A stretch of DNA of 64,000 nucleotides from Clavaria fumosa (lineage: Eukaryota > Basidiomycota > Agaricomycetes > Agaricales > Clavariaceae). This document shows positions 1 to 64,000 of this stretch, piece after piece. The notes below the pieces were generated by a model. It did no database searches. It was not told the origin of the DNA and was given only the letters and a program-made list of their open reading frames with translations. The stretch covers positions 2,232,001-2,296,000 of the forward strand of contig OX637797.1 of assembly GCA_951802425.1 (NCBI GenBank), read 5' to 3'. The position numbers were made by a program, and so were the translations under genes. Position 1 is the first letter of the stretch. Each line of letters begins with the position of its first letter.

Positions 1-1987
1 GGCTCCCCTATTTTTTCTTTTTCCTTCTCCTGCGAGTCTGCAGGTTCGGAGGCTTCGACGAGGATGTCTGTGCTATCCACGAGTGAGGGACGCGCAACTT
101 TTGTGGCGGTAGTGGTGACAATTGAGGTGGTGATGGTGCAAGTGGAGGGAAGAGCAGCTGATGGGTTTGGCGCGTCCGTCGCCGCCCGGCGCCGGAGCGT
201 TGGGCGCTTGGGGCTTGTCGACGCCCTCGGGGTTGCTTCTCCGTGGCCAGGCGTGGTCGTGGCCGCTGCCGCTTTCGGGACGCGACGGTACGACACCAGC
301 ATCACGCCCAGGTATCGCGGGATGAATGACAGCAGCGGCGGCGCCTCGCGCTCTACTGCTTCATAGAACACATTCTCGCGGGACACGAGTGGCTAGCAAA
401 CATTCAATCAGTAAGCCAAAGAACAGAGGGAGGCATGAGAAGCAGTACCTTGCACACAGCGCGCTTGGTGAACCTGTAGAGTGTTGTGTGCCCGCCGACC
501 TGGTTCGTAAATGGCTGCAGGGGGATGTGCGGGAGTTCATTTGGCGAGAAGCCGCCCCAGTCCGGGTCGGGGTACCCTGGGGGCAGCTCGTGCTCGGCGA
601 GGTCGTCACCGCTCTGTGGAACGCGGCCGCGCGAGATGGCGCGCTGGTGGTGGTAGGCATCGCGTCGTCGACGATGTTGCCGTTGACGACGACGCGTGGA
701 CGACACGCGAGCGATTGACGGAGGATGTGGCGCCTGCTGCTGCGAAGGAGAAGACGCAGACGAGACGAGGGAAACGCGACTGGGAGAAGTGAATGACGAC
801 GGGCTATCCCATGGGCACTCGTCCTCGGTCGAGGGCGAGAAGGGTGCGGACGACGAACGGTCGCGCGATTTTCTCTTCTCTGTTGCTGCCATCGCCGAGG
901 GACTTGTCTGGATGGGTGTGAGCGTGATTGAAGAGCGTAGGATATTGACCTTATTGCTGGTTGATGGTGTTCGCGCGCGTTGAGCATTTTTCTCGAAAAG
1001 GGATGGAGGTGTGGGTGTATGCGAGAGGTATGATGATGTAGATGTAGTCCGTTGCATGGGGGGTGATCGAGAAGGAGACGGGGAGGGCAGATAATGGTGA
1101 GATGGAGGGCGGCACACATCGAGGCGCAGCGGTGTGTCATTCGCTAGCTCATTAGAGCCATCTGTTAAACGGTCCTTCCGTCTTCCCCGATCAGAATCCT
1201 TCCTTCCGCGTAGCATCAAATCACCTGAGCCATAGGAACGTTTTTCTTCTTCGGGGGGTGATATGTGGCTGTCCTTGAGCTTCTTTTTCTCCAAGGTTAA
1301 GCTCCGCTCCCTGCTCGTAGCGGTCGATTCGTGGCTCGTCCATTCAGAACGCGGGACGAAATGAAACTGCGGTTCGGTGACGTCTGCTCTCTGGGAGGAG
1401 GAGTCGATTCGGGCTGCTGAGGGAGGAAGACAAGAAACGTCGCTCAGGATGCAGTCCTCTGGCGTGGTCTCTTTAAAGAGGTCGAGCGAAGCGGCGACCT
1501 TGCGACCAATTCCAGAGGTTGGAGGATGCCTGGCGGCGTCGACGGAGGGCGAGGAGTCTTCGGAAGACGAGCCTGGTGGGGTGACAGAGAGTGGCCGTGT
1601 CTGCTGCTTGGTCATGGCGAGGATAACGGGAGGGCGTTGTGAGTCAAATAGAGGTGAGTTGATATTGGATTGCGAATGTCTGTGTGAAGAAGGATCGCCG
1701 AAGTCCGAAAACCGAGTGTTTGGGTGATCGGAGCTGGCATTATTGGAAGTGGTGGTGTTGGATAAGCTTTTCCGCTTGTTGTGGGTCGATGGGCGGGAGA
1801 GAAGGGCGGAATGAATGCAATCCGTGAGTGAGGGGTTGTGCTGGCGGGGAACGAGGCGGTGGACGTCGTTGTCAGAGTCTGACACGTTCGCGGTGATGAA
1901 ACGCGGGGAGGAATTAGCCGTCGCTGAGCCGGAATTAGGGGGAGATAAAGGGAATGCGCGGTGGTCCAAACGGCAAGCAGGGTCCAT
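1..1987 (-). CDS. KCS1: Inositol hexakisphosphate kinase, KCS1 type (3' part off the left edge)
   Basis: Exon 1 is 1987-449, intron 448-393, exon 2 392-1 and continues beyond the window. KCS1 enzymes phosphorylate IP6 to inositol pyrophosphates that control phosphate and energy signalling. The long N-terminal part is Ser/Pro-rich and disordered and carries the block GRKVAASLDLFKETTP that I recognise from fungal KCS1 proteins. The kinase domain opens with NQVGGHTTLYRFTKRAVCK at the end of exon 1. Removing the intron gives K-PLVSRENVFYEAVERE, then APPLLSFIPRYLGVMLVSYRR, the expected order in this family. The frame stays open to base 1. The catalytic PxxxDxKxG and SSLL-type motifs would lie outside the window and cannot be checked. 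The start at 1987 is the first ATG of the open frame; an upstream exon cannot be excluded. Confidence 0.9.
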
Positions 1988-4313
1988 GCAGCGTGAGGCA
2001 ATGGCTCGCTGCTATGGACCGAATAGGATGAAAGTTTTAAGGTGTTAGGTCACTGGGAGGAGGCAAGAGGCAGAAGGAGGAGGAGAAGGAAGAGGAGAAA
2101 GGAAGATAAGCGGATAGGTTTAGCTTGTAAATGAAATGAAATGAATGAGAGTGCAAGCGATGATGTCCCTTGCTCATGCACGTGGTGTGAATTACTGTAT
2201 CAACGCACGTTCACTACTGTACACAGAGAGTCTACACCGTTCGTTCCTCCTTCAGGGTATTTGATCCTCGTCCATCACCCCAGCAACATAACCGTACAAT
2301 GTTCTTCCCAACAGGTTATCATATGATTGATCAAGGATGGGTCGTTGGTCAGGTGTGCTTCATTTGACTCCCACACGAGTCGCTAATACGTGTACCCTTC
2401 GGGATCTCGTGAAGTCGTTTCGTATCTGATGACCCCACTGCACTCTTTTCATTCAGCGTTCAAAGTCTTCGTCATTCATCGCATCATATAGTCCCTTCAC
2501 TCCGTCGGCTCCACCGCAGAATATCCGTCGAGATCCGGCCTCTTCCTGACCCGACGAGGCTCCGTCCCGGCTGCAATGATCATCTAACGCTTGACTGAAC
2601 GCACCGCTCGTAACTCAAGAGCCACCGATTCTGCTGAATACAACAGCGTATCCCTATGGTTCCTAGGTCTGATAGCATCCCGACATTCCTGCTCAGGGTC
2701 TTTTTCTTCTCCGCACGGTCTTCAAATAATCATCCACGGCATTGAGACTCTTCACAACACCCAGAAGTGCAATTTTTTATTCACATAGACATCGCCTCTG
2801 TCGCGAATACGCATAAAATGCTGTCAATTTGCCTTCATTCTATCCTCGTGGCCGTAGCGCGTTTCATTTGCCACTTCCTGTCAACACATCCTCTCCTACG
2901 TGACCGCTCAACGACAGCACACGGCAGGGGTCAGTTAAGCTCCTCCGCTTTCCGTCCTCGGCAGCCCTGATTAGAAATAGAACGGAGACCGTCTTACCCG
3001 CGCCGTAAACGAGTCGCTCTTCCCCGCCCGCTAAAAGTAAACAGCAAAGTAACGGGCTATCCCTCCGCTCTCACAACGCGAAAGGAGAAACCTCTCCTGG
3101 CGTCAACTCAAACGTGCGCCCTCCAGAACGAAATCTCTGATCGAAAAAGTTCTCTGCCTCGCTCGCTCATTCCGAATCCTGTTGTGGTTGACTAGTTCCC
3201 CCGGCGCCACTCTTACGTTTCAGGGATTCCCTCGCTGCCTTTCCACCGGCGGACGTCCGCGACATGCCTTGCCTTTTCCGGGTCTCATCGGACATAGCCC
3301 ATGACTGAAAGATCGCTCGCGTCGTGCGCGTGTGGCCGGTCTGTTCGCGAGGCTTTCCAGTGTTGTGAGATGAGGCGGAGGTAAGTCAAGTACCCGCGTC
3401 GGGCAGGGTGCTGTCATCAGCCCAGCAACGTGCGTGATCGCGATCGGGGTCCTTCCTCTCCAAGGTATCTCTTTTTTTGCACTTCTTCAGGGAAAGATAG
3501 ATACGTGATGACCGCTGCAACGGACACGCTCTCTCCCACGGCGACAAACACCTCCCAAATGAGTCCTGTACTCTCTTTACAGGAAGCTTGCAACGGTTGT
3601 CGCGTCACTCTCTGCTTCTACCGTGACATGATTGCGCAAACGTCTCGCAAATATTGAGGTAGCCAGATTGTCGTCGTCATAACCAGAGCTGAGGTGTTAC
3701 CAGAGGATTGGAGGTTGTCGGTAGATGATAGAATGAGAGTTAAATAAGAATAAAAATTAGCAATACAACCTCATCGCCTTGTTGCCTCCCGTTTCGTTCC
3801 CCCAAGAGCTGAATGCTTGGCGGCGTTCTTCCTGTTGTGGTTCTATCAGTTAGAAGTTTGATAAGAACACGGCATTTGGTGCGGGATATCCTCTCCAGGT
3901 CCATGGAAAGCCGGAACACATAACGACGTTGCGCACAAGTCCTTACTGTACAGTATATGCACGAAAAGAATATGCATTTCTCACTGCTGGTAATATAACG
4001 AGTGCTACACAGCCGTGGGAAACAAGCGTATTGTTGATTGCGGCGCGTCTCTCCCTCGCCACAACGTCCAACCCGCCAAAAAAAAACGAGAGCGTCAACT
4101 TTCTCGATATACTTGCGCCTTCTCCTCTCGCAGGGTGGAGCCAGTGCAAGGATTCATGAACTTGCTGTAAAAAGAGGTCCGTTCTGATTACACGCCGTCT
4201 CTTCGCTGTCCAACATCGGCACTCCGCTGATCCTATCCGCGTTATCAAGGATCTCGACCGTGAACCTGTGGTCACGCGGCGGCGCGCTCAAAGCCACGAT
4301 AGCCAAAGAACAA
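1988..4313. other. Intergenic / 5' leader region, no gene recognised
   Basis: About 2.3 kb between two divergently oriented genes. It holds only short open frames (under about 110 codons) without recognisable protein character or a consistent splice chain. It may contain long 5' untranslated leaders with introns, since some GT-AG-like sites are visible (for example around 3378), but I cannot assign a transcript. Confidence 0.5.
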
Positions 4314-6259
4314 ATGGACTTTCCACACCACTTTCACCGCTCCTCGTCATCCGCCCTCGAGCATCTGCAGCCCGCGCTATACGGCACCGCCGCTCTGTCT
4401 TTCGATCAGATGCCCTCATATGCCCTTTCTGCACCCGTACATGAGTCAGCACCACTAGACTCTGCCCTACATCATCATCTGGCTTATCATACACAGGTTG
4501 CTAAGCTCATTATTCTTCACAGCCATTTCTATTGACTTCCTTCTTTCTCTTCTATATTCAAAGCCAATTGCTCAAACATCAGCTTTCCCATCTACATCAT
4601 CCAGCAGCACCCCCTCAGATGCAAGTTCTGAAATAGGTTTATCTTCTTTGCACCATACCAATTCCCTACATCCAGTCACCTCATCTCTTTTTAATTATGC
4701 ACATAGTGACCTCCTTTCTACTTCAGATCTCCTCAGCCCTTCAGCACATGATTCCCAGGCACAGCCTATGCCATTCGTACACCGTGTCTCTGAGCTTGAC
4801 CCCTCCTTGGAAACTGCCTTCCGTCCCACAGACAATTTAAGCCCCTTGATGTCCACCCTGCTCCTTTTAGAACCCATGGACTTGCTCAGCCCCACTGGAA
4901 GAAGTGAAGATCCCCACACCTCTGCTACCTACCATGCTTCTCCTTCCACCAGGATGCCACCCCCCAGGTCTACCAAGGCAGCAACCATAGCACCTCCCAG
5001 GTTTAGCCTTGTTAAACCAGCACTCAAACTGAATCAGTCACTTGAGACCGGGGATGCCTGGAAGATGGGTGCAAGTGCACTTGTGGCCAACCTGCGGCAC
5101 CATATCACAGACCATCCATTCTCGCACCCGGACTGGGAGAGCCTCCTTGTGCAGAAGGCCCCCTCTTGTGGATGGCAGCATGATTCATCATCTGTCAGTA
5201 TGATGGACCCTATGCTGATGCGCGGGCTGCGCGGAATGACATTGCCATTTGTGCAATCACGTGCGGCCATTAAGGATGGCGGACGACGGCCAAAGGAAAC
5301 CGCTTATGAAGGGTGTTGGACCGAGCGGAGCCAACGATGCACGCCAGTGTCTAGAAAGAGGAACTTGCCCACAAAACCATCGAAGCCCCGACCCAAGAAA
5401 GAGAAATGCCCCATGACGACATCCCAGGCCGAGGCAGAGCACCAAGATGACTGCGTTGACACGAACGGAAACAGCGATAGCGACTACAGCAGTACCGGCG
5501 ACAACCAGGAGAGGCACAGGCAGAAGCGCCCCAGTTATAAATCTCATAGGGCGAGAGCTAAAGCGCCCGGGGCTGGTGCGGGTGCTTCTGCCATGCGTGT
5601 GGAGGCGGCGTCCCAATATTCGGGCGCTAGTTCTCTTGCGGCTGCTGTTGTATCCGCCGGCGCACAGCCACAGCCGAGCCGCAAACAACACCGTGCTGGT
5701 GCGGAGACAGAGATGGAAAAGGAGGACACCCCGGCGAAGAAGAACACGTTGACGTCGAAGACGACGAATAAAAGAGGCGGTGGCGCGAGCGAGGGCGGGA
5801 GCGCCACAGCGGCAGCGGCGAGGGAGCCACCAGCCATTGTTGCGAAGCCTAAGCCGATACCGAAGCTCACGCGTTTCACGCCGCACCAGCTCAAGATGAT
5901 GGTGACGTTCTGGCGGAACGAGCTCTCTGCGTGCGAGTTCATCATGAACGCGTCCCACAGCGGGTTTGACGACATGGTGCGTGGAGGGTCTTTTTTTTTT
6001 AAACGCGTTTCTGACCGGTCGGGGTGCGCAGACTCGCGTTCGCCTCGACAGTGTCGTGTCTAGGATATACGACCATAAGCCAGACTTCCCGCTGCTCAAG
6101 ACGTACCTCGAAGACGGCAGGCCGAGCATCAAAGATCTGATCTGGAGCATCGTGCGGTCGCCCGTGCTCAAAGAGAACGAGAAGGCGTGGGACATACGGC
6201 AAAAGGCGAAGGACCTGTTGTGCTTCTGGATAAAGAAGGGCGGAGGAGACCGTGCGTGA
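4314..6259 (+). CDS. Unrecognised protein, 607 aa, with conserved-looking C-terminal domain
   Basis: Exons 4314-4496, 4564-5976 and 6032-6259 join in frame. The start ATG (MDFPHHF...) is chosen because the larger exon has no upstream ATG of its own and the 67-nt intron restores one continuous frame across HTQ-PIAQTSAFP. Residues 62-250 are Ser/Thr/Pro-rich. Residues 300-480 are low-complexity, basic and Ala/Gly-rich. The last about 130 residues look folded (LTRFTPHQLKMMVTFWRNEL through KAKDLLCFWIKKG). I do not recognise the family; the end could be a helical nucleic-acid or protein-binding module, but this is a guess. The first 500 bases of exon 2 are strikingly CpG-poor while the rest of the gene is CpG-rich. 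Convergent with the forkhead gene; their ends are 301 bp apart. Confidence 0.7.
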
Positions 6260-6560
6260 AAAACGGGCGGGCCTTAATCGTGAGCAAGGCTGGGCAAGCA
6301 TATTATAATTTCTCTATGATCGTTGCACTCAATTGGACTGAAAGTACCATAGCCAGAAGTTGTACATATTGTGTACTGATGATAGTTCGATAGTTTGAAG
6401 AAAAGTACATTCTAAAAAGTGCAAGACCGACAGCCCTCGTAATATGAAGATAATCGTAGAGATGGCAATACACGCACATCTATAAGCGCATGCACAGAAA
6501 AGAAAAAACAAAAGGCAAACTAGAGCGCTTCAGCTGCCATATATGAATGGGTAAAATACC

Positions 6561-8756
6561 TTAGCCGTCGGCAGCACAAATGCCGCCGACAGGCGCTGGA
6601 GAGTCCACCACCATCTGTTCCCCGCACGCAGCAGCAGCAGATCCCTCGGAACCGACCCTCCTGCGCTTCAGGGATCGTTGGTCCTGCTCGTCGTCATCAA
6701 CGACTATGATAGGACTGACATCCCTCTCCCCTCTCTCCTCCACGGCCGAAGGGGTGGGGGGCACGGCCGGCTCGCTGCCAGCCTGCCCCCCAGATCTTGG
6801 CTCGGCCCCAACTGCCGCCGCCGCGGCGCGCTGTGCTTCCCCTGCCTTCTCATCCTCTTCCTTCTCATCTCCGTCAACCCTCACCTGCTGCTCTTCGCCC
6901 TCGTTGGGCGCCCGGCCCGCCGCAGGGGCAGCAGGAGAAGCATTAGTACCAGCACCCCTTCGACGGCCCCGTCCGCGCACCTTCCCCTTCCCACGTCCTT
7001 CCCTCCTACCCACCTCCCTTAAGTAACTCACAATATGCCCCTTGAGCACTTCGATCGCCTTCTGCACGCCGAGCGCCTCGAGCGCGCGCAGGTGCGCCGG
7101 ACTCAGGTCGGCGAAGATCGTCGGGTGTAGATAGAGCTTGCCTTCGTGCAGAACGAGCGACTCGTGCGGGTTTGGTTGAGTGTTACTCGTGGCGTTAGTG
7201 GTGGCATTAGTGGTGGCGCTGCCGCCAGTGGAGGATGCAAAAGTCGATTTAAACGACGGGGGGAGCGGGGCGACGACAAGTGGGATACGGGGAAGACTGG
7301 GAATACTCGCCGCGGTTATAGTCGTCGAGGTCGTCGCTACACCGTCGGCTGCGGGCACCGTCAGCTGGCCTGGAGGCACGGACGGCCTGGCATGCGACGA
7401 CGCGACAGGCGGTTGTGCCGGTACTGCTGTCGTCGGTTGAGAATCAGACACGCCAGACATCATGGTCTGTTGCGTATTCGAGGCAAATGGGTTAGGCGGA
7501 TTCAACGTGAGGCCTTTCATCGCAAGAGGCGCAGTGGTCATTGGAGGAGGCAAGACGCCGCCCTTCACGCCCTTCACGCCCCGTTTCAGCGGCGGCTCAA
7601 GCGGCGTCCCACCGCTCGCCGCTTTCTTCTTCCCAGAAAACCCAGCATTTAATTTCCCCCCGCCGTTGCCGCCGCCGGGCGTGTCGTTGAACATGTGCTC
7701 GAAATTGGGATCGACCGACCAGAAGAAGCCCTTCCCCCGCTCACCAGCGCAGCGCTCCATTTTCTTGAAGGCGCTGTTCGAGGACAGGTTGTGCCTGACC
7801 GAGTTCTGCAATTGGCGCGCGGGTGTACATATGCATGGTGAGTACGGATCTGAGCGAGAGAGTTAGAATGAGGTATGTACCTCCCAGCCCGAGGTTCCGT
7901 TATACCGGTACCAGTCGAATGTGTTTTCCATCCACCTGCATATATCCTGGAGTGTGGCTTTGCCATCCATCGCCTTAATCGCGCGGTAACAGAGCTGGGA
8001 GTATGTGTACGGTGGCTTGGGAGGCATTTGGGCCGGGGGTGTAGGCTTCCGGTCCTGCTTCTTGCGCTTTCGGGAGGCGGGCGGCGTTGATTTGCGTTTG
8101 TGGGCTGGGGCGGATTTGGGCTTTGGACTGATAGACTTTCTGTGTTGGGCGGGTGGCGGGGGTGTATGCTCCGACGTCGCAGGGGAGAGAGAGGTTACAT
8201 CAACGGAAGGAGAGCGGGCGGAGGTGTGTAAAGGCCCGGACGACTGAGAGCTGGGTGATGGAGAGTCTAATGGAGGTTGCGGAGCTGGCGGAAGAACAAA
8301 ATGGAATGTTCGTGACGCAATTTGGATCTGGGAGCTGCAACGCAGTATTCAGCCAAAGGGAAGCAGGAGTGATGACTGGACGTACTTTTCGTTGAGAGGG
8401 ACCTTACTACCGCTGCCAGACCATACGCCATCTACCCATGCACCATTCCTACCAATGACAACGAGCACGAAACGTTCTTGTTCTTCGTGCCACTCAATCT
8501 TGGCGTGGAGCCGCGACACGCTCTTCAACGGGCCCAAGTCCACGTCGACCTGGGTCTGGGGAGAGTCAATGGAGGTGCCTGCGGAGGGCATGGTAAGTGG
8601 AAGACAGCGACGGCCGATGGTTACTGAGAGTGTCTGGAGATAGTAGGTAATGTTGGGGAATACGAGGGAGTAATAGGCGCTGATTTTGTCGCTATGTGTT
8701 TCTGAAACCTGAGAGCTGAAACCAGCGTGGACTGGGCCGACTGACGAGGACAACAT
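6561..8756 (-). CDS. FHA-forkhead transcription factor (FKH1/FKH2 type), 689 aa
   Basis: Exons 8756-8386, 8334-7881 and 7805-6561. N-terminal FHA domain at about residues 40-140, with IGRR, SVSRLHAKIEWH and NGAWVDG giving the phosphothreonine-binding Gly-Arg, Ser-Arg-x-His and Asn-Gly pattern; intron 1 falls inside it (VPLNE-NSQIQIASRTF). A basic linker precedes the winged-helix domain at about residues 230-320: PPYTYSQLCYRAIKAMDGK, WYRYNGTSGWE, then NSVRHNLSSNSAFKKMER and GKGFFWSVDP, with intron 2 directly before the recognition helix. The C-terminal 330 residues are low-complexity with an acidic patch. FHA plus forkhead is the architecture of yeast Fkh1/2, regulators of cell-cycle and morphogenesis genes; target genes here are unknown. 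The start is the first ATG of the FHA exon. Confidence 0.9.
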
Positions 8757-9155
8757 GATGAGTTGTTGGATTGTGGTAGTGGACGAACGAGTTGAACGTT
8801 GAGTGTGAACGGGGGTGGCTGAGTTTTGAGTCTGTTATGAACGTTCGTTTGGATTGGGCGAGCTTCGACCAGGCAAGGGAAGCACAGCCACAGACAATGC
8901 TCTGTGTTTGGCGTTGTTATTCTCGGGGAAATCCGATTCCGTCTTTTCAAGGCAGCATCAGCGACAGCGAGTTTTTGAGAGGGCAGCAATATGTAACCCT
9001 ACTTTGAACTCACTAATACAGCTACAATTTTCTTCACCGCTGGTACGACTGTTATTGGTTGTGGCAACTTTTGACCGTGACTTGTCGTGACGGGTGACGG
9101 GGTGACTGGCGCACACGTTATACGGCCACGGGCGGAGTTGTGGCAGGTGTCGATC
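8757..9155. promoter_or_regulatory. Divergent intergenic region between forkhead and MTFP1-like genes
   Basis: About 400 bp separating two start codons on opposite strands. It must hold both promoters. I see no clear TATA box or repeat. Confidence 0.5.
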
Positions 9156-9969
9156 ATGCCGGATTCAACAGGGCTGGCAGAAAGAGTTGATACCCTCGTC
9201 GACAACGACGTCGGTGAGTGACCTATTAATTCTATTTGTTGCTCCAACTCAGCGACAACAGATTCCACCAACTCCGAAGTTCGTTATCTTGCATACGGCG
9301 CTCGTCTGCGTACAGCCCTTCGCGTCTCTCTTCGATACGTTGCCTATGTCAGTGAATCCAATCCCGTTCCATATTGTTACTCACTCACCGCCAAGTCAGA
9401 CCAGTGACGTCGGTGAAGCCTTTCGCCCAGTGGTTTCCTCTCTGGCCGTTAGAGCCGCGTATGCCATTTCATGGGTCTATATAGCGGGGTGCGTCTCATC
9501 CACGTCATACTGTGGAGTAATCATCCGATCCAAGCAAAGAGACGTAGGATACGAGTCATACAAGGCTCATAGACGAGGGCCTACGCCGTTCGAAGCCGCT
9601 AATTTTTCAGAACCCACCCGGATAAGCATCGTAGCCGTCCAACGAGCGGCATTCCAATCCATTGCTTCCATGTGTGTGCACCATTTACTCTATCAATCCC
9701 TTTTCATTGATTCGCGTTGCTTCTATTTCAGGGCTCTACCGGCGTTCACCATCCATACCGTCGTCGCAAGAGCAAAGAAAGTGTTTGATGCTCGAGCCCT
9801 GTCACCCCGAGTCAAGCTCTGGGGGCCGACATTCACCGGGCTAGCAGTGGTCCCGGTGCTGCCGTACTTGTATGATCACCCTGTAGAATGGGCGACCGAG
9901 CAAGCAGGACAATGGTTGCGGGAGTGGCTTGCTAATACGCGCCTCGCAAGAGGAAAGGAGGAACTATAG
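9156..9969 (+). CDS. Mitochondrial fission process protein 1 (MTP18/MTFP1 family), 203 aa
   Basis: Exons 9156-9213, 9253-9347, 9400-9488, 9540-9671 and 9732-9969; all phases agree. Family hallmarks appear in order: SLRYVAYTSDVGEAFRP across intron 2, AAYAISWVYIAGDVGYESYKAH across intron 3, QSIASMALPAFTIHTVV across intron 4, then LWGPTFTGLAVVPVLPYLYDHPVE. The family is an inner mitochondrial membrane protein tied to fission and inner-membrane integrity. Length matches the usual 170-210 residues, and three hydrophobic segments are visible. Alternative starts are unlikely because the first exon is short and opens with the only suitable ATG (MPDSTGLAERV). Confidence 0.9.
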
Positions 9970-10143
9970 ATCCAGTACTAGATACAATACCCTTTCATAA
10001 GTCTAGGAATATATGCTACGCCAGAGTGGTTCCAGTGCTCCTTAATCAGGAAAGCATGCATCAGCAACGTGTGAAAGAAATCTATATCGTTACGCTTTAC
10101 AAAATGTACAGACATATCGCTATTATCATGTAAAGAACTTCTT

Positions 10144-11779
10144 CTACAATGCCAGTTTCCCCAGGGCCGATGGTATAGAGCTGATCGAACTTGGTGGGAT
10201 CATTCCAACTTCGGTGACAACAGCCGTAATACTCGTTGGTGGCGTCAGGTCGTAGAGCGGGTTGAGGATCTCAAGGTTCGGTTGGCGCGCTTGTTCACTC
10301 GGCACTGACGGACATCCCTCCTCAGCAGGAACTCACGCATGCTAGGCAGAGACACCTACCCAGCTCGTTCCGCATGAAGCCGTCCAGCATCACCCCCTCG
10401 CTGAATTTATACGTCTCACAGCAGACGACGACGGGAACGTCCCGCTCGCGCGCTATCATGCTCACGAGCGCGGTACCCGAGCGCGCGAACACCGCGCCGT
10501 TCGAGTGGAGTGAGTGCGCGCCGAGGAGGACAGTCGTCACTGGCGGCGCGGCGTTGGTGAGGTACGACGGAAGTGCGGGTAGATGCAAGTAGGTGCAGGG
10601 TATTGAGGCGCGAGAGAGCCGCGTGAGGAGGGCTTTCCCTGGTGGACGGTTCGTGTCAGCGAGATTGGGGGAGAGTCGGAGAGAGCGCGACCTTCGAGGA
10701 GAGGGCGGGAGTCGACGACGACGACTTCGAAACTTTTGCCGTCCTCGTGAGCGCCCAAGATCACTTTCTCAACGACAGAAGATCTGGGCTCGTCCGGCAA
10801 ATGAACGCGTAAGCGAGGGTTGATAAGGATGGAAGGTGACCCATACCGCCCGAACGTCAGGATAACGTCTCCATCTTTTATCTTGTTCCCGGCAATACCC
10901 ACAATGACCTGATCAGCTATTATAATCCTGTCCCTGATATAGTCGTCAATTTTCCGACACAGGGCATCTTTCGCCTAAGGCCATGAGATGTTTTCGGAGC
11001 GATCACCCGCGAAATTGGATATGCAGTTGGACTAAGATGAGACGGTATTGCACAAGAAAGCACGACACTGACGTCCTGTTCCGGCAGGTCTATGTCCGAG
11101 CCACTGATCTCAAGCTTAAGCTGCCGTATAGCATTACCCATTGTAACAGACATTGGACGAGCATTGACAAGGTGGGTGATTTGAGGAGAAAGATGGGTCA
11201 TCAAGTGCCGCGAGAGGGTGTTGTTCGGTGGCGTCGTGTAGTCTTGTATCACCTGGATCTCAGTTCCCCGCAAATTCAAACATTGTGAAAGAAAACACAG
11301 AAGCGCACGGTCTTGAAAGCAGTGAGGGTCGCGATGCACCTTGCATTCGCGCCGCATATCTTAAACGCCGAGAACTGAAGAGCGAGGCGTATGACTGCAG
11401 GGTGGACGTCCCCCTTGACGACGTGGCTTATGGGCTTGGGGATACCGAAGTGCGAAAAGATGCGGATGCCCCTCGACTTGCTGGTCTCTGGGGCTTCGCC
11501 CATGCTGGCGACCGTGTCGTGATCGCGGTCTTTGCTCGGAACAACAATTTGCGTGGGCACTGGAGCCTTCTTGAGTGCCGTGGCAACCGTATTCGCGGAC
11601 GTGACGGGTGGTTTGGCGGGCCTGCCTCCTTGCGCAGAGGCCGAGGAGGAAGCAGCAGCTTTGGCTGCGCGTTGCTGCGTCTGCAATTCGCGCCGCTCGG
11701 CTTTGGTCAACTTCGGCTTTGACCCGTCAGGTGGCGCCACCGGAGACTTGGGCGTCGAAGAGGACGAGTCGGCGACCAT
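10144..11779 (-). CDS. GCD2: Translation initiation factor eIF2B subunit delta, 431 aa
   Basis: Exons 11779-11309, 11252-11073, 10974-10847, 10783-10692, 10638-10360 and 10289-10144. eIF2B is the guanine-nucleotide exchange factor for eIF2; delta is a regulatory subunit that senses eIF2-alpha phosphorylation. Visible marks: basic N-terminus with KPKLTKAERRELQ, HPAVIRLALQFSAFKICGAN, NARCIATLTAFKTVIQDY, SPQITHLVNARPMSVTMGNA, then across introns LTFGRSSVVEKVILGAHEDG, VVVVDSRPLLEGKALL and the C-terminal LNPLYDLTPPTSITAVVTEV. The start at 11779 has purines at -3 and +4; the frame runs upstream of it without another ATG before a stop. The delta subunit is recognised by the SVTMGNA and LVNARPM blocks. 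Head-to-head with RAT1. Confidence 0.92.
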
Positions 11780-11933
11780 GACCCTATTCGCGCTCACAGC
11801 ACTTCGTATTCCGCCTTGTTGAGGAGTCAGTTTCCTTTTTGATATTAATTTAGGCGTGCGAAACGATTTGTCAGCTGCGGCGGCCTTGTACCACCCCACA
11901 AGTACATCTTCGACTCATTCCTTGGCTGTCAAC
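11780..11933. promoter_or_regulatory. 154-bp bidirectional promoter between eIF2B-delta and RAT1
   Basis: The two start codons point away from each other with only 154 bp between them, so both transcripts must start inside this interval or overlap. No TATA box is evident. This is the usual arrangement for compact housekeeping pairs in fungi. Confidence 0.6.
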
Positions 11934-14900
11934 ATGGTGCGTGCGCACACCGAGACTTTGACTCGCCGCGCAATTCTTCATCGTTTCTTTACAGGGTGTT
12001 CCTGCGTTGTTTCGTTGGCTAAGCAAGAAATATCCTAAAATAAGTACGTAGGCATTTTGTCGGCGACTGGTGATCTGCCACTCATATGTGCGCAGTTTAT
12101 CAGGTTGTGGAGGAGGAGGAGAAAAAGGTCGCGGGTGGTGATGGCGCAAACGTTACGATTCCTGTCGACATCTCAAGCCCAAATCCGAATGGTGTAGAGT
12201 TCGACAATCTGTATCTCGATATGAATGGAATCGTGAGTCGATTCTTTCCCGCTTGGTTCTGGACACTCACAAACTGCGCAGGTACACCCATGTACACATC
12301 CGGAGGGCAAGGTAGACCACCCTCGTCGAGGTCCGGTTAGGTAACTGAACCCAATTACAGCCTGCGCCCGAAACGGAAGCGGAGATGATGGTCGAGGTTT
12401 TCAAGTACACTGAACGGGTCGTCAACATGGTCAGACCTCGGCGGCTACTCTTCATGGCTATTGGTACGTTTTCGTGCATTCACGTTCTCGGAGACCTTTC
12501 AATAGGATGGGCTTGCAGATGGTGTTGCGCCACGCGCGAAAATGAACCAGCAGCGGTCGAGGCGCTTCCGGTCTGCCCAAGAAGCCAAGGAGAAAGAGGC
12601 GGCTCGGAAGGAGTCTGTAGCACTATGGGAAGGTGCGCATATACACATTAGCTTGCCGATTGATACTTCACGACGAACATTCTGGTAGCCATGGGCAAGA
12701 CCCTGAGCGAAGAAGAGAGGAACAAGAAGGCATGGGACTCCAATGCCATCACTCCCGGCACCCCTTTTATGGAGCTGCTGGCGTCTTCTCTGAGATACTG
12801 GATTGTACAGAAGATTAATACGGATCCTGGCTGGAAGAAGGTCAGTGGACCCTTTCGAAAATTTTGGGTCATTTTCACATTGACCCGCAGATACAAGTTA
12901 TCCTCTCAGACGCGAGCGTTCCAGGGGAAGGAGAACACAAGATTATGGACTTTATCCGACGACAGCGGTCAAATCCCGGACACGATCCGAACACACGTCA
13001 TGTCATATATGGTTTAGTAAGTCGATGTCATACACTTCCTAACTCTAATATCAATTCCCTGTACAGGATGCAGATTTGATTATGCTATCTCTGGCCACAC
13101 ATGAGCCGAATTTCAAAGTACTTCGGGAGGATGTCTTCTTCCAGAGCGGTAGCGCCACTGCCTGCCGGATATGTGGCCAAGAAGGTCACTTTGCCGCCCA
13201 ATGTACTGGAGTGAAAGCAGAAATGACAAAAAAGGTCGTCTCTGACGAAAAAAAGCCTTTCATTTTCCTAGATATCGCTATACTTCGGGAATATCTCGAA
13301 GTCGAGCTCAATGTCCCAACCTCCTTTCCTTTCAATCTCGAGCAAGCTATTGATGACTGGGTGCTCCTAATATTCTTCGTCGGCAATGATTTCCTGCCAC
13401 ATCTACCCTCTCTTGAGATTCGCGAGGGCGCCATTGATACTCTGCTGAAAATATGGAAGCAACAGCTCTCCAGAATGGGGGGGTACCTCACAAATCACGG
13501 CCAGATTGAGCTATCCCGAGCACAGATTATCCTTGAAGGTCTGGCTCAACGAGAAGATGAAATCTTCCAAAGAAGGCGTGAAGGTATGTGTGCAAGCCCA
13601 TTCCCCCTGCCTTCCTTTGCTTATCGTCATCAACAGCTGAAGAAAGACAGAATCAAAATGCCAAACGGAGGAAATTGATGGCTGCTGACACTGGTGGAGC
13701 AGCAGGTCCCTCTCCAACCTTGCAACTGACAGCAGCTCCCGTTGCGCCGCCTCCTACCCCTGTTCATCCCTCTCTTCCCCCAAAACCTGTGTATGATTTT
13801 GTCTCTACGGCGGACTCTATTGGACTCGGTGCCCCGCAGACGGCGCAGTCCATCCAACATGTACCAGTCGCTGTGCAGGCGCTAGCCGGGTCCAATCGCG
13901 ACGTCGTCGCCAACCGCCGCGCGATCCGCCTTGCCAACATGAGTGCTGCTGAGATGCTCAGAGCGGAGCTTGGCGGCAGCCCTGTCCTGCATGGGGCGGC
14001 CCCTACACAGAAGCAGCCTGAGCGCGATCTGTCATTGCCACCGAAACCTCCGCCCGCTGTCACAACCCCGTCCCTTCCGCTTCCTCCCAGCGTTGAGGCC
14101 GTTCCTATGAGCGATGCTTTCCAAGCGGGAAGCGCCGGTACTGAAGTGCCCGGTCTGCCATCAAGCGTTCTTGCGACTAGTAGCTCCATGTCTATCATTC
14201 CTCCTGTGGAGGGTATTGGCGAAGATACACATTTGGATGCTGGATCTCATCATGAAACACCCCCTGTTGATGTCGATTCCGACGGAGCTCTGATGACCGC
14301 GGAAGCGAGAGATTTTGATCGAGAGTCAAGTCACGAAGAAACCGGGCCTGGTCATGAAGGCATTGAGCCCGCTTCCGAACACGTTGAGCCCAGTAACGAC
14401 GAGGTGGAGCCCATCGCGGGTTCGAAACGGAAGCTTGAAGAGGTTGATCTGGGTGATCTTGCTTCTGATGATGAAGCACAGCCCGCCGGCGATGCGTATG
14501 CTTTGAAGGTCAATCCTGATGGCACCGTTGAGCAGGAAGACACTGTAAAGTATGTGGAATAGTGCTTTCGCGCTGGCATCTCTCGTGACTCACCCCGCTC
14601 TAGATTATGGGAGCCGGGCTACAAGCAACGCTACTACCGCCACAAATTTAACATCGATGCAACTGACGAGGAGTTCAAAACGAAGTGCGTTCATGCTTTC
14701 TTGATTGTTCTTGCCGTATGACATCATAGCACAGATTGATCAAGTGTTATGTCGAAGGATTGGCGTGGGTGCTACGCTACTACTATCAAGGCGTGCGTAC
14801 GTCTTCGCTCATACGCTGCATATTGACTGCAACGTCATTTGTAGGCGCCGTCCTGGCATTGGTATTATCCTTACCATTTTGCTCCCTTCGCCGCCGATTT

Positions 14901-16112
14901 CAAGGAAATCAACAAGATGGATATTGATTTTGACATCGGTCAACCGTTTAAGCCTTTTGAGCAACTAATGGCTGTCTTCCCCACCGCCAGGTGTGATCAT
15001 TCACGATATTGTAGTGTGCAATGTTTAATCCATTGTTTGCCAGCCGAAAGCATATACCGTCTGCTTTCCAACCGCTGATGGTCAAAGAAGATTCACCTAT
15101 CATCGATTTCTACCCGTTGACGTTCCAGATCGACATGAACGGGAAGAGAATGGCTTGGCAAGGTGTTGCACTGCTCCCCTTCATCGACGAAAAGCGTCTG
15201 TTAGATGCTATGGCCCCTGAATATCCCAAGTTAACTGAGGACGAGGTTCGCCGGAACCGATGGGGCAACAACGTCATATTTGTGTCCGATCAGCACCAGC
15301 TGTATCCGTCCTTCGAGCCATTGTACGGGAAGAAGAAGCGGGTTGAGGTACGATATAAAAATGTGGATTTGCTCATTTACTTACCGAATCAAACTTCACC
15401 GTGTCCAAACTCCAAGCCTGCACGCTTGTCACCTACTCAGAGCGGCGGCATTAATGGTAGCGTTCTTCCTGACCCCCAGTGTCTCCCAGGATCAACATAT
15501 GATTCTCCCTTACCAACGCAAGGATTGCTTGACATTCCGAACGATCGATCGTTGTCCGTGATCTACCTATTCCCCAAGCAACTCTCACCCCACCGGTCTA
15601 TATTACTTAATGGCGTCAAACGACCGAATCGTGTCCTCAGGCTGGCTGACCTGGATCGTGTTGGCACCGGCACCAGACCGGGCTATGGGAATGGGCACGC
15701 GTCTATGCGCGGAAGCGATCGCCACAATGGTTCCCCAAACAGATATGCGGCGCGCGGGCCTCCGTCGTACGCGGCGCCAAGCCCGTACGACGACAGAGGA
15801 TACGGCGGATATGGCGGGTATGGAGGCGGGCCCCGGGGTGACACTCCTTATGATTCTCGACCGCCTCCTCGACAACCGCTTCCTATGCACGCGTACGGTG
15901 CGTACGGAGGCGGGCCCCCGCCCTACAATGCCTCATCCAGCCGTGGCGGTCCTTCCCGCGGTGCACCTCCGGCTACCAGAGGCCGAGGTGGTTATGGAGG
16001 TTACGGTGGTTATGGGAGCGCCGGAGGCTATGGACGTGATCGACCCGACACGTATACGTACGGCACGAGTACATATGGTCCTCCTTCACGTGGGAGGGCA
16101 CGAGGATGGTGA
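11934..16112 (+). CDS. RAT1: Nuclear 5'-3' exoribonuclease RAT1/XRN2, 1,142 aa
   Basis: Fifteen coding exons: 11934-11936, 11995-12043, 12096-12232, 12282-12311, 12361-12463, 12519-12632, 12689-12840, 12891-13016, 13067-13583, 13637-14549, 14604-14684, 14735-14792, 14845-14990, 15044-15347, 15417-16112. The first coding exon is only the ATG; splicing yields [17 protein letters not shown], the invariant XRN start. The active-site region reads [70 protein letters not shown]. The CCHC zinc knuckle [14 protein letters not shown] separates RAT1 from cytoplasmic XRN1. Later blocks include [32 protein letters not shown] and [20 protein letters not shown]. The C-terminus is an RGG/GYGG-rich tail (about 15690-16110). 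The enzyme degrades nuclear RNA and drives torpedo termination. Confidence 0.95.
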
Positions 16113-16239
16113 TGGGCTTATGTGCAGAGTACACTATATATTGATCAACATGGCTCAGACAGTACAGAGATTCAGAACACGAGACACAGAACTCAACACT
16201 ACAACAATCATCTATCTACACATTCAAAACATGAGAACC

Positions 16240-18283
16240 CTACCACGGGGGCTGCACACTTCCCACTCGGCTGGGGGGTCTTGGGACTTGGGCGCCGTAA
16301 TGGGGATCGGAAGCCCTTGGGGGAAGCCAAGTGAGATAGAGGGAATAGGCCTTGGATCGCTGCCTCTCCTTCTTCCTGAACTTCTTCTCTTTATGGCGTC
16401 TCTTCTTCTCTGCTTTCTTCGCCTTCTTCCTCTGCTTCGCTTCGAGTGCTTCATTTATATGACCTGGTGCACGACCATAGGCGCCATATTGCTGTGAGTA
16501 ATGTTCGTCATCGGACGAGTCGTCCTCGCTCAATGACGATGAATTGTCCGAGTCGTCGTCGTCGTCGTCAAAGGCGGGCAAGTTACGATCAATACGACCG
16601 AATTGACTACCTGAGCGCCGCTCGCGGCCTTTGTAGAGGACCAGCTGGACGGAGCGCGGCCCAAAGAAATTGGAGTTCCAAGTATCAATGAGATGGGCAG
16701 CTTGGACCGCGGGGCGGACAGGAGCTTGGCCTAACTCCGCATTAGCGAAAGTACCCGTCCATGCGCGAGCCAGATCCTGCGTTCACGTGGTTAGCAAACA
16801 AAGAGCCCAGTGGGAGAAAGAACGAACGACAGACCTCCATGCACCGAATCCAGTCTTCGTGCATAACATCGTGAGACTGGAGCACTAGCGGCATCCTAGG
16901 GATGTGTTCCAAAAACGCGTCCATGTCTTGAATCTTGGTAGGGTCAAAGGCAGTGTAAGATACAGCCATAGGCGCTCTGCGGAAAGCGAAAGGCGCCTCT
17001 GTTGTGGGCGGCGTGGGAAACGAGAGAAGTTGGCCTGGCTTCGGATAGGGTGTGTAACCGATCCCGCCTGCAACAGCACCAGGAATGGGGCTAGGAGCAC
17101 GTGAACGCGGGCCCTGCGGGAGCTGGCCTGGCGCGTATTGAATAGGCTGGCCTTCGAGGACGTGCCCCTTTGGGTAGGTTGGCAAAGGTCCTGGGCCTGA
17201 GTAAGGGGAGGCACTTCTGGGGAAAGGATCAGTCATGGATCGAGTCGGGTAGTCCGGCGAATGATGATATGGTGCAGGAGCGGCGGATGTGCCATAGGGA
17301 TTTGGCGAAGCGCGGCCAGAAGCGTATGGGCTGGGATAGGCGCCAGGAGCACCTGTGTACCCAGGGCCGCTGGGCGCGTAGGGATCGACTGCACCTCCAA
17401 AAGGCCGCTCTGGCATGTTCCGGCTCAGCGGCCTCGGAGGCGGCCCCGAGTTGAATGAGGTAGTTCTGGCGCGGGTTACAGGGGGATTTGCACCGGGTCC
17501 TCTCCCGTAAGGGTCAGCGTAGGGATCGCGTTCACGCTCCATGTCGAGGGTCCTGAATCTGGCGTCCAAATCTACAACGTTGCCCACGGAATGCTTCCTG
17601 CCCTGGTCGTAGGGATCGGGGCCAGAGGGGTAAGGTGATGCGAAGCCACCGCCACTCTGGGGTGGAGTGGGGACGGGACCGTAGGTGCTAGCATTGATGG
17701 ACTTCCGACGCTCACGAACATCGCGCTCGCGCGCTTTACGCAGTTCCTCTTCTTCGCGCTTGAGCTTGGCTTTGTCCTTGCGTATTTTTTCTTCTAATCT
17801 CTCTTCCTCCTTGCGTTGGTCGTGGTACGCATGGGAACTCATTGATTCGGCGAATTCCTAGATTGAAAAATGTGAGAACTTTGGAGGTAAAAAAATGAAT
17901 CAGGCTTACTCTTCCGGCTGGAATTGCGCCGACTGGAAGTACGTGTGTCGCCTCAACTGGTAGCCACTGTATCCCATGAATCACCCCGGAGGGCGTCTGA
18001 TATCTGCATCGATGATGAATCAGGACGAGTTGCATTATAGATAAACATTCTATCTAAGACCAACGTTGCTCGAACAGCTCTGGATGGTAGATGGTCAGCG
18101 ATGCCAGGATTCGATACTACAGACAACTGGTACGCACTTAAACGGGTGATAGACAATCTTCCCATTTTCCATTGTCTGCGTATAAGTGACAGTGCCTTCA
18201 GTGACAGTGCCATCAGTGAACTGGGGGTTTTGAGAAGGGGAGAACGGCTGGACGTTGGGGGAAGAAGAGTAAGGCCAAGTCAT
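16240..18283 (-). CDS. Unrecognised 604-aa protein: coiled coil, Pro-rich middle, Lys-rich tail
   Basis: Exons 18283-18138, 18079-18065 (15 nt), 18003-17910, 17857-16835 and 16776-16240; every phase closes. The N-terminus (residues 1-85) includes YHPFKAVRATYQTPSGVIHG and IQWLPVEATHVLPVGAIPAG. A highly charged coiled coil follows (EEERLEEKIRKDKAKLKREE region). Then come about 230 residues of Pro/Tyr/Gly-rich sequence, a folded-looking segment around MDAFLEHIPRMPLVLQSHDV and MHEDWIRCMEDLARAWTGTF, an Asp run, and a Lys/Arg-rich C-terminus. I do not recognise the family; the pattern suggests a nuclear or scaffold protein, but function is unknown. The gene is tail-to-tail with RAT1, with 127 bp between stop codons. 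Confidence 0.75.
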
Positions 18284-18608
18284 GGCGAGCGAGGATGTGG
18301 TTGAGGGTCAACGTTTGAATGTCACAGACTCGGGGCAACTGCAGCAAGGAGAAGCCCCACCACTGCCGGTAAGGGGCATGCGATTGGCCGATAATCAAAG
18401 CCATCAACGTTGCAGATACGGTAACGAAATTCATGCTGTACAGGAGCGCTCGTCCGCGGCGACGACGAAGGCTCATTTAGCAGGTCTGAGCACAGCGTGT
18501 AAATAATTTAAGGGCACTCCCTGAAAGGGGGCGGGAACAAATTGTCTCCTGGTGTTGGGAAATAGACTTAAACCAATATAAAACAGGGATCAACACGTTC
18601 TCCAACCG
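18284..18608. other. Intergenic, no gene supported
   Basis: 325 bp between the start of the 604-aa gene and the stop of SEC22, both on the minus strand. A short minus-strand frame with a hydrophobic stretch overlaps it, but nothing conserved was recognised; it is best read as promoter and 5' leader. Confidence 0.4.
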
Positions 18609-19529
18609 CTATGCGAATCTCCACCACAGCAAAAGGATGACGACAAATGCGATGGCTGCCACAGGTGCGTATTGTCGAATCATGGCTTGGATGTTGACAT
18701 TACGGGCTGCTCTGCGATACTTTTCGGACTCGGTGCGCAGGGATGTAGAGAGATGAGACATCCCTGAAAAGAAAAGACACAGCTCGTGTCAAATTTCACA
18801 GGCGCGCAATACAGACTGGGAGGGAGGAATGGAACAAAGAGAGACGCACTGTCTAATGAATCACCCCTCCACAGAAGCTCTTCCATGTTTTTTGTCATGA
18901 TCCTCGTCACGTCCTGCAAGTCGTCATTCAGCTTGTCGAGATTTGAGCCACTCGCTGTTGCCGTTCGTGTATCTCGATACAACCGCGCAGTTTTGGACAT
19001 GAAGGTGTCTATCGGACGCCCGAATAACTCAGTGCCCAACGAGTCGCTAGGGGAAAACGCACCAAACCCGACGAAAGCATATGGTTTTCGTGTACTTTCC
19101 ACTTTGGGACCATACGTCATGGCGAATTCTTTTGAGAGTTCATCAAGGTATGAGAATGCCAGCTTTCTTGGATAGGACTTATCCGCTATCGACAGAAATA
19201 CGACATTGTCAGATATCAGGTAGCTGAACACGGATGCACATGTATAAGCGAGACTAGAAATCGTAGATGCAAAAGGCACACTAGAACGCACTGTAAAGTA
19301 TACGGTCCACTCTCAATCGAGCACCGTGGTTCGGAGTTGGGTGTAATACGCCTGAAAATGAGTTTGGACTGTTGCTTGTGCTCTTGGAGAGCCTGTTCTG
19401 TCTGTATAAAATGGGCTCATAAGCAAAATATAGTCAGAGCGGAGACAGAACGAGCACCTGCTCATCATCGACGCTGGCAGCTAGTGGAAGAGCGTCCGAC
19501 GCTCTAACTATGACTGTCGAGCGTACCAT
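18609..19529 (-). CDS. SEC22: R-SNARE SEC22, 204 aa
   Basis: Exons 19529-19458, 19401-19292, 19253-19063, 19008-18850 and 18763-18609. SEC22 mediates ER-Golgi vesicle fusion. The start MVRSTVIVRASDALPLAASV opens a longin domain (residues 1-120, with CSIESGPYTLHLAYTC and the LDELSKEFAMTYG block). The SNARE motif follows: DKLNDDLQDVTRIMTKNMEE, containing the zero-layer Arg of R-SNAREs, then WRGDSLDRMSHLSTSLRTES across intron 4. The C-terminal membrane anchor is QYAPVAAIAFVVILLLWWRF, ending right at the stop as expected for a tail-anchored SNARE. Length fits the family (about 210 aa). Confidence 0.93.
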
Positions 19530-19716
19530 GATACGAAGCGTTCCGAGGATTCGTCGAAACTGTATTAGTAGCAACAGCACCAGTGTGTACGTGGTACGGT
19601 CAAACCTCGTGACAACACATGATCATTTCTGACACGTGACTTGGAGTCGGCCCACCCGTGGTCTGAACTAAATGTGAAAATGCAATGATACCCTGGTTAT
19701 GCCGCCTTTATTAATT

Positions 19717-19740
19717 GTCCCCTTCGGGGTGACATACGAA

Positions 19741-19771
<31 letters not shown>

Positions 19772-19836
19772 GGCCCCTGCACAAGGATGACACGCTTTCC
19801 CGGAGTGGTAGACCTACGGGTCTCAATATTTATTTT
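19717..19836 (+). ncRNA. U6: U6 spliceosomal snRNA
   Basis: The 5' stem-loop GTCCCCTTCGGGGTGACAT is followed by the near-invariant core: AATTGGAACGATACAGAGA (with the ACAGAGA box that pairs with 5' splice sites), AGATTAGCATGGCCCCTG (with the AGC triad) and the internal stem-loop through AAGGATGACACGC. The 3' tail differs from the usual telestem-plus-oligo-U form: a perfect 5-bp hairpin with a TACG loop (19810-19823) precedes T-runs at 19833-19836, 19840-19843 and 19851-19857, any of which could terminate RNA polymerase III. The 3' end is therefore approximate. The 5' end is placed by alignment to known U6. Confidence 0.93.
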
Positions 19837-20024
19837 ATCTTTTACAATCCTTTTTTTACACGAAGTACAATTTTTTTGGATAAGAAATGGCCAGAAAATT
19901 GACAAACAGTTTGTGGTAGAATTACATACAGATTGAACGTTGTGCAATGAAATTCTGCAAGAGACCCGAGGCAGTTTTACCAACTACTCTTGCAGCAGAA
20001 GACATTTAGAATTAGCACTCGAAT

Positions 20025-20969
20025 TTAATCTGACATGAAGAAATTCAATGATTCCGCTAGAGTCATGGACGACAATGTTACCTTTGATATTGCATCCTCA
20101 ACTCCATGCCTAAGATCGTCGACAAAGTTCTCCATATCTTTCTTGAGATTCCTGCAAGTAGAACAACTACTCGCTCTGTTGACAGTCAGGTCACAGCTCT
20201 GGACCGTATCCTGGTGAGGACGCTCCAAAAGCCGCACGTTCAGCTCTTGCATGAAGACGATCCACCATGCGGCACCCCAAATCGTACGATCACCGAATTT
20301 AATAATCACGGCTTGCTCTGTTTGGCAACAGTTCCAACAGCCTCTGGAGGAATTTGAGATACGTAGAACGGCTGCCAGTGCCACCTTGGTGCACTTGATG
20401 CGATATTTGAGTAGCTGAAGCGGAAGTTCATGTCTGAGCCATTTGAGCGTCGAAACGGACACAAGAAACACATCAGTCTTCATTTTTAACGAGGCAAATG
20501 CTGCGTCTTGACATTCCTTCGTCAGTGCAAACTGAACTGTCACTGCGAAAACACGCAATGGGTGGTGGGTGCACATTAGCTGTAGCGCAGTGCGAGCACG
20601 ATTGAATAGGGGTTCCATGTCATATTTGCGTGTGATCTCCAGCATCCCTGCGATCTCGTCTACATCCTCGAAAACGGGTATTTCCAGGCACATGGGATAA
20701 CACCACGCCAATAGCTTCTGGATGATCTTACTATCTTCGGCTAGGTAGACAACAGGTACACTGTCTTTGACGGATCCAGCGTCGAGTAGCAAGGGTTGCG
20801 GAAGTAAGAACATCTGTTTGAAAACCGGAGAGGCAAGGGACAGTAGAAGCTTGAAGATGCGAAAATCAACGCCATCGCAAGAGCGCAGGATTACATCGGC
20901 TTCAGGAAGATTGAACGGATGGGAGGCTCCTGTTGGACCGTCGGTCGAGGGATTGCTGGTCGAAGACAT
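20025..20969 (-). CDS. BTB/POZ-domain protein, 314 aa, single exon
   Basis: The N-terminal BTB fold is visible: LPEADVILRSCDGVDFRIFK, LLLSLASPVFKQMFLLPQP, VVYLAEDSKIIQKLLAWCYP and the EIPVFEDVDEIAGMLEITRK region with KYDMEPLFNRARTAL. This is the agaricomycete-expanded BTB family, whose members are mostly uncharacterised and may serve as dimerising or cullin-linked adaptors. The C-terminal half has a Cys pair cluster (CWNCC and CSTC) found in this family and no other domain I recognise. The start ATG is the first in frame. No intron is needed. Confidence 0.85.
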   Translation of the reverse strand: MSSTSNPSTDGPTGASHPFNLPEADVILRSCDGVDFRIFKLLLSLASPVFKQMFLLPQPLLLDAGSVKDSVPVVYLAEDSKIIQKLLAWCYPMCLEIPVFEDVDEIAGMLEITRKYDMEPLFNRARTALQLMCTHHPLRVFAVTVQFALTKECQDAAFASLKMKTDVFLVSVSTLKWLRHELPLQLLKYRIKCTKVALAAVLRISNSSRGCWNCCQTEQAVIIKFGDRTIWGAAWWIVFMQELNVRLLERPHQDTVQSCDLTVNRASSCSTCRNLKKDMENFVDDLRHGVEDAISKVTLSSMTLAESLNFFMSD

Positions 20970-21207
20970 TCGTGTAGGTTGTTTGATAGGCGGCTGGACC
21001 TTGAGGCGAGCAGAATGACAATGTGCTGGACGTCGTTGCGTTGGAACAGGGGGCGGCCGTCCAGTGAGACCCCGTCCAGTGAGACCTAGTCAGTGAGGCC
21101 TAGTGAGGTCTCGAATGCCCGGAAGCAAAGATTACTACTTCCCACGATCCCATTGAGGGCTCCCGCTGAGCCGCTGCTGGAAGCTTTCTTGCACCGCAAC
21201 AATCACC

Positions 21208-21974
21208 ATGGTCGCCTCCATGTTTGACCTTCGGAAGCAGGCGAGTCGTCATTGAAAACGACGCAGAGAATCCAGCTCACTCGTAGCACAGCTCACGTTC
21301 TACGGCTCGTACCATTCTAATCCAATCAATATCTTGATCCACATTATATGTGTCCCCGTCATTGTGTGGACCGCCCTTGCATTTGCATCGCGCGTCCCCG
21401 TGCCAAGTTTCCTCTCAGAACACACCTATATGATCAACGAATACCTCCGATTTGAACCGGGATTCGCGTCATTTCTGACAGGAGCGTACCTGGCGTACTA
21501 CTTCGCTCTGGATTCCGTCGCTGCCGTGAGTGTCACCCACATGTCTCCAAGCACAGCTCAACCGCAGTGCATAGTTGCTCTACTGTCCACAAATGATCCT
21601 GTCGCTTTTGACGGCAACCGCGCTCGCTCATCGCCAGGAATACATGAATCATGCCATCGTATTGCATGTCTTAGCCTGGATCGCCCAATTCCTTGGCCAT
21701 GGACTGGCTGAGAAACGCGCCCCAGCATTGTTGGACAATCTTTTGGGAGGTATGGCGGCAGTCTGACGATGTAGGGCGCCGAATTCAAACTAACATAATT
21801 TGCCAAACAGCCGTTGTGCTCGCCCCTTTCTTCGTGCACTTGGAAATTCTGTTCATGCTTGGCTACAGACCTGCATTGCAGAAAGATCTGAAGAATGATA
21901 TCGGAAAAGAGATCGCGAGGATTAGAAAACTCGAGGGAGATAAAAAGAGGGCCCATAGTAATGAGAACCAATGA
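21208..21974 (+). CDS. MPO1-like dioxygenase (DUF962 family), 201 aa
   Basis: Exons 21208-21240, 21292-21525, 21575-21749 and 21811-21974. Yeast Mpo1 is an Fe(II)-dependent ER membrane dioxygenase that acts in alpha-oxidation of 2-hydroxypalmitate from phytosphingosine. Visible family marks: [20 protein letters not shown] at the N-terminus, [20 protein letters not shown] followed by [12 protein letters not shown], and [20 protein letters not shown]. The conserved His residues likely hold the metal. Four hydrophobic segments fit an integral ER protein. Intron 1 appears to use a GC-AG donor (CAG|GCGAGT), which is needed to join MFDLRKQ to LTFYG in frame. A family member by sequence; its substrate is inferred. 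Confidence 0.88.
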
Positions 21975-22417
21975 AAGCAAAGCCGATGCGGTATAGCCAG
22001 TAGGAAAATCTAACGCCAGTCGAATCATGTTGTATACAAAGAGAAGCTTTATTTCATGTTCTCACAGAGATGAGCACCCTCATCCAAGCTGTTGACGTGG
22101 GTTCATGTAGATGGGGAGGCGCAATTTCTTTTCTTCCAATGTTGGCGCAACAGTTGATGTTATTATGGCTTACTGGTGAGGTTACTATCTCTCCCTCAGT
22201 TGGCAAATACTACGCCATCAGAGGCTGACCAGAAACACGCCACGCGTACGACATTTTGTATTGGCGTTGAATTAGCAAGAACAGATCGTGCCGGCATGTG
22301 CGGTAGACGGTAACCATTGCAAGGTGAGTGTATTTGAAAACAAGCCTACGAGTGTAGAGACCGTTTGTCAGAGAAATGAAGCACCGCCAATGGATGCTTG
22401 TGCAAGAATCCTAACCA
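21975..22417. other. Intergenic between convergent genes
   Basis: 443 bp between the stop codons of the MPO1-like and GatC-like genes. No coding or RNA gene recognised; presumably both 3' untranslated regions and terminators. Confidence 0.4.
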
Positions 22418-22891
22418 TTATACCGTGTTCCTGCGATTCACGTCAACGAGATACATGCCATCTGACATTTTCGCCGCATGGCTCAACAATGCTCGTCCAT
22501 GCACCCCGTCGTTCCCGAACCCGTTCTCCTTCCGCTCGCGGAGACACAGGCCCATGCCCTCTGCGCAAATCCGACCGTCGGGCAGCCCCCCCCGCGGGAC
22601 CTCAACAAGCTTGACGGCTTCGACGAGCCTTATCAACTCGTCCAGCTCCCGCTTAAGTACATCGTGCTCCGGCGTGTCCTCCGCAGGCGGCAGAAGGGCA
22701 GAGAGCTCGTGCAGACGGCGCAGCGTTGCCGGGGTCGTGCTTGGCTTGGGGTACGAAGAGAGTAGCTCGTCGACGGACCAGGTTGGCTTTAGGGGGATAC
22801 CTAACGCATCCGTCTCAGGGCGAGGAGCTATTTTGGTGTGAACCAAACGTCGTGTACATCGTCGCAAGGTTTGCAGCAACTGGGAGGACAT
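22418..22891 (-). CDS. GatC-like subunit of mitochondrial Glu-tRNA(Gln) amidotransferase, 157 aa
   Basis: Single exon. GatC stabilises the GatA/GatB transamidase that turns Glu-tRNA(Gln) into Gln-tRNA(Gln) in mitochondria. The N-terminus is basic and could be a mitochondrial presequence (MSSQLLQTLRRCTRRLVHTK). The core has the GatC pattern: LRRLHELSALLPP, then an amphipathic helix ELDELIRLVEAVKLVEV, DGRICAEG, and a C-terminal LLSHAAKMSDGMYLVDV block close to the GatC tail. Assignment rests on this pattern and length rather than a catalytic motif, as GatC has none. Confidence 0.65.
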   Translation of the reverse strand: MSSQLLQTLRRCTRRLVHTKIAPRPETDALGIPLKPTWSVDELLSSYPKPSTTPATLRRLHELSALLPPAEDTPEHDVLKRELDELIRLVEAVKLVEVPRGGLPDGRICAEGMGLCLRERKENGFGNDGVHGRALLSHAAKMSDGMYLVDVNRRNTV

Positions 22892-23053
22892 GTTCTCTCA
22901 GCATGTGACTCAGACGCGATTGTAAATGGGGGGTGATCTAAGGACTACAAATTATTCAACTTTTTCAATTCTTTTTTTGAGTGTCCGAGGCGAATCTATG
23001 GTATTCGGCTCAAGCTGCGCTCCTACATGAATTGCCCTTCAGCAATCGGCTCA

Positions 23054-23914
23054 TCAACCTCTCGATGACGTCGATGTGAACGCCTCTACAATGTGCGCGA
23101 TGAATTGTGCTGAGGGCTTATCATCTTCAGTCCCGGGGCTGGGTATATGGAAGAGTGTGAGGCCGTTGTAGGTCGCCAGGGTAGCCCAACGCTTCGAAAC
23201 CCAATCCAATCAACGCCTGTGTTATGGGGTTGAATGATGTGATGAATGCCGTCGTCTTCGTTGTTGCCCTCCCTAAACCAACAAAACCAGATTCACCTCC
23301 ACTAGCGATTCCAACGTCGATTTCAACTTCCTCTAGGATGCTGGGCAACGTGTTGTCCAATATAGACGACTGGTCTTCCGTCAGCAGCGAAAGGGAATTG
23401 TCGAACGCAAACGACGCGTAAGCTGCTGCGTGTCGTGCCGTTTTCGAAGCGTGCAGGTGACGTGAGACGAGGCTTCGGCGGCATGGAGACACCATGCCGA
23501 ATTGTATTGTGGTTTCTACGGTGGTGCGGGACATGATATGTGCATCTGTTCGAGCCTTAAACCAGAGATGAGTTAGCTTCTCTGAAGTAACGACAGGCCA
23601 AACAGATGTACCTCCAACGTTTCAAACTGTGGAGGTCGAGAAGAGATAAAATAGGGGAAACTGGTCGATTTCTCAATAGGAGATCCAGCCCCTCTATCAG
23701 AAAGCGACTGTTTCTGCGCCTCAGTCGAATCAGCGCCTTCGGTCAATGACATCTATTTCATTGGTCTCTTCTTAGACATTGGAATTGCTGGTAAAGACGC
23801 GGGGATGTATCATGCGCGAGTGATCGAACCAGCAAAGAAGGCTGCCTTGACCAGCAAGAATTGGAAGATGGAGGGGTCGATAGTGGATGTGAGGGTGTAG
23901 TTAGCGTTGGACAT
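23054..23914 (-). pseudogene. Decayed first copy of a tandem membrane-protein family
   Basis: Related to the two intact copies at 24587-25446 and 26112-26995. Exon 1 is 23914-23612 and exon 2 starts at 23555, with the same intron position as the siblings. Exon 1 is broken by in-frame stops TGA (23810-23812, in the segment matching LARYIP of the sibling) and TAG (23753-23755). Near the 3' end a frameshift around 23127-23140 separates the main frame from the conserved C-terminal stretch EDDKPSAQFIAHIVEAF, which ends with a stop at 23054-23056. The conserved motif DNSLSLLTEDQSSILDNTLP remains readable, so decay is fairly recent. Sequencing error cannot explain three independent lesions easily. 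Confidence 0.75.
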
Positions 23915-24120
23915 GCCCGAGTAAGTAATGATGTCAAGTGGTGAGAATGATGTGCGAGATGTCGAATTCGATTATGATGCGTAGATGAGCGATGGTATTG
24001 CTCGAGGCTAATATGTTAGCAAGAGAAAGGACCCTGCGATTCTCAAAATGCGTTGGTCCGGATAACGATGGAATGGTGTTTGGCTGGTGAGAGATATCTT
24101 GCCTGATCGTTGCAGGTTGC

Positions 24121-24145
24121 GGTCTTATAAACAGCGAATAGGAGG
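24121..24145 (-). promoter_or_regulatory. Conserved upstream block of copy 1 (TATA plus GCGAATAGGAGG)
   Basis: TTATAA at 24125-24130 and GCGAATAGGAGG at 24134-24145 (plus-strand reading), 220 bp upstream of the copy 1 start codon. The same pair occurs 209 bp upstream of copy 2. Likely a shared core promoter. Confidence 0.55.
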
Positions 24146-24586
24146 CGCTCCTAAGCCACTCGTCGGAGTCCTCAGATTGAGGAGGGCCTGCATTCCGGGG
24201 CTTGGCGTCCGGACCTATCCCAGATCCTGTTGAGCTCAGGGAGAATGAAGCCCATGACGCGTGCGGTCACGTTGGGAATGCCCAACGCGGTCACGGGGAC
24301 GCGTCATTAGAACAGAGCAGCGTTTCCACAGGTGTCATTTTTGACAAGCCGGAATGTAACGACTTTTTACCGCGAGGAATAGAGCCATCAAATTATTGGC
24401 GCGTTCAGACTGCTAGCGATTGACATTCTCTCTGCACACGATGCTGAGAAGATTTCGGGCTTATGATATGGCTTTCTTATTTTATTATCATTTTCTGATG
24501 TTTTGGTTTTTTATGCTATCAGGAATACAAGTTGTATTTCATCAACCTGCTTGCCTTGACCACGAGAACCAAATCCTCATCCAAAA

Positions 24587-25446
24587 CTAATTCGTCGAGG
24601 CAAATGTGGCCATAATCTGCGCGAGAAACTGCGCAGAGGGTTTGTCGCTCGCGTGTTCGGCGTCAAGTGAATATGGAAGAAGCCCGAGGTCGTAACTCGA
24701 AGTGGCGGGTGCGAAAGGAAAATTGAATCCCTTGAAACCCAACCCAACCAGCCTTTGGGTTCCAGCGGAAGTCTGATGAATGTAACTGCTGTCGTGGCCC
24801 TCCCCAACAATGCCGTAATTTTCGTGTCCGCCCTCACTCTCCATTCCGACATCCTCCAGGATGCTGGGCAACGTGTCGTCCAATATAGACGACTGGTCCT
24901 CCGTCAGCAGCGAAAAAGAGTTGTCCGACGCGAACGACGCATAAGCCGCGGCGTGGGTCGCGTCGACTTCGAAACATGCGAGCGAAGGGAGACGGGTGTT
25001 CGGCGGCATGGGAGAGATCATGCCGTACTGTGTGATGCAGTGCGGGGTGTATACCGCAGGCTCCCGTGCAGGGATGGTGGCGTGGGTATGAGCTCCAACC
25101 TTTGAATCGATCCAAGTCAGCTTCTCTGGAAGGGAAAGTGAACAAGTAACAATACCTCAGGCAATGTAGAAGAAAGGAGTTGATGAAGAGAGGGGGAGTC
25201 AGGCGATTCTTCAACAGGGGTACCAGCCCTCCTGTTAGAATGCGAGTGCCTCGACGGTACTTCAACCGAACCAGCGGTGATAGATGTCGTCACTTCCTCC
25301 TTCTTCGTGATCGTGAATATGGGTAGAGTCATGGGTATGTACCGTGCGAGGATGATGGAGCATGCAAAGATGACGACCTTGAGTAGCAGGGATTGAAGGT
25401 CGGAAAAGTCGACAACGGGTGCGAAGGAGAGGTTGAGGTTAGACAT
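24587..25446 (-). CDS. Tandem-family protein, intact copy 2, 267 aa, predicted membrane-anchored
   Basis: Exons 25446-25156 and 25099-24587. Residues 12-45 form a hydrophobic segment (LQSLLLKVVIFACSIILARY) that predicts one N-terminal membrane anchor. A Ser-rich linker with VTTSITAGSV follows. The second exon carries the family signature HAAAYASFASDNSFSLLTED, then QSSILDDTLPSILEDV, and ends with DKPSAQFLAQIMATFAS. I do not recognise the family or any enzyme motif. The signature could be a helical protein-interaction motif. The neighbours on both sides are paralogues in the same orientation, so the cluster arose by tandem duplication. Confidence 0.75.
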
Positions 25447-25645
25447 ATTCGAGTAAATGATAGGTTGGTGAGTGAGTACGGTGTGATGCGTGTCGAGTAT
25501 GAATAAATGTTCGTTGAGTGATGATATGCTGGTAGTAGAACCGGTCCTGCGATTCGCAAAATTTGGTGCGTTGGTTTGGCTGATAGTGGGGTGGTGGTAG
25601 TTGTCTGTCAAGATAAATGTGCTCCTTAGTTCGCGGGTCGCGGCG

Positions 25646-25666
25646 TTATAAAGGGCGAATAGGAGG
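25646..25666 (-). promoter_or_regulatory. Conserved upstream block of copy 2 (TTATAAA plus GCGAATAGGAGG)
   Basis: TTATAAA at 25646-25652 and GCGAATAGGAGG at 25655-25666, 209 bp upstream of the copy 2 start. Matches the block upstream of copy 1 almost base for base, including a preceding TCGCGG shared with copy 3. Confidence 0.55.
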
Positions 25667-26111
25667 AATCTCCTATACTGCTCGCAGGGGTCCGGATCTA
25701 GACTACCGCGACGTATGAATCCAGGCCAATCCAGGCCTGACGGTCCAGTTCGAAACGATTTTCCCGGGGATGAGATTAGTAACGCTGGTACACATACCCG
25801 TTCTGTGTCTGCTAGCGGAGGCTCAGCTGCGCCCTCACCTAAATGCCCATAGAGAGTCGACGGTCATGGCTTGAGATACAAGGATGTTAGTCTTTAAATG
25901 AATCAGGCAAGTTTGGAGGATCCATTCCGGGAGAGAGAAATCCGTTTGCCTTGCTTGAATGAACTTGGTCGCCACACGTGACGCAGGGTGGATTCCTTAT
26001 TCTCAGTTTTTATTCTTATTTTGTATACTGTTTACTGAATTATCCATATCGTATGTAGCACCTGCGGTTCAAGCGTTGGACCCATTTCGTGTGCTCGACT
26101 TCCCGCAGCGC

Positions 26112-26995
26112 TCAATTTCTCGAAGGTGTTGAGGTAAATGCCTCTACGATGTGCGCGATAAATTGCGCGGAAGGTCTATCATCCTCCACGTCGCCAGTCG
26201 GTGCGCGGGGGAGGCCATTGCGGGACGACACAAGTCCACTGGGGAAACTCAAACCCTTGAAACCCAAGCCAGTCAGCTTCTGGGTTCCCGTCGAAGTCTG
26301 AGCTGCATGAGCGCCACCGTCGCCGTCGCCGTCGCCATAGCCCACTCCGAACACGTCGCCATCTCCATACCCACCGTCACTCACGATTTCGGCTTCCTCG
26401 AGGATGCTGGGCAACGTGTCGTCCAATATGGACGACTGGTCTTCGGTCAGCAACGAAAGGGAATTGTCGGACATGAACGATGCGTAAGCTGCAGCATGTG
26501 TCGTGTCGTCTTCGAAACGTGCAGGAGAGGGGAGACGGGGCTTTGGCGGCATGGCGGAGGGAGGCGGGGCAAGATGTGTAGCATTGTACGGGTAGGTACA
26601 GATGGCAAAGTCCGTTGTAGGGGCGGAGATATCCCCTGTCTTCTATTTGGTATCAGTGAGCTGGTCTGCAGCGCAAGGCAGGCCGAGTTAGATACCTTCA
26701 ACACGTCGAGATGCGAGGGGAGAGCAAAGGGAAGGAATTCATGAAGAGAGGAGTCAGCCCGTTTCTCAACGGGGGTACCAGCCACCCCGTCAGAACGAGA
26801 GCTCCCCGACGACTCCTGAACCGAGCCAGCGGTGATGGACGTCGTCACTTTCTCGTCCTTCGTCCTCTTAGTAGCTGTAAATTCCGGGAAAACCGTTGAA
26901 ATGTATCGTGCGAGCACAATTGAGCAGGCAATGAGGGCGACTTTGAGAATAAAAGACTGGAGATCGATAGTGAAGGAGATGTGAATGCTGGACAT
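26112..26995 (-). CDS. Tandem-family protein, intact copy 3, 275 aa, predicted membrane-anchored
   Basis: Exons 26995-26696 and 26639-26112, the same intron position as the siblings. N-terminal hydrophobic anchor LQSFILKVALIACSIVLARY, then the VTTSITAGSV linker block shared with copy 2, the signature AAAYASFMSDNSLSLLTEDQ, SSILDDTLPSILEEAE, a Gly/Asp-rich insert absent in copy 2 (YGDGDVFGVGYGDGDGDGG) and the C-terminus DRPSAQFIAHIVEAFTS. Function unknown. The C-terminal block is closer to the dead copy 1 than to copy 2. Confidence 0.75.
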
Positions 26996-27174
26996 ATTGG
27001 CGATGAAATCGAGGTGTGGATGCGGCGGAGCACAAGTTGTTGACGTGGAGAACGGAGCGTCGATGATCGAGGATGACTATATTCTGGCAAGACTAGTCCA
27101 GCAATTCTTGAAGCTTGAAGTGTTATACGTTGCTTTGGCTGACAATGCGATAATGATGACAATTGGCTGACAAG

Positions 27175-27226
27175 ATATATAGACTCGCTAACTGTAGGTC
27201 GCGGCCCTATGTCTTCGAATAGGAGA
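27175..27226 (-). promoter_or_regulatory. Upstream block of copy 3, partly diverged
   Basis: TCGAATAGGAGA at 27215-27226 sits 220 bp upstream of the copy 3 start, as in the siblings, after a shared GGTCGCGG. The TATA-like string seen at this position in copies 1 and 2 is lost; ATATATA at 27175-27181 may replace it. Confidence 0.45.
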
Positions 27227-27692
27227 GGGCTGACCGAAACCGCCGCGTCTCATTTCCGTCGCGTTGCAATTTTGACCGACGCCCACAACGCGTCTGGTCA
27301 TGTGATCTTCTGCCCACACAGCTACTACTTGGGAGCACACAACAAACTATCAAACGTTAGACTCCACGCGGCGATACAGTACAATTCATGCTTGCGGGCA
27401 CAAAAAGCTTTGGGGGAGTACAAATATGTATCATGAAATTTATTTACCGTTCAACATTAGTCAGAGAAGCGAAATCTGCTGCACAAGTCGAAAAGAACTA
27501 TGCTACAAGGATCTCCACCGAGCACAAATCTACGAACGCGGCGAAAGCATCATATATCCTGAACATGCAAAGAAGAAGAAGAAGAAAACACAACAAAGAA
27601 AGGACAAGACCACGGAATTACCGGTAGCACGCTTGGACACACCACCGCTATCATCTACACTTTCTTCCTTAAGGCATTTAGCCAATTCCCCT
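27227..27692. other. Intergenic, no gene recognised
   Basis: About 470 bp upstream of copy 3 and downstream of the zinc-finger gene. Only short frames and an AAGAAG-rich stretch (27568-27600). Confidence 0.4.
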
Positions 27693-30349
27693 TTAACCGG
27701 ACCCAGACCTGCGTGCCCCAGCCGCATCCACGGCTGCAAACAGGTCGGGGTCCTCCTCTGCGTCTGCGTCCGCATCTAGGTCATCCACCTCCCCAGCCCG
27801 GCTCTCTGTGTCTCCGCCCTCGAGCTTGACGCCTGTTCTCCCAGCTAGCGAGCCAGACGACGCGCTTCCACGCCGCCCGTCGTGCCTGTTCTCCTTGTGT
27901 TCCTCGCCTCCGCCCGCGGAGCCGACCGGTGACAGGCGCGTGCCCCGCGTCGAGGGTGGCCGCTCGCCCTCGGGGTCCGAGAGGAGCCCGCTAAGGCTGT
28001 GTCCGCCGCTGCCGCCCCCTCCCGAGCCGGTGACGCCACCACTGGGGGAGGGCACGACGAGCGTGTCCGGGCGCATGACGGGCCGCTCGAAGCCCTGCGA
28101 TGAGGGCGGCCTGGGCGGCTGCGTGTGCTGCAGCTGGGGCGACTCCGGGTCGGGCGTCTGCTGCTGTCTCGGCGGCGGAGCGCGCGGCGCCGGCCCCGAG
28201 GTCCCGGGCGATTGCGCATGTACGGCAATTTTGGGTGGGACGGGGTTGAATGACGCCGAGCTGTTGTCGACGGTTCCCCGACGTTCGAACCGCTTCATCT
28301 TTTTCCGGCACCTGGAAGACAGTAATAAAAATAAAAATAAACGGTTCGGTAACCACAATCAGGGACGGGGATGGCAACAAGCGAGCATAAGAAGCCAGGC
28401 AGCCGAGAAGATCGGGAATATTACACCGAGAGGTCACCCTTCTCGGTGTTTCGACTCGTAAAGCTCGGAATACCGACCTGTCGCAGCAGGTGCCCGGGCC
28501 ATCCGGTCCCGGGCCCCATTTTTCCACGCACTTGCCATCCTTATATCTGCCGGGTTGTCCGCACCTACGACAGGTTCTCTGACCCTGCGCGTTGGTGCCT
28601 GTGTAGGAGACTGATCCGGGAACAACAGTAGTAGTCGAAGCCACGGTGGCGGCCGAAGGCGAAGGGCTGGTCGTCAACTGGTTGAGTGAGCCGTTCGAAG
28701 GTGGCGCTGTTGAGAAATCACTCAGTTAGGTGGTCCTAAACCGAAAACAATAAAGACAAAAATAACGGGCGCGTCCAAAAAGGGGCTCAAGCGAGAAATC
28801 AAAACCAAAACCTACAGACTATCCCCGTACTCCCGGCGGAGTATTTGCTCTTTTTCACGGGCGCTCCCATGACAGGGGGCGCGAATATATGAGTCTGGTA
28901 TGACTGCTGGGTGCCGCCAACGGCGCTTCCTGCAGACTCGCCAGGCTGGGCTGTGTATGTAGGAACAGGATGTGGCAAGACCCGTTGTCGCGAAGGGTGC
29001 GGAGATCCGTGCTGAGTTTGGGGCTGGGGATGTAGCTGGGAATTCGGATACGCTGGTCCCTGTTGGTTGGGAGGCGGCAGCTGGTACCCCTCACCCCGCG
29101 TGTACGAGTAGGACGAATGTGCCCCTCTGCGTCTGGACGTATGTCCGCCAAGCGACTGCGGATCGATGCTCGCCCTGCGGTCCGAGGCGCCACCGCCCTC
29201 GGCTGTCTGCAAGATCATGTCGTCGACGCTCATCGATCCGCTCGAGCCGCGGGAGCGCGAACGAGTTCGAGACCGCGAACGCGAATTCGAGCGCGAGTTC
29301 GAGTGGGGTGGATACTGATGCGACGATGGGAGGTGCGACGCGCGGGTGGAGCGCTGCGATGTGTGCGATGGGGTGTAATCGGCTTGACCCTGGCTTGCTG
29401 GGTGAGATGGAGGGTATTGGGGAGAAAATACAGGAGATCTCTTGGGAGGGTAGTGCTGCTGGTTGGGATTCGCATACATGGGTGTAGAAACAGGCTTAAT
29501 GACATCACGGGAGGTAAAATTAATTGACGATAGTCACGATCGCAGGAGAAGATAATTAGATCAATTACATGGTCTATAGACGAAGAAACTCACCGATTCA
29601 CTGTACATGGCCCTGGCTTCCCTGGACCTTCCGCCGGAGTCATGTCGCGACCTTTTGTGCGGGGGCTGCTGCGAAAAGGCCTCTGCATTGTCTGACCTGT
29701 GTCTGACTTTTGCAGATGGAAGAGAGGGCAACAACGCATTCAATTCAGGAGGGGCACGAGAACTCGTCGACGGAGAGTGATGTTGAGGATGTCTGCCCGA
29801 GGGCGCAGACAAACCATGGGCATGATTTTGAGGCGAGAGAGCCTGGCTCAAGTCGCTCACCAGCGGAAGACGAGTGACTTGAAGAGGGCCACCACCGTCG
29901 ACTACGATCTTACTAAATGCCGAGCGATTTTCGTGCATTTTTGTTTCTAGATGGCTGAACCAACGGTCGAGATCCATCCAATACTCTTGTATGCGCGCTA
30001 GACGCGCTTCTGCTTCATCGCGGACGATCTCTGTGTCTTTAAGACGTGTCTCAAGATCTAGGATGACGTTATGGGAGGCGGACGGAGAGGTAGATGCGGC
30101 GGACAGCCTTTCTGCACGTTCGGCGCGGCGACATGCGGCGTTAAGCTGTTGTTTGAGGCTGTCTACTTCGATATACGCTTTTGCGAGAAGAGCGGCTAGC
30201 TCTGAATTTGAGTGGGTAGAAGTACCATTAGCTGGGGTAGAGGAACGGTTTGCGATAGCGGGTGGTGGTTGCGGAGAGACGGACATGGATGGAGAACGGA
30301 AGTCGGGCGGGGGGGGGGGGTGAATCGACGACGACGACGACGACGACAA
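27693..30349 (-). CDS. GATA-like zinc-finger transcriptional regulator, 755 aa
   Basis: Exons 30349-29594, 29494-28831, 28706-28478 and 28311-27693. Residues 55-135 form a coiled coil (LAALLAKAYIEVDSLKQQLN and following). The middle is Ser/Arg- and Pro/Gln-rich. A zinc finger near residues 500-545 reads TCRRCGQPGRYKDGKCVEKW, GPGPDGPGT, then C-CDRC-RKKMKRFERRGT, with intron 3 between the Asp and the last Cys pair. The W-GP-x-G-P-x-x-C-D-x-C pattern resembles a GATA finger, but the loop between Cys pairs (about 25 residues) is longer than the usual 17-20 and contains extra Cys. A basic tail follows, then a disordered acidic C-terminus. I infer DNA binding; targets unknown. The first exon starts with a Ser run encoded by a GAC microsatellite. 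Confidence 0.8.
30309..30347. repeat. Poly-G (12) and (GAC)7 microsatellite in coding start
   Basis: Twelve consecutive G (30309-30320) and seven GAC units (30327-30347). On the minus strand they encode the Pro and Ser runs directly after the start Met of the zinc-finger protein, so slippage would alter or shift the N-terminus. Confidence 0.9.
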
Positions 30350-33300
30350 GATGACGGAGAGATGCGGGCGGTGGAGGAGTGGAAAGGGAAGGAGGAGGGG
30401 GGGCGGGGATAGATGAGGTCGTTACATATATAAATTATAATTAAATAAATAAATAAAAAGGAGTGGGGGATTTGAACACGGGTACAATTTACATTAGAGA
30501 GAGGGAACGATATTTCCTCTCGCAAGACCCCCGGAACGGGTGTGGGCGGTCCCATTTGTACCAATAATCTATTATAAATTTTGAATCTAAAAGTTAAATA
30601 TATACAAATAAAGGTATAACTAAATATAGTAAGTCTGGTTATACACACATGTCAATAACGCGCTCAAAGCTTTTTGTTGTTGTGCTTGTGGCGAGCGAGA
30701 GCATCAATCCCATCACAGCACCGTCTCATCACAGACTAATCCTCCGACTGATCCACTTTTGCAGGGTCGCTCAGTATTTGCTATCGCGAGAGCGCTCTCT
30801 CAGCGCTGACCTTTTTATTATTATTATTATAATAATCTATTATTTTATTTACACAGAACCGAAAGAACCCTGCCTTCCGGTTGCAACGTGCCATCCGTTC
30901 CTCTTCGTCTGCTGACCTCCCCTCCACACGCACACTCTTTGATCAAATGCTGGGGTAAAGAGTGAGGGGTGGGGAAATCGCTTTATCCCTCCGCCTCCTC
31001 CAGTCAGACACGACGGTTCAGTCGTTTGGTCCTCTTGGCCTCTCGACTGGCATGCCACATCTTTCGGTCCGAGCGGCAAACTTTCAAACAATCAATCGCG
31101 ATCGTGCGTGCCTCCGCTCAGTCGCGTGTCATCGAGTTGGGCCGACTTTCAAGGCATCCTACTCACCCGTTTCCACTTTCTGGTCCCTTCCTTCCCGAAA
31201 CGGCTTCCATCGCGACACGATGCCCCACGACTATCCGGCACGTCTTTCGTTCGCAAACAAACACCCGGAAAAAGTTCATACACGTCTGATGCGCCTTCCC
31301 TCAATCCCATCATCTGGGGTCCTCATCCCGCATCCAATCATCGGGTGCCATATGCGGTTTCGCTTCATCGACCCTCACGCTGTCATTAAAGCCCCCCGCC
31401 TCATGTTTCCAACGCGAGCGCATAGACCCTTGCCTTCGGGCCACCTGCGGCTCCCGTCTGCGGCTTTCCCGCCACCGGTGAATTTGTGATATCTGCCACG
31501 CCTCTCCCGCCTACTGGTTGGTCCGTAAGTTGATCCACAAGTGGGCCCGTGAGCAACAGAATCTCTCACGCCCACGCCCAAACATGGCGCGGCACACCGC
31601 ATCTCTTCCGTCTTAGGCCCAGGCACACCCGCTCCTTCCTTTTTTGGCATAGCCCTAATCTGGAACCGATCAAAACACAAATGTCCCGACCGTCCGCGTA
31701 CTATAAGCGCCGCCTCGTTTTTGTCGCGCGCTGCGTTGTCGTAATCGTTCCCATCATAGGCAGCCTCTGATGGCCGCTGATTACGTCCTGTGAACGTGTT
31801 GGTATTGACTAGGACGCAGAGTGCTTCGTTCCGGGCCTTCGTTTGTATCATCCTCCCTTGGCACTCCCCTTGTCATGCCCCGACGTCTCGGCGCCTGCCC
31901 GAATTGATGCCAGCGGGTCTCCTAGGCGAAACGCGAAATACGTCAAATTCCCGACGGTACGGTGCACAGCCGCTGCGCCTAGCGGCTTCTAGGCTCTGTT
32001 GGTTCGACGTGGAGGGCAGGGGATTGCCGCTGCCTTGCCAACCACTAACATCGCATATCTCTTAGCTTTATTGCGCTATCAGGCGCCGCAGCACCAAGGA
32101 ACAAAAAGGTGGTAGGGATCAAATATGGCATCCATCATCGGTCGTTCTTCCCAAACAACAAAATCAGAGATTTGGTGTCATCTTTCGACCCTCGTGAGCC
32201 GCCAATATTCGCCCTGCCTGGCGCAGGCGCTTTCATGGCAGGCCCCTTGTGATCGCGGTCCTCACGCTCCCTCTAACGGCCCCGAGCTGGCTAAGAAGTT
32301 CGCGCTGCCAACCTCAGCCTTCTGAACCGCGCACGATAGGTTTTGAACCTGGTGGGCCAGGGTTCTAACTACCTATGCAACGCCGTGGCAAGGACCCACC
32401 TCCAGGGTTAGATGTCTGAGTTTGTCTTACTGCTCGGCGAAATCAAAGCTGTGTCTTCCTACCCTGCAAGTTTACCTTCTTGTTGGGGACGATCATATTT
32501 TCTGATGGAAAGCGCTAGCTCTACTGACACATTTGGGTTGCGCCGCCCAACATTTCAAACGCCCAAACAACGCGGCAAGCGTTCGACATCGCATGCGCAC
32601 TGAAATATCACAACATCACTGCGGGCCTGTCAGGCCTTGGACCTCTGCTCTCACGACCGCAGCACGTTGTCCCCCGAGTCTCACAACCTGGAGTCGGACG
32701 CCTGGTCTTGTCTTATCTGCGTCGTTGCAAGCAGTTATCGCCCTCGCTGGTTTTACCCTGGGTGTTGCCTCATTCAACGTTACCTAAATTGGCGGAAGTA
32801 TATCGGCGCACGCATGGACGATTTGCGGTTCTGACGTAACTTCGCTATCGCCTGAAGGTTCGCACGACTTCACACCGCCTTTCGGACCTGGACAATTCTG
32901 GGAGGCAGGCACGGCAAGTCTTGTGGGCAGACCCCGTATGGGCGGCACCACTGCGGCGCCACTCTCCCGATCGCAGTTCACTTTGTTTATATCTTTTTCT
33001 CAACGGACGGAGTTCCCACCGATATACCAAGACACACCAGTGCGCTGGTTTCGGGGTGTCTGTTCCTGACTGGCATCGCGCCCCATGTCTCGCGATGCTC
33101 GTATCTTGTGAGCTGTGACCATGTGAACTGGCCTTTGAGCATATCCTGGGACACCAGTTGGAGCCATTGCTATCTTTCGGACCGTCGATGGCGATCGCAT
33201 GGGTGACTTGTGAAGTGGGTAAGATGTCGTGGTTGGCATCATCCGTTCTCCGTTCCGCCAGCGAAGTGATAACGGACCCCACACCATCTGAATTTGAATT

Positions 33301-33916
33301 TGCATTAGGGAAAATATTCACCTATCTTCTTGTCTTCTTTTACCGCTCAGGGAAAGCCATACGCAGGCCTCGTGTTCTGCGGGGAGCGAGAAAAGAGGTC
33401 TAGTACGGAAAGGAAGAGTCTAAACAGCGAAAAGACGAGATGAGTGAACGATGCGGAACCCACGTTTTTAAAGCAATGCGTGTGTAAACCATTCAACGAA
33501 TATTCAACTGCCGTCTATGCACATATTTCACGTTGAAAATGGCTATGTGATGGACTGATCCTTGCGAACGTTCATCACATCGCCTGCCGCGAGGTGCAGT
33601 ACGGCTTGAGTGATTGTATTTCCTCCCCACAGAAGAGCCACCCAAAGATGGGCATCAAAGGCGCCGTTCCTGACTCATAGGCGGCACTGTAATTGTGTAT
33701 GAGGCGGGGATGACACTATTTTGTTGAGCTGAGTTGGACTCTGACTCCGCACTATCACTCTCCCCGTCCCTCTGTCGCAGGGGCAACCATACATTCGTCT
33801 CTTGAATATTCAACTTAAGTCTGGTCTTGGGTTTTTGGCTTTGTGTATAATTGCAAAGGCCGCACAGCGCTCGTCGTTCTTGACCGCAATCCTGCTTTAT
33901 TTACTCTCCCTCTCTA
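30350..33916. other. 3.5-kb stretch without a recognised gene
   Basis: Lies between the divergent starts of the zinc-finger and BCAS3-like genes. It has an AT-rich portion (30425-30650 and 30812-30855) and then ordinary-composition DNA with only short frames that do not splice into anything familiar. Two tRNA-like fragments with B-box-like strings (near 30465-30490 and 32340-32360) do not fold as tRNAs. Could hold regulatory DNA, long leaders or a non-coding transcript. Confidence 0.4.
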
Positions 33917-36900
33917 ATGCGATCGAAGAGTCCTCGCAATGAACATCGCAAGAAGAAGAAGCAGCAGCCCCGTATCTACGACACTAATCCTATCGATGAC
34001 ATGGATGAACGCCCGCCTAGCCCGCCTAGTCCTGTATTTCTCCTGGATGACTCACCGCCTGGCCAGCAGCTCCTCTCACCCTTGGAGCCCGAGCTCGATC
34101 TGCGGGTCAGAAGAGTAGACCGCCATATCGATTGGCCGACTGCAACGCCCGATCTGGTGGCAGGTACCTCGGATCAGGCAGACATACATGTTAGACCCCT
34201 CCTTGACGTGCCAGTGCATCCCTGGCCCCCGTCCCCGCTTTCCGTACCTAGCCGGCCGCCTACGCGGTCAACTGGGCAGGTCCGATCGCCTCTGCTCGTT
34301 CGGTACGTACCTGCATATTTCTGTATCTTCCATCTTGGGCCACCGCGCCCCGTACGTCGATCACGTCTACCCCCACCTGCACGCTCTCCCATGCGCCCCC
34401 TGCATGCGGTCTGCGCGATTCGTGACTTGGAAGCGTGCATGCACCGCTGCGGTGGAGCTTGAACGTCCTTTTGATCGCAGCCAGCCGTCGAGGGTGAGGG
34501 AGGGGTTCCGTCGATGTGCGCATGAGTTACGACCCCTCTGCACGTGTAGCAGCCCGGCGGCTCGGTGGCAGTCTCATATCCTTCCGTCGTCGTCTATCTG
34601 CTGAACATCATGCTGACTTCTTTCCTTCGCATCTTCAGTGAGCCGACCATGTTAGAGTCCTTCTCGCGGACGATGCGCACATATGTCCCTTCTTCCATCC
34701 GCGTGCCGATGGCAGCGCCGTCCCCTCCTCACGTCTCCAGGCCAGTCTCATTTGGGCGATTCATGTCGCGGGGCCAGGCTGGGTCAGTAGGTGGCCTTGC
34801 TTCCGAAGACGTGTTCGGGAGCGACGATGAGGACGAAGGCCTGAGATTTGGAAAAGGTTTAACCACCTATCCTAGCGGTGCGGACGGAGATGGAGAGACC
34901 GTTCTATGGGCCAGATGGGACACACTTGCTCGTGCTGACTCGGGCCCTATGTACATATTCATCCTTCTCCTTGTCGTCCACTTTCCCTCAGCTGATTGAC
35001 TTTGTCGGTACAGGCAACTATTGTTTCTCGCATATCCCTCTGGTATGCAGATTTGGGATTGTACTGGCCTCTCGTCTGTGGTCGAAATCCTCAGTCTTGC
35101 CGGTCCCCAATGGAAACATATTTCTTTCGCTGCTATTTTACCCCAGTCCTCCCCAGACCATCCGCTGGCCCACGAGAAACCCCTCGTTGGGATGGTGTAA
35201 GTATCTTTAAGTTAACTAAGACTTTTCTGATTCAACGATCACTACAGAGCGGATGGACAACTTCTTGCTTACTCGCTCTTTAGACATCACGTCGTCAAGA
35301 CCTTCCCAATCCCTAATGTTATCCAGTTTTCTGCTAATGAGCAATTCCTTGTAGTCGTGCGTATACAATGCTCTTCGTGATATCCCATGTTGACCTTTCG
35401 CTCTCCAGAGTACCACCAATCCAGCCACGCTCCATATCTTGTCGGCCATCTCATTCGCAGCCGTATTTATCCTGCCCAGCACCGCAATTCTTCCCTTTAC
35501 GCGATCATTTCAAAATCAAACCGATAATTCAAATGTAGCACTGATAGACCTAGATACCCCTCACTCAACCTCCCCTATACATCTTCAACCACGCGCCGTA
35601 TTTGCACTTTCACATCGCCTGCTTGCATACGCGTCGCCGCCTCCGCCGCCTTCCTCCCCGACTGAACCGCCTCGCTCGCATTGGATGCTTGAGTCGGATC
35701 TGAGTATTGCGGCGATCAAGGTTGGCGAGAGCGTCTTGTCAGGTGTCAAGACTCTTGGGGGTATGGCATACAATGCTGCTATGTCGAAAGCCGGATTTAG
35801 CGTCGGAGAACCTCGAAGGATTACAGCTATGAAACCGTTCTCGAGAAGCGCCCCGACCTCTGGTGGACAGGAGAGAGGCCGCTCTCTGACATCTGCGCTC
35901 GACGAGAGGGATGCCCGAAGCGCGTCGCCCCCCGACAACCGCTTGTCGGTTCCTCGCGCCCGCCCGCCTTCTGCGGCCGGGCATTTCGTAACCGTACTGG
36001 ACCTAGCGTCCCTTCAGAGGCCCAACAAGGACTCGAAGCCAGTCGTCATCGCTGAGTTCATGGCCTCGAAGGACCAGCCCATCAGCGACTTGCATTTTTC
36101 GTGTGATGGAATCTCTCTCGTCGTAGTTCCCAAGGACGGTCAGTCGCTTCCCGTGTTTCGCATCCGGCCAGTTCCGAGAGCGTTATCTATGGGAGCACAA
36201 GGTTTCTCCCAACCCGGTGCGGCATGGCACATGTACAACTTAAGACGTGGCCGTTCTCCTGCCGTAGTGGAAGGGGTGCACATGGCTCACGATCTCCGTT
36301 GGATTGCGATCGCGACGCAAAAGCGGACCGTGCACGTCTTCCCTGTAAATCCTTATGGAGGAAAGCCTGACCATCAAAGCCATCTCGAAGGGAGGGTGTA
36401 CAACTACGTTGACGTCGTTAGTCTCACGCTTCTATCACGAGGTCATACATTGATACCATTAATGTTACAGCCGCCGCAGACTGTAGATGTCTCGCCAATT
36501 GCCAGGCTTCATCTGCAGAAGGCATCGAATCTTGATACGCCGAGAGGCCCTTTGGCAATTGCATTCCAGAACCTATCGCTCCAAAGCAGTACCATCTCGC
36601 AGGCGATATCGCCGCGTCTTGGGCTGTCCCCATTGCCCTCCGTCCGTCCGGGCAGCGCCGGCTCAGAGCCTGCATCTCCTCGCCGTCCACAGCCCTCGAA
36701 CATACAGGACCTCCTCGTGTTTGACCCGGTGGATGGGCTGCTCGCCTTGCGGCGTCTGACTGTCGAGCTGCGCTCGCGCGACTCTCTGATCTCTGTGCCC
36801 AACGTCGCAGGCACAGGCATGCCGCTTCCTGGGTTGGGAAACGGTGGTCGACTGAGCGTGTCACCCCCTACCGCTTTGTCGTCCACGCTCCCTCGGACGA

Positions 36901-37978
36901 CGGAGAATTCTGTATTGACTGCCAAGGAGGCCCACGTGGCTACGTGGAATTTGAGGAGAGGTAACTGGGGCGAGTTCAAGAAAGTAGTCGAGATGGGGCC
37001 CGCGCCAAGGCAGCCGCGGCTTCGGAGAGCTGAGTATGTAGCTTAGAGTTCTCATAGTTGTTCCACTGCTAATCTCGTCTTGTTTGATCTAGTTGGCTTG
37101 CGCAGGCGGAGCTCTCGACCTGCTCCAAGTCTCAGAAGGTTCTACCTCGTTCTATCTACCTGTCGCATCAATTCACGTTCCACACACTCGGAGAAGACTA
37201 TCACGCGCTGATCCGACGTTCTCGCCTTGACATACTCGGAGTGAAGCTGGAGGTGCGAAAGGAGGTAGAAGTAAGTGCGTACTCGACGGAGGATGGCGAG
37301 TCGTTTGTGGAAGGCTTTGGCCATTCTCGGGCTACTCGCCAGGTGTCCTCCTCTTTCGACGAGCCGCTCGCGTCTGCTCTCACCGGCGACCTTGGCTCCC
37401 TGCCAGCCCAACCGGTCATTCCCATGCTGCCGAACGGGGTAGGCTCTAAGCCCAAGTCATTCAAGGACACATACCCAATCCGCGCGATCGCCGCCGGTCT
37501 GACAGAGGGAATGACCGAGGGACTCGGACGTATCCGCCGTGTAGCGAAAAGCACGCACCGATCTCCCACGTCGCCCGCGTGGGCAGATGGCGGCCGCGCT
37601 GGACCGGCGGCGCAACTCGAGTTCGATGAGGAGGACGAGGAGGACTTCACGAGGAGCCGGTATCTGCACCCGCCACGTGAGGATGAGGACGAGGTGGAGG
37701 TTTGCGGCGACACGCGGAGCGAGGCAATCGCGAAGAGCCATTCGCGCGGCGAGGGCGACTCGGGCGCGTCGGCTTCCATTTCGACGCCGTCTACGACGCC
37801 ACCATTGGTGCTTAGAGACGACGGCGACCAAGGGGTCGCCGGCCGTACTAGTCAGGATGACAAGTGGAATGAGTGGTTCCATGGGAGTACTGTGGGTTTT
37901 GAGGATGCCGACGGGTTTGATGACATTAGCGCCGTCGGTCTGCTGGACGAGGAGCAGGTGTACCGCCGTCAGAGCTAG
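33917..37978 (+). CDS. BCAS3-like WD40 protein, about 1,148 aa
   Basis: Probable exons 33917-34302, 34639-34950, 35014-35196, 35248-35356, 35409-36416, 36471-37033 and 37093-37978. BCAS3 proteins have a PROPPIN-like WD40 propeller and act with autophagic membranes in animals and plants; a fungal role is inferred. Family blocks: ETVLWARWDTL, MQLLFLAYPSGMQIWDCTGL, PLVGMVADGQLLAYSLFRHH, NPATLHILSAISF, RLLAYASPPPP, VVIAEFMASKDQPISDLHFS, RIRPVPRALSM, MAHDLRWIAIATQKRTVHVF, VNPYGGKPDHQSHLEGRVYN, then the BCAS3 C-terminal region including WLAQAELSTC and YLSHQFTFHTLGEDYHALIR. The intron 36417-36470 is 54 nt and in frame without stops, so it could be retained. Intron 1 (336 nt) is long for this genome and may hide an extra exon. 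Confidence 0.82.
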
Positions 37979-38374
37979 GCAGGTCATGAATGCATGAGCA
38001 CTCGTCAGGTAAGAGGTACATTTCTCTTCACCACTCATGTAGATGTCCAGATACTGGTTGGGATCAGCGGTTAGCGCATATACGACACATGCTCGGGTGA
38101 TTCACAGATCTCCTAGCTACAACACAGGAATGCATTGTCTTGCGCTACCGTAGCATTTTTAACGACGTTCCGACTCGTTTCCAATGTACCAGTATACTGA
38201 AGTTGTACTTACTATAGTAATGTCAAGCAACGATTCGAGATGAGAAGATCATTCATACACGATAGCGGTATTTCCTATTCCCTAGTCTACGATACCTGAG
38301 AATTTCTTTCAGCCATTTCGGCCATCGGTTCTACGCATGGCGTGGGCAACGGTGGGGAGCTATATGCCCTCATC
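37979..38374. other. Intergenic between convergent genes
   Basis: 396 bp of 3' flanks of the BCAS3-like and peroxidase genes. Nothing else recognised. Confidence 0.4.
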
Positions 38375-39340
38375 TCACTTCATCTCCGGATGTGATTCAT
38401 TTTGCGTTGCTTCCCCATTTGTGGATGATGGTTCACCATTCGTAATGCCTTTCTCCCAGAGACACCCTGGGCGCGCTTGCTCGCCAAGTAGCTTCCTACA
38501 CCTATTCATGGCGGCCTGAATTTGAGAGTTCATCAAGACGGTGGCAATGAACCCAGTCTTCTTTGATGGACGCCAGGTCCCGCCTTGGGGCATTCTTTCT
38601 GATCCAAGCCATTCGCATAACCAGTCTTTCGGAATGCCCTGCGGCGCGTCCCTGGCGAGAGAAGCGGGCGTGGCAAAGACAAGAAGGGCCATCGCAATTT
38701 CACCGGACGCGATTCTGGCATGGATCCGTTTAAGGGGTGGACTACGCTTCTCGCGGTAGACCCGGGCACGGGCGATGTCTGCGCTGGTGATGAAGTTGGC
38801 CGCAGAAGGGTGGTGATGGTGACCATCGTCGGGGCCGTTTCCGCGTTCGCTTTGGCTGTCGTTGTCGTCTGCGACGGTCAACCAGCGCATGACCTGATGG
38901 AACATGGTGCTGTCCACATTGAGAGGGGCGAGCCTCTGGCCGGGCTTGGCGTCCCGGTGCGCCAGACTAGCATCGTGTTCAATCTTGCCATGCTCAGCCA
39001 GAATGTCGAGGTCAATGGATCGTGGCCATTTACGGAGGAGGACGAAGGTGCCGAGGGTAAGGAAGATTGCGAATGGAAGAGTGAGAGCATAACCCTCCTG
39101 CAGGGCGCGGACCATGCCCCAGACGGAGACCTTCTTACCATTGCGTGGTCTAAGATGTGTGACAATGTCAAGGAAGAGACAAAAAGAGAATCAAGGGACG
39201 CACAAGTAGCCGTGATTAGCAAGAGCGTTGAGGGCAGGGCAAGGAGCCCGTTTATCACCTGGCTGGGCTGCGTGGAACTGATGAGACCGAATTGCGGCTT
39301 TTCTCGATTGAAGCGAACTGTAGGATTCGAGGACAGACAT
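38375..39340 (-). CDS. Heme-thiolate peroxidase (chloroperoxidase/UPO family), 303 aa
   Basis: Exons 39340-39204 and 39149-38375. The heme-thiolate signature APCPALNALANHGYLPRNGK is formed across the intron, the PCP Cys being the axial heme ligand. The magnesium-site motif EHD appears in KIEHDASLAHRD, and a downstream helix IARARVYREKRSPPLKRIHA resembles the distal-pocket region of short UPOs. The family oxidises many organic substrates with peroxide. No signal peptide is obvious at MSVLESYSSLQSRK, unlike secreted UPOs, so the product may be intracellular or an upstream exon is missing. A hydrophobic stretch TLPFAIFLTLGTFVLLRKW follows the signature. The C-terminus is longer than usual and hydrophilic. 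Confidence 0.85.
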
Positions 39341-39752
39341 TTGCGTTACTTTTGGGACTGTGGGGGAGACCTGAGAGTGTGTGGGTCGTGATATCGAGGA
39401 TGCAAATGTGGGGCACGAGCTCCTTATAGGTCCCGACTTGGTGGGCAGAGATTTGTACAGCAAAACGCAATAACGCTCCACCATCAACGTGGGCGCTGCT
39501 GAGGGTAGAATAATCAGATAACAAAAAAGTATCCGCGGGGGAAATGTACCAGTTACAGCAACAGGTTACAGCACCAGGTCACCGTCAGCAGACCGACCCC
39601 CTTCGCATCGGCGAGCCCCACTCATTTTTCCTTCCGCAGTCTGACCGATGAGACTTTGATACACATCCAATGAACTGCAATGATGGCGATGCAATGCATT
39701 CTTGTGGCTATCGCTGAGCGTGACTTTGTACAGAACGACATCTCGGCGGTGC
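39341..39752. promoter_or_regulatory. Divergent intergenic region
   Basis: 412 bp between the starts of the peroxidase gene (minus) and the following 257-aa gene (plus). Contains a repeated ACAGCA/TTACAGCA string near 39550-39575. No gene supported. Confidence 0.4.
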
Positions 39753-40805
39753 ATGGATTTCACCAACGTCAATGTAAAAATTATTGATTTTCCACTGGTC
39801 CGTGCGCGATGTTGACCACGAAATATCCATCCAGGATCCTGCTGGCGTCAGAGCGCTGCTAGAACAACTCAGAGCGTCTCAGGCGTGGCGAGACATCGTT
39901 AATCCACCAAACAGCAATCCGAGTTCCTCTACACCAGCCGACGCGCAATTAAGCGGTTCCCACCAGTCTGCTGCTTCCGTACAGCCTGAATCTTCAGTCG
40001 CGGCCCTTCTTTCACAGCTACGGGTACCACCTCATCCGCCCGCAAATACCCAGCCCACTTCCTCCGTGAACTCCCAGCCGGCAGTTAATCATTCTTTTGA
40101 TCATGCTGTCTCTGCTGTGTTACCGACTCAGAACGCGTCTCGGCCTAGCGCACAACCCGAGGACGTACGGTCACTCACGTTCTACCAAGCCTTACCGCAT
40201 CTTGCACGCCTCGCCGATGATCCTGACTTCCGGGCTGCGATTATCGAGGTATAGCTCTCAGTCTCGAGCTCGCTCCTTAGATTCTAAGGTATCAGGATGT
40301 AGATGAAACAGGAGCAAACGGATCTGGAACGTCAGCTGTGGGAGGAAAGACGTGCCATTCAACGAAAGCACGAGGAGAGGGTGAAGGTTGCACAAGTCAA
40401 GTGCGATTTCTACCGATCTTTCAAGGATCACGATGTATCATTGTATTCGCAGAGCTGATATGATAGGAGCAGGCTTCTCGAAGCACGAAGCCACGGTACG
40501 CCATTTCTCATGTCGTTAGCGACGCGCAGTCCTAAATCCATGTTTGTCAAGATGATGACCGAGGGTTTTCGCAAGGAACTCTTCAAATTCGATCTTGAAC
40601 GAGTCCTGCCCGCTTGGGATGGACTCATCACTAAGCAGCAAGCGAAGCTCTTTTCCCTCCGCGTGCCCACAATGTTCGTCACGAACACGAAAGCGGATCG
40701 AGAGGTGAGCTTCAAGTCCTGCTGGCTATGCTCCTGTCAACTAGAGGGTCTATCATCTAGAAACAGCTGAAGATAGTGCAAGTGTTAGAAGGAATGGAGA
40801 CTTAA
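39753..40805 (+). CDS. Unrecognised conserved-looking protein, 257 aa
   Basis: Exons 39753-39773 (MDFTNVN), 39835-40248, 40303-40400, 40453-40495, 40552-40704 and 40761-40805; all phases close. Residues 8-30 (DPAGVRALLEQLRASQAWRD) and 120-137 (FYQALPHLARLADDPDFRAA) look like helical repeats. A charged coiled coil follows (LERQLWEERRAIQRKHEERV), then AGFSKHEATMMTEGFRKELF and ERVLPAWDGLITKQQAKLFS, ending VPTMFVTNTKADREKQLKIV. The middle is Ser/Pro/Gln-rich. I recognise similar agaricomycete hypothetical proteins but no characterised family, so no function is assigned. Confidence 0.75.
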
Positions 40806-41094
40806 TGCTGGTCTGTGAGTGGTGGAACTGACTTTACGTTAGTTCTGGATTGCTTTTGTGTTTTAGCGCATGAGCTCCGTTGATATCCTATATTTCCCTC
40901 CCTCCTCCCCCCAGTGTGAGGTAGTTTCGGCAATTTGGCTTACGCAATTTTCAATATCAAATCTGAGATCTCTCGATCGACAATGATCGGGCTAACTCGT
41001 GATCCATTGAGCTGAGACATGCTCCTTGGGTTCCGAAGTGGTCAATGGGCCGCCTTTGGGCCCCCGCCCTTTCGCTTGGCTCTTCCTCCTGGCT

Positions 41095-43053
41095 ATGCCG
41101 TACGTTGATATCTTTTCCAAGAGTGACTATGCCTCCATCTGGTACATCACAAATTCGCGGTTCGGAAATGTGGGCGGGTTCGACCCAGCGAAACCGACTG
41201 TCATGATGCTTCATCCGTCCTTCACCGACTCCTCATGGCTCAGTCAACAGTTCGGTGACGCTCGACTCGACAATAACTTCAACTTGATCGCAGTGGACAT
41301 GCGTGTGTCGGGAAAATCTGTATCTACGCCGACTGGGTGGCATGACAACTGGGTAGAAGCTGCGGATCTCGCCTTCGTCTATCAGGCATGTCAATAATTT
41401 CTCAAACGTATTGATCAATGAACTCATTGTGTATCATGTAAGGCGCTCCGTCTGCCACCTGCCCATGTCTTTGCACATGAGGGAATATCAGCGAACTGTG
41501 CCCTCCGATTTGCTTCGCTGTTTCCCGATATGTGCCTTAGTCTGACCCTGGCGAATGTACCACCTCCAACCGAGTAAGCAGCTTCGGTTTCTTGCTCCAA
41601 GTAGAGATCTCAGAAACTCGTTGCCCAGATTAAAGGCAATTTATCATGCATACGACGAAATGTTGCAACAATTCTGCTTCGCCAAGGACCTAGACACGTA
41701 CGAGCACGTGCAAATGGAAGTTGCGAATCTCGTTCTTGGATCTGTGAGCTTATCCTAGTCGAGGCCGTGCGCGTTTTGAGGGCTGATCGTCGTGAAACAA
41801 CAGGATTGTGATCCGTCCCTACGAGATGACGTACGTTCTCGCAGTTATGCTGCAAAAGATTTGCAGGCCGTTGAATTTTTTGTGCTACGCACAATAGCTC
41901 ATTTGTTACTGGGCATCAGTGTACCCACCATTCCAACGGCAGAGGATATTGGAAATGGAAAATGTCATTCTAAACGTCGGTCTCACTATTCTCGCCGAAC
42001 CGTCTCATAATATTTATTTCGTTTGTGTCGCAGAGGACACCTTTGAGCCCTCAAGTATACAACACCATCACGCAGCCAGTGCTAATTGTTCAGGTTTCCT
42101 CCTCCTTTTTCGACTTGAATGACGCGGTGACGCAAAATGTGCACAGGCTGAACGAAGCCAAATATTTCCCCTGCATTATGCCGAAAAATTGTCAGAAGAA
42201 TTGGTCAATGCAAAAGGGGGTGCTATCGTCTACCCAGTAAAAGGTTCGTTCAGTCGCTTAATCGTATCTCAGCTACATCGTGATATTAGGAATGGACAGG
42301 CGCCCTGGCATCCTTGTGTGTGGTGCCCAGTACAGCTTCCATCACTAACAAGGTCTTTGCCAACTTCGTCTCTCGCTTACCCCCCACACGGTCGGACATC
42401 GTACCGCCAGCTACGACCACTCGAGAGCGGATGCAGAGGGCACTCCAACAGCTGGCAGAGTTGATGAACAGGCCCGAGATTGCGACGAGAGACCCTCTCT
42501 GCTCGCTGTCGTTCTCGTGTCTGAAACCTGAGGTGATTCAGAGTCAGACAGAAGGGCTCAAGACTTATGGTCAGGGCATCTTCAAAGCCTTTTGTCCGCT
42601 GCGGAAGGACGGGAAACCACTGAGAAGGTCCGCGCCTCATATGTTCGCATCTATATTTGACATACGATGCTTTTGGTTTGTAGATATTCCGAACGGTTTG
42701 ACAACCATTGGTTCGCCAGTGACGTCGATGGCCTCTCGTACGCAGGTTGAACTCGCCTTCAGACCACATCCTACCGTTGCTGACATGTGAAATACGTGCC
42801 GCACTCGCCAGAGTCCTCTCTCGTGGATATCGCAAAATGCCGCCAAGGCGTCGTAACGGAGCCTCCCGACAAAGCAGTGTCTATGTCACAACTACCCAAA
42901 ACCGAGCCGATCCCACCAGAGGCGGCTCAAGACGGACGATTGCGCCGCACGTTCAGCGAGACGACTGCCGACAAATTCGTCCTCGTGGACAAAGCCCACG
43001 CACACAACACGTCCGTGCTCTCGTTCAGGCTGTCCACTCATTCTACATCGTGA
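41095..43053 (+). CDS. Alpha/beta-hydrolase-fold protein, 470 aa
   Basis: Exons 41095-41385, 41443-41573, 41629-41743, 41804-41834, 41920-41975, 42034-42093, 42147-42243, 42300-42627, 42684-42745 and 42812-43053. The hydrolase core shows PTVMMLHPSFTDSSWLSQQF (oxyanion-hole region), NLIAVDMRVSGKS, and HVFAHEGISANCALRFASLF with a G-x-S-x-N nucleophile elbow at the Ser. Further blocks are YPPFQRQRILEMENVILNRT, ITQPVLIVQ and VKGALASLCVVPSTASITNK. The last about 80 residues are hydrophilic. Intron 1 uses a GC donor (CAG|GCATGT), needed for the frame. The 31-nt exon 4 and its borders are the least certain. Substrate unknown. Confidence 0.78.
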
Positions 43054-43274
43054 GGAGCCATATTATCTGGTGCGAGGAACGAAACCATTGTAATATGTAT
43101 CGCTATTCTCTCATATGTCGCTATAACATGTCGCCTATTGCATTGCTTAGTGAATTTAGTCGTAGTCCATGTACTTACCATTCTGTTCAGCAACAGCGGT
43201 TTAATATACGAGACCCAACGTCTTCAAGAGTATTAATCCAGCCCCAAATAGGAGTAAGTCCACACACCAGGGCT

Positions 43275-44991
43275 TCAGATGCTACCCTCGGCCATTCTGG
43301 CTTTGTAGTACCTAACCATCTCCTCCAAACCCATGGCAACAGTCCATCGTGGCTGCCAGTTCAATGTCTCCTTCGCTCGAGTGGTGTCGGGTCTCCTCTT
43401 CTGCGGGTCGTCTTTGGGCATCGGCTTGTACACGATTTGAACACGCCTTGCAGGCTTATCCCCGGTTTCGGCTTGAACTTTCTCGACCACATCGCGGACT
43501 ACCTTAGCAAAATCACCGATCGTAAATTCCTCGCTGTTGCCGATGTTGACTGGGCGAGTCTCGTTAGAGTTCATGAGAGCGATGAGACCATCGATGAGGT
43601 CGTGTATGTACTGGAAGGACCGGGTCTGCGTTCCGTCGCCATAGACGGTCATGTCCTCGCCCCGGAGTGCTTGCACGATGAAATTGGAAACAACACGGCC
43701 ATCGAGCGGGTTCACTGGGCAGGATGTCAGCTATGAGTAAGTGAGTCCGCATCTGACGATGTTACGAACTTCGCGGTCCTGGGAAGAAAACAAGAAGTCA
43801 ACATCGCGAAAGCAAGAGGACTCTGCGACCATGTACCGTAAGTATTGAATATACGAGCGACGCGGACGTCAACCCCATCTTGGTTATGGTAACCGTAAGT
43901 CAGGGTCTCAGCGATGCGCTTCCCTTCGTCATAACAAGCACGAGGACCAATTGGATTTACGTGACCCCAACTGGCATTCAGATTAGCCAATGCATTGTGC
44001 GCCAAGAAATAGGAGTAAATCACTAGTCCTCGGGCTGAGGGTGAACCTCCGGATCACCATAGATCTCTAAAAAACGAGAGTTATCTATCAAGCAATCAGG
44101 TGAAATAGATAGATGGGTTACAGACCAGAGGTGCTGCTTATGAGGAAGCGTGCCTTGGTGCGCTTGGCGAGGCCAAGCATGTTCAGGGTGCCCATAAACG
44201 AAGTCTTGATGGTCTTCACGGCATTAAACTGATAATGGGGGGGAGAGGCTGGGCAGGCAAGGTGGTATATCTCTGTTTGACGGCGCATGACTTCCAGCAC
44301 AGCTTGATAATGTAAAAAGTCTGTGACTCACGATCGCACTCAATCATGAAAGGTTCAACAATGTCGTGCCTGACCATCTCAAAGTTCGGATGACCAACCC
44401 AGTGACTAACAGTGGTCTTGGAGCCAGTGAAGAAATTGTCAAGCACGGTCACATCATGTCCCAATAGCATGAGGCGATCCACGAGATGTGAGCCCACAAA
44501 TCCCGCACCACCGGTCACAAGAATACGCTTGCGGGACGCGGCTGGTAGAAGTTTTACAGGGGGAAAGCGCGAAAGCGTAGTATAGGAGATCGAGTGGGTC
44601 TTGGGGTCAAAAATGGATTCGGACTGATATTCCGAGAAACGTTTCGCGAGTCTGGACTCATCAGTTTCAGCAAGCGCAAGATTGGCCCCCTGAGATTTGT
44701 CGGCCGTCACGACGTAATGAGGGCGAAGGTAAAGTGATCGCAGGACATCCAAGTCCACCTCGCAATCGAATCCAAATCGTTGAAACCCAACGGTTTTAAT
44801 TTCGTTTCCATTCTTGTCCTTGTCACCAGACTGCGTCTGAGATAATGTCAGTCATCTATAGTATGTCGAACAGAACGAAACGAAAAGCTCTTGGGCTGCA
44901 CGGCTGCACGGCTGGCTCTTCATCGGAAGACAGCTGGATTCAACGGATCGGAGTAGAGACTGCTCACTGTTATCGACGCTTTGGAGGCCAT
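43275..44991 (-). CDS. UXS1: UDP-glucuronate decarboxylase (UDP-xylose synthase), 433 aa
   Basis: Exons 44991-44968, 44836-44332, 44272-44126, 44066-44024, 43970-43837, 43778-43770 (9 nt) and 43714-43275. The enzyme converts UDP-glucuronate to UDP-xylose, a donor for glycans and capsules. Residues 110-130 have the NAD-binding [20 protein letters not shown]. The catalytic region reads [40 protein letters not shown] (Tyr-x-x-x-Lys), [20 protein letters not shown] and [20 protein letters not shown]. The last block depends on a 9-nt microexon that supplies Gly-Pro-Arg. The C-terminus [19 protein letters not shown] is typical. The start MASKASIT is inferred from a 24-nt first exon; the N-terminal 100 residues are otherwise poorly conserved. 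Head-to-head with ENP1, 123 bp apart. Confidence 0.93.
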
Positions 44992-45114
44992 GTTGAGAAA
45001 GGCGTGGTGGCAGTAGACCCTGTCTAAAGCACTGGAACGCGGAACACGAGGTCGGAGTGTGCCCAGAACCACTTACCATATTTGGCAACAAATAATTTCG
45101 CCTTCGTCGTAGCC
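44992..45114. promoter_or_regulatory. 123-bp bidirectional promoter UXS1/ENP1
   Basis: The interval between opposing start codons; must serve both genes. No core element is obvious. Confidence 0.5.
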
Positions 45115-46844
45115 ATGCCGCGAACCAATACACGGACAGGGAAGACGAGGCATGACCCTCTGCACGTCCAGCTGAATAAAGACGATACTTGGGCGAACTA
45201 TGGCAAAGTGTCACAACCAGGGAAGCGCAAAAAATCTAGGACTGCTATTGAAAACGACGACGATGCAGGAGTATGTTTTTTTCACAGTCAAGTCAGTTCA
45301 AAGGTCATGTTCAGCCTTTCAGAACGTGCCATTAGATTCAAAAACCTCCCGGAGGATCCTTGCACTTGCCAAGGACCAGCAAGATGAACTGGAAGATGAT
45401 GCGTCAGATGACGATGTACCTAAACATGAATTCCCCCGAATGCCTATGTCGGAGGATGACGGTGACGATGACGATGAAGAGAGGGAGAGCTTAAGTGAAG
45501 CTGACGACGCAGAGAATATGTTTGTGAGTACACTTCAGCCTGGGAACTTTGTATACCGTCTAAGAGGTGAATGCAGCAGCAAATTGATGCAAATGACTTG
45601 GAAACAATGGATGCGATGCTGCCTACGAATGCAGGGGAGCGTAGAACGCTAGCAGATATTATTCTTGCGAAATTGGAGAGCGGAGATGTGGACAATCCAA
45701 TGGCCAAGAAAATCACCTGGCAAGGTTGAATTTCAAGTACTAGATAAGATTGCAACATTGACAATAATTGTATTCGATCAGATGGCGAGGCACGAGATCC
45801 TGCAATGGGACTTGATCCTAGGCTTGATCCTAGGCTCGTCGAGGCATACACAAAGTTGGTCTGCTCTTGCTCACCAAACACCCTGTAGCTAACGCCTCCA
45901 TCAGAGTCGGATTCCTCCTTCAATCCCATAAGTTGAATCCACTCCCCAAGCTGTTCAAAGTCATTCCGACCTTACCGGCCTGGGCTCGTCTCCTTGCTCT
46001 TACACGACCTGAAAATTGGTCTCCGCTGTCATGTCGAGCCGCCACTCGAGTGTTTATTTCCAGCATGAAGCCATCGCAAGCGCAGCTCTATCTCCGAGTT
46101 GTTCTCCTTGACGCCATCAGATCTGATATTCGCGCAAATAAGAAGCTCAATGTGCATTATTATGAGGCTCTCAAACGAGCTCTCTACAAGCCAAGTGCTT
46201 TTTTCAAAGGGATCGTGTTTCCTTTGCTCGAGGTAAGTGTACCACCCAGAGCACGGGCAGAAGTTTATTTATAGCCTAGGACGCGAGCTGCACCCTGAGG
46301 GAGGCTGTGATCATAGCATCTATTCTCCCGAAAAGGAAGGTTCCAGTCCTTCACTCATCAGCAGCGCTCCTGCATATAGCCAACATGGATTATTCAGGTA
46401 TGTGCATATACAACAGATTCCATTTCTCTAACGCACTCTGATCCCCAAGGCCCCAACTCTTTGTTCATCCGAGTACTGATCGACAAGAAGTATCAGCTAC
46501 CGTATAAAGCTGTCGACGCGCTGGTGTTCCACTTTATTCGGCTGTCGAATGCGTACAAAACCCGAGGTGGAACAGAACAGCTACCCGTTCTCTGGCATCA
46601 AAGTCTTCTTGCATTTGTTCAGAGGTCTGCCTCCGTCCAGTAAATATGGCTGTAATTGTTTGAATGACCTGTCCGTCTTGACAGATACGCCAGCGACCTG
46701 ACTCCTGATCAAAAAGACGCGCTACTCGACGTTGTGCGCGTCCACCCTCATGCACAGATCGGACCCGAGGTCCGCAGAGAACTCCTCAGCTCGGTCACGC
46801 GAGGGGAACCTCGACCAGATGCACTGGATGTAGTCATGACTTAA
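45115..46844 (+). CDS. ENP1: Bystin/ENP1, 40S ribosome biogenesis factor, 452 aa
   Basis: Exons 45115-45270, 45323-45523, 45577-45724, 45782-45854, 45905-46232, 46280-46397, 46450-46624 and 46685-46844. Bystin acts in pre-rRNA processing and nuclear export of the small subunit. The N-terminus is basic ([20 protein letters not shown]), then acidic. The bystin domain begins near [20 protein letters not shown] and reads [100 protein letters not shown] and [21 protein letters not shown] short in-frame duplication LDPRLDPRL occurs at about residue 180. Length matches other fungal bystins. Confidence 0.94.
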
Positions 46845-47293
46845 ATACGAATGTGCTCACTATGAATATCATAAGAAAAGCAGAAATTGAAGTAATAAAT
46901 AAATACGTCTATACCAGCTCGCAAGGGTTCTGAAAGCTTGACGGAACCCAAAGTGGAGTGGCGAACTTGCGGCTACCACGAACTTCGCCTGACGGTCTGA
47001 GACATTCCACAACGAACACTTTCGCCACCGGCGAGTACTTCCCGTAGCTCCCTTTTGTTCAGCTTATACAAGCCAGATTCAGCCTTGGTGGTTACGCAAA
47101 TCGCACACACAATCAGTATGGTGAACCAATACAAGCAGCCGATCTCAATCTCAATTGGGCACATCAAAATATACATGGTTCGAGAAGCAGCAAAAATAAA
47201 TGGGCCACTGATGGAAGACCGCATTGGACATGGATACAACAGGGCCGTAAGCATAGACATCCCAGTAGAAGCGAATCCGCGGGACCTCGACTT
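46845..47293. other. Intergenic between convergent ENP1 and glutamine-synthetase-like genes
   Basis: 449 bp of 3' flank. Short frames only; nothing recognised. Confidence 0.4.
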
Positions 47294-49033
47294 TCAAAAA
47301 ATTTCGACCAAACGGTTCGCAAGTTCCGTCTCGAGTTTCCGAACCAATGTCTAAGACAGGAATATAAATGTTCATTTCCTTGTGAAGTGCATGGCAATGG
47401 CTTACCTCGTTCACGCTCAAGTATTTGGACGTCATTTCATCCCCAAATATCTCCTTGATGACGTCATCTTGAGCGAAGGATTTCCTTGCCTCAACCCAGC
47501 TCAGCGGCATTCTCTGCGTGATGCCCATGGCTCTTCTGCTTTTTTCCCCCATACTCGCCGCAGTCTCTGGGCCATGACAATCCATCATCTTAAGAATGGC
47601 ACCGTCACGGATGCCTTTGTGGCCCACGCCTATTATCGCCGCAAGCACCAAGTAGGGGTTCGAGGTGCCGTCGACACATCTAATTTCAAAGTTGCGGGAG
47701 GAACGAGAGGACGCATGGCACAGCCGCACAGGTACCTCGCGATTGTCGGTACCCCAGCACACATATGTCCCACATGTCCACAGACCATCAGTCATTCGCT
47801 TGTATGATGCGGGAATGGGCATAGTGATCAGCGGGAGGGCCTGGAGATGTGCAAGGAGGGAAGCCAAAAACGCAGACTCAGCTTCTGATTTGCTGAGCGA
47901 GTTCTGAGTAGAATGGACAGATATGTGCGTGTGTGTCGAGCTGCCACCTACCGTGAAGAGATATATTAATCGGGAGGGAGAGGGACATTTCAGGAACACA
48001 CCTTTGTCAACAAAGGGCCGTGGCGCAAGCGTTGCTCGCAATCCGTGCTTATTTGCAATGCTGTAAATAGTTTCACGTGTATGCACAAGTGCATCCGCCG
48101 CCCGGAGAGGAGGGAGAGGCCCAGTAATCATTTCATACTATTTCATCGCATAACTTAAGCTAGACAATAGTGAATAGATTTGGGATTCACCTGTCCGGGG
48201 GCGGTTTCAGAGTGATACATCTGAAGTTCGATGCCGGAATGCTGCAAAGCATCGGCAATCTCGAACACTACTTTCTCTTCGACGGAGCCAGCAAGCATTG
48301 CTGACGAATGAGACCATCCATGTGAATTCACTGGTTGCATTGGTGATGTCGACTTGAGGAGGATAAATTCGGTTTCAAAACCGACAAGAAATTCGACTCC
48401 TGAGGTTTGTTTTGCATTCCTGAAAGAGATTTGTTCGGGGTCAAGCATCGTTCAAGGCTGGCATACGTGAATGATTGGTGAACTTGAACCCGCTGTGCAA
48501 TTTGCTTGCTCAATACAGCATTGGGTATCAATATCAACCGCGGAGGGAGTGACAGCATTCCGTCCGCGGTGATTAGTAGTAGTCAGCACTTACTCAACGA
48601 CGCGACGTAAAACCGTTCGAGGACAAAAGTCCAGCTCTATGGTGTTGCCCCCGTCGCGGCTAACCACAGGCTGTTTTTCTTGGAACCAGCCCATGACACT
48701 CGCATGATCTTTGGTGTACGTGCAACGGCGAAGAGATGCGAGGTCCGGGACAAAGAGATATTCACCCGTCACAGAAAACCCAGGAGATAGCGTAGAGTAA
48801 ACAAGGCCCATTGAGGGCTTGGATACGGTAATGCTCGGACGCGGAGATCTCATGAGCTTGAGGAAATAGCCCAGAGGAACGACCCGATAACGGACATGGT
48901 TGATAAGGTCTACCCATTGCAGGCGGATATACCTGATACCAATAGACTCCAACTCCTCTACAGTGACAGCTGGCCCCAGATTGTCGGAAGGGGTGTATTT
49001 GACGCCATAGTCGTTGGAAGTCGCTGGGAACAT
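47294..49033 (-). CDS. Glutamine-synthetase-fold ligase (FluG C-terminal/type I-like), 467 aa
   Basis: Exons 49033-48594, 48419-48191, 48137-48002, 47947-47406 and 47350-47294. The beta-grasp N-domain is seen as ESIGIRYIRLQWVDLINHVR, and the catalytic domain has VEFLVGFETEFILL, ETAPGQYEMITGPLPPLRAA, THTHISVHSTQ (the ammonium/glutamate HxH region), SRSSRNFEIRCVDGTSNPYL and the C-terminal MTSKYLSVNETLVRKLE. This long type-I-like branch is distinct from the main eukaryotic type II enzyme; members include the C-terminal half of FluG and gamma-glutamyl-amine ligases. The amidohydrolase half of FluG is absent. The substrate is therefore uncertain. Intron 1 (174 nt) is longer than its neighbours. 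The transposon lies 391 bp upstream of the start. Confidence 0.85.
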
Positions 49034-49267
49034 TTGACCTGGAGGTGGTTGCGGTCTAAGATGTTGAGCGCTTCAAGTTATCCTGCAATGCAAGGCGGCT
49101 TTGATTGCGCAGTGTGCATCGCATGGCCGCCCAAAGATGCGGTACAGCTTGGCGACACCTCTGAGTTGGAACATGTGGTGGAACATGTGGGAAACGAGAG
49201 GACGCGGTATAGTATCCATGATGGCATGGCCAACAACTTAACGACGTGACAGAAGATCGGTTTGTGT

Positions 49268-49297
49268 CACATTTTAAGCGGGCACATTTTAAGCGGG
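49268..49297. repeat. 15-bp tandem duplication
   Basis: CACATTTTAAGCGGG occurs twice in direct tandem, followed by a partial third copy (CACAT), in the upstream region of the glutamine-synthetase-like gene, outside the transposon. Confidence 0.85.
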
Positions 49298-49423
49298 CAC
49301 ATCCTCTTCCTACCCAAATTCTTACGCGCTCTTCACAGCCACTGGGAGACTACACTCCGAATCACATGATCCACCATGAATCTTCATCTTGGCACTGTAC
49401 ACACACAAGATAGGCTAGAGACT

Positions 49424-49430
49424 GATCACG
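49424..49430. repeat. Target-site duplication, left copy (GATCACG)
   Basis: The 7 bases directly before the left terminal repeat; identical to 58506-58512 directly after the right terminal repeat. Confidence 0.88.
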
Positions 49431-49450
49431 CTCTGTAAAAACACAAAGTC
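49431..49450 (+). repeat. Left terminal inverted repeat
   Basis: CTCTGTAAAAACACAAAGTC; its exact reverse complement is at 58486-58505. Confidence 0.92.
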
Positions 49451-49479
49451 GTGTGAAGTCAAGGAAGTGTACACCTTTA

Positions 49480-49735
49480 GTCAATGATAGTCAACCATTA
49501 GTCATGTAATAGTCATCAAATTGATCGGTCAGGAACAGGATGTCATCTGGTGGGAAATCAGCCAGACAATAGTCAAACAATAGTCAGGCAGTAGTCAGGC
49601 AGTGGTCATCCAGTGGTTTTACAATTCTGATCATGTTTTTTCCGGCCGAGCTTTGGATTTCCCATGGAACTCAGTCAGATGACAGTCAGGAAATAGTCAG
49701 GCAGTAGTCAAATGATAGTCATTTCATAGTCTGAT
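49480..49735 (+). repeat. Left subterminal TAGTCA array
   Basis: About a dozen copies of (A/T)TAGTCA(A/T/G) and close variants such as CAGTCAG and AGTGGTCA, irregularly spaced by 8-20 bases. The orientation is opposite to the array at the right end, as expected for transposase binding sites. Confidence 0.8.
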
Positions 49736-51556
49736 GCACTGGTCTGCACACTCACATCCTGAAGTGCAAGATCTGAGGAAAAAGGAGGGCTACAGTAGAA
49801 CTTTGGCAGATATATGATCTTGGGCAAAGTGCTGCTCATTGTCAGAAAGGTGGCAGTTGCTGGTGGCCACCACATGGGATCACATCCAACCAAATTCACA
49901 AGCATTGAAAGTGCTCACAGATGCACAGCATGGTTAGTTATGAAAATGAAATGCAAGGATAAAAACAATATGACTTCCACTTCCCATTCCATAATGAGGA
50001 GAGCAGATGGAAACCAAGAAACAGAAGACACCCACTAGAATCTCTGCATATGAAGTAGCAAAGAAGAGTCTGGTCACAAATTGGTAGGTTTGTTGATGTC
50101 TGAACTTCATGGTCCTGGCTCAACCTCACAACACAACATCAAACCCAGCTTATGGATGATCAAGAACTCAGTCCTATAGCATATGCAGAGCAGTTCCCAG
50201 ATCTGGACATGGTCAATGCACAGTCATCCAAAGAGCTCCCTGCATGTGCATGTCTGACACTTCTGATTGAGCTTAGCAAAGACCCATTGCTGTGCCAGGC
50301 AATGCTTGAATTCTAGGACAACACCCAGGCATCTGTGCTACTGACAGAGAAGGGGATCAACAAAATTGACAAGCATCCTTATTCTGTGAGTGTTCTTAGC
50401 CCATCAAGCTTCCTGCTGTCAGGATTGTTCATGATGAGAGAGACAATATAAGGAGGGTATTTGTCATGTATGTCTTCTTTGCCAACCTTGAGTGCATCCA
50501 TCAGCCATTTGCATGCAAGCTTATAGTCCTCTGGATGAGTGTAGAGGATTCTGATCACCTTTGTCATTATGCCTGTTCTTCCCTGGCTTGTGTTCGATTT
50601 CATGAGAGATGTGGAGGAAGCTGACAGCATTCAAAAAGATCTTTATTGTAAGCAGCTCTCCTTTGATGAATTGGTCAAACTTAAAGAGATTGCTGTGTTA
50701 CAATGACAATTGAACATTAGCAGAGAAGATGGCTAGAATGAACCATTGTGCTGATTTTTCTTCACAAGGAGTGCACCTTGTGCAAACTAAGTCCACAGAC
50801 AAATGGAATATGTTGATAGTATGAATCTGTGGCAGCATAATTTACATCTAAACTCACTCAAATGCAAATAGCAATTCTTCTTCAGGACCTGAGTGGGGTA
50901 AGAATTGGCCACAAAAAAAAAAGAGAAATGAGGTTCCTATCAGATGTTGATCTTCTTCCTCAAAAGATATTGCAAAGCAGCATATTCATTGAGAGGGCTC
51001 TGCATATATCACCCACACAATACTTTGTAGTTGATGACAGAGTGCTGAAAGCATCAACAGCCTGTTTGCTATGTTCATATATGTGGGCCACCTTATCCTA
51101 GACATACATGACCAGTATGTCATATATGTCATATGTGGGTGGAGTCTGGTCAGCCTGCCATGAAGCATTGTTTGCCTACTGTTTCCTATGCTCAGGATGT
51201 CCTTGACTCACTGAGATAGTCATGTGGTAGCCCTGAACTCTTTCTGCTGTGGCTAGACCTGCACCAGTTTTGATTGGCTTCCTCAGACCACCATCTAGGG
51301 AGTTCTTGTGATGACAAGGAGGACCAATGTAGCACCCTACAAACAGCACACACTGCATGTCATATAGGAGGAGCTGGTATTGGTAATGATGTCAACTCCA
51401 TTGTGCTCAACCTGCCATTCCAATTCAGCCACCCTATGATTTTACCCATGAGCTGTATCCTTAGGTTTTGTCTTCCACTCCATTTTAGAATTGCACCAAT
51501 GAAATTCCTTTCTATTGTCACATCCTAATTACCTCCAGAATCACACCTTGACATGG

Positions 51557-51607
51557 CAACAGCAGCAGCAACAACAACAACAACAACTACTACTACTACT
51601 ACTACAA
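51557..51607. repeat. (CAA)n/(CTA)n microsatellite
   Basis: AGCAGC, then CAACAA units, then ACTACT units, continuous over about 50 bases in the transposon left arm. Confidence 0.85.
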
Positions 51608-51879
51608 GCAAGACTACTACAAACACATCTTGTAAAGCACAACTTATCCATCAGTAGAACCAGACTTGATGTGTACATTGAGTAAGTAGTTCTTTGTAGA
51701 GGAGAAGTCACCTAATCATTATACAAAGGTGTAGTAAATATATGAGTGGCCCAATGGAGACTGACTCATACCATCTAGCAGCAGTGCTCATATGATATGC
51801 CAAGTAGACATGAATGGAATAGAGAAAGGCCTACAGCCTTACACAACTAGAAGCACAACTACAAACATGGGTACAAGTA

Positions 51880-51887
51880 CAACAAGT

Positions 51888-51930
<43 letters not shown>

Positions 51931-51972
51931 AAACAACAACAACTACAACTACAACTACAACTACAACTACAG
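51880..51972. repeat. (AAC)n and (AACTAC)n microsatellite beyond the transposase stop
   Basis: Uninterrupted AAC units followed by alternating AAC/TAC units, ending about 17 bases before the transposase stop codon. Confidence 0.88.
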
Positions 51973-51989
51973 CAGCACAGCAGCATCAA

Positions 51990-54900
51990 TTAACTTTCTT
52001 CCTCATCTTCTCCTTCTCCTTCTCTATCATTGATTTCTACACCACATTCCTCTGGGTGTAAGATTCCTAATCCTGGATGTTTCCTCAGAATGTAAACATG
52101 CTCATTTCCATTCCAAATCCCAACAATGTTGCAGAGGTCTGATGCCAGTAAAATGCAGATGTCCTTTGACCAACATCCTCTCCACTGCTTCAGAACTTGG
52201 TGAACATTAACCAATGAATGATAGAGCACCAGCAGTTGTTGTGTCTCTATCACTTCATACATTGCAATTGCTTCACCAAACAATGGCTCTGCAGTTCCCT
52301 CCACCTTGGCTTCAAAATATCGTGCAGACCTGGTTGGAGGGTTGTCTCCCAACTCACTCAGTTGACTGCGGAGCACAGCCTTACCAGGAATCCTAACTTT
52401 TGCCCATCTCTGCAATTTGAGACCAGGGTCAAAGTCCCTCCCCAACCAGGTACAGATTTCTTTCAAATGTAAGAAAAACTTCTGACCCACAGCAAATTCC
52501 TTTTTCAGGATTTTGACCTGTTTGATTGGCCTCAAAACATCCCTTGGAGCTTCTTGTGCTTTCAGGGACAAAACTGGATAGTAAAGCAGCAATGCCCTGA
52601 CTAATTCTCTCTCAAATATGATGTTGGCCAAGTTTGCAAAAGGACGTTTCTTTGAGTGGATCTGATGACCCATTTCTCCAATAGCCCTTTCCACTGTTGC
52701 TTGGGAACCAAGTCTGATTGAGCCATTCCATTCCACATGCCTTGGAATGTGGATGAGTTGAAATATACAAAGCCTGAACCTGGAAACTTTTTCTGAGTCC
52801 TTGCCAACATACAGCCTCTCAAATCCTTCCAGAAACTTCTTTATTAAGACATGGAGCTCATGGAGCTCACTTTCAGTCCTTGGACAGATTGTCATAGAGA
52901 ACTCAACAGCTTCAACAAAAAGAGAGAAGTTCTCCAGAACTGTAGGATTGAATCCCAGTTCAATTCCAATTGGCAGAATATACCAATGGAGCAATGCCAT
53001 CCATTCATAAACTTTGTACTGACTTTGACGCTTTAGATGGGGGTCACGAACAAGTCCACAAAGTGCAGGAGGAAGTGTTGACATTCCCTTAGTCACAAGG
53101 CGACCAAGGTGAGAAGCCTTCTCAGCATCTAAGTGGATAGACTCAGATGGTGAGCTGAAGACTGTCCACAAATCCCAAATGAATGCCATGCAGTTTTCAT
53201 AAAGAAGATGGAATGGATCCAGAGGAAAGAATGTGGGATGTATGAATGCAGGGCTAGCAGCACACAGAGGCATCCGTGCTATGCCTGTTTCTCTAGTGAT
53301 AGCCATTCGGGCTGCTTGGCTTCTTGCACCCTGCAGTTTTTCTATCATATCCCAATATGAGCTCTCATCACGTATTGGCAAATTATCCAGATCATATGAT
53401 GTTGGTCGTTCAGGGTTGTAAGTTTCACTTTCTGGTGGTGCAATAGGGTAGTACTGAGCCTTTGCACCTTTTCTTCTGCTTGCTCGTGCACCCCTAACCA
53501 TACTGAAACGGTCTCCATAGATTGCTGAATGGCCTGCCATCCCATTGAGCTTGGCTGATCCCAGCATGTCCCCCAAGGCCATACAAATATAAGCTCGGTT
53601 GAGAAAATAGGATGAATCCACTGCATCCCACATCCATATCCCTTCACTAGCTTTTGCCATTTCTTCAAACAGGGGGTAGAAGAATGATTCAATATTCCCA
53701 GGAGCCTTTGGTCCTGGAGTGGCAAAGCCAATAATAGAATTTCCTGACTGATATCGAATCTCAGGGGGAAGGTTGAGGAGAATCACAATCAAGAGCCAAG
53801 TTTCTGATTGCTTCTTCATTGTTAACTGAGCCCCATCTGTAGAAATTGCTAATGCAATGTCACGTGAGTCCTTGAAGAGGTCCATATTTTTATAATGGTG
53901 CATATGGACTTTGGCATTTGCAAAATCTGAATATCTATGCAGCTCAGATGCTGTGGCCACTAGGTGCAGAGCCTGCTGCAGACACTTGTCTCGATAACGC
54001 AAAAGCTGTGAGGTCTCTGCATTGGCAAACATTGCCCTGATGGTTCCCATTATTTCCAGTTGCAGCATTTGAGCACAAGGCTTTTGTCTTTTGGACTTGC
54101 TGCTCTGCTTTCGGAAGCGTGGTTCACCACATACTTTCCCATCTCGAATGAAAGGGCAAGAATCTCTGTCTTCAAACTCTCCAGTATAAGCAATACAAGT
54201 GTGGGGACAGATGTCAATCTGTACAGGCCTCAAACCTGTCAGTTTAACTGCATGACTTTTTGCAGCATGTAATGACATTATCTCCACCCCAGCTGCAGCC
54301 TCAAGCACTTTGGCATGAGAATTATATGCCTTCAGAGTTCCCCCAGTTGCCCTCCAAGCGACATAGTGCCTCAATGAATGCAATTCAGATGCACTCAATT
54401 CCTCAACTTGAGGCATTGGAGAAGTTGGCATTGGGGGGACAGTATACCCTCCAAGCAGGTTTTGATGGAGTCCCATCAAAGAGCTTGGGAGACTGAATTT
54501 CACATCCCCCTCTGGTTCATCATCTGAATGACTTCTCTCCCACCCAACATTATCCCCACTATCCAGGCCATCATTCAGGCCATCATCCAGGCCATCATCC
54601 AAGCCACCATCCAGACCATCATCCATCTCATCATCACCCTTGCTCCCAGAACTTTCTGAGCCACTGGAACAAGTTATTCTATCCTCTGCTGCAGGGAACA
54701 CCAGCAGCTCCATAGGGGATGAGACATCTTCATCTTCATCTGCTTTCAGATGAGATTTTTGTACATATAGACTAGCATGTAATAAAGTAGGAAAGAAACT
54801 CACCATCTGCATCATCTGATTGTTCAGCATCTATTAAATTTGCCATTTGAGTATGAATAAAATTAAGGTGAGGCAAACATTACCTTGTATTGCCGAAGGA

Positions 54901-55430
54901 TCTGAGCGCATAATAAATAAGTCAATTTCTATTAAATTAGTCCCAGGCCTACTGTACCTTGATCTATGTCCATGGTCCCTATATGTCAGCATCAGCATGT
55001 GAAACAGTTCAGTGAGGTGAAAATTATCTTACCTTGGCTAATATAGGATTCTTGGCCAGTATAAGATTCTGAAGGGCCAGAAATGTCAATCTAATATTTG
55101 CATCAAATAAAACATATAAAACATACCCTTAGAGTCCATTTCAGCTAGTGTAAATGAAGACTATGAGCAAAGAACTTGAGATATGGAATGAGACTTACCT
55201 TGTTGACCAGATTCTATGTCTGAGAGAGAGTCCATGGTCCTCTCAATACAGTCCTGTAAGTGCATAAGGAACTCATCAGTATGGCCACCTTGGCTCAGTA
55301 GATCTGAGTCATCCTTGAGGTGCCTGCGGATAGTCCTCAGAGCCCTACTGCGAGAGGGAAAGCACTGAGAGCAGTAGCAGAACATCCAGAAGTAGAGAGG
55401 GTGCAGAGGGAGAGAGGATGTGGAGGGCAA
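51990..55430 (-). CDS. Tnp2-like transposase, about 1,034 aa
   Basis: Probable exons 55430-55199, 55144-55127, 55068-55033, 54978-54958, 54901-54884, 54830-54804 and 54742-51990, so five tiny in-phase exons precede one 2.75-kb exon. The N-terminus has a Cys-rich, His-containing segment (FWMFCYCSQCFPSR then RTIRRHLKDD), like the small zinc fingers in front of such transposases. Acidic repeats encoded by a 12-bp array follow (54560-54630). A Cys cluster (CPHTCIAYTGEFEDRDSCPF) precedes the catalytic core: IALAISTDGAQLTMKKQSET, WLLIVILLNLPPEIRYQSGN, FATPGPKAPGNIESFFYPLF, GIWMWDAVDSS. This is the pattern of Tnp2-type DDE transposases; the Asp of STDGAQ is the likely first catalytic residue. Boundaries of exons 2-6 are inferred from phase and splice sites only. 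Confidence 0.85.
54560..54630. repeat. Degenerate 12-bp coding repeat (CCATCATCCAGG type)
   Basis: About six units encode the DDGLDGGLDDGL acidic run in the transposase N-terminal region. Confidence 0.7.
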
Positions 55431-55583
55431 GGTGCAGCAGTGCGGGCATCAGCATTCCAGCACTCGCATCAGCACTTTGTCGCCGCTTTGTGGCATGGGA
55501 GTAATATTTGAGGCTGTGCGCAGCGCGCGGTTGCAAAGCAAAGTACAACTCATCGGCCCGCTATCCCTATCCCCCTCTTCTCC
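55431..55583. promoter_or_regulatory. Internal bidirectional promoter of the transposon
   Basis: 153 bp between the divergent start codons of the transposase and the partner gene. The abrupt change from CpG-free to CpG-containing DNA (for example GCGCAGCGCGCGG near 55518-55530) occurs just around here. Confidence 0.55.
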
Positions 55584-58061
55584 ATGGCTCCCTCTGTTTT
55601 CCCCCAACCGATTATGTTTGATAACGACGCTCTTTTTCAAATGCCCAACGCCCCCTCATTTTCTTCATCACTTCAACCAGCTCGCCACGACAATGCCATG
55701 ATGCATCCGATGCCCCCTTCGCTTCGTATTGAACACCTCGAGCTCGCAGACCTCCTCAAGAACCCTCATGTACAACAGATGTACAATAACTGGCAGGATG
55801 CATCCACACAGGCTGTCAAGGCACTACAAACGCAACAAGTTCTTTATCTCGAAAACAACCGCCTTCGCACAGAGATCGAGGATCTCAAGACCGCCAATTG
55901 GCGACAATTAGGGTTCCTTTTTTTCTTTTTTCTCTTTTTCCTCTTCGTTTACTCATTAATTCAAATATAGGGGAAAGATTTCACCATTGCCAGGAACGAC
56001 TTCAATCTCGCCCAGCGACTCGTACTCAACCATATCATTTGACTTCCAACCAGCGACGAGACCGACCCAATACCCACCCGAAGTTCTCTGGTGCCTCGAC
56101 GACTGTAAACGCGATCCTGACATGAAGATTTCCGAGTCAAATTTATCAAGACCCGCAATGGACAAAGCTATCCGCCATCCCGATGGGACGATGGTCTCCG
56201 CTGGTGAATGGTCTGCGATCAAGGCGACAGCTCGGCTTGTCAAAATCGACCTCCTGCAACTCTCCCCACCATCCGATCGACGAGCGAAAGGACGCGCCAA
56301 GACCAAGACATATTTCCGCACCTACTTCCCTCAGGAATGGACGACCGCAATCGCAAAGATGGAGAAGCAACAGCCCCTTTTGAGGCTCTGTGCTGCGCAC
56401 TGGAAGGCAGATCATGTCCTCGGTAATTCTCTCCTTATTCGAAATGACAAGTCCAAAGATTGTGACTATGACGAAACCGAGGACGATACGACATCGCACA
56501 GCACCAATCCGTCCGCCCGCCCTACCGCCCGTCCTCCCACTTATCCCCCGCCCTCCTCCAGTGGTTCGAAGCGACCTACATCGCCTATGCAATCTCCCAA
56601 GAACAAAAAGAACAAAACTACTGGTACATACGCTTTTCAGTTTCAAGCATTATCTCATTGTGTATTTACATGTAGATCCCCTGAAACGCACCAAGTTTGC
56701 CGCCCCAGGCTTCCTAAAACCCAAGAGTAAGATCGCCTCTACGAGTACCATTCCAGGCCCCAGCACAAGTGCTACCAGCAGTGTGAATGCGAATACGAGC
56801 ATTGGCACGATGGCCAGCATCAACACAAGTACTGCCGCCACGACTCACACGACTCACAGCCTCTCGATCTCATCAAGAAAAGGGAAGGCTCGTGCAGACG
56901 GCAACGCAACTACCGATAGCGCCTCGAATCTGGTCACCAACCAGGGCACAACCCACGACACTACGACCAATGGCTCCTCAAATCAAATGACTGATAAGAG
57001 TAATGTGCAGGCCAGCAGCAGCATCAACACTGGCGATGGCGCAAATGCGTGTAGTGCTCATATTGTAGCCTCTTGTGCGTCCCAAGTTCTTTGCACGATA
57101 TTCGCCTGCTCACATCGATCACATTTCATGCAGTTGAAAGTCTTAAAGGTATGTAATGTACTCTTATTATGTCTAGTTTGACATTACTGAGCCGCACATC
57201 TTTAACAGTCTTATTTTCGCAAGAATTTTCGTCGATTCCGCTTGCCATCAACCTCCTTGACGCCATGAGCACGAACATCATCCCCGACAGTGCTCAACCT
57301 TCTCAAGAAATGATTGCCTTCATTGAACGCATCGAGAACGCCGACCCGAACGACCCAAGCATCTCTGAAGATGACGGGAATGAGAGCTGGGGCCATGCCC
57401 AGTTCACTTCCGGTCATCTCTCCTTGCGTAGCGTGCTGACCAGTTGGGACAGCGTCGGAAACACCACAACTGCCTGTCGATTGATTGCTGCTGCCCTCAA
57501 GACCTCAGTCGTCGCAAGATATATTTGCGCTCAGAAGGGAATCAAGCCGTCATCATACTTGAGCGATATGTATTTAGGTATGGTTGTTGAACAGCTTTGG
57601 GAGGCATGGAGAAGTAAAGAAATGGTGCGTCGTTTCTGTCTCGGGATTTCTTCTACTTATTCCAAACATGTAGGTCACGGCTCCTTCATTGTCGGATGTG
57701 GCAACTTCGGCGGCGGCCCCACCCCCTCCTCTGCAGACGCTGGCCAGTCCCACAGTTATGCCCTCCCCCCAACCAGCACTTCGCACCCAGTTGCAGGTAA
57801 ACTCCGCTTCTGTTATTAGAGTGCAAACGGACTCACCTTGTCTAGCTTTTGACGAAAGAGGAGCTCAAAGAGCTCCTCAAGCAGAGCTCTCAAGCTGGTG
57901 CGGCAAAGAAGAGCCGCACCAAAGAAGGTTTTTATGCTTCTTTTTCTCAGATGGATTTCTAACCTTTATGAGCTACAGATCTAATATCCGTGGTTCTGCG
58001 TGAAACGAATATTTCAGCGGAGGTGATTGAAGGGATTGTAGGCTCAGTAAGCGTTCCTTAG
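55584..58061 (+). CDS. Transposon partner gene, 691 aa, unknown function
   Basis: Exons 55584-55912, 55971-56623, 56676-57050, 57134-57148 (15 nt), 57209-57624, 57674-57796, 57846-57927 and 57979-58061; every phase closes. Residues 55-105 form a coiled coil (VKALQTQQVLYLENNRLRTE region). Domain A, about residues 135-285: PPEVLWCLDDCKRDPDM, GEWSAIKATARLVKIDLLQL, KTKTYFRTYFPQEWTTAIAK, LLRLCAAHWKADHVLGNSLL. A long Ser/Thr/Asn-rich linker with basic patches follows. Domain B, about residues 455-600: FSSIPLAINLLDAMSTNIIP, SWGHAQFTSGHLSLRSVLTS, NTTTACRLIAAALKTSVVAR, YLGMVVEQLWEAWRSKE. A Lys-rich helix and short tail end it. I know similar agaricomycete hypothetical proteins but no function. Position inside the terminal repeats and divergent pairing with the transposase suggest a role in, or hitch-hiking on, transposition. 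Confidence 0.82.
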
Positions 58062-58160
58062 ATGATATTGATAATTTCTTACAGTTATTCAGCGACAAGG
58101 GAAGAAAGGAGTCCGGAGGGGTTGATGTAGAGCAGGTAGCGCATCATAACACCCTTGAAA
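58062..58160. other. 3' flank of partner gene inside the transposon
   Basis: Short non-coding spacer before the right subterminal array. Confidence 0.4.
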
Positions 58161-58164
58161 TTGT

Positions 58165-58480
58165 TGGACTTTGCCTCGACTTTAGCCTTGCAATCTATGA
58201 CTTTTGCTTGACTATTTGCAACATTTACCTGACTAACGTTTGACATTGAGTTGACGAAGTGGGAAAATTGATTATTATCAATATAATTAGCCGACGTTTT
58301 ATTGACTATTACTTGACTTTTACCCAACCTAGCTTGACTGTTGCTTGACTATAGCTAGTACTGTGCCGATGCCAATGGTTGACTATTATGCGACTGATTC
58401 AGTCCAGCAGCAGTCAGGCAAATGCAGCAAAAAGGGCATTTAGTCAAGTTGCCCCTCAAACTCGACTATTACTGTGCAAT
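58165..58480 (-). repeat. Right subterminal TGACTA array
   Basis: About ten or more TTGACTAT/CTTGACTT/CCTGACTA strings, the reverse complement of the left-arm motif, with a few in the opposite orientation (CAGTCAGG, TAGTCAAG) near the end. Confidence 0.8.
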
Positions 58481-58485
58481 AGCTG

Positions 58486-58505
58486 GACTTTGTGTTTTTA
58501 CAGAG
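58486..58505 (-). repeat. Right terminal inverted repeat
   Basis: Exact reverse complement of 49431-49450. Confidence 0.92.
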
Positions 58506-58512
58506 GATCACG
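58506..58512. repeat. Target-site duplication, right copy (GATCACG)
   Basis: Identical to 49424-49430. Confidence 0.88.
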
Positions 58513-58815
58513 GGTAGAGCACCTATACCACATTCAACGCCTGTACCTTAAGTACAACCAACGTCTTTGTTCTAGTTACATGTTGCGGTATACAAATGCT
58601 GATTCAAAAAATTAATAATTTGGTTGCACTTACAGTGTTGTGGGTGTACGTTGATTCTAACTCTGCGCTGAGAAATGGGCACGGGTTGTCAGAAACGAGG
58701 GGTATCATAGCTGTCGAAATTGGTTGAGGGCATCTGTCGTCGGATGGGAGGCAAATATTTTATCGGTTGGATACATATCAGTCTACCCTGGTTAAATTGT
58801 TATGCGTCGGCCAAC
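58513..58815. other. Intergenic between transposon and NOP9 stop
   Basis: About 300 bp of AT-leaning sequence; no gene recognised. Before insertion it would have adjoined the sequence left of 49424. Confidence 0.4.
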
Positions 58816-61646
58816 CTATTCCCCAGAAGCTATTGCCATTATGACACGCCCTTTGGCTGGATGACTCGGGTCCAGCGATCCCTTATGAGCTCTCGAGGCG
58901 CCAAATACGGCGTCAATCTCGTCTCCAGCCGTTGCCTTCCTTTTTCGTGTTTGTGGTAGGGAGTCATCCTGCGCGTTTCGCAGGTTGGCTGGCCCTGATT
59001 TGGTCTCAGAAAAATTTTCGACCGCCCCAGAGCGCGATTTGGATTCTGGAGCGAGTTGAGAATCTTTCCACTCATCCGGCCGCCGCCTCAGCAGGTAAAG
59101 ATTAAGCTTTCTGGCGAAGTATTTCCCATAGTAGCTGCCAGCCAGAGCCTGCTCGTGCAGAAACAGTGATCTGGCAATCTTCTCCTGCAAACGGGCCATC
59201 AAATTCGAACAAACGGAGTCAAATGGGAGCCACAAACACGTAAATATGGGTCGGCGAACGCCCAACACCGGTCTCCAACTCTGCTTCCGATCCTATCGTC
59301 AACGAGCAGATGGAAATGCCCGATCAGAGACAACACGAATGCGCATTTGTCCTTGCGAGATACCGTAGGTGAGTCAAGGAATGCATCCAAGACTCGAGAA
59401 CTGATCGGGTGATGTGCCATCTGAAGGAGGGTCTTTATCGAAAGCGATCTTATACTTTACGATGAAGGTTTATCAAAAGCAGTACATTGTAGAGAATTCG
59501 ATAAGACAGACCTTCTGACGACGTCACTATTGTGTGGTTCAGATAAACGGAGGAGGGACTGAAGGAGCATAGCACCCTGAAGACTTGATTCTGTCGGCTT
59601 TTCAGGTGTGACTTGAGAATGATGGCGTTTGTATTGAGCCTCCTGAGATTCTCTAGACATTTCTGACGATTGATAATCCTGAATGCGCGTCAATAATCGC
59701 AATTCTTTCCCATTCCAATTGGATTTCACCTCAAGAGGCGTCAATCTCAGCGCACACATAACAAGTGATGTGTGGTCATCGCTCGTTCGCAGGCCTAAGG
59801 CTCGATGTATTATCTGCCGTGAAAATCAGCACTCGCCGAGAATGTGGGGAAAGACGCCCTAACCGCGTTAACTTCGTCCTCATACGAACGAAGCTCGGCC
59901 GCACGGTCTATCATTGCACGCAACACACCAGTCCTATTTGTGTCTTACAATCATGTGAGGGCCGATTCAGGACAGGAAGGTCTGCAGCACCCACTGACGG
60001 CTTTCTCGGCCACCGCCGCAAGCTCTGTGCAAGCTTGTCCTAGTTGCACCAAATTGCACCGGCTCACGGCTTCGGCTAATACGAAATTTGCGATCGGGTG
60101 CACCGCCAATCGCGACAAATTGCCAACGAAGTAAAGTGACCACATTACGTCGAAAGCGGCGGGGGGCGCGCGTGAGACCAATGTTTCAAGTAGATGTGAT
60201 GTGGTGGCGTCGCGCAGAAGGGTTGCCACGAAATCCGACTGAGAGTGTGATACACTGGGCTGGGAATCTTGGAAAAAGAAGCATCAGACGGTCTAATGGT
60301 ACAAGCAAACAGCCAAATTCCTTACGGATGGCACTGATTAAGCCAACGAGTACCCTATCCATTAGAGAATCGGACATATCTGATCGGCCCAGGTCTGCCT
60401 CAATTTCAACGAGTATCTGTCAATGGGGTCAGTAATCGCTTGTTTGGTCAAATAGAAAAGGGAAACTACCTGAATGACAGGACTTGAGACTTGATTGACA
60501 GCAAGCGTCCTCGTTTCATTGTCCCCAAGTTCATCTTTCATGAGTTGAACAAATTCAGCAGCAGCATGATGGAACACCTCGGGGCAACTTATGCTACTAC
60601 GTGTTTTCGCTTCTGGAGAGTCTGAAAAGAGCGACTTGAGGGGTCCTTGACGTGCGGCCCATGCCGCACTTTTTTTTGATCGATTGGCAGGATTATGCCT
60701 TCGTGTGGTAACTGACGAAGCGAGAGATGGGCACAGCAGCAGCAGAAGAGCGCGGAACACATGTGAAGCAAATTGATCCATCACGAGCCGTAAAAATAAA
60801 GGCCTAATCTCCTGAGGTATACGGGCAATGAAGTTGGAAAGGTCTCTGGCAGAAGTAGAGCAATTTAGCTGACCTCACAGACATCCAACACAAGTTGGGT
60901 CATGGACCTCAGCTCACCGTGTTCTGGTGAATCAGGTAGGCTTGGAAGTATTCCTCTAGTCTGGTTCTGAATTAGAAGAGGCTCGGGTCTGGGAAGGATT
61001 CGCGCACCTCGCGGGAGACAGTGTCAGCTGCAAGATTAAATATTGTTTGGCATATATGCGACGCAAACCTATTCGTCATGAGAACGTTGTGACTGTCCAA
61101 TGAAAAGATCAATTAGGATGAAATCTCCAGCAATCAATAACATTTGCTTACGAGCCTGCCAATGAGTCTAAAAACACACGCCGGGCAAAGTCATCCATAG
61201 AATAGAGCATTCGTTCAAGAATATGAGAGCATTCGGCATCGGTAGCGAGCTGCTTTTCCTTGCCTGTCATTTCAGTCAAAGCCGCAACGAAGAAGAGACG
61301 CCGCTCTATTGTGGTACTCAGTAAAAAATCACATTATGAAAGCCGTGTGCAACCCAGTCGAACCTTCTCTCGGGTCAGCATCTCCGCCTTCATCTGCACG
61401 ATGAAATGATGAGTCTTTCCATTCCCGAATTTGAACGTCCACGGTCCTGAAGTACGCCTTCACCTCGGCATCGACGTGACCGAAAGGAGCCTGCTCGTCG
61501 AATTCGCCCTCGCTTGTGTTACGAGGTTCTCGAATTATCCAGGATGGGCCAGCTTCAGGTGGCACTGGAGCGGACTGTGGCTCAGCATCAGATTCTTCCG
61601 CCCTTTTCTTGTGTTTTTTCCCTCGTTTTCGATGTTCTCGAGGCAT
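58816..61646 (-). CDS. NOP9: Nucleolar Pumilio-repeat protein NOP9, 769 aa
   Basis: Eleven exons: 61646-61364, 61305-61152, 61092-61008, 60966-60874, 60811-60470, 60416-60303, 60259-59995, 59943-59833, 59794-59512, 59448-59238 and 59184-58816; phases close throughout. NOP9 binds pre-rRNA and is needed for 18S rRNA maturation. The start [15 protein letters not shown] is followed by the family block [20 protein letters not shown]. Pumilio-like repeats follow: [20 protein letters not shown] with [117 protein letters not shown]. The C-terminus [20 protein letters not shown] and [20 protein letters not shown] is diagnostic. Several splice sites are close to alternatives but only this set keeps the repeats in frame. 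Confidence 0.9.
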
Positions 61647-61725
61647 GGCGTCGGTGCTAGAAGCCGTTCCCAATTCGGTACAAACAACCCCTGTCTCCTC
61701 CTCGGACACCCAAGTCCTCTAGCCA
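61647..61725. promoter_or_regulatory. 79-bp bidirectional promoter NOP9/NCS6
   Basis: Only 79 bp separate the opposing start codons of NOP9 and NCS6. Both function in making rRNA or tRNA, so shared control is plausible but inferred. Confidence 0.5.
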
Positions 61726-63098
61726 ATGCCACCCCGACTATGCGCGCTGTGCTCGACCGCCCGACCTATACTGAAGCGTCCGAAGACTGGCCAGCAAATT
61801 TGCAAGGGCTGTTTTTTTACAGTCTTCGAGACCGAAATACATCACACCATCACCGAAGCAAAGCTCTTCAAGCCTGGAGATCGAGTCGCAATTGGAGCGT
61901 CCGGTGGAAAGGGTGAGTGCACAGCTGGCTCTTAAGGCGATAGCTAAACATCGCTTTCCACTCACCCGACCAGACTCAACAGTATTGGCGCATGTCATGA
62001 AGACACTCAACGAGAGATACCTCTATGGCTTGGATCTATTCTTACTCTCTATTGACGAAGGCATTACGGGCTATCGGGATGACTCTCTCGAGGTACAGAT
62101 TGCCGATTTTGCATTTCGCGGTAGCTCACCTCGTCTACAGACTGTTAAGCGAAACCAGCAGCAGTATGACATGCCTCTCAAAATCCTGTCCTACGACGAG
62201 CTATACGGCTGGACTATGGATGCTATTGTCTCTCAAGTTGGGAGAAAGAACAATTGTACATTCTGTGGTGTCTTTCGTCGACAAGCGCTCGACCGGGGAG
62301 CTGCAATGATAGGTGTCGATCATATAGTGACAGGTCATAACGCAGACGATATCGCGGAGACGGTCCTTATGAATAGTGAGTGCACCCTTCAATTGTAATC
62401 AATGATCCTCATTACCGCTTCCTGTGAGTCATGCGCGGCGACATCGCGAGATTGGGTAGGTGCACGTTGATATGCACGCAAGGTGAAGACACAATCAAGC
62501 GGTCTAAGCCGTTCAAGTATACCTATGAAAAAGAAATAGTAATGTGGGTGTTCTGCCTTACTCCATGATGTGACCTGTATCATATATATGTGATGCAGGT
62601 ATGCATATTTCAAGAAATTAGACTATTTTTCGACAGAATGCATCTATTCTCCTGATGCTTACCGCGGGCACGCACGCACATTTCTCAAAGATTTGGAAGC
62701 TGCGAGGCCCAGCGCAATCATAGACATCATACACTCTGGAGAAGCATTCGAACTTAAAGAGGAAGTAAAAGCCTCCCAGAATGTCCAACGTGCGCATTGC
62801 AGCCTCATTTTCAGAATCACGATGCAGCCCCTCACATCGCAATACATCAGAGACCTGTGAACGGTGTGGATACATGTCCAGTAATAAACTGTGTAAGGCG
62901 TGCACCTTGCTGGAAGGTCTAGAGCGTGGGATAGCAGACACCGCTATGGTACGACGATCTAAGTCATTATCCATTCCTGCTAACCCAGCGATGCTTAGCG
63001 CGAGCACACCGTCCACAAGCCAGATGGGTCGCAGACCGAGCACCTTGGGTCGTTGCCAACTGTATGCGAAAAGACAGCGCCTGGATGACATTAAGTAG
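61726..63098 (+). CDS. NCS6: Cytoplasmic tRNA 2-thiolation protein NCS6/CTU1, 380 aa
   Basis: Exons 61726-61912, 61974-62375, 62429-62543, 62599-62789 and 62851-63098. With NCS2 it thiolates U34 of tRNA Lys, Glu and Gln using sulfur from URM1. The N-terminal zinc site reads [20 protein letters not shown] then ICKGCF. The PP-loop ATP site SGGKDST is created across intron 1. The catalytic Cys region is [18 protein letters not shown], followed by [20 protein letters not shown], and [10 protein letters not shown] after intron 2. [40 protein letters not shown] and the C-terminal finger [21 protein letters not shown] complete the family pattern. Confidence 0.94.
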
Positions 63099-63106
63099 AT
63101 ATATAA

Positions 63107-64000
63107 TTATAACATAGTTCGGGGTTCCGAGTCCGTGGCCTGCTCCTGTGCCTGTCTCGTATTGTCCAGAACCTCTTTTAAGAGTTGATCGCTTTGTGCA
63201 AGCAATTTGATACTTCGAACCTGACTTTCCTCCCATGCAAGGACACGCCTGAAACCCAACAGCCCATATCCCCACATGTCGGTTTGTGCGCAATATTTGA
63301 TAGGAGCCTCCGTCTTCGAAGGTGCAGGAACATGGGACAAAGGCACGAGGGAGAGCTCGACAGCGGCGCTGGCTGCTGTATAGGGCTTGATGGTATGCTC
63401 CTTCGAGCCTAACAGCCGAGCCTAGCACTAACGTCAGGCTGCATGTCAGGGAAGGGCCAAGAGCAGCACTCACGAAATAGTATCCGAGAAAGTGGATCCA
63501 CTCTAGCAAGCAAAACCACCCGGTAAGCACCTTTCCGACGTTCGTGAAGGACACTCCGGGCTGTACGATGATATGTCGTATGGGGCACTTTTCTCTATCT
63601 AATTGTGCCGCGAGCAGCTCTATTTGGTATTTCGAGCCTTCATATGAAGTCTCGGTTTCAACAAGTTGCCAGTCCTCGGGATCTGCAAAATTTGGTTTGC
63701 CTTTGCTAGAGGACATCCATATAACGCGAGGGCTGATCGAAGAAGCGAGGAGTTTAGATTGGAGCAAGCGATACTGACAGGAAAGCCTGAGCTAAGCAAG
63801 TCTCAGAGAAGTAGCAGGATACGCACAATAACGAAGTGGCTGAAAACGTTACATTGCCACACCCGCCCAAAGCCGTCCTTGGTCCTCTCGCCTGAGTTTT
63901 GCAAGTAGAACAGGGGTTCTGAAAGAGCCTCTAGTGGATCTCTAAGCAACTGCCTGAAGAGTACAGGCCAGTATATTCTGACGAAGCTGGCGAAACCAGC
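63107..64000 (-). CDS. ERG27: 3-ketosteroid reductase ERG27 (5' part off the right edge)
   Basis: Exons 63421-63107, 63773-63474 and 64000-63827 (continuing). The enzyme reduces the C3 ketone of sterol intermediates during C4-demethylation in ergosterol synthesis. The visible part has DGFGRVWQCNVFSHFVI joined to YRLLQSKLLASSISPRVIWM, then the short-chain dehydrogenase motif in SYEGSKYQIELLAAQLD with catalytic Tyr and Lys, RHIIVQPGVSFTNVGKVL, a hydrophobic stretch, and YYFARLLGSKEHTIKPYTAA. The NAD(P)-binding Rossmann start lies outside the window. Tail-to-tail with NCS6, with only 8 bp between stop codons, so the 3' ends must overlap. Confidence 0.92.

Follow-up and report, generated by a model that had tools for sequence, protein, structure and literature searches.

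The element described here is, judged from the sequences of its copies, a mobile and recently active transposon family, and it is a variant inside the RAG1/CMC lineage, not a CACTA element. It lies in a 64,000-nucleotide stretch of Clavaria fumosa DNA (the window) and measures 9,075 bp between the outer ends of its terminal inverted repeats (TIRs). A search of the window with the end sequence CTCTGTAAAAACACAAAGTC returned 2 matches versus 0 in 100 shuffles, and comparison of the two flanks shows a repeat of 7 bp and a trivial one of 1 bp, but none of any other length up to 12 bp. The perfect 20-bp ends and the GATCACG target-site duplication (TSD) were both located exactly where a preliminary description had placed them, and the mirrored repeat arrays that it reported were recovered as ten copies of TAGTCA in the left 350 bp and five of TGACTA in the right 475 bp of the element. 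Features beyond that description are the RAG1- and BAH-like model of the transposase, the palindromic target, the mosaic of two ages and the MITE family. The features, with strand where one applies, are as follows.

49424-49430: left TSD, GATCACG, identical to 58506-58512; GTNAC core at 3/4 scored positions
49431-49450, plus strand: left TIR, CTCTGTAAAAACACAAAGTC, 20/20 with the right end; 10 exact genome copies
49431-49780, plus strand: left subterminal region with 10 TAGTCA, 28.6 per kb versus 0.13 per kb for window DNA beyond the element
49431-55327: CpG-depleted transposase module, bounded by the maximum-likelihood CpG change point
51990-54830, minus strand: transposase main open frame, 946 amino acids (PF02992 Transposase_21, E 7.7e-14)
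52095-52541, minus strand: predicted BAH-like C-terminal domain, residues 764-912
52554-54392, minus strand: predicted RAG1/Transib-like catalytic core, residues 147-759
55199-55385, minus strand: likely upstream transposase exon, Cys/His-rich (MFCYCSQC...), an open frame ending at a GT donor
55386-55583: spacer between the divergent genes and module junction, with the homology gap and adjacent CpG change point
55584-58061, plus strand: gene 2, predicted 8-exon, 699-amino-acid accessory protein (spliced model)
58031-58505, minus strand: right subterminal region with 5 TGACTA mirroring the left array, 10.5 versus 0.11 per kb for window DNA beyond the element
58486-58505, minus strand: right TIR, exact reverse complement of 49431-49450
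58506-58512: right TSD, GATCACG, equal to the left TSD

In the 48.8-Mb genome the exact 20-bp end occurs ten times, two of them as unpaired ends and the rest in four pairs. There are four full copies, namely the window copy, C10:2917623-2926694, C4:228625-240341 and C5:655184-664646; all stop at identical end bases, with CTCTG at both ends, and their flanks (428-500 bp on each side) show no similarity between copies. The search for further copies by end sequence, which the preliminary description had proposed, thus yielded others with the same ends and dissimilar flanks beyond them. Relative to the window copy, the C10 copy differs by 26 substitutions and 3 short indels and has a different TSD, the C4 copy by 45 substitutions and a 2,631-bp insertion, and the C5 copy by 204 substitutions. 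The 946-codon transposase frame is uninterrupted in three of the four. The close similarity of two copies with different TSDs, the three intact frames and ten completely identical miniature elements (MITEs), which represent five independent insertions, support the earlier suggestion that the element may be young enough to be active. A search with the joined flanks for an empty site matched filled sites and half-sites, and no empty site. The insertion in the C4 copy (L009/L010, equivalent to window position 58309) encodes a protein that by eye resembles a pogo/Tc1-type transposase. Separately, an element of a sister subfamily, G000:C2:970048-998890, seems to be split by a nested insertion of ~18 kb, as judged from the order and orientation of its right end (970048) and its transposase (near 997022).

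The MITEs were found in a search with the right end, which revealed a 247-bp family comprising 15 full-length copies, among them the ten that are 100% identical, besides shorter or partial ones. Their ends match those of the element at 17/20 positions, and the scored MITEs have CTCTG at both ends. Six identical MITEs have identical flanks on six contigs (C10:17812, C9:139474, C7:298504, C4:4115347, C3:144809 and C2:4614646), indicating that the target site itself is a duplicated repeat; these six therefore count as one insertion, so that five independent insertions remain among the ten. We infer that the machinery of the window element, or that of a close relative, mobilizes the MITEs; because their ends differ from those of the element at 3/20 positions, another transposase could also move them. 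The near-identical full copies and the MITEs would constitute a natural two-component system.

Duplications were scored in 15 independent insertions with both ends, of which 11 are MITEs and 4 are full elements. Since L049 shares its flanks with five further MITEs, those five were dropped as duplicates, and the truncated or single-end pieces L047, L059, L061 and L062 and some partial MITE copies lay outside the scoring. An exact 7-bp repeat is present in 11/15 insertions, with no other length above 1 bp in those, and a duplication of exactly 2-6 or 8-12 bp is present in 0/15, upholding the claim of a complete DNA transposon that has CTCTG termini and duplicates 7 bp of target sequence. The inexact duplications match at 6/7 (C2b), 6/7 (L070), 5/7 (C5) and 3/7 (L063) positions; the mismatch in C2b and in L070 is in each case one C/T at a CG, and the MITE at C11:2434148 is one of the two insertions scored 6/7. 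The 11 exact targets fit the palindrome G-T-N-A-C at positions 2-6 with 39/44 core matches; when sets of 11 7-mers were drawn from the window 100,000 times, the best set reached 25. Their palindromic character is also stronger than that of the background (p about 1e-4).

The element is mosaic in structure. Its transposase half is depleted in CpG and its gene-2 half is normal in this respect; the two differ in age and are joined near the divergent promoter. The CpG change point falls at 55327 (maximum likelihood; support 55288-55465): G follows 2.1% of C to its left and 18.8% to its right. The left half has an excess of TpG/CpA, and the CpG observed/expected ratio (o/e) of the gene-2 half resembles that of the window outside the element. 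Across the genome, the o/e is 0.03-0.15 at 6 transposase loci of the window element's family versus 0.41-0.96 at 16 loci of other tnp2 families. Alignable homology to the C1/C2a sister subfamily ends at 55385 and restarts at 55599, the gap being the space between the divergent genes. Between the same subfamilies, the transposase dS is 0.173 (C1) and 0.133 (L036, assigned to the C2a element), rising to 0.325 in an N-terminal stretch of 100 codons from C2a, and gene 2 has a dS of 0.95-2.0 in exons 1 and 2, with exon 5 saturated, and a dN/dS of 0.08-0.16. Transversions, a divergence measure that CpG decay does not cause, amount to 1.3-3.7% in the transposase region, 5.0-6.4% in the left non-coding sequence, 9.6-10.7% within gene 2 and 6.3% across the final 127 bp. 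Gene 2 thus exceeds the transposase ~3-15-fold in dS and 3-8-fold in transversions.

Recombination between the divergent genes would be the simplest reading of the mosaic. However, the older copy C2a has a similar CpG split, with a CpG-richer gene 2 (o/e 0.34-0.90 on the gene-2 side), so that one simple swap leaves part of the pattern unexplained; moreover, its change point lies ~70-200 bp from the homology gap, on the side of gene 2, which together with the divergence rising in the transposase N-terminus argues against a single clean swap. The CpG split of C2a and the position of its change point would instead fit long-term differential methylation, with gene 2 unmethylated and the transposase methylated, in place of a module swap. 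Loss of CpG from the right halves of inserted copies, which accounts for 16/18 of the private changes in C4b, 98/123 in C5, 5/6 in the window copy and 1/2 in C10, suggests from the pattern of substitutions that these halves may be methylated once inserted, and the C4b and C5 counts likewise fit that alternative. Differential methylation alone nevertheless leaves the excess divergence of gene 2 in both dS and transversions unexplained, and we regard it as a possible but rather unlikely substitute for recombination between the genes. Capture of gene 2 from the host is less probable again: the CpG content of the gene-2 half, comparable to that of the surrounding window, would fit it, but the sister subfamily has a related gene 2, and the 42 listed genome matches to gene 2 lie mainly inside element copies, those at C2:4372k and C3:794k being possible exceptions. 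The latter region contains a distant gene-2 relative (G000:C3:793897-794887; 40% identity over 380-604) to which no transposase is tied and which may mark another family.

Gene 2 calls for an amendment to the preliminary description. Of the two open genes that it named, the transposase is indeed a single open frame, but gene 2 is open only as the predicted spliced model, in which the donor of intron 1 is unusual (GTTCCT). Eighteen homologues were found, most of them from named Agaricomycetes and including proteins from Infundibulicybe, Artomyces, Hypsizygus, Sparassis, Agaricus and Laccaria. They share a layout in which a helical N-terminus is followed by a helical domain, a variable linker, another helical domain and, at the C-terminus, short helices. 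The predicted fold, computed on the homologue P0121 and not on the window protein, matched no solved fold. One source names P0133 as SAP domain-containing; a Pfam scan of 20 gene-2 rows found no SAP, and Ish1 weakly in 2/20. According to the available part of PMC2613891, the TNPA protein of maize Spm binds subterminal repeats, and in the portion of PMC10398659 considered here TnpA activity correlates with demethylation. Given the position of gene 2 beside the subterminal repeats and the Spm precedent, a TnpA-like role is the best guess: by analogy of role, gene 2 probably encodes a TnpA-like DNA-binding partner for the mirrored TAGTCA repeats.

The transposase scores 51.8 bits against PF02992 Transposase_21 (tnp2), well above the curated cut-off of 28.6, which confirms its earlier designation as Tnp2-like; this is the sole family that a Pfam scan found in the protein. 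Homologues numbered 175 at E<=0.001 among 7,990 candidates scored, and Transposase_21 is present in 41/41 aligned members. Residues D332, D421, H694, H698 and E714 (DDE plus H(3)H) are invariant in all 41, the triad D332/D421/E714 being assigned by spacing and not by residue-level structural alignment. This agrees with the CMCT pattern of H(3-4)H between the second D and the E, but the C(2)C motif that CMC/Transib members carry after the second D is missing: no C-x2-C occurs between residues 421 and 480 in any of the 41 members, and residue 440 is D in 40 and C in one. The catalytic core of the predicted model matches RAG1/Transib structurally, although the model is poor (pLDDT <50) at 334-341 and 422-425, adjoining the presumed catalytic D332 and D421. 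The BAH-like C-terminal domain is recognized by structural match only (Foldseek E 0.1), and no BAH family appears among the profile hits of the 41 members at E<=1; as modeled, this tail probably tethers the transposase to a histone mark. The candidate upstream exon resembles by eye the N-termini of P0068 and P0105. Transib makes a TSD of 5 bp, and RAG2 is the PHD-bearing partner of RAG1. The window element differs from these systems in its 7-bp TSD, its ends and the absence of C(2)C, and its transposase carries the BAH-like tail in place of a PHD-bearing partner.

Taken jointly, these observations are in our judgment fairly likely to be explained by a DNA transposon of the cut-and-paste type, autonomous and with two divergently oriented genes. 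Its tnp2-family DDE enzyme, with a predicted RAG1/Transib-type core, would cut at the CTCTG...CAGAG ends and join them to target strands 7 bp apart, favoring the palindrome N-G-T-N-A-C-N. The gene-2 protein probably would coat the inverted TAGTCA/TGACTA repeats and align the two ends, as Spm TnpA does, and perhaps counter silencing; the BAH-like tail probably would tether the transposase to a histone mark; the same or closely related machinery would move the 247-bp MITEs; and the mosaic would have arisen by recombination within or close to the intergenic promoter. A more far-reaching version is tentative and, as a whole, doubtful: a fungal RAG1/CMC branch that combines a BAH reader of histone marks with a RAG1-like core, is missing half of the zinc site, has broadened its stagger to 7 bp at palindromic GTNAC and exchanges the gene for its TnpA-like partner as a module between lineages to escape silencing. 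TSD length mirrors how the strand-transfer complex is arranged in space. A RAG1-type 7-bp stagger at a symmetric target, if true, would mean that this geometry varies more than described in the lineage that gave rise to V(D)J recombination, and the BAH-like tail would be a second route to chromatin-guided targeting beside the PHD finger of RAG2.

The CTCTG ends, the 7-bp TSD and the absent C(2)C, found together with conserved DDE and H(3)H residues and a predicted fold like that of RAG1, place the element inside the RAG1/CMC lineage as a variant distinct from CACTA. The available text of PMC12730594 describes the CMCT clade as mostly ending in CA..TG, having TSDs of 2-5 bp and sharing C(2)C; the window element departs from that description on all three counts, which agrees with its earlier portrayal as a possibly unusual branch. 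The Plavaka transposons (PlavakaA/B) are likewise Agaricomycete elements of the same broad clade, but the same partial text gives them ends of the form TGT..ACA or CATCA..TGATG, with TSDs of 2-3 bp, and the Pfam scan of the window transposase returned Transposase_21 only. Among the records listed by a literature search, judged by title and start of abstract, none concerns a 7-bp tnp2 element or a BAH-bearing transposase; Repbase may hold an entry.

Membership in KDZ (Kyakuja) or a hAT-like group, with a misleading tnp2 label, is very unlikely. Fungal Kyakuja, known from Agaricomycetes, and hAT7 do make 7-bp TSDs in the available part of PMC12730594, but that part also assigns Kyakuja CA..TG ends, no TIRs and a different transposase group, and the window family has Transposase_21 throughout, a fold match to RAG1/Transib and H(3)H before the last E. 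An ordinary CACTA/EnSpm (CMC) element whose 2-3 bp duplication happens by chance to extend to 7 bp is scarcely credible, since the shared features, namely the tnp2 transposase, the subterminal repeats and a second product in TnpA-like position (repeats and a second DNA-binding product being typical of CACTA in the available part of PMC2613891), are set against exact 7-bp duplications in most insertions and none of 2-6 or 8-12 bp, CTCTG in place of CACTA/CA ends, the lack of C(2)C in every aligned member and, perhaps, the BAH-like tail. Elsewhere in the genome, the tnp2 locus pair L064-L069 with L026 and L031 (C7, C8) shows 98.8% identity across 16.4 kb or more, a span far above the length of one transposase gene.
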